Shown here: positions 1 through 25,766 of the stretch, one piece after another
Position numbering within the stretch: the stretch's first letter is position 1
How the letters are laid out: every line of letters begins with the position of its first letter
Assembly: GCF_009711475.1 (NCBI RefSeq)
Contig: NZ_SMMD01000944.1
Location: forward strand, 1 to 25,766
From: Fulvivirga aurantia
GTDB taxonomy: Bacteria; Bacteroidota; Bacteroidia; Cytophagales; Cyclobacteriaceae
Reading direction: 5' to 3'
DNA length: 25,766 nt
Translations under genes and position numbers: made by a program
The notes under the pieces: model-generated
Database searches by the model: none
Told to the model about the DNA's origin: nothing
What the model saw: the letters and a program-made list of their open reading frames with translations, nothing else

Positions 1-12
1 AAATAGTGTATC

Positions 13-525
13 ATGAAAACATCTAACCAATGTATTAAAATCTTTGCCTTAATGGCACTAATTTGTCTGTCGAATCTTGGCTACAGCCAAAACACTGCCG
101 GAAATGAAAAAGTAAAAAGTCTCTTTCTACTTTCCCTGACAAGGCATGTTGAATGGCCTTCCGCAAAAAAGTCATTGACAATAGGCTTATTAGGAGAAGA
201 TCACCATCTACAGCAAAACCTTAAAAAACTCGCTACGGAAAGAAAATGTAGCAAAAAGATTAACATAACCACTTTTACATCAGCGTTTGATGTAAAAAAC
301 TGCGACATCTTATTCGTAACTAATCAGGGCATAGAAGAAGCCCTTCTGCTTGATGAACAACTTGCCAAAAACACCTTAGTTGTTACTGATAGTGACATCG
401 GTCAGGCCTTAGCTATTGTAAATAAAAATGGTCGATTGTCGTTTCAGGTAAACGAAGTTGCGATGGCAAAAACAAACTTTAAACTTTCCAGTGACATGTT
501 GGCCCTGGCCACACTCACTAAATAA
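13..525 (+). CDS. YfiR family (DUF4154) periplasmic protein
   Basis: 170 aa. An N-terminal signal peptide (hydrophobic residues about 9-22, then YSQ) predicts export to the periplasm. The mature part has the YfiR/DUF4154 layout: an early 'KVKSLFLLSLTRHVEWP' segment, a central 'CDILFV' strand, a 'LVVTDSD' strand, and a C-terminal segment ending in a 'KLSSDMLALA' helix. In Pseudomonas, YfiR represses the diguanylate cyclase YfiN in the periplasm; in Bacteroidota these proteins occur in varied contexts and a specific partner cannot be read here because the upstream neighbour lies outside the window. Two Cys (79 and 97) flank the central region. A strong terminator follows 18 nt after the stop, so this is the last gene of its transcript. 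Family call fairly sure, role unknown. Confidence 0.8.
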   Translation: MKTSNQCIKIFALMALICLSNLGYSQNTAGNEKVKSLFLLSLTRHVEWPSAKKSLTIGLLGEDHHLQQNLKKLATERKCSKKINITTFTSAFDVKNCDILFVTNQGIEEALLLDEQLAKNTLVVTDSDIGQALAIVNKNGRLSFQVNEVAMAKTNFKLSSDMLALATLTK

Positions 526-543
526 TTTCGTTTGATTTGGTTA

Positions 544-579
544 AACCGTCAGTGTGTAGCACTGGCGGTTTTTTATTTT
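544..579 (+). terminator. Rho-independent terminator after the YfiR-like gene
   Basis: An 11-bp stem (AACCGTCAGTG with CACTGGCGGTT, including one G-U pair) around the loop TGTAG is followed by TTTTATTTT. The T-tract overlaps the stop codon of the convergent RNA methyltransferase gene. On the opposite strand the tail has few T's, so it should mainly stop plus-strand transcription. Confidence 0.85.
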
Positions 580-1304
580 CTCCTGAAATTATCGCAAATA
601 ATGGCTGTAGCCATGGCTACATTTAATGATTCAGCTCCTCCAAATCGTGGAATAGAAATCTTATGATCTGCATGCTTTAACACCTCCTCAGAAACACCAT
701 TGGCCTCATTTCCCATGATAATTAAGCCTGTCTGACTCAATTCAGCAGTATGGATATTATTACCATCCATCATTGCGGTATATTTTACCAGAGAACTTTT
801 CTTTAGGTATTCTTCAAGATTGGTGTAGAATGTATTCACCCTTAAAAATGAGCCTTTACTTGCAGCTATCACTTTAGGGTTGTATAGATCAACAGTTTTG
901 GTCGATGCGATAATTTTATCAATTCCGTACCAATCGGCAATACGAATTATAGTCCCCAGATTGCCTGGATCATTGATATCATCCAAAACGAGGGCTAACT
1001 CATTATCTACTTCAAGCCATGTATTAGGCTTTTGGTGAAGCACAGCTAGTGCACCATCATTAGTTTTGAAGCTGCCTATCGCTGCAAGTTCTTTTTTTGA
1101 CACTTTCTCGATATTGAAAGTCGTGCTATCGATTTCATGCCTTTGATAAAACTCTTCGGTGCCTACCAATAACTCTACAGTAAAATCACTAGTAATTGCT
1201 TCTAAAACACTTTTTTCACCCTCTACCACAAACAATTCTTCTTGTTTCCTGTATTTTTTTAATTGCAGTGATTTGATGAACTTCGCGGTTGCTTTCGTTA
1301 ACAT
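573..1304 (-). CDS. TrmH/SpoU family RNA 2'-O-methyltransferase
   Basis: 243 aa from the start chosen here. A SPOUT methyltransferase that transfers a methyl group from SAM to a ribose 2'-OH of rRNA or tRNA in the cytoplasm. N-terminal substrate-binding domain: 'KKYRKQEELFVVEGEKSVLEA', a split signature of RlmB-like enzymes. The C-terminal knot domain carries the three SpoU motifs: 'NDPGNLGTIIRIADWYG', 'IIMGNEANGVSEE' and 'IPRFGGAESLNVAMATA'. The open frame continues 11 codons upstream (to 1337), but that would overlap the divergent tamL start. The ATG at 1304 begins 'MLTKATAKFIKSLQ', typical for the family, so it is preferred. It is divergent from tamL, an arrangement I recall as common in Bacteroidota. 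The exact target nucleotide cannot be deduced. Confidence 0.85.
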   Translation of the reverse strand: MLTKATAKFIKSLQLKKYRKQEELFVVEGEKSVLEAITSDFTVELLVGTEEFYQRHEIDSTTFNIEKVSKKELAAIGSFKTNDGALAVLHQKPNTWLEVDNELALVLDDINDPGNLGTIIRIADWYGIDKIIASTKTVDLYNPKVIAASKGSFLRVNTFYTNLEEYLKKSSLVKYTAMMDGNNIHTAELSQTGLIIMGNEANGVSEEVLKHADHKISIPRFGGAESLNVAMATAIICDNFRRK

Positions 1305-1319
1305 AATAAACTCTAAACG

Positions 1320-3731
1320 TTGAGGAGATACCGACACATAACCCTCCTACCCATTTTTTTACTACTACTTTCGGGTTGTCTGGGCTCCAAATATCTGAAA
1401 GAAGACGAAAAACTACTGTATAAACAAAAAATTAAAGCTACAGATAAGGTAAATAAGGAAGAGCTTGCTCAGCTTTATATCCAGCGCCCCAACAGACAAT
1501 TTCCTCTCATTCCTTTCTCGCCCTATGTATGGTTTTATTACCATGGCATAAAGCGATACGATACTGAAAAATACCAGCAAAATAAGGAAGAAATACGGGC
1601 CAAATACAATGAAAAAATAGCTGAGGCTGAAAAAGAGAGTAAGAAAAATAAGCTTGAACGCAGAAAGCGAAAAAAAATAGCCAAGCAAAATAAAAATATA
1701 CAGGAAGGTAATGTTTGGATGAGGTGGGGTGAGCCGATTTCAGTATACGACTCTACACAAATGGCTCAAACTGAGGACCGTTTTTATCTTTACCTGAGTT
1801 CTAAGGGTTATTTTAAGGCTGAAGTAAATGCCGAAGCCAAAACTTCCGGTAAGAGGGTGTCTGTAACTTATAATATCAAACCGAAAGAGCCTTACATCCT
1901 TGATACAATTTTTTACCAGACGAGTGACTCGGCCATTTTCGAATTGTTAGAGGCTAATGATGAAGAGAGCCTATTAGAAGTTGGTGAAAATTACGACCAA
2001 TCGAACCTCACGCAGGAGCGTGAACGCTTAGATTTATTACTTAAAGACAATGGCTACTTCGATTTTAGCAGGCAATACATAAACTTCGATGTAGACACTT
2101 CTTATTTAGGGTATCAAAAAGTGGCCATACGTACTACTATTAAAAACCCTTCCGTTGGAGAGCATAGAGTATTTCATGTCGACTCCATCAATTTCGTTAC
2201 AGATGCAAATATCACAGGGTTGCCAGACTCCCTTCGTATGACAGAGACGTATGATGGCATTACTTATCGCTTTTTTGACAGGCAATACAACAAAAAAGTA
2301 CTAAGCCGAAGGGTGTTTATTGAAAAAGACAGCCTTTACAACAAAACCAATACATTTGACACACAACGTCAGTTGGCCAACCTGGACATGTTTAGGTTCA
2401 TAAACATAAATTATGACTCTTTAGGCGGCAAGCTCGTAGCCAATATCTATACAAGCCCTCTAAAGCGTTATCAGTGGTCAAACGAAGTGGGTATAAATGT
2501 AACGCAAGGATTTCCAGGGCCATTTTACAACCTGTCTTTCAAAAAAAGGAACCTCTTTGGTGGGTTAGAAACACTCGATCTCAACGGCCGTATCGGCATT
2601 GAAGGTGTGGCTCCGGCTACAGAAGTACAAGAAGTATACTCTAGTGTTGAAGCCGGTGCCAATGCCACGCTTACATTCCCGCAATTTATCTTACCCATAA
2701 GTGCACAAGCCAAACAACGCTTAGGTAAAATAAACCCTAAAACCAGGCTACAGGCCGGTTATACGTATACAGACAGACCAGAATACAACCGAGAAAACTT
2801 AAACTTTAATACCACTTACTCATGGCAAAATCTCGGAAAGGCGCTTTATCAATTTACTTTGACAGATGTGAGTTTGATTGAATCGAACTTATCGGCAGAT
2901 TTCAATGATATTTTAAAAAACCTGGAAAGTAGAGGCAATCGACTCATAAATTCATTTAAGCCATCTTTTGTAAGTAGTATGCATTTCACTGCTACGTGGA
3001 ATTTTAATCGATACGGCCTTAATTTTAACAATTCATCATTTTTTAGAGTGTTTGTAGAAAGTGGCGGTACAATGCTCAATGTTGTAAACCCTTATCACTT
3101 TATAGACGAGGATCTGGAAACCTATAAATTCATCAAGCTCAATGCTGATTACCGAAAGATTCATCCTATCAATAACAATACAACAGTTGCCTACCGCATT
3201 AACGGTGGGTTAGCAAAACCATACAGCGGTGATGATGTACTACCCTACGAAAAGTACTTTTTTGCCGGTGGTAGTAGTGGAATAAGAGCCTGGAGACCCA
3301 GACGTTTAGGGCCGGGAAATTATGTCAGAATTGACACGACCACCAACCTCGTAAGCTACGATTTTGAACAGCAGGGAGAGATATTGCTGGAAGGCAGTGT
3401 TGAGCTTAGAAAAAACCTAATTGGCTTCATAGATTATGCCCTATTCGTTGATTTTGGTAATATCTGGACCATTAACCCGGATCCGGCAAGACCCGGCTCA
3501 AGTTTTAAACTCGATAGCTTTTTAAATGAAATAGCGATAGGTTCAGGCGTTGGCCTTCGTTTTGACTTCTCATTTCTTGTACTAAGGCTAGATGCCGGAA
3601 TAAAAATCTACGATCCGGCCAGAGCTCCTGGAAAGCGCTTTATACTCAACGATGGCTTTCATGATGCACCGTTTACTCCAGAAGCAGCTGAACCTGTGGT
3701 GTTTAATATAGGTATTGGATATCCTTTCTAA
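1320..3731 (+). CDS. tamL: TamL-type BamA/TamA family outer-membrane lipoprotein
   Basis: 803 aa Omp85-superfamily protein. The start is TTG: an in-frame TAA lies at 1314-1316 and no ATG fits. Residues 2-20 form a lipoprotein signal (RRY, a Leu/Ile-rich core, then LLSGC with Cys20 as the lipidated residue). A Lys/Glu-rich, probably helical segment lies around residues 90-130. POTRA-like domains follow to about residue 385, then a C-terminal 16-strand-type barrel with the '(F)AGGSSGIRAWRPRRLGPG' element typical of Omp85 barrels and a terminal beta-signal ending in Phe ('FNIGIGYPF'). TamL is the Bacteroidota counterpart of TamA, presumed to act with a TamB-like inner-membrane protein in outer-membrane assembly; no tamB is in this window. 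Start codons of tamL and the divergent methyltransferase are 15 nt apart, so each promoter must lie inside the other gene. Confidence 0.85.
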   Translation: MRRYRHITLLPIFLLLLSGCLGSKYLKEDEKLLYKQKIKATDKVNKEELAQLYIQRPNRQFPLIPFSPYVWFYYHGIKRYDTEKYQQNKEEIRAKYNEKIAEAEKESKKNKLERRKRKKIAKQNKNIQEGNVWMRWGEPISVYDSTQMAQTEDRFYLYLSSKGYFKAEVNAEAKTSGKRVSVTYNIKPKEPYILDTIFYQTSDSAIFELLEANDEESLLEVGENYDQSNLTQERERLDLLLKDNGYFDFSRQYINFDVDTSYLGYQKVAIRTTIKNPSVGEHRVFHVDSINFVTDANITGLPDSLRMTETYDGITYRFFDRQYNKKVLSRRVFIEKDSLYNKTNTFDTQRQLANLDMFRFININYDSLGGKLVANIYTSPLKRYQWSNEVGINVTQGFPGPFYNLSFKKRNLFGGLETLDLNGRIGIEGVAPATEVQEVYSSVEAGANATLTFPQFILPISAQAKQRLGKINPKTRLQAGYTYTDRPEYNRENLNFNTTYSWQNLGKALYQFTLTDVSLIESNLSADFNDILKNLESRGNRLINSFKPSFVSSMHFTATWNFNRYGLNFNNSSFFRVFVESGGTMLNVVNPYHFIDEDLETYKFIKLNADYRKIHPINNNTTVAYRINGGLAKPYSGDDVLPYEKYFFAGGSSGIRAWRPRRLGPGNYVRIDTTTNLVSYDFEQQGEILLEGSVELRKNLIGFIDYALFVDFGNIWTINPDPARPGSSFKLDSFLNEIAIGSGVGLRFDFSFLVLRLDAGIKIYDPARAPGKRFILNDGFHDAPFTPEAAEPVVFNIGIGYPF

Positions 3732-3752
3732 TACGTTACAAAAAGACGTTAT

Positions 3753-5879
3753 CTAATAATCAAGAAGGCTTTTGAGTACGGCTTCTACTTTTTCAGCGTT
3801 AGGTAGCATTTGTTTTTCAAGATCTACATTAAGCGGAATAGCCGGCAAATTAGCTGCACCTAAAGTTTGAACAGGTGCGTCAAGGTGCTCAAAACACTCT
3901 TTCGAAATTCTACCTGCAAGAGATTCTGCAAAAGAGTTCATTAAAGGCTCTTCTGTAAGTACAAAAGCTCGATTGTGCAACTCAACTCTCTCTTTGATCA
4001 TATCCCAATCAATCGGGTTAAGCGTTCTCAGGTCGAGTATTTCTACTCTACCCTTAAATGCTTTAGCAGCAGCTTTTGACCAATAAACGCCCATTCCGTA
4101 TGTAATAATTACAGCTGATTCGCCATTTTCAATGACCTCTTCATCAGCATTGAGCACGATATTGGCTTTGCCAAGAGGCACGATATACTCTTCATCGGGT
4201 TCGTGTGTTTTAGCATCACCTGTTCCCGGTACTTTAGACCAGTAAAGCCCTTTATGCTCTAACATCACCACAGGATTCGGGTCATAATATGCGGCCTTCA
4301 TTAGACCTTTCATATCAGCAGCATTTGAAGGAAATACCACTTTTATACCCCTGATATTAAGCAACGTAGACTCAACACTACCAGAATGGTATGGACCACC
4401 CCCACCATAAGCACCGATAGGCACTCTAATTAATGACTGTATTGGAAACTTCCCCATTGATAGGTAACAGCTTTTAGAAAGCTCCTCCACTAGTTGGTTG
4501 ATGCCTGGCCATATGTAATCTGCAAATTGTATTTCTACGATAGCCTTAGCGCCTACGGCAGACATACCTGCTGTAGATCCTACAATATAGGCCTCCTGTA
4601 TTGGCGTGTTGAAAATTCTTTCGTCACCATATTTTTGAGCCAACGTAGCGGCCTCTCTGAATACACCACCGAGTGTGCCACCAACATCCTGACCATAAAA
4701 GAGAGCCTCAGGGTGTTTCTTTAAAATATCATCAACTGCATGAAGTGCTGCATCCACCATTACCGCTTTTTCAGCGCCTTTAGGCTTTCTTTCTCCTTTT
4801 TCCTCAACTATTGGTGTAGGAGCAAACTCATGCGTATCAAACTCTTCAGTAAGTGGATCTGGTGAGTTTAGTGCATACTCATAATCTTTAGCCACATTAT
4901 CTGCCGCTGCTTTTTTGATCTCTTCTAATGATTTTTTTGTTTCACCATTATTCAAAAGAAATTTCTCAAAAGCAGGTATAGGGTCTGTTGTTGAATGCAA
5001 CTTCAAATCTTCATCACCTCTGTACCATTCTTTTCTCACACCGGAAGTATGATGACCCAAAAGTGGACATTTAGCATGTACCAAAATAGGCCCTTTACGA
5101 TCTCTCACATGTTTGTACGCCTTTTGCATGCCTAAGTAAGAATCTTCAAAATCAGCACCGTTTACACGCATACGAGTCATGCCTTTAAAACCAGCCGCGA
5201 ACTCATAAGCATCCATGGCACGCATTTCTTTACCGGTGGCCGATATACCCCAATCATTGTCTTGTATCAGATATACAATTGGCATGTTTTTAAGAACTGC
5301 CATTTGAAAAGCCTCTGAAACCTCACCTTCGGTAACAGACCCATCGCCCAAAGAACAGAGCACAACAGGCTTTTCCTTACCTTTCAACAGCCCCTGACTT
5401 TCGAGGTATTTAAGACCATGCGCCATACCAGTTGCAGGAATAGCCTGCATCCCGGTTGCAGAACTCTGATGAGGTATAATTGGAAAACCGTCTCTTTTAA
5501 GTGAAGGATGCCCATAGTAAGTTCTTCCACCAGAAAAAGGGTCATCTTGTTTAGCCATGAGCTGCATCATCAACTCATAAGGCTGCATGCCAATACCTAA
5601 TAAGATTGATTCATCACGATAATAAAGGGAAGCGAAATCATGACTTTTCAATTGCATGCCTGCAGCTAACTGTATCGCTTCGTGTCCGCGAGAGGTACTG
5701 TGCACGTATTTACTGCAGATTTCTTTATTTTCATCATAAGTCTCAGCCATGCGCTTTGCTGAGCACATCAGCTCATAAGCTTTAAGCAAAATTTCCTTAT
5801 CAATTTTAGACTTAGAATTAGGCTTCGAACTTTTAGATTTATTAGGTGATTTTGTAGCTGGCATATGTGAAATTTGCAT
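3753..5879 (-). CDS. 2-oxoacid dehydrogenase E1, fused alpha and beta subunits
   Basis: 708 aa. Thiamine-diphosphate-dependent E1 that decarboxylates a 2-oxo acid and transfers the acyl group to lipoyl-E2. E1-alpha part about residues 27-345, with 'YYRDES' (86-91) and the ThDP/Mg motif GDGS (178-181) followed by DN (207-208). E1-beta part about 370-708, with 'LFYGQDVGGTLGGVFR', 'NTPIQEAYIVGSTAGM' and 'RVPIGAYGGGGPYHSGS'. The two are joined by a charged linker (about 345-370) and preceded by a Lys/Ser-rich leader of about 26 residues. The beta half resembles branched-chain 2-oxoacid dehydrogenase E1; substrate specificity (branched-chain versus pyruvate) is inference. No E2 or E3 gene is adjacent. 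A second possible ATG is at 5864 (Met6). The gene is divergent from hemF (89 nt between). Confidence 0.88.
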   Translation of the reverse strand: MQISHMPATKSPNKSKSSKPNSKSKIDKEILLKAYELMCSAKRMAETYDENKEICSKYVHSTSRGHEAIQLAAGMQLKSHDFASLYYRDESILLGIGMQPYELMMQLMAKQDDPFSGGRTYYGHPSLKRDGFPIIPHQSSATGMQAIPATGMAHGLKYLESQGLLKGKEKPVVLCSLGDGSVTEGEVSEAFQMAVLKNMPIVYLIQDNDWGISATGKEMRAMDAYEFAAGFKGMTRMRVNGADFEDSYLGMQKAYKHVRDRKGPILVHAKCPLLGHHTSGVRKEWYRGDEDLKLHSTTDPIPAFEKFLLNNGETKKSLEEIKKAAADNVAKDYEYALNSPDPLTEEFDTHEFAPTPIVEEKGERKPKGAEKAVMVDAALHAVDDILKKHPEALFYGQDVGGTLGGVFREAATLAQKYGDERIFNTPIQEAYIVGSTAGMSAVGAKAIVEIQFADYIWPGINQLVEELSKSCYLSMGKFPIQSLIRVPIGAYGGGGPYHSGSVESTLLNIRGIKVVFPSNAADMKGLMKAAYYDPNPVVMLEHKGLYWSKVPGTGDAKTHEPDEEYIVPLGKANIVLNADEEVIENGESAVIITYGMGVYWSKAAAKAFKGRVEILDLRTLNPIDWDMIKERVELHNRAFVLTEEPLMNSFAESLAGRISKECFEHLDAPVQTLGAANLPAIPLNVDLEKQMLPNAEKVEAVLKSLLDY

Positions 5880-5956
5880 TTTTAGGTGGTTTGCGAAGTT
5901 AAATAATTTAGAAAAAACTGCCGTATCATTACACCCAAATATTCAAAGTAAAACAA

Positions 5957-5964
5957 TAGCTTTG
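5957..5964 (+). promoter_or_regulatory. Candidate -7 box (TAGCTTTG) for hemF
   Basis: An exact match to the Bacteroidota -7 consensus TAnnTTTG ends only 4 nt before the hemF ATG. No TTG is visible at the usual -33 distance. If it is used, the transcript would begin at or very near the start codon. Confidence 0.4.
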
Positions 5965-5968
5965 CCCA

Positions 5969-6865
5969 ATGCTTACCAAAGAAAATATTGCTGATTGGTT
6001 CAAACAACTGCAAGATGACATCTGTCAGAAACTTGAAAAAACCGATTCGGTAGGGAAATTTAAACAAGATGAGTGGGAAAGACCAGGTGGTGGCGGTGGA
6101 AGATCAAGAGTACTCACCGAAGGAAAAATCATTGAAAAAGGAGGCGTAAACTTCTCTGCTGTTGAAGGTAAAACACCAGAAAAAATACTCAAAGCGCTGC
6201 ACTTAGATTCTGCAGATTTCTTTGCCACAGGGGTAAGCATCGTATTGCATCCACACAACCCTTTTGTACCCATTATTCACATGAATGTGAGATATTTTGA
6301 GATGTCGAATGGTGTTTGGTGGTTTGGCGGTGGAATAGACCTAACCCCGCATTACATCGATGAAGATGATGCCTCATTTTTTCACAAACAACTCAAAAAT
6401 GTATGTGACAAGCACGACAGCGATTATTATGACAAGTTCAAAAAATGGGCTGACGACTATTTCTACATAAAACATCGTAAAGAAACCCGTGGTATTGGTG
6501 GAATCTTTTTTGACAGACTCAATCAAGACTCTGGTAAGTCTAAAGAGGAGATTTTTGCTTTTGTACAAGACGTAGGCAAAACTTTTGCTCCGACTTACAC
6601 CCATTTTATGTCAAAAAATCACGATTTAGACTATAACGAAGACAATATAGCCTGGCAGAAACTACGGAGGGGCCGCTATGTAGAGTTTAATTTAGTTTGG
6701 GACAAAGGCACTAAGTTTGGCCTTGAAACAGATGGTAGAACTGAGTCTATCCTGATGAGCTTACCACCCCAAGCCAACTGGGAATATGACCACACACCGA
6801 TAGAAGGAAGCCAGGAAGAAGAAACATTAAAGCAATTAAAAAAAGGAATCGACTGGATAAACTGA
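5969..6865 (+). CDS. hemF: Oxygen-dependent coproporphyrinogen III oxidase
   Basis: 298 aa, full length for the family. HemF carries out the O2-dependent oxidative decarboxylation of coproporphyrinogen III to protoporphyrinogen IX in haem synthesis, in the cytosol as a homodimer. Diagnostic stretches: 'QDEWERPGGGGGRSRVL' (about 33-49), 'HMNVRYFE' (104-111), 'WWFGGGIDLTPHY' (117-129), 'HRKETRGIGGIFFD' (169-182) and near the C-terminus 'GRYVEFNLVWDKGTKFGL' and 'ESILMSLPPQANWEY'. The PAP2 gene starts 1 nt after its stop, indicating an operon. The identification is secure. Confidence 0.96.
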   Translation: MLTKENIADWFKQLQDDICQKLEKTDSVGKFKQDEWERPGGGGGRSRVLTEGKIIEKGGVNFSAVEGKTPEKILKALHLDSADFFATGVSIVLHPHNPFVPIIHMNVRYFEMSNGVWWFGGGIDLTPHYIDEDDASFFHKQLKNVCDKHDSDYYDKFKKWADDYFYIKHRKETRGIGGIFFDRLNQDSGKSKEEIFAFVQDVGKTFAPTYTHFMSKNHDLDYNEDNIAWQKLRRGRYVEFNLVWDKGTKFGLETDGRTESILMSLPPQANWEYDHTPIEGSQEEETLKQLKKGIDWIN

Positions 6866-6866
6866 T

Positions 6867-7436
6867 ATGTTTGAAACAATACTAGAATGGGATAGAGAGC
6901 TCTTTCTATTTCTAAATAGCCTACACAACCCAACCCTCGATACGATAATGTACTGGTATACCCAGAAGTATGTTTGGTTTCCGGTTTATGCAGTATTGAT
7001 ATTTTTTATCTTCAAGGAATATAAGTGGAAAGGTGTAGTGATGGTTTTGGCTGCGGCAGCTGCTGTTGGCCTGGCTGATTTCATTATTTCGGGAGTTATG
7101 AAGCCTTACTTTGAAAGATGGAGACCATCCCGTGACCCTTCTTTGGAAGGAATGGTTCATTTAGTGAATGAATACACAGGTGGTAAATTTGGTTTCGCAT
7201 CAGCTCATGCTGGCACGGCATTTAGCTTAGCCACATATACATTTCTAATCTTCCGCCACAAATACAAATGGGTCGGTCTGGTCTTTATTTGGTCGTTTAT
7301 TATGGCCTATACCAGGATATACCTTGGTGTTCATTACCCTGGCGATATCATTGTAGGTACTCTCATTGGAGTACTCCTTGGGTTCTTGTTTTATAAACTA
7401 GCGCAATGGATTTGTCAGAAGTATTGGAGTCATTAA
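6867..7436 (+). CDS. PAP2-family membrane phosphatase
   Basis: 189 aa integral membrane protein with about five to six hydrophobic segments. Phosphatase motifs: KPYFERWRP (K79 to P87, matching KxxxxxxRP); motif 2 as ASAH (111-114), where the usual sequence is PSGH but the catalytic His114 is kept; and motif 3 'TRIYLGVHYPGD' with R150, H156 and D160. Likely hydrolyses a lipid phosphate such as undecaprenyl pyrophosphate or phosphatidylglycerol phosphate; the substrate cannot be told from sequence. Coupled to hemF (1 nt gap). Its end overlaps the end of the convergent riboflavin synthase by 4 bp. Confidence 0.88.
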   Translation: MFETILEWDRELFLFLNSLHNPTLDTIMYWYTQKYVWFPVYAVLIFFIFKEYKWKGVVMVLAAAAAVGLADFIISGVMKPYFERWRPSRDPSLEGMVHLVNEYTGGKFGFASAHAGTAFSLATYTFLIFRHKYKWVGLVFIWSFIMAYTRIYLGVHYPGDIIVGTLIGVLLGFLFYKLAQWICQKYWSH

Positions 7437-8020
7437 CCCTGACGCATAAGCTTCTGCACATACTTACCTACTATATCAAATTCTAAATTGACGGTATCAC
7501 CCTTTTTAAGGGCCTTCATGTTGGTGTGCTCATAAGTGTAAGGTATAATCGCCACCGTAAAACTCGTGTCGGTAGAATTGAAGCAAGTAAGGCTAATGCC
7601 ATTTATCGTGATAGACCCTTTCTCAACGGTCACATTGCCTTTTATTGACTCATGCTCAATAGTAAATAACCAACTCCCCTCCTCCTCTACAATACTTTTT
7701 ACTTGACCAGTCTGGTCTACATGGCCCTGCACAATATGCCCATCAAAACGACCATTATTGAGCATGCATCGCTCGAGGTTTAGTTCATCTCCCGGCTTTA
7801 AATTGCCAAGGCTAGACTTGTCGAGCGTTTCTTTTATGGCAGTTACTCTATGTATATCATCATTTATAGCCACCACTGTAAGACAAACACCATTATGAGC
7901 CACACTTTGATCTATTTTAAGCTCTGTACTAATATCACTTCGAATATCGAAGTGTTTGTTAGTCCCTTCCGTCTCAATGGCGTGTACTTTGCCTAAAGCT
8001 TCTATAATTCCAGTAAACAT
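7433..8020 (-). CDS. ribE: Riboflavin synthase, alpha subunit
   Basis: 195 aa. Dismutates two 6,7-dimethyl-8-ribityllumazine molecules to riboflavin, as a cytoplasmic trimer. It begins with the family hallmark MFTGIIE and shows the internal duplication of two lumazine-binding barrels (about 1-87 and 88-195): 'VAHNGVCLTV' in the first is mirrored by 'ITINGISLTC' in the second. Other family elements are 'DGHIVQGHVDQTG' and the C-terminal 'NLEFDIVGKYVQKL'. It stands alone, away from other rib genes, under its own promoter. The naming ribE/ribC varies between species. Confidence 0.95.
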   Translation of the reverse strand: MFTGIIEALGKVHAIETEGTNKHFDIRSDISTELKIDQSVAHNGVCLTVVAINDDIHRVTAIKETLDKSSLGNLKPGDELNLERCMLNNGRFDGHIVQGHVDQTGQVKSIVEEEGSWLFTIEHESIKGNVTVEKGSITINGISLTCFNSTDTSFTVAIIPYTYEHTNMKALKKGDTVNLEFDIVGKYVQKLMRQG

Positions 8021-8043
8021 ATTGTCAGATTTGATAGGTGTTT

Positions 8044-8075
8044 CAAAGTTATTCGAAATTAAAAAAACAAACCAA
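8044..8075 (-). promoter_or_regulatory. Promoter for riboflavin synthase
   Basis: Read on the minus strand, TTG (complement of 8073-8075), a 21-bp spacer and TAACTTTG (complement of 8044-8051) match the Bacteroidota -33/-7 consensus exactly. The -7 box lies 23 nt upstream of the ribE ATG, giving a short leader. No room for an FMN riboswitch and none seen. Confidence 0.7.
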
Positions 8076-8101
8076 GGTGCAACCTTTTTGTTTTTAATTA
8101 G

Positions 8102-8125
8102 GTTTATATTATAAACTACTTTACA
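8102..8125 (+). promoter_or_regulatory. Operator-like palindrome plus -7-like box, site 1
   Basis: GTTTATATTATAAAC (8102-8116) is a 7+1+7 palindrome, immediately followed by TACTTTACA, which resembles the Bacteroidota -7 element TAnnTTTG. The same 24-bp arrangement recurs at 9021-9044. It lies 29 nt before the membrane-protein gene whose operon includes a winged-helix regulator, so autoregulation is the likely use (inference). Confidence 0.6.
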
Positions 8126-8145
8126 TTTATAAAAAAAGATCGATC

Positions 8146-8712
8146 ATGAAAGAAGAAAAAGAACTAACCAGTACAGAGAGTCTGGAGATTATCACGAGGA
8201 TGATTCAACAGACTAAAGGTAATGCCAAAGAAGGTAGCTTCTATTTTCTCTTTTGGGGGTGGATAGCAGTAGTAGCCAGTTTGGGTCATTTTTATTTAGA
8301 ACAATTTACAGATTTTGAACACCCTTATATGGTGTGGCTCATTGGCATTCCCGGTTGGATTATAACCATGATTTATGGCTACAAGCAATCTGGTAAAAAG
8401 AGAGTAACTACCTACAGCGATGGACTAGTTATGTGGACATGGTTGGCTTTCTTATTTAGCATACTCGTTGTGATTTTTACTGGCTCATACCTCAACTTTC
8501 AAATTACAGCCTTAATATTGCTGTTTTCTGGTATGGCCACGTTTATAACAGGGCTGATTATACGTTTCAATCCTTTGGTCATTGGCGGCAGTAGTTTTTG
8601 GATCTTTGCGCCATTGGCAATTTATCTTGGTGTTGCCTACGCCCCTCTTGTTATGGCTGTAGCTGTTGCCGTAGGTTATTTGATACCAGGATATATGTTA
8701 AGAAAAGCGTAG
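8146..8712 (+). CDS. Five-helix membrane protein of unknown function
   Basis: 188 aa. A polar N-terminus (about 1-30, 'SLEIITRMIQQTKGNAKE') precedes five hydrophobic stretches at about 32-50, 64-79, 97-117, 120-138 and 145-185 (the last may be two helices). I do not recognise a catalytic motif. Similar proteins are, from memory, common in Bacteroidota next to a small winged-helix regulator, which is the arrangement here: the regulator gene begins 4 nt downstream. A palindromic operator-like site lies just upstream. Possibly a membrane-stress or sensing partner of the regulator, but no function can be assigned. Confidence 0.75.
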   Translation: MKEEKELTSTESLEIITRMIQQTKGNAKEGSFYFLFWGWIAVVASLGHFYLEQFTDFEHPYMVWLIGIPGWIITMIYGYKQSGKKRVTTYSDGLVMWTWLAFLFSILVVIFTGSYLNFQITALILLFSGMATFITGLIIRFNPLVIGGSSFWIFAPLAIYLGVAYAPLVMAVAVAVGYLIPGYMLRKA

Positions 8713-8716
8713 CAAA

Positions 8717-9004
8717 ATGAATCACTTCAAAGACCTGGATCCTTTATTACACTCACAGCTTAGGCTGGCGATTATGTCGTTATTAATGAGTGTTAAATCT
8801 GCCGAATTCGTGCATATTAAAGAAAAAACAGGTGCAACAGCAGGCAATTTGAGCGTTCAGATTGACAAACTATCAAAAGCAGATTATATACAAGTAACTA
8901 AATCATTCAAAGGTAAAAAGCCGCTTACAACTTGTAAAATCACGAAGGTTGGCATCAACGCCTTTGAAGAGTATGTAAATGCTTTGAAACAATACATCAA
9001 CTAA
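8717..9004 (+). CDS. Small winged-helix transcriptional regulator
   Basis: 95 aa, almost entirely one winged helix-turn-helix domain (HTH_34-like, distantly MarR/ArsR-like). 'LDPLLHSQLRLAIMSLLM' is the first helix, 'FVHIKEKTGATAGNLSVQIDKLSKADYIQV' the helix-turn-helix, 'KSFKGKKPLTTCKITKVG' the wing, and the C-terminal helix 'AFEEYVNALKQYIN' probably dimerises. No ligand-binding domain. It lies 4 nt after the membrane-protein gene and 40 nt before the DUF2306-like gene, between two copies of the same 15-bp palindrome, which makes it the best candidate to bind both (inference). Confidence 0.85.
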   Translation: MNHFKDLDPLLHSQLRLAIMSLLMSVKSAEFVHIKEKTGATAGNLSVQIDKLSKADYIQVTKSFKGKKPLTTCKITKVGINAFEEYVNALKQYIN

Positions 9005-9020
9005 TTTTTTTGCTATTTAA

Positions 9021-9044
9021 GTTTATAATATAAACTACTTTACA
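9021..9044 (+). promoter_or_regulatory. Operator-like palindrome plus -7-like box, site 2
   Basis: GTTTATAATATAAAC (9021-9035) is the reverse complement of site 1 (8102-8116), differing only in the central base, and is followed by the identical TACTTTACA. The box abuts the ATG at 9045, so if it is used as a promoter the mRNA would be leaderless; otherwise the site may act only as an operator or the gene may be read from upstream. Confidence 0.6.
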
Positions 9045-9530
9045 ATGATAACACACAGCTTAACGGGAACTATACATCTCTACTCAGCCATATTGGCAAT
9101 AGTCTTTGGCACTTACATACTCATAGCTAAAAAAGGCACCAAAACACATAAAAAAGTAGGTTTTGCCTATGTAATCATGATGCTGATCTTAAACATTACC
9201 GCTTTTATGATCTATAGATTATTCGGTGGCTTTGGCATCTTCCATATTGCCGCTACGGTAAGTTTAGTAACCCTTCTGGCAGGTATGATTCCACTAATTC
9301 GAAAGAAAACTAACAACAGCATAATCTTACACATAAGCTTTATGTATTGGTCGGTGATAGGTCTTTATGCGGCCTTTGTTTCTGAAAGCTTGACTCGCCT
9401 ACCCGACAATCCTTTTTATGCCATGCTCGGCATTGCCATATTTCTTACCTGCGGAGCCGGATCACTTGGCTTTAAAAAGTATAAAAACACCTGGATTAAA
9501 ACATTTACTAACCAAAATACACTATCATGA
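9045..9530 (+). CDS. DUF2306-like membrane protein
   Basis: 161 aa with four to five transmembrane stretches. Features resembling DUF2306 membrane proteins are an early His/Gly helix ('SLTGTIHLYSAILAIVFGTY'), 'KKGTKTHKKVGFAYVIMM' between helices 1 and 2, and later 'HISFMYWSVIGLYAAFVSE'. Conserved His residues in the membrane are visible, but the function of this family is not established. The following gene starts inside its stop codon (ATGA overlap), so the two are translationally coupled. The upstream palindrome links it to the regulator gene. Confidence 0.72.
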   Translation: MITHSLTGTIHLYSAILAIVFGTYILIAKKGTKTHKKVGFAYVIMMLILNITAFMIYRLFGGFGIFHIAATVSLVTLLAGMIPLIRKKTNNSIILHISFMYWSVIGLYAAFVSESLTRLPDNPFYAMLGIAIFLTCGAGSLGFKKYKNTWIKTFTNQNTLS

Positions 9531-10042
9531 AAACTTTACATTTTATCTTATTCGGTTATTTATTAGTAGGCTTTCACCCTATTGTTAATGCCCAGGATTC
9601 ACTTTCTGTCGATCAGATTTCTCAAAAAATTGTTGGTCATTGGGCAGGCTCTGGTTGGTCTCGTACTCCTGATGGTAATCAGGTCACCTTCAATCAGACA
9701 GAAGACATTTACACCAAGCTAGATGGGAAAATTTTAGTCATTAACGGTTTAGGAAGGGACCAAACCACCAATGAAAAAGTATTTGAAGCCTTTGGTATCA
9801 TCAATTACGATGCTATCCAAAATAAGCTAGTCATGAATGCTTATACTCTCGAAGGTCGACACACTCTTGCCAATTTTGAATTAACGCCAGAGGGCTTTGA
9901 TTGGTGGTTTGACGCAGGCAATGGCACAGTAAAATATAAGGCCAAAATCAGCGCTGACACCTGGATTGAAGAAGGCTATTATTCTCCTGATAATGAAAAC
10001 TGGTACCCATTTTTTAGCATGGAATTAAAGAAGAAAAGTTAG
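9527..10042 (+). CDS. Secreted protein of unknown function
   Basis: 171 aa. Signal peptide about residues 1-22 (hydrophobic core, VNAQD cleavage region), so periplasmic or surface-exposed. The mature part is rich in predicted beta strands and aromatics: 'GHWAGSGWSRTPDG', 'LDGKILVINGLGRD', 'GFDWWFDAG' and 'WIEEGYYSPDNENWYPFFSMEL'. This pattern suggests a small beta-barrel (lipocalin- or DUF1579-like) domain, but that is inference. It overlaps the DUF2306-like gene by 4 bp and is the last gene of this small module. Confidence 0.7.
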   Translation: MKTLHFILFGYLLVGFHPIVNAQDSLSVDQISQKIVGHWAGSGWSRTPDGNQVTFNQTEDIYTKLDGKILVINGLGRDQTTNEKVFEAFGIINYDAIQNKLVMNAYTLEGRHTLANFELTPEGFDWWFDAGNGTVKYKAKISADTWIEEGYYSPDNENWYPFFSMELKKKS

Positions 10043-10101
10043 CCAACGCTCTTCTCTTTTAATTTCTATCACATTATTAAGCGATAGTCCTTAATACATA
10101 C

Positions 10102-10109
10102 TATTTTTG
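10102..10109 (+). promoter_or_regulatory. Candidate -7 box (TATTTTTG) for cysS
   Basis: An exact TAnnTTTG match lies 34 nt upstream of the cysS ATG, which would give a leader of about 30 nt. There is no TTG at the ideal -33 position, so support is partial. Confidence 0.4.
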
Positions 10110-10143
10110 ATGCTTTTAGAAAATAAGCCAGAAAAAGTACAAG

Positions 10144-11642
10144 ATGTCGCTAAAAGAGAAGTATCCCATTCATTTGTATAATACCCTTAGCAAACAAAAA
10201 GAGAAGTTTGAGCCGATAGAGAAAGATCACGTGGGTATGTATGTATGCGGGCCTACGGTCTATAGCGATGTGCACCTTGGTAACGTCAGGACTTTCATGA
10301 GTTTTGATGTGATCTACCGTTACTTAACCTATGTTGGTTATAAAGTCCGTTATGTACGTAATATCACGGATGTTGGCCATCTGGAGAACGATGCGGATGA
10401 AGGCGAAGACAAAATAGCTCAAAAAGCACGCCTTGAGCAACTTGAGCCCATGGAAATAGTACAGCAGTATGCTAATGGATTCCATGAGGTGCTTAAGCAA
10501 TTTAATAATATACCTCCGAGTATAGAGCCAACAGCTACCGGCCATATCATGGAGCAAATTGAAATGGTACAAGGCCTTTTAGATAATGGCTTTGCTTATG
10601 AAGTAAACGGCTCTGTTTATTTTGATGTCTCTAAATACGACAAAGAACATAATTACGGCAAACTCTCAGGCAGGAAGATCGAGGAGCTCATGGAAAGTGG
10701 CCGAGCGCTCGACAGTCAGGACGAGAAAAGAAATAAAATCGACTTTGCCATATGGAAAAAAGCCTCTCCATCACACATTATGCGTTGGAACTCCCCCTGG
10801 GGCGAAGGGTTTCCGGGCTGGCACCTGGAGTGTACTGTTATGAGTACCAAATACTTAGGAGAAACTTTTGACATCCACGGAGGTGGTATGGACCTAACAT
10901 TCCCCCATCATGAATGTGAAATAGCACAGTCTGTCGGCAGTACCGGAAAAGATCCCGTAAAATATTGGCTTCACACCAATATGCTCACTGTAAATGGTCA
11001 GAAAATGAGTAAATCTTTAGGCAATTCATTTTTGCCACGTGAGCTCTTTGCCGTGATCATGAAATTCTGGAGCGCGGCTACAGTCCTATGGTTGTGAGAT
11101 TTTTTATGCTTCAGTCACATTATTCCAGCACCTTAGACTTCTCTAATGAGGCGCTAAATGCTGCAGAGAAAGGATATAAGAGATTGATGGAGGGCCTTAA
11201 AATTTCTAAGTCACTGGCTTATGAAGGTGGCTCTGAAGATAAGGAGGTGGCAGCCAAAGTAGAAAAACAGATCGATGCACTCTTTGAAAATATGAGTGAC
11301 GATTTTAATACGGCTAAGGCCTTGGCTGTACTGTTTGAGATAACAACACTCATGAATAACTTCAAATCTGGCAATGTGACAACCGGTGCTATTAGCCAGG
11401 AGCTATTCAATACACTTAATAAGCATTTTCAGGGCTTTACAGAAGATGTACTGGGCCTACAGGAAGAAAAAGAAAGCCAGGATGCTAAACTAGGCGGTGT
11501 GATCGATTTACTGATAGAAGTAAGGCAAAATGCCAAAGCGGCCAAAAATTATCAACTTTCTGATAAGATCAGGGATGATTTAAAAGCTTTAGGTGTTACG
11601 CTTAAAGACGGAAAAGAAGGCACAGAATACTCACTGGATTAG
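10144..11642 (+). pseudogene. cysS: Cysteinyl-tRNA synthetase, interrupted by a one-base frameshift
   Basis: Charges tRNA-Cys with cysteine in the cytoplasm. The first frame (10144-11097) gives the catalytic core: '[17 protein letters not shown]' with the HIGH-type HLGN, zinc-ligand region '[10 protein letters not shown]' and 'HHECE', and KMSKS at residues 287-291. After 'LPRELFA' (to 11052) that frame reads nonsense and stops at 11097. The correct continuation '[20 protein letters not shown]' is in another frame from 11055 and runs to 11642 with the anticodon-binding helical domain. Restoring one G at about 11052-11053 (GCCGTGAT to GCCGGTGAT) reads '[16 protein letters not shown]' and yields 499 aa, normal for CysRS. 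No slippery sequence or frameshift stimulator is obvious. A base-calling error or recent mutation is more likely than programmed frameshifting. The sequence otherwise looks intact and unrelaxed. Confidence 0.88.
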
Positions 11643-11667
11643 TGAGTATTTTCGTGTAGTCTCGACA

Positions 11668-11895
11668 ATGAAAATTATCAAATCAATACTCATATTGCCC
11701 ATCAGGGTTTATCAGTTAACGATAAGTCCGCTTTTGGGGCAAAATTGTCGCCACACCCCTACTTGCTCCAGTTATACAATTCAGGCTATTAATGAATGGG
11801 GCCCTTTTAAAGGGTTTTGGTTAGGCCTTAAACGCATCGCGCGCTGTCACCCCTGGGGCACAAGTGGTTATGATCCTGTTCCAAAGAAGAAGTAA
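11668..11895 (+). CDS. yidD: Membrane protein insertion efficiency factor YidD
   Basis: 75 aa. A small membrane-associated protein that assists YidC-dependent insertion. Its diagnostic sequence is complete: '[19 protein letters not shown]', '[15 protein letters not shown]', '[19 protein letters not shown]', 'GTSGYDPVP', including the three conserved Cys. The open frame extends upstream to 11593, but that part lies within the cysS coding region and is unlike YidD; the ATG at 11668 gives the usual MKIIKSILI start. It begins 25 nt after the cysS stop and is probably cotranscribed with it. Confidence 0.93.
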
Positions 11896-12023
11896 CACAT
11901 ACGCTCCTCCGCAAGCCATTTTTACATCCCACCCTCCTTGATGCATCATAAAGTACATTTGGGTTTTATTCAACCTACGCACGACCAACCCAATAATCTT
12001 TTGTTTCACTTTGAAGGTCAAAT

Positions 12024-12064
12024 TTCTCACATCTAATTTCTAACAGCTAACTTCTCACATCTAA
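12024..12064 (+). repeat. Short direct repeat in the yidD-ACMSD gap
   Basis: TTCTCACATCTAA occurs at 12024-12036 and 12052-12064, with the related TTTCTAACAGCTAACTT between them. The stretch is a pyrimidine-rich low-complexity run. The remainder of the 245-nt gap shows no gene or clear hairpin. Confidence 0.6.
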
Positions 12065-12096
12065 CTTCCATCTTCCATTTTTTAATTTACTTTTAA

Positions 12097-12104
12097 TAGA
12101 TTTG
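12097..12104 (+). promoter_or_regulatory. Candidate -7 box (TAGATTTG) for ACMSD
   Basis: An exact TAnnTTTG match lies 36 nt upstream of the ATG at 12141, implying a leader of about 33 nt. A TTG at the -33 position is not evident. Confidence 0.45.
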
Positions 12105-12140
12105 TAGGATTAGCTAAACCATATTAAACCCAGATTTCCT

Positions 12141-13154
12141 ATGCTTAAAATAGATATGCATACCCATATTATTCCGGAAAAGATGCCCAATTGGACAGAA
12201 AAATTCGGTTATGGAGATTTCATCTATTTACAGCACCACCGCCCCGGCTATGCTAAAATGATGAAGGGTAATCAGTTTTTTAGAGAAATTGAAGAAAACT
12301 GCTGGGATCCGGAAGTAAGAATAAAAGATTACGAAAAGTTTAATACACAGGTGCAGGTTGTCTGCACCATCCCGGTGATGTTTTCTTATTGGGCAAAGGC
12401 TCATGACTGTCTCGACCTTTCGATGTTTCTTAATGATCACATTCATGAGCTCGCAGTGCAATACCCGAAGCATTACATTGGTCTTGCTACTATACCTATG
12501 CAAGACACGGAGCTGGCCATACAAGAGTTGGAGCGTTGTAAGGAGTTAGGCATACCAGGTATACAGATTGGCTCTAACATCAATGATGAAAACTTAAGTG
12601 AAGATCGCTTCTTCCCTATTTTTGAAGCCTGTCAGGAGTTAGACATGGCTGTAATGGTGCACCCTTGGAACATGATGGGAATGAAACATATGACCAAGTA
12701 TTGGTTGCCATGGCTTGTTGGCATGCCAGCCGAAACTTCACGAGCTATTTGCTCTATGATATTTGGAGGTGTATTCGAAAGATTGCCTGATTTAAGGGTT
12801 AACTTTGTACATGCCGGAGGATCTTTCCTCGCAACTGTAGGGCGTGTGGAGCATGGTTTCAATTGCAGACCTGACTTGGTAGCCATTGACAATCCCGTAA
12901 ATCCACGTGAGTACCTGGGCAAATTTTGGGTAGATTGTATTACGCATGATCCGGAAATCATGAAATACATTCTCAAGATTCAGGGTTCGAAGAAGATCAC
13001 TTTAGGGTCTGACTATCCTTTTCCCCTTGGTGACTTAGAGATTGGCAAGTTTATTGAAGAAATGGATCTTGATTGTAGCGTGGTTGAAGATATTTTTTGC
13101 AACTCTACGCTGGATTGGCTCAAACTAGACAAGAAAGACTACCTTAATGAATAA
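12141..13154 (+). CDS. 2-amino-3-carboxymuconate-6-semialdehyde decarboxylase (ACMSD)
   Basis: 337 aa amidohydrolase-superfamily enzyme. It decarboxylates ACMS to 2-aminomuconate semialdehyde, diverting the kynurenine pathway from quinolinate toward complete tryptophan catabolism. Zinc ligands sit at the family positions: H7 and H9 (MHTH), H174 (MVHPW) and D291 (GSDYPFP), with the conserved His at 224 (NFVHAGG). Other close family signatures are 'ENCWDPEVRI', 'VPVMFSYWAK'-like (here IPVMFSYWAK), 'KYWLPWLVGMPAET' and 'RPDL'. The resemblance to animal ACMSD runs along the whole length. No other kynurenine-pathway gene is in the window. Its 3' end overlaps the next gene by 8 bp. Confidence 0.92.
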   Translation: MLKIDMHTHIIPEKMPNWTEKFGYGDFIYLQHHRPGYAKMMKGNQFFREIEENCWDPEVRIKDYEKFNTQVQVVCTIPVMFSYWAKAHDCLDLSMFLNDHIHELAVQYPKHYIGLATIPMQDTELAIQELERCKELGIPGIQIGSNINDENLSEDRFFPIFEACQELDMAVMVHPWNMMGMKHMTKYWLPWLVGMPAETSRAICSMIFGGVFERLPDLRVNFVHAGGSFLATVGRVEHGFNCRPDLVAIDNPVNPREYLGKFWVDCITHDPEIMKYILKIQGSKKITLGSDYPFPLGDLEIGKFIEEMDLDCSVVEDIFCNSTLDWLKLDKKDYLNE

Positions 13155-13770
13155 GTTGATAATAGCCGGGATGCTGTGTTTTATCACAGTGGTTTCCCTG
13201 GCTCAAACACAGGAAGAAAAGATCCTGCAGCAGGTAAGAGATCAGGAGCATGCAAAAAATGCTGCCCTCATGCGCAAAATGGATCAGGGTGTTGATTTAA
13301 TGAATGCCGGTGACAACCTAAAAGCCGAGGAAATCTTTAAGACGGTCCTCAAACAGTCTAAAATCGTACCTACAGATCTGTGTTTCTATTTTGGTAAAAA
13401 CTCTTACCAACTCGACAAATACCAACAAAGCATCGACTGGCTCAATAAGTATATAGAAATCAAAGGCACCACTGGTAGGTTTTACGAAGAAAGTATATCA
13501 CTCCTAGAGTTAGCCAAAGAACAATTCCTAAAAGTTAGAAATACAGATAGAAAAGAAGCTCAAACCGTATTCTCCTTAAATTATGAAGTTGACTGCGGAC
13601 CAACCGGCAAGGTAGTTTGTCCGGTTTGCCAGGGCGAAGGTGTAATCATCTCACAGGGCGCATTTGGCAGAACATATAAACACTGTCCGTATAGTGATGA
13701 ACACGGCCTGCTTACTTGTGAGCAATACAATCAGCTATTGCGTGGTGAGCTAAAAGCCAACAACCAATGA
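13147..13770 (+). CDS. Secreted TPR-like protein with a CxxCxGxG motif
   Basis: 207 aa. Signal peptide about 1-20 (SLAQ). Helical repeats in the TPR style at about 42-130: 'MDQGVDLMNAGDNLKAEEIFKTVLKQ' and 'YFGKNSYQLDKYQQSIDWLNKYIEI'. The C-terminal part holds Cys150, CPVCQGEG (158-165), Cys180 and Cys191; CxxCxGxG is the DnaJ-type zinc-binding unit, but only one copy is present, so the remaining Cys may complete one zinc site (inference). The gene starts inside the ACMSD gene (8-bp overlap), implying coupling, though a periplasmic protein and a cytosolic decarboxylase have no obvious shared task. Function unknown. Confidence 0.75.
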   Translation: MNKLIIAGMLCFITVVSLAQTQEEKILQQVRDQEHAKNAALMRKMDQGVDLMNAGDNLKAEEIFKTVLKQSKIVPTDLCFYFGKNSYQLDKYQQSIDWLNKYIEIKGTTGRFYEESISLLELAKEQFLKVRNTDRKEAQTVFSLNYEVDCGPTGKVVCPVCQGEGVIISQGAFGRTYKHCPYSDEHGLLTCEQYNQLLRGELKANNQ

Positions 13771-13813
13771 TACCCACTAAATTTGTCTGTGACTTTAGAA
13801 TATTTTTTTAAAG

Positions 13814-13828
13814 AATTGTTAAACAATT
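13814..13828. promoter_or_regulatory. 15-bp palindrome upstream of the CheB-CheR kinase
   Basis: AATTGTTAAACAATT is a 7+1+7 palindrome, 82 nt before the kinase ATG. It could be an operator. A TAAATTTG -7-like box lies upstream at 13778-13785, which would place the palindrome in the 5' untranslated region. No T-tract supports a terminator role. Confidence 0.4.
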
Positions 13829-13910
13829 TTCAACTGAGAAACTTATAGTTCTTGGGAAAATCTATAGGTGACGTATTAGCACTGAAGTAGATTAGTTACT
13901 TAATACCATT

Positions 13911-16900
13911 ATGAGTAAAAAAAATTCGCTCAATCATATAATTGCCATTGGTGCGTCTGCCGGAGGACTAGAGCCATTGCAAGAACTTATTGGCAGTCTT
14001 CCTCCTAAGCTTGAAAGTGCGGCAATAATTGTAGCGCAACATACTAGCCCCAACTACAAGAGTCTGTTGGTAAACTTGTTGAGCAAAGTGAATGAACTTG
14101 AGGTGGTAGAAGCTGCTAATCGCATGCAACTGTCGCCTAATCGCATTTACACCTGCCCCCCAGATAGTAATATTATTATAGAAAATGACCATTTTTCGTT
14201 TACTCCTAGCAAACAATCTTATGGTCCGAAGCCGAGTGTAGACACTCTTTTTACATCGTTGGCACATAATTATGGCAATAAATGTATTGCAGTGGTACTT
14301 TCCGGAACAGGCCACGATGGATCTGAAGGAGTAGTCGAAATTCACAAAGCAGATGGTTTTGCCATTGCTCAAAAGCCTGATAGTGCCAAGTATACGGGAA
14401 TGCCCGACAGCGCCATACTTACTGGTTATGTAGATATGGAGCTAACTCCAAAAGAAATAGGCTTAGAAATTCCAAAATTATTCGACACTGCTTACAAAAA
14501 TAGTATTCGCATAAAAAACGAAGAGGCAGAGGCTCAGAAAGAAGACCTCGATGTGGTGGATAAAATCATTGAAAAAATACAGCATCGTACTGGCACAGAC
14601 TTTTCTGGCTATAAAACTTCCACCATTCATCGCAGACTCGAAAAGCGCATTCAGGATAAAAAAATAAAGTCAATTGATGCGTATTTAGACTATTTAGAAA
14701 ACAATGAGAACGAGATAGAAGAATTGTTTTTATACCTACTTATTGGTGTAACGGCATTTTTCAGAAATCCTGAGTCCTTTGCTGAGCTAGAAGAATATTT
14801 GCAAAAGCAGCTCTTCGAAACGGCAGATCAAGACTCCTTCAGAGTATGGATACCCGGCTGCGCTACAGGTGAAGAGGCCTATAGCATTGCAATGATCTTA
14901 GATGATCTGATTAATACAAAAAAGTGCCCTGCTCCCTCACACATACAGATATTTGCTACAGATATAGATCAAAATCCGCTCAAAACTGCCAGAATAGGTA
15001 TTTATGAAGGATACACGCTAGAGAGCATGCCCAAATATTACCGTGACAAATACATTAAGAGTCGTGAAGACGGTAAGTTTGAGGTGCGTAAGTCAATCAA
15101 AAAGCTCATACTTTTCTCTAAGCATGACCTTACGACTAACCCCCCATTTTTACGCCTTGATCTGGTAAGCTGTAGGAACCTTTTGATTTACTTCAAGTCT
15201 GACTTGCAAAATCAGGTAATTCCATTATTTCATTATTCGCTCAATGCTGGCGGGTTACTCTTTTTAGGTAAGTCTGAAACTATCGGGCATTTTAAAGAGC
15301 TGTTTAGTCCTTTAAACGGTAAGCACAAGTTATATCAGCGTAAGTCGACAGACTCGAAGGTATCACATGTGCCTATACTACGTCCTTTAATCGCCAGAAG
15401 ACAGCAAGCCAAGGAGTCTGTTTCTAAAAAACAGGAAATCACTACGGTAGCGTCTATGGTAAAAGAGACCCTATACCATGGCTTTGAGCACCCTTATGTT
15501 GTTGTGGATGATAGCCTCAACATCATAGAAATAAACAAAGATGTATCTCCCTTTCTAAAGCTGAAACCAGGTTCTGCTAACCTCAATATCGTAAAACTGA
15601 TCAACAGTGAGTTTCAGTTAGAAGTACGTACAGCTTCCAGCAAGGCCATAGGCAATATGGAAACAGCCAAAAGCCGTATTAAGAAAATCGAAATTAATGG
15701 TGAGGAAAAATGGCTGAGAATAATTGTAAAACCGGTACTTTACTCAAAGCCACAAAACCGTTTTTTTATAATCATATTTGAGACATTAGATTTAGACCTT
15801 GAGCACTCTAAACATAAAACCTCAGATGTAGATCCTAAAGAGCAACCGATAATTGTAGAGCTTGAGCATGAGCTTGCCACCACTAAAGAGCACATGAATT
15901 CTTTGGTTGAGGAGCTGGAAACATCTAATGAGGAATTACAATCGCTCAACGAAGAACTACAATCATCAAACGAAGAGTTGCAGGCCTCAAATGAAGAACT
16001 TGAAACCAGCAACGAAGAGCTGCAGGCTACCAATGAGGAACTAAATATCGCCTACTCTGAGTTGCGCAGTGCCACTGCCGAAGTGGAAAAACAGAGTGAG
16101 GAAATTATCAAATACCAGCAAAATATGGAGAGTTTGCTGCATAATACGCAGCAGGGCTTTATTCTGGTTGATAGAGACTACCGTATTATCCTCTTTAATA
16201 ACACGGCCAATAAGATCTTCAAAGATATTTTTGGAGTGAAACTACAGGAAGATGTATTGTACATCGACCTCATTCCTCCGAAGTACTTAGAAGCGTTTCA
16301 CTCAAGAATAAAACAGGCTTTTGAAGGAAAACAGTTAAGTTTTGAGCAGCAGATAAAGAAAGACAAAAACAGATACCTGAGCTTTGATTACACTCCGGTT
16401 GTAGAGCAATCTAATGATGACACCAACCTGGTTTCTATCAGTTTTATAGATATTACAGACAAGAAAGAAGCAGAGCTTAAGCTAGTAAAAGCTGTAAAGC
16501 AAGTTGAAAGCGAGCGTAAATTATGGCAAAACCTGTTCATTGATGCACCTCAACTTATTGCAATTGTAAGCGGTAAGAAAAACACTTTCAGCTTCGTAAA
16601 CGAGAGTTTCCAGAGCTTTTTCGGCAGTCAGAAAATGCTGGGAAAAGACCTGGCTAACGCACTACCAGGTATAAATACAAAAGAAATAAAGAATGCCTTG
16701 CAAAAGGTGAGAGAAACTCAGGAGAATTTGAGTTTTACTGAAAAGGCAATTTCATACAAATACGATGGTGAGAAAGAAGAGACTAAATATTTTTCTGTCA
16801 CATTCCATCCTATATACTACGACAATAGCCAGGAAGATGTAGATGAAGATGTGGTAATCTACGCACATGAAGTAACTGATCAGGTAAGGGCCAGAAAGTC

Positions 16901-17951
16901 GGTTGAAGAAACCAATGCCTTCATCAGAATGCTTTCAGATTCTCTACCTCAGTTGGTTTGGGTGCTAGGCCTGGATGGCAAGCCTGAGTATATCAATCAG
17001 CAAGCTAAAGACTTTATCGGAAAGCCAAATGCCAAATACGACAAGAAATGGCATCATAAATTCAACTTCCCTGCTGAAAGCGATAGGGACATTGGTGAGG
17101 TGTTTGAAGAGTCGCTGAAAGGTCAGGAAATATTTAAAGTAGAGCATCTCATAAAAAGAGCTGATGAAACGAGCCGTTGGTTCCTATCACTTGGTACACC
17201 ATTGGTCGATAGTGGAGGTAAAATCAACAAGTGGATCATTTCTTCCACCGACATCCATGATCAAAAAATGCTGGCAGATAGAAAAGACGAGTTTATTGGT
17301 ATAGCCAGCCATGAGCTAAAAACACCACTAACAAGTGTAAAAGCTTATACTGATCTATTGCTGGATCACCTGAAAAATGCTGATGATCAGGCAATTAAGT
17401 TGTACCTTAACAAGACCAGTTCAAACATTGTGAAGCTTGAAGGCTTCATCAACGACTTGCTGGATGTAAGCCGTATACAGTCTGGAAAACTGACTCTTAA
17501 ATACGAGCGATTTGATATGGACGAGCTGGTACAGGAGGCAGTAAAGCATGTAGCACCTGTAAACGATAAGCATAAAATTGAGGTGCATGGAAAGTTAGAT
17601 AAAATCATTGATGGTGATAAAGGTCGTATCGAACAGGTTTTAATAAACTTTCTCACCAATGCAATCAAGTATAGCCCGAACGCAGAGAAAATTGAGATTA
17701 ACGTATCTCTGGACGGTAGTTTTGCAAAAGTATCAGTAAGAGATTACGGTATGGGAATACCAAATTCCAAAATCAAGAAAATATTTGATAAATTCTATAG
17801 AGTTGAAGAACATAGTACCCATGTATCTGGTTTAGGTATTGGGTTGAGTATTTCTAAAGAGATTATTGACCGTCACAATGGCTTAATTGATGTTCAGAGC
17901 AGCAAAGAAGGCTCTATTTTTTCGTTTAAAATTCCAATTAAAAAATCATAA
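13911..17951 (+). CDS. CheB-CheR-PAS hybrid sensor histidine kinase
   Basis: 1346 aa. Domains in order: CheB methylesterase (about 8-190) with S16 in GASAGG, H44 and D136 in 'SGTGHDGSEG'; CheR methyltransferase (about 212-478) with 'GTDFSGYKTSTIHRRLEKRI', SAM motif 'GCATGEEAYS' (316-325), 'FATDID' and 'CRNLLIYF'; a PAS-like segment (about 520-625); a coiled coil (about 650-735) built of Asn-Glu-Glu-Leu heptads; further PAS domains (about 740-860, 880-1000, 1010-1125); HisKA with phospho-acceptor H1134 (SHELKTPL); HATPase with 'NFLTNAIKYSPN', 'DYGMGIP' and 'GLGIGLSI'. No receiver precedes CheB and no transmembrane segment is seen, so the protein is probably cytosolic. It probably senses an internal signal and phosphorylates the single-domain regulator that starts on its stop codon. 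Targets of the methylation domains are unknown. Confidence 0.93.
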   Translation: MSKKNSLNHIIAIGASAGGLEPLQELIGSLPPKLESAAIIVAQHTSPNYKSLLVNLLSKVNELEVVEAANRMQLSPNRIYTCPPDSNIIIENDHFSFTPSKQSYGPKPSVDTLFTSLAHNYGNKCIAVVLSGTGHDGSEGVVEIHKADGFAIAQKPDSAKYTGMPDSAILTGYVDMELTPKEIGLEIPKLFDTAYKNSIRIKNEEAEAQKEDLDVVDKIIEKIQHRTGTDFSGYKTSTIHRRLEKRIQDKKIKSIDAYLDYLENNENEIEELFLYLLIGVTAFFRNPESFAELEEYLQKQLFETADQDSFRVWIPGCATGEEAYSIAMILDDLINTKKCPAPSHIQIFATDIDQNPLKTARIGIYEGYTLESMPKYYRDKYIKSREDGKFEVRKSIKKLILFSKHDLTTNPPFLRLDLVSCRNLLIYFKSDLQNQVIPLFHYSLNAGGLLFLGKSETIGHFKELFSPLNGKHKLYQRKSTDSKVSHVPILRPLIARRQQAKESVSKKQEITTVASMVKETLYHGFEHPYVVVDDSLNIIEINKDVSPFLKLKPGSANLNIVKLINSEFQLEVRTASSKAIGNMETAKSRIKKIEINGEEKWLRIIVKPVLYSKPQNRFFIIIFETLDLDLEHSKHKTSDVDPKEQPIIVELEHELATTKEHMNSLVEELETSNEELQSLNEELQSSNEELQASNEELETSNEELQATNEELNIAYSELRSATAEVEKQSEEIIKYQQNMESLLHNTQQGFILVDRDYRIILFNNTANKIFKDIFGVKLQEDVLYIDLIPPKYLEAFHSRIKQAFEGKQLSFEQQIKKDKNRYLSFDYTPVVEQSNDDTNLVSISFIDITDKKEAELKLVKAVKQVESERKLWQNLFIDAPQLIAIVSGKKNTFSFVNESFQSFFGSQKMLGKDLANALPGINTKEIKNALQKVRETQENLSFTEKAISYKYDGEKEETKYFSVTFHPIYYDNSQEDVDEDVVIYAHEVTDQVRARKSVEETNAFIRMLSDSLPQLVWVLGLDGKPEYINQQAKDFIGKPNAKYDKKWHHKFNFPAESDRDIGEVFEESLKGQEIFKVEHLIKRADETSRWFLSLGTPLVDSGGKINKWIISSTDIHDQKMLADRKDEFIGIASHELKTPLTSVKAYTDLLLDHLKNADDQAIKLYLNKTSSNIVKLEGFINDLLDVSRIQSGKLTLKYERFDMDELVQEAVKHVAPVNDKHKIEVHGKLDKIIDGDKGRIEQVLINFLTNAIKYSPNAEKIEINVSLDGSFAKVSVRDYGMGIPNSKIKKIFDKFYRVEEHSTHVSGLGIGLSISKEIIDRHNGLIDVQSSKEGSIFSFKIPIKKS
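15924..16046 (+). repeat. Heptad repeat encoding a coiled coil in the kinase
   Basis: Six tandem 21-bp-phase units encode residues 672-712 (SNEELQS, LNEELQS, SNEELQA, SNEELET, SNEELQA, TNEELN). This is the signal helix typical of CheB-CheR-PAS kinases. The codons differ between units, so it is protein-level rather than recent DNA duplication. Confidence 0.85.
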
Positions 17952-18316
17952 TGAGATCAAAAGTTTTAATCTGTGATGATGAGAAAGATATACTCCAGGT
18001 CGTAAAGATCGTTTTGGAGAAAGAGGGATATGAAGTAGCCACAGAGAGTGCTGTCATAAATGCTGTAGAATTGGTAGAAAAGCATAGACCTGACTTGATA
18101 CTCATGGATATTTGGATACCTGAGATAGGAGGCTCAAAAGCTGTAAAACAACTTAAGTCAAATCCTGAAACGGCTAAAGTGCCTGTATTGCTATTTTCTG
18201 CCAATAATAAAATAGAAAATATTGCAGAAGACTCGGGTGCCGATGGCTATATATGCAAACCTTTTGATGTACAAGACCTGGTCAACGGCATAGCCAAAGC
18301 AGGCGTAAAAGTCTGA
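17951..18316 (+). CDS. Single-domain response regulator
   Basis: 121 aa, a lone receiver domain. Acidic pocket D9-D10, phospho-acceptor D53 (LILMDIWIP), S83 in place of Thr (LLFSAN) and K103 (CKPF). No output domain, so it likely acts by protein contact or as a phosphorelay intermediate. Its ATG shares one base with the kinase stop (TAATG), so the two are translationally coupled and most likely cognate. Confidence 0.95.
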   Translation: MRSKVLICDDEKDILQVVKIVLEKEGYEVATESAVINAVELVEKHRPDLILMDIWIPEIGGSKAVKQLKSNPETAKVPVLLFSANNKIENIAEDSGADGYICKPFDVQDLVNGIAKAGVKV

Positions 18317-18330
18317 TTTATAGTAAATTA

Positions 18331-18359
18331 TGGCTTAAAATCTTATTATAAGCCGTTTT
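18331..18359 (+). terminator. Weak terminator-like hairpin after the response regulator
   Basis: GGCTTA (18332-18337) can pair with TAAGCC (18349-18354), followed by GTTTTA. The stem is only 6 bp and AT-rich, and the T-run is short, so it is a modest candidate. Confidence 0.4.
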
Positions 18360-18368
18360 AATTACGTT

Positions 18369-18400
18369 TTGTAATTACGTTTTCCTTTTTATTATCTTTG
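18369..18400 (+). promoter_or_regulatory. Promoter of the trhO-mogA-M23 operon
   Basis: TTG (18369-18371), a 21-bp spacer and TATCTTTG (18393-18400) match the Bacteroidota consensus exactly. The ATG is 30 nt past the -7 box, giving a leader of about 26 nt. Confidence 0.78.
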
Positions 18401-18430
18401 CACTTTCGTTAACAAAATCATTCATGCAAA

Positions 18431-19459
18431 ATGATTCTACACAACAGAGTAAACAAAAAGATTCTGAAGGAAAAAATTCAGAATAGTGACGAAAAGCGCG
18501 TCACACTTTCATTTTATCGATATGTAAAACTACCTGATCCACAAGCCTACCGCGATCAGTTATATCTTGACTTTCATAAACTTGGAGTTTTCGGGCGTAT
18601 TTATGTGGCCGAAGAGGGTATAAACGCCCAAATAAGCGTTCCTCAGGAAAATTTCGATGCGTTTGAAAGTTATATCAACAACTCAAAAGAGCTCGAAGGC
18701 GAGCGTTTAAATGTAGCTGTAGAAGATGATGGTAAGTCATTTTTTAAGCTAAAAATACAGGTACGAAACAAAATCGTAGCCGATGGCTTAGATGATAAGT
18801 CTTTTGATGTTACCAAAAAAGGGATTCATCTCAGCGCAGAAAAATTCAATGAGCTAGCCAGTGACCCAAATACTGTGCTCATAGATATGAGAAACCACTA
18901 CGAGAGTGAAGTGGGGCATTTTAAAGGTGCTATTACGCCTGATGTAGACACTTTCAAACAATCATTACCCATTGTAGAAGACCTCTTACAGGATAAGAAA
19001 GATAAAAATATCGTCATGTACTGCACAGGAGGTATCAGATGCGAAAAAGCCAGCGCTTACTACAAACACAAAGGCTTTGAGAATGTATTTCAGCTAGAGG
19101 GTGGCATCATTGAGTATGCCCGTCAGGTGAAAGACAAAGGGCTTGAAAACAGATTTGTAGGCAAAAACTTCGTTTTTGATGAGCGATTGGGAGAGCGTAT
19201 TTCAGACGAAATCATAAGCCACTGTCACCAATGCGGTGACCCGTGTGATACGCATACCAACTGTAAAAATGATGGGTGCCATTTACTGTTTATTCAATGT
19301 GAGAAATGTGCCGAGAAGTTTGAAGGGTGCTGCAGCACAGAGTGTACAGACATCATCAACTTGCCGGAGGAAGAGCAGAAAAAAATGCGTACAGGTATTA
19401 ACAAAGGGCGCCAGGTATTCAAAAAAGGACGATCAAGTAAATTACTTTTTAAGAAATGA
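18431..19459 (+). CDS. trhO: Rhodanese-domain tRNA uridine(34) hydroxylase TrhO
   Basis: 342 aa. TrhO/YceA enzymes hydroxylate C5 of wobble uridine 34 in certain tRNAs in an O2-dependent reaction in the cytoplasm. An N-terminal acylphosphatase-like domain ('[17 protein letters not shown]', '[15 protein letters not shown]') precedes the rhodanese domain ('[19 protein letters not shown]', active-site loop '[12 protein letters not shown]' with Cys198). The C-terminus carries a Cys-rich zinc-like segment ('[15 protein letters not shown]', '[16 protein letters not shown]'), usual in this family. It is the first gene of an operon; mogA overlaps its end by 4 bp. Confidence 0.93.
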
Positions 19460-19992
19460 GTGAGAAAGCAATAATTGGAATCATCAATGTTTCTGATAGA
19501 GCCAGCAGAGGAGAATATGAAGATACCCCGGGTAAGGCCATTGTTTCTACGCTCAACGACTACCTCACCTCGGAGTGGGACAGCGTGTACGCCATCATAC
19601 CTGATGAGCAAGACCAGATTGAGGCAAAAATGAAAGAAATGGCGGATGAAAAAGGCTGTTGCCTTATTATCACTTCCGGGGGCACCGGACCTGCCAAAAG
19701 AGACGTTACGCCAGAGGCCACAGAAGCCGTTTGTGATAAGATGATGCCCGGTTTTGGTGAGCGTATGCGTCAGGAAAGTTTAAAGTTTGTACCTACCGCC
19801 ATTCTCTCCCGACAAACAGCGGGTATTAGAAATCAAACATTAATTGTTAACTTACCGGGGAAACCAAAAGCGATCAGAGAGTGTTTAGACGCTGTGTTTC
19901 CGGCAATTCCTTATTGTATAGACTTGTTGGAAGGGCCTTTTCTTAAATGTGATGAGAAAATAATCAAAGCATTTAGGCCAAAGAACAAATAG
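19456..19992 (+). CDS. mogA: Molybdopterin adenylyltransferase
   Basis: 178 aa. MogA activates molybdopterin by adenylylation before molybdate insertion in cofactor synthesis. Family motifs are '[19 protein letters not shown]' near the start, the nucleotide-binding '[19 protein letters not shown]' (about 72-90), '[22 protein letters not shown]' and '[13 protein letters not shown]'. Length is normal for MogA, without an added MoeA domain. Coupled to trhO by an ATGA overlap and followed 6 nt later by the M23 gene. No other molybdenum gene is nearby, so the operon link to tRNA modification is a conserved oddity or coincidence. Confidence 0.9.
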
Positions 19993-19998
19993 TGTAAG

Positions 19999-20985
19999 AT
20001 GGCTAGAATAAAATATTACTACGATACAGAAACCTGTAAGTATGAGCGAGTAAAAGTAAAGTCGCAGGACGTTATCCTAAACTTCCTGGGCCTCGCATCT
20101 ATGATTGTGGTAGTTTCTGTTGGCCTTCTCATGTTATATAATGCATATTTTGAATCTCCAAAAGAGCTTATGCTCAAAAATGAGGTGGCCGAAATGGAGT
20201 ATTATTACCAAAGTTTGCAAGAGAAGGTAGATGAACTTGAGAAAGTGGTAGCCTCCCTCGAAGATCGTGATGACGATATCTACAGGGTGGTTTTAGGAGC
20301 AGATCCTATAGATCCTGCCGTGAGAAATGCCGGTATTGGTGGTGTTGATCGTTATGAGGAGATAAAAAACAAGAGCCTTGACCACGAAAAAGTAATTGTA
20401 TCATTGAGCGAGGATGTAAATAAGCTGAGACGGAAAATGTACATTCAGTCAAAATCATATGACGATATCGTGGAGTTGGCAGAGAATAAGGTAAAGATGT
20501 TTGCCGCTATTCCAGCTATTCAGCCCATTTCAAATCAGGAGCTAATTAGGTTGGCTTCGGGTTATGGTTATAGAATTCATCCGATTTATAAGGTAAAGAA
20601 GCTACACACGGGTATAGATTTCTCTGCCCCTATCGGCACCCCAATTTATGCCACGGCAGATGGTACCGTTTCTAAAGCGAAAGTGAGATTTAGCGGTTAT
20701 GGAAAAACAGTAGAGATTGATCATGGCTTTGGTTTCAAAACCAGATATGCGCACATGCATGATTTTGAAGTGAAGGAAGGGCAGCAGGTAAAACGTGGAC
20801 AAATCATTGGTTATGTGGGTAACACGGGGCTTTCTACTGCACCTCACCTACACTACGAGGTGATAAGAAATGATAAGAAAATTAACCCCGTTCATTATTT
20901 CTTCAACGATTTAGACCCCGAAGAATATGAAAAAGTGATTGAATTAGCTTCAATAGAGAACCAATCATTAGGTGGTGATAAATAA
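19999..20985 (+). CDS. Membrane-anchored M23 (LytM) peptidase
   Basis: 328 aa. A cytoplasmic tail of about 25 residues, a single transmembrane helix (about 26-48), a coiled-coil region (about 58-160), then a LytM domain (about 185-300) in the periplasm. Zinc ligands and catalytic His are all present: H203 and D207 (HTGID), H252 (AHMH) and H283-L-H285. It is therefore predicted to be an active peptidoglycan endopeptidase rather than an EnvC-like inactive activator. Third gene of the trhO operon, ending before the his leader. Confidence 0.92.
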   Translation: MARIKYYYDTETCKYERVKVKSQDVILNFLGLASMIVVVSVGLLMLYNAYFESPKELMLKNEVAEMEYYYQSLQEKVDELEKVVASLEDRDDDIYRVVLGADPIDPAVRNAGIGGVDRYEEIKNKSLDHEKVIVSLSEDVNKLRRKMYIQSKSYDDIVELAENKVKMFAAIPAIQPISNQELIRLASGYGYRIHPIYKVKKLHTGIDFSAPIGTPIYATADGTVSKAKVRFSGYGKTVEIDHGFGFKTRYAHMHDFEVKEGQQVKRGQIIGYVGNTGLSTAPHLHYEVIRNDKKINPVHYFFNDLDPEEYEKVIELASIENQSLGGDK

Positions 20986-21006
20986 TTCTAAACCTTTTAT
21001 CTCGGG

Positions 21007-21040
21007 TTGTGTTTTTAAAATAAATGAAAGTTAATCTTTG
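21007..21040 (+). promoter_or_regulatory. Candidate promoter of the his leader transcript
   Basis: TTG (21007-21009) and TAATCTTTG (21032-21040) resemble the -33 and -7 elements, with one extra base in the -7 box and a 22-bp spacer. It would start RNA about 30 nt before the leader peptide ATG. An alternative is TTG at 21038-21040 with TACTTCGC at 21061-21068. The choice is unresolved. Confidence 0.35.
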
Positions 21041-21075
21041 ATCTTATAAAATCTTTTTACTACTTCGCGTCAACA

Positions 21076-21159
21076 ATGCAATTATACAGCGCAACATATA
21101 ACCATCATCACCATCATCATGTTAACTCAGCATCGATGCATGGGCGGTTTATGTTATAG
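21076..21159 (+). CDS. hisL: Histidine operon leader peptide
   Basis: 27 codons: M-Q-L-Y-S-A-T-Y-N, then six consecutive His codons (21103-21120), then V-N-S-A-S-M-H-G-R-F-M-L and TAG. A seventh His codon is at 21139. It sits between a promoter-like region and an intrinsic terminator, directly upstream of hisG. This is the arrangement of classical attenuation, in which shortage of charged tRNA-His stalls the ribosome at the His run and prevents termination. The peptide has no other expected function. Confidence 0.88.
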   Translation: MQLYSATYNHHHHHHVNSASMHGRFML

Positions 21160-21225
21160 CTATATTTATATAGATATTATCACAAAAACATTAAGGCTTA
21201 CCATGCGGTAAGCCTTTTTTATTTT
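21136..21225 (+). promoter_or_regulatory. his attenuator: antiterminator segment competing with the terminator
   Basis: GCATGG (21138-21143), at the end of hisL, can pair with CCATGC (21201-21206), which covers the last two bases of the terminator 5' arm and its loop. After a 2x2 internal loop, GGTTT (21146-21150) can pair with AGGCT (21194-21198) using G-U pairs. This helix and the terminator are mutually exclusive. A ribosome stalled at 21103-21120 leaves 21136 onward free; a ribosome reaching the stop at 21157-21159 covers it. Fit by eye, no energies calculated. Confidence 0.6.
21193..21225 (+). terminator. his attenuator terminator
   Basis: A perfect 10-bp stem, AAGGCTTACC (21193-21202) with GGTAAGCCTT (21207-21216), loop ATGC, followed by TTTT then ATTTT. 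It lies 62 nt before hisG and 33 nt after the leader-peptide stop, so it ends leader transcripts when histidine is plentiful. Confidence 0.92.
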
Positions 21226-21287
21226 ACTCAATTTCAAACAAGAACTTCAGAATACTTAACAGGTAAAGCACAAAGCAAACAGGAACT

Positions 21288-22148
21288 ATGGAAAACAAAC
21301 TTAGAATTGCCATTCAAAAATCAGGAAGACTTCAGGAGAAATCAGTTAAACTACTTCGCGAGTGTGGTCTGTATTTCAGCAATGGCCCAAACAGACTTAA
21401 GACAGAATCTTACAACTTCCCGGCAGAGATTCTTTTTCTAAGAGACGATGATATCCCTCAATATGTAGAAGATGGCGTGGCAGACATCGGAATTGTTGGA
21501 GAGAACGTTTTTCTGGAAAAAAAGAAAGACATTGAGATAACCCAACGCCTCGATTTCGCAAAATGCAGACTTTCTCTTGCCATCCCTAAAGGCGATACAT
21601 ACGAAGGTATTCAGTCATTTGACGGTAAACAGATTGCCACCTCCTACCCTAACATCATCAAAGACTTTCTAGCCAAAAACAACATATCTGCAGAGATACA
21701 TGAGATCAGCGGATCTGTTGAAATCGCTCCGGGAATCGGACTAGCAGATGCTATATGCGATATTGTAAGTACCGGTAGCACACTTATGAGCAACGGCTTA
21801 AAAGAGGTTGAAACTGTGATTAAGTCTGAGGCAGTTTTAGTTTCCGGAAAATCTTTATCAGCTGAGAAACAAGCTATTTTGGACAAGCTTATCTTCAGGG
21901 TAAAAGCAGTAAATAAGGCTAAAAACACTAAATACATGTTGCTAAACGCACCCAATGACAGCGTAAAAGAAATATGCAGCGTATTGCCGGGTATGAAAAG
22001 TCCAACTGTCTTACCTTTAAAAGAGAGTGGCTGGTCTTCTGTGCACTCAGTGGTAAATGAAGACGAATTCTGGGACAAAATAGACGAACTTAAAGCACTT
22101 GGAGCCCAGGGAATTTTAGTTGTACCTATCGAAAAAATGATACTCTAA
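21288..22148 (+). CDS. hisG: ATP phosphoribosyltransferase, long form
   Basis: 286 aa. Catalyses the first committed step of histidine synthesis (ATP + PRPP to phosphoribosyl-ATP). Catalytic part: 'LRIAIQKSGRLQEKS', 'RDDDIPQYVEDGVADIGIVGENV', and PRPP-binding segment 'GSVEIAPGIGLADAICDIVSTGSTL'. The extra C-terminal domain (about 210-286, ending 'LGAQGILVVPIEKMI') is the ACT-like regulatory part of the long form, which mediates histidine feedback inhibition and does not need HisZ. It therefore has both attenuation and feedback control. HisD starts on its stop codon (TAATG). Confidence 0.96.
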   Translation: MENKLRIAIQKSGRLQEKSVKLLRECGLYFSNGPNRLKTESYNFPAEILFLRDDDIPQYVEDGVADIGIVGENVFLEKKKDIEITQRLDFAKCRLSLAIPKGDTYEGIQSFDGKQIATSYPNIIKDFLAKNNISAEIHEISGSVEIAPGIGLADAICDIVSTGSTLMSNGLKEVETVIKSEAVLVSGKSLSAEKQAILDKLIFRVKAVNKAKNTKYMLLNAPNDSVKEICSVLPGMKSPTVLPLKESGWSSVHSVVNEDEFWDKIDELKALGAQGILVVPIEKMIL

Positions 22149-23443
22149 TGTTGACTATTAAGAAATACCCAAAACCTGAGCAATGGGCAAGCATTCTACA
22201 ACGTCCTGTTCTGGAAACTGATTTTTTAGAAAGTGCAGTTAGAAATATTCTCACCCGCGTGAAGGCCTCAGGTGATAAAGCACTATTTGAATTTAATGAA
22301 CAGTTTGACAAATCGAAGATTGATGCTTTACAAGTGAGTGAAGATGAGTTAAAATCAGCAGATGACTCTACTGATGTAACACTTAAGACAGCCATAAAAC
22401 AAGCCTATGAAAACATTTATACTTTTCACAAGGAGCAAAAGCGTGAAGAACTTCGGGTAGATACCATGCCAGGGGTCACTTGCTGGCGAAAGGCTCTGCC
22501 TATTGAAAAAGTAGGTCTTTACATACCGGGTGGCACAGCACCATTGTTTTCTTCGGTACTTATGCTCGGTATACCAGCCAAAATTGCCGGCTGTTCTGAG
22601 ATAGTCTTATGCACCCCACCACAGCCAGATGGCAATATAAATCCAGCGATACTATATGCCGCCAAACTTGTGGGCATTACTAAAGTGTATAAAGTAGGTG
22701 GCGCCCAAGCCATAGCAGCCATGGCGTATGGTACCGAAAGCATAGCGCGGGTTGATAAGATTTTTGGGCCTGGCAACCAGTATGTAACTGCTGCCAAACA
22801 GATGGTGAGTCTACAGGGTACTGCTATAGATATGCCGGCCGGCCCATCAGAGGTGATGGTTTTGGCAGACGAGAGCAGCAATGCCGACTTTATTGCATCT
22901 GATTTGCTTTCTCAGGCTGAGCATGGCAAAGACAGCCAGGTGGTGCTCCTAAGTACAGATGAATCGCTTTTAGAAAGTGTAAATAAGGCCATCGAAAAAC
23001 AAATTGAGAGTTTACCTAGAAAGGTGATTGCGGTAGAAAGCCTAAGCAAAAGTGTGGGTGTTTTAGTAAAAGACACTGCCGAAATGATGCAGATGAGCAA
23101 CGCTTATGCTCCGGAACATTTAATTATAGCCACTAAAAATGCAGAAACATTAGCCGATCAGGTAATAAATGCTGGATCGGTATTTATTGGGGCATTCACC
23201 CCTGAATCTGCCGGAGATTACGCTTCTGGCACAAACCACACATTGCCTACCAACGGGGCGGCACGGGCCTATAGTGGGGTAAGTTTAGACAGCTTTACCA
23301 AACAAGTTACTTTTCAGCAAATAACTGAGGGTGGAATCAAATCACTCGGTCCTACCATCGAATTGATGGCTGAAGCAGAGGAACTTGCTGCTCACAAAAA
23401 TGCTGTTTCACTCAGACTCAAGTATCTGGAAAATGGAAATTGA
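22148..23443 (+). CDS. hisD: Histidinol dehydrogenase
   Basis: 431 aa. Oxidises L-histidinol to histidine in two NAD-dependent steps, with zinc. Family signatures: 'GLYIPGGTAPLFSSVLMLGIPA', 'KVGGAQAIAAMAYGT', 'VDKIFGPGNQYVTAAK', 'IDMPAGPSEVMVLAD', 'LLSQAEHGKDSQVVL' (zinc and catalytic region), 'NAYAPEHLII' and 'GDYASGTNHTLPTNGAAR'. Full length. Overlaps hisG by one base and hisC by 11 bases. Confidence 0.97.
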   Translation: MLTIKKYPKPEQWASILQRPVLETDFLESAVRNILTRVKASGDKALFEFNEQFDKSKIDALQVSEDELKSADDSTDVTLKTAIKQAYENIYTFHKEQKREELRVDTMPGVTCWRKALPIEKVGLYIPGGTAPLFSSVLMLGIPAKIAGCSEIVLCTPPQPDGNINPAILYAAKLVGITKVYKVGGAQAIAAMAYGTESIARVDKIFGPGNQYVTAAKQMVSLQGTAIDMPAGPSEVMVLADESSNADFIASDLLSQAEHGKDSQVVLLSTDESLLESVNKAIEKQIESLPRKVIAVESLSKSVGVLVKDTAEMMQMSNAYAPEHLIIATKNAETLADQVINAGSVFIGAFTPESAGDYASGTNHTLPTNGAARAYSGVSLDSFTKQVTFQQITEGGIKSLGPTIELMAEAEELAAHKNAVSLRLKYLENGN

Positions 23444-24467
23444 AAAATTGGTGAGGCCTAATATTCTGGCCTTAAAAGCTTACTCTTCAGCAAGAGATGA
23501 GTACAGCAGCACGGGTGAGGCTGTGTTATTAGATGCCAACGAAAACCCATATAAATCAGCTGTAAACCGATACCCTGACCCCTACCAACGTGAGGTAAAA
23601 AGCAAACTGGCAGAAATTAAATCTGTAAAACCGAGTCAAATTTTTCTTGGCAATGGTAGTGATGAGGCTATAGATCTTATTTTCAGAATTTTCTGCGAAC
23701 CGGGAAAGGATAATATCGTCATCACTGACCCAACTTATGGCATGTATGAGGTTTCTGCTGGTATCAATAACATTGAAATCATCAAAGCCCCGCTGAATAC
23801 CGATTTTAGTCTGGATCCCGGAGCCGTTTTAACTGCCATAAATGAGAATACAAAGGTGGTATTTTTGTGCTCACCCAATAACCCATCAGGTAATCTTCTG
23901 GATGAAGCCGCTATTGAAAAGATTGCAGATAGTTTCAATGGTATTCTGGTGGTTGACGAAGCGTATATTGATTTTGCCGGAACAGCATCATTTGCAAAAA
24001 ATCTTGATAAGTACAAGCAACTGATAGTACTGCAAACTTTTTCTAAAGCCTGGGGTATGGCTGGGGTACGTTTGGGTATGGCATTTGCCAATCAGGAGAT
24101 CATCAGCCTTTTCAATAAGGTAAAACCTCCCTACAACATCAATGAGCTCACACAACAATATGCCTTACAGCAACTGTCTAATCCCGAGTTGATCAGGAAA
24201 AACATAGTGCAAATCATAGCAGAACGCGATAAGCTGAAACGTGAACTAGAAAGCTTACCGTCTGTTGACATGGTTTTTCCCTCTGATAGTAACTTTTTGT
24301 TAGTAAGGTTTTCGAATGCAAAAACACTATTTGATCAATTAGTTGAGAAGAAAATCATTGTAAGGGACAGATCAAAAGTAAGATTTGGTGATAATTGCTT
24401 GAGAATTACTGTAGGCACACCTGAAGAAAATAATTTATTAATCGACACGCTAAAAGCATTGCAATAA
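23433..24467 (+). CDS. hisC: Histidinol-phosphate aminotransferase
   Basis: 344 aa from the start chosen here. PLP-dependent fold-type I enzyme that converts imidazole acetol phosphate to histidinol phosphate. Motifs: 'LDANENPYKSAVNRYPDPYQ', 'LGNGSDEAIDLIFRIFCEPG', 'LCSPNNPSGN', 'VDEAYIDFAG', and PLP lysine K205 in 'TFSKAWGMAGVRLG'. The frame is open upstream to 23385, but residues before Met17 lack family similarity and would overlap hisD by 59 bp; the ATG at 23433 gives MEIEKLVRPNIL, normal for HisC. It overlaps hisD by 11 bp and precedes hisB by 10 nt. Confidence 0.96.
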   Translation: MEIEKLVRPNILALKAYSSARDEYSSTGEAVLLDANENPYKSAVNRYPDPYQREVKSKLAEIKSVKPSQIFLGNGSDEAIDLIFRIFCEPGKDNIVITDPTYGMYEVSAGINNIEIIKAPLNTDFSLDPGAVLTAINENTKVVFLCSPNNPSGNLLDEAAIEKIADSFNGILVVDEAYIDFAGTASFAKNLDKYKQLIVLQTFSKAWGMAGVRLGMAFANQEIISLFNKVKPPYNINELTQQYALQQLSNPELIRKNIVQIIAERDKLKRELESLPSVDMVFPSDSNFLLVRFSNAKTLFDQLVEKKIIVRDRSKVRFGDNCLRITVGTPEENNLLIDTLKALQ

Positions 24468-24477
24468 TCATTGAAGT

Positions 24478-25596
24478 ATGAAAAAAGTACTTTTTATAGA
24501 CAGAGACGGTACACTCATTATCGAACCGGAAGATGAACAAATTGATTGTCTGGAGAAACTGGAATTTTATCCTAAAGTATTTACTGAGCTATCTAAAATC
24601 GCCAAAAATGATCAGTTTGAGTTGGTAATGGTCACCAACCAGGACGGCTTGGGCACTGAGTCATTTCCTGAAAACACCTTCTGGCCTGCACAAAATAAAA
24701 TGCTCAAAACGCTGGAAAATGAAGGTATTGTCTTTGATGAGATTTTGATTGACGATTCATTCCCTCACGAAAATAAGCCAACCCGAAAACCCGGCACAGG
24801 TCTTCTCACAAAGTATCTGAACGGGAATTACGACCTGAAGAATTCGTTTGTTATTGGGGACAGGCTCAGCGATATAAAACTGGCTGAAAATTTAGGCTGT
24901 CAGGGCATACTTATGAATGAGAACCTGGTAGAAGACCTGGCCGATCAGCAATTGGATGAAAGCTGTGCGCTAATCTCCTCCGATTGGTCAAAGATCGCCT
25001 CTTTTCTCATGAAAAAATCACGGGTAGGCACGGTAAAGCGCAAAACTAAGGAGACCGATATTTCGATCAGCCTTAACCTTGATGGTACAGGTCAGGCCAA
25101 TATCAGCACAGGTATCGTGTTTTTTGATCATATGTTGGAGCAGATTGCGAAGCATGGCCTAATCGATCTTAATATACTTACCAAAGGAGATTTAGAAGTT
25201 GACGAGCATCACACGATCGAAGATACAGCCATTGCATTGGGAGAAGCCTTTCTACAAGCACTTGGAAACAAGCGAGGGATCGAGCGATATGGCTTTTGCC
25301 TGCCTATGGATGATGCATTGGCACAGGTAGCTTTAGATTTTGGTGGCAGAAACTGGATTGTTTGGGAGGCTGAGTTTAAGCGTGAGATGATTGGAAAAAT
25401 GCCAACTGAGATGTTTTACCACTTCTTTAAGTCTTTCTCAGATAGCGCAAAATGCAATTTAAATATCTCTGTAAAAGGCGATAATGAGCACCATAAAATT
25501 GAAGGAATTTTCAAAGCTTTTGCCAAAGCCATTAAAATGGCCGTGAAGAAAGACGCGAATAATGAAGAGTTGCCTAGCACCAAAGGTGTTTTGTAA
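24478..25596 (+). CDS. hisB: Bifunctional histidinol-phosphatase / imidazoleglycerol-phosphate dehydratase
   Basis: 372 aa fusion. The N-terminal HAD phosphatase (about 1-165) has nucleophile region FIDRDGT (D8, D10), 'VTNQDG' (52-57), K104 in RKP and GDR (127-129). The C-terminal dehydratase (about 183-372) has metal-binding 'DHML' (H218), 'DEHHTIED' (H244, H245, E248), H315 (MFYHFF), 'DNEHHKIEG' (H338, H339, E342) and the ending LPSTKG. In E. coli HisB a Cys-His-Cys-Cys zinc site lies before RKP; the matching segment here is [12 protein letters not shown] (94-105), which keeps one His but no Cys. It catalyses steps 6 and 8 of histidine synthesis. The downstream his genes (hisH, A, F, I) are not within the window. 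Confidence 0.95.
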
Positions 25597-25635
25597 AAAT
25601 CTGTAATAACCATCTCAGTCAGACACATAAAGCAA

Positions 25636-25732
25636 GTCATGCTGAGCGCAACGAAGTAACTTACTAAGCATGAAACAATGATTATTAAACTAACAACTGT
25701 ACTGAGTAAGATCCTTCGTACCTCAGGATGAC
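25636..25732. repeat. REP/MITE-like imperfect inverted repeat, 97 bp
   Basis: The left arm begins GTCATGCTGAGCGCAACGAA (25636-25655) and the right arm ends CTTCGTACCTCAGGATGAC (25714-25732). Read as reverse complement the right arm is GTCATCCTGAGG-TACGAAG, so the arms agree at most positions over about 32 nt, including an inner CTTACT/AGTAAG pair. The central 30 nt is AT-rich. The GTCAT-CTGAG...CGAAG family is, from memory, a frequent intergenic repeat in Bacteroidota. No transposase is encoded. It lies 39 nt after hisB and takes up most of the terminal 170-nt gap. Confidence 0.65.
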
Positions 25733-25766
25733 CCTATAATTAGGTTTACATTGTCAGTGGATGGAG

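Follow-up and report, generated by a model that had tools for sequence, protein, structure and literature searches.

A predicted ribosome-mediated attenuator with a histidine-rich leader peptide precedes hisG in Fulvivirga aurantia and in many related Bacteroidota

How the histidine biosynthesis operon of Fulvivirga aurantia might be controlled is the question raised by a short stretch of DNA upstream of hisG. The window, i.e. the whole stretch of 25,766 nt that was analysed, holds in this order hisL, a terminator and hisGDCB (Table 1), with base 22148 common to the hisG and hisD frames, and the gene before hisL codes for an M23 peptidase that lies on the same strand and ends at position 20985. 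An earlier note on this DNA had described a 27-codon hisL with six consecutive His codons plus a seventh, a perfect 10-bp terminator with a T-tract at 21193-21225, and hisG 62 nt further on; the coordinates of both leader and terminator proved exact, those of hisL to the base, and hisG, identified by its match to TIGR00070, does start at this distance. On the evidence given below, the segment very probably controls the his operon as a ribosome-mediated transcription attenuator.

Table 1. Features of the his leader region and the his operon (positions in the window).
Feature	Position	Strand	Basis or remark
Candidate -33 element TTTG	21037..21040	+	Bacteroidota-type consensus quoted in PMC7366714
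Degenerate candidate -7 element TACTTCGC	21061..21068	+	20 nt after TTTG
hisL, 27-codon leader peptide MQLYSATYNHHHHHHVNSASMHGRFML	21076..21159	+	ATG 21076, TAG 21157-21159; related peptides in relatives
Segment 1, hisL codons predicted to pair with segment 2 without ribosome	21084..21123	+	Minimum free energy fold of 21076-21206 and of 21060-21235
Sensor, six consecutive His codons	21103..21120	+	CAT CAT CAC CAT CAT CAT
Segment 2, predicted antiterminator 5' half, in 3' end of hisL	21138..21155	+	Duplex energy versus shuffles; snapshot fold
Segment 3, predicted antiterminator 3' half, overlaps terminator 5' arm and loop	21187..21206	+	Duplex energy; snapshot fold
Intrinsic terminator	21193..21225	+	10-bp stem 21193-21216 plus T-rich tail; sequence and fold
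hisG	21288..22148	+	TIGR00070 (195 bits, cut-off 75.75), PF01634, PF08029
hisD	22148..23443	+	TIGR00069, 542.9 bits
hisC	23385..24467	+	TIGR01141, 366.8 bits; listed ORF from TTG 23385, family match from residue 24
Bifunctional hisB	24478..25596	+	NF003937, 539.8 bits, cut-off 443

The His run of hisL stands out in its own genome. Within 4.44 Mb, the pattern of five CAY codons matched eight times, at seven distinct places, and its backwards version once, and overlapping matches, which correspond to a run of six, were found in the window only. Another of these runs (L002, G000:C303:9011-9025) lies within a 138-aa open frame that by eye resembles a Fur-type metal regulator. The seventh His codon of hisL is at 21139-21141. 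The terminator stem is formed by AAGGCTTACC (21193-21202) and GGTAAGCCTT (21207-21216) around the loop ATGC (21203-21206), with T-rich sequence up to 21225 and a predicted hairpin energy of -14.9 kcal/mol. The 176-nt leader as a whole (21060-21235) folded at -38.0 kcal/mol, compared with -23.4 +/- 3.5 kcal/mol for 200 shuffles (z -4.2), one of which equalled it.

The upstream regions of hisG were then compared among relatives. A hisG gene was detected in 50 of 58 genomes, in 69 of 158 genomes of the class and in 113 of 118 of the family; these sets overlap, and each includes the genome of the window. The first set comprised 124 hisG loci (the own locus, 49 of relatives, 66 further class loci and eight named records), two of which had less than 200 nt of upstream sequence, leaving 122 to be scored; two hisG fragments (G070:C83 and G257) are outside all counts. 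A short ORF with at least four His in seven codons was found upstream of hisG in 83 of the 122 loci, while the next amino acid in the same scan, Leu, reached 20; on the reverse strand His scored 0 and the highest count was 44, for Met. At trpE and ilvB control loci a His-dense ORF was present anywhere in only 4 of 76 strands of up to approximately 4.7 kb each. Within the genus, a His-rich hisL was found in each of the 14 genomes whose upstream sequence is long enough, that of L015 having three His codons only, and the terminator is present in all 15 genomes, the own one included; in L011, with 85 nt of upstream sequence, the terminator alone is visible. The conservation check that the earlier note had proposed for the His run and the terminator thus came out in its favour. 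Further afield, locus L066, labelled as a Chlorobiota bacterium, combines a terminator and an antiterminator with a His leader that is weak (HYGHH).

Leader ORFs were also seen before another amino acid operon. Ten of the 13 best trpE loci (L153-L157, L159-L162 and L164) carry leader ORFs with WWW, in tandem pairs in L153, L155, L156 and L162. The trpE gene of the own genome (G000:C543:2-1276) is at the very start of its contig, so that its leader is out of sight. The ilvB upstream regions of relatives showed no clear leader, and ilvB may not be the first gene of its operon.

For a terminator to be called, the sequence between the His run and hisG had to contain a U-tract hairpin of at most -9 kcal/mol; this was so in 68 of 86 loci with four or more His and in 16 of the 38 other loci. 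Ten rounds of the same scan on dinucleotide shuffles gave 0-3 of 86, and 33 of 86 reverse strands were also positive, such hairpins being nearly symmetric. In an alignment of 17 sequences from the genus and its near kin, 99.4% of the terminator cells were paired and 10 cells were changed on both sides, values that none of 500 shuffles attained on either measure.

Besides the leader and the terminator, which the earlier note had described, the window and many of its relatives contain a predicted antiterminator competing for the 5' arm of the terminator, which that note had not mentioned. In the window, 21138-21143 can pair with 21201-21206 and 21146-21150 with 21194-21198, and the pairing of segment 2 with the 5' arm has a predicted energy of -13.4 kcal/mol compared with a shuffle mean of -7.6 (p 0.017, 300 shuffles); in the snapshot fold for a stalled ribosome, the helix reaches as far as the pair formed by 21155 and 21187. 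Pairing, spacing, snapshot and equilibrium-folding counts (see below) cover loci with both leader and terminator and a spacer within the length limits, and the eight named records are left out of all 94-locus counts, the 71-locus permutation, the 133-locus promoter count and the stop-hairpin counts. In 51 of 79 loci (300 shuffles each) and in 57 of the 94 loci of the larger set (200 shuffles each), the segment 2/3 pairing surpassed that of shuffles at p < 0.05. When the 94 loci were thinned to 71, own partners paired at a mean of -13.2 kcal/mol and permuted partners at -9.7 kcal/mol, none of 5000 permutations was as low, and the own partner of segment 2 ranked in the top quarter for 47 of the 71 loci; as these loci are related, the p-values overstate their independence. 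The letters of the helix differ by clade (GCAUGG:CCAUGC in the genus, CUCAGGCGA:CCGUCUGAG and GGGUAAGCC:GGCUUACC elsewhere), so that it is the pairing rather than the sequence of the antiterminator that appears to be kept. The 17-sequence genus alignment showed no clear covariation of this helix: 82.2% of its cells were paired, compared with 32-49% for slid versions; 16 of 500 shuffles reached this value and 104 of 500 reached its covariation score.

In the window fold without ribosome, 21084-21123, a stretch that takes in the His codons, is predicted to sequester segment 2. As a class-wide rule, a protector pairing between segments 1 and 2 was not supported by duplex energy compared with shuffles, since the duplex of the His region with segment 2 was no better than chance (3 of 94 loci at p < 0.05, median p 0.50).

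When a His codon occupies the A site, the ribosome covers approximately 12 nt downstream, and this value was taken as the footprint of the model. Segment 2 starts a median of 14 nt past the last His codon (IQR 11-17), compared with 18 nt (7-29) for shuffled spacers, and its start falls 8-20 nt past the last His in 74% of the loci and 30% of the shuffles. Among 95 loci, the median distance from the last His codon is 27 nt to the end of the stop codon and 56 nt to the start of the terminator. With the above footprint, segment 2 would begin near the downstream edge of a ribosome stalled at the last His codon, and would lie under a ribosome that has reached the stop codon.

The consequences of ribosome position were modelled by a folding snapshot, in which the transcript is truncated right after the terminator loop and the score is the mean probability that the final nucleotides of the 5' arm pair with any upstream partner, segment 2 being only one of these. 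With no ribosome, a ribosome stalled on the His codons and a ribosome at the stop codon, the window scored 0.07, 0.71 and 0.09, respectively; the mean of 94 loci was 0.42, 0.77 and 0.34, and that of 282 shuffled-spacer controls 0.49, 0.54 and 0.44. A stalled score more than 0.3 above the stop score was obtained for 64 of the 94 loci and 53 of the 282 controls, and a difference below -0.3 was found in one of the 94. The E. coli his leader (0.06, 0.79 and 0.37) and trp leader (0.29, 0.71 and 0.03) behaved similarly in the same model. Four loci of the same genus (L012, L017, L018 and L020) did not clearly distinguish stall from stop, and in L010 the difference was small. In this model, ribosome position is predicted to select the structure formed in the window, and the model suggests some sequestering of segment 2 in the absence of a ribosome. 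Equilibrium folding with the whole terminator was uninformative as a test of the switch because termination wins in nearly all loci and states: the mean pair probability of the terminator was below 0.5 in 0, 3, 4 and 1 of 94 loci (no ribosome, stall on the first His, stall on the last His, and stop, respectively), and for E. coli his and trp it was above 0.9 in all states. As the terminator is favoured in nearly every state, the choice must be a kinetic one, made during transcription.

The attenuation logic that the earlier note had carried over from Proteobacteria is supported by the conserved His run and terminator and by the predicted antiterminator, from which we infer the following mechanism. 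RNA polymerase would start just before hisL, with a ribosome trailing on the nascent RNA. When His-tRNA is plentiful, this ribosome would reach the stop codon at 21157 and its footprint would cover segment 2, so that the terminator stem (21193-21216) could fold and transcription would end before hisG. When charged His-tRNA is short, the ribosome would stall on 21103-21120, and in the folding snapshot segment 2 is then occupied neither by the ribosome nor by segment 1; the freed 21138-21155 would pair with 21187-21206 ahead of the synthesis of the terminator's 3' arm, and the polymerase, its terminator pre-empted, would read through into hisGDCB.

A candidate promoter lies just before hisL. TTTG, CTTG or TTGG is found 39-50 nt before the hisL ATG in 12 of 13 genus leaders and is missing in L021. 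Transcription starts approximately 5 nt past a -7 element; if this holds for the degenerate candidate of the window, hisL would be almost devoid of a 5' untranslated region, with a predicted start near 21073 that leaves approximately 3 nt. The exact TAnnTTTG, the -7 consensus quoted in PMC7366714, was not found in the 140 nt before the hisL of the window. Of 133 related loci, 89 have it upstream of an in-frame leader ATG, with a median gap of 10 nt (IQR 7-18), and 19 regions hold it in the reverse-strand control. The leader peptides of these 89 loci would thus be nearly leaderless; in B. thetaiotaomicron, approximately 3.7% of 5' UTRs are reported to be shorter than 10 nt (PMC7366714).

Adding the family set brought the total to 211 loci and revealed His leaders of a second architecture, defined by an HHSS-like ending, in which HH is followed by S/C/A and S/L within the final nine residues. 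Among the 125 loci of the family, 41 have a terminator together with a leader of at least four His and 4 with one of three His; of those without a terminator, 40 are HHSS-like, a count that leans to HHSS where several ORFs competed since the leader finder gave a small bonus to such endings, 24 have another leader of at least four His and 9 one of three His. The remainder consists of 6 loci with neither a His ORF nor a terminator and one that is too short. In the 78 loci of other families, the terminator occurs with at least four His in 42, with three His in 8 and with no His ORF in 4; loci without it comprise 3 HHSS-like, 7 other leaders of at least four His, 3 of three His and 11 with neither feature.

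Of the 40 HHSS-like family loci in which the scan found no terminator (e.g. L031, L033, L145, L148, L199 and L206), 35 contain HHSS and 23 end in HHxHHSS. AUAU(C/U)GCC occurs within 60 nt past the stop codon in 25 of them, and a strict count, which misses some palindromes, gives 32 with a stem of at least 5 bp at the stop codon. HHSS-like leader stops end 52-140 nt before hisG. Across all families, 44 of 82 loci without a terminator have a hairpin right after the last His that surpasses shuffles at p < 0.05, compared with 11 of 94 terminator loci, and the arms of the stop hairpin co-vary (CCUCC/GGAGG, CUCUC/GAGAG, GCC/GGC and UUGCU/AGCAA). RNAalifold, applied to a MAFFT alignment of 36 HHSS leaders, gave no consensus structure. 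Downstream there is more C (22%) than G (12%), compared with 19% and 16% in the terminator class; such an excess would be in keeping with Rho but is no proof of it. The conserved CUAAACGUAUAUUGC, or a close variant of it, lies just before the hisG start in several HHSS loci (L031-L033, L193, L197 and L199) and is possibly a second promoter. We propose, tentatively and as a reading that we hold to be possible rather than probable, that the family has two His leader switches and that the HHSS one acts without intrinsic termination, through Rho, translation or RNA decay.

Other explanations of the window can be weighed against these data. The hairpin might serve only as the terminator of the upstream M23 peptidase gene, with hisG transcribed from a promoter of its own and hisL a chance or unrelated ORF. 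The upstream gene does end on the same strand at 20985, and the 62 nt between the T-tract and hisG would leave room for a start site; the distance from stem end to hisG is only 21-26 nt in 11 of 13 genus loci, which leaves little space for a separate hisG promoter, and the exact TAnnTTTG was not found in 21226-21287, though the candidate before hisL is inexact as well. Since this explanation also leaves the His run, the placement of segment 2 and its pairing unaccounted for, we regard it as very improbable. We give marginally less credit still to a leader that acts on translation or mRNA stability, with a stalled ribosome altering access to the hisG start, and not on termination. Family relatives with His leaders for which the scan found no U-tract terminator indicate that the terminator is not indispensable, yet the window has a strong one, the 5' arm of which is the very partner in the predicted antiterminator pairing.

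The least credible possibility, to which we assign hardly any weight, is that hisL codes for a functional metal-binding small protein and stands before hisG by accident. Six-His runs do bind metal, but such an ORF precedes hisG in 83 of 122 loci and occurs in 4 of 76 trpE/ilvB strands, and the remainder of the hisL peptide varies widely.

Leader-peptide attenuation is classical, and the predicted his attenuator of the window is ordinary in kind and broad in this phylum. None of 4227 curated RNA families, including riboswitches and T-box leaders, matched the window at its gathering score; in a relaxed Rfam scan, Phe_leader reached a sub-threshold 37.1 bits (E 0.00011, threshold 55), and membership of the His_leader family (RF00514) was rejected at 22.5 bits, below the gathering threshold of 49. 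Like the enterobacterial his leader of RF00514, the window has a His run in a short ORF, a U-tract terminator and hisG downstream, and the E. coli his leader gave the same pattern of no ribosome, stall and stop in the same model. Unlike in RF00514, segment 2 lies within the 3' end of hisL, and the candidate promoter is of the Bacteroidota type. The Bacteroid-trp motif precedes trp genes. This motif (RF01692), which Table 1 of PMC2864571 gives as a likely cis-regulatory RNA in Bacteroidetes, has no match in the window. In bacilli, a His codon stretch in a leader ORF, as in the window, has been described for a premature-terminator candidate of hisS/hisZ (PMC2965389); these leaders differ in belonging to Firmicutes and in preceding synthetase-type genes and no his biosynthesis operon. 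According to the same paper, published in 2010, leader-peptide systems had until then been found only in Proteobacteria and Actinobacteria, atypical ermC set aside.

Within the phylum of the window, strong clues for leader-peptide attenuation before amino acid operons have been reported for Flavobacterium psychrophilum (PMC9723704), in a paper whose main text does not contain the word 'histidine'. The main text of a 2021 paper on the his genes of the Bacteroidota superphylum (PMC8305728) has neither 'leader' nor 'hisL', and its single 'attenuat' passage concerns E. coli and Salmonella. Titles and abstract beginnings among the matches listed named no his attenuator in Bacteroidota, and such switches have hardly been described before in this bacterial group. 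The abstract of a 2004 paper by Vitreschak reportedly mentions some attenuators from Bacteroidetes/Chlorobi, and that paper may therefore have been the first to put forward the idea.

Leader-peptide attenuation requires that a ribosome follow the polymerase closely, and Bacteroidota, to our knowledge, hardly rely on Shine-Dalgarno sites. If leaders of fixed spacing are common across Bacteroidia, coupling would become directly testable with small reporters and hisL ORFs could be found by rule. The terminator-less sister form would provide a natural comparison, i.e. two ways of reading the same signal. If both the two switches and the leader ORFs approximately 10 nt past a -7 element hold true, close coupling of ribosome and polymerase would be widespread in the phylum.
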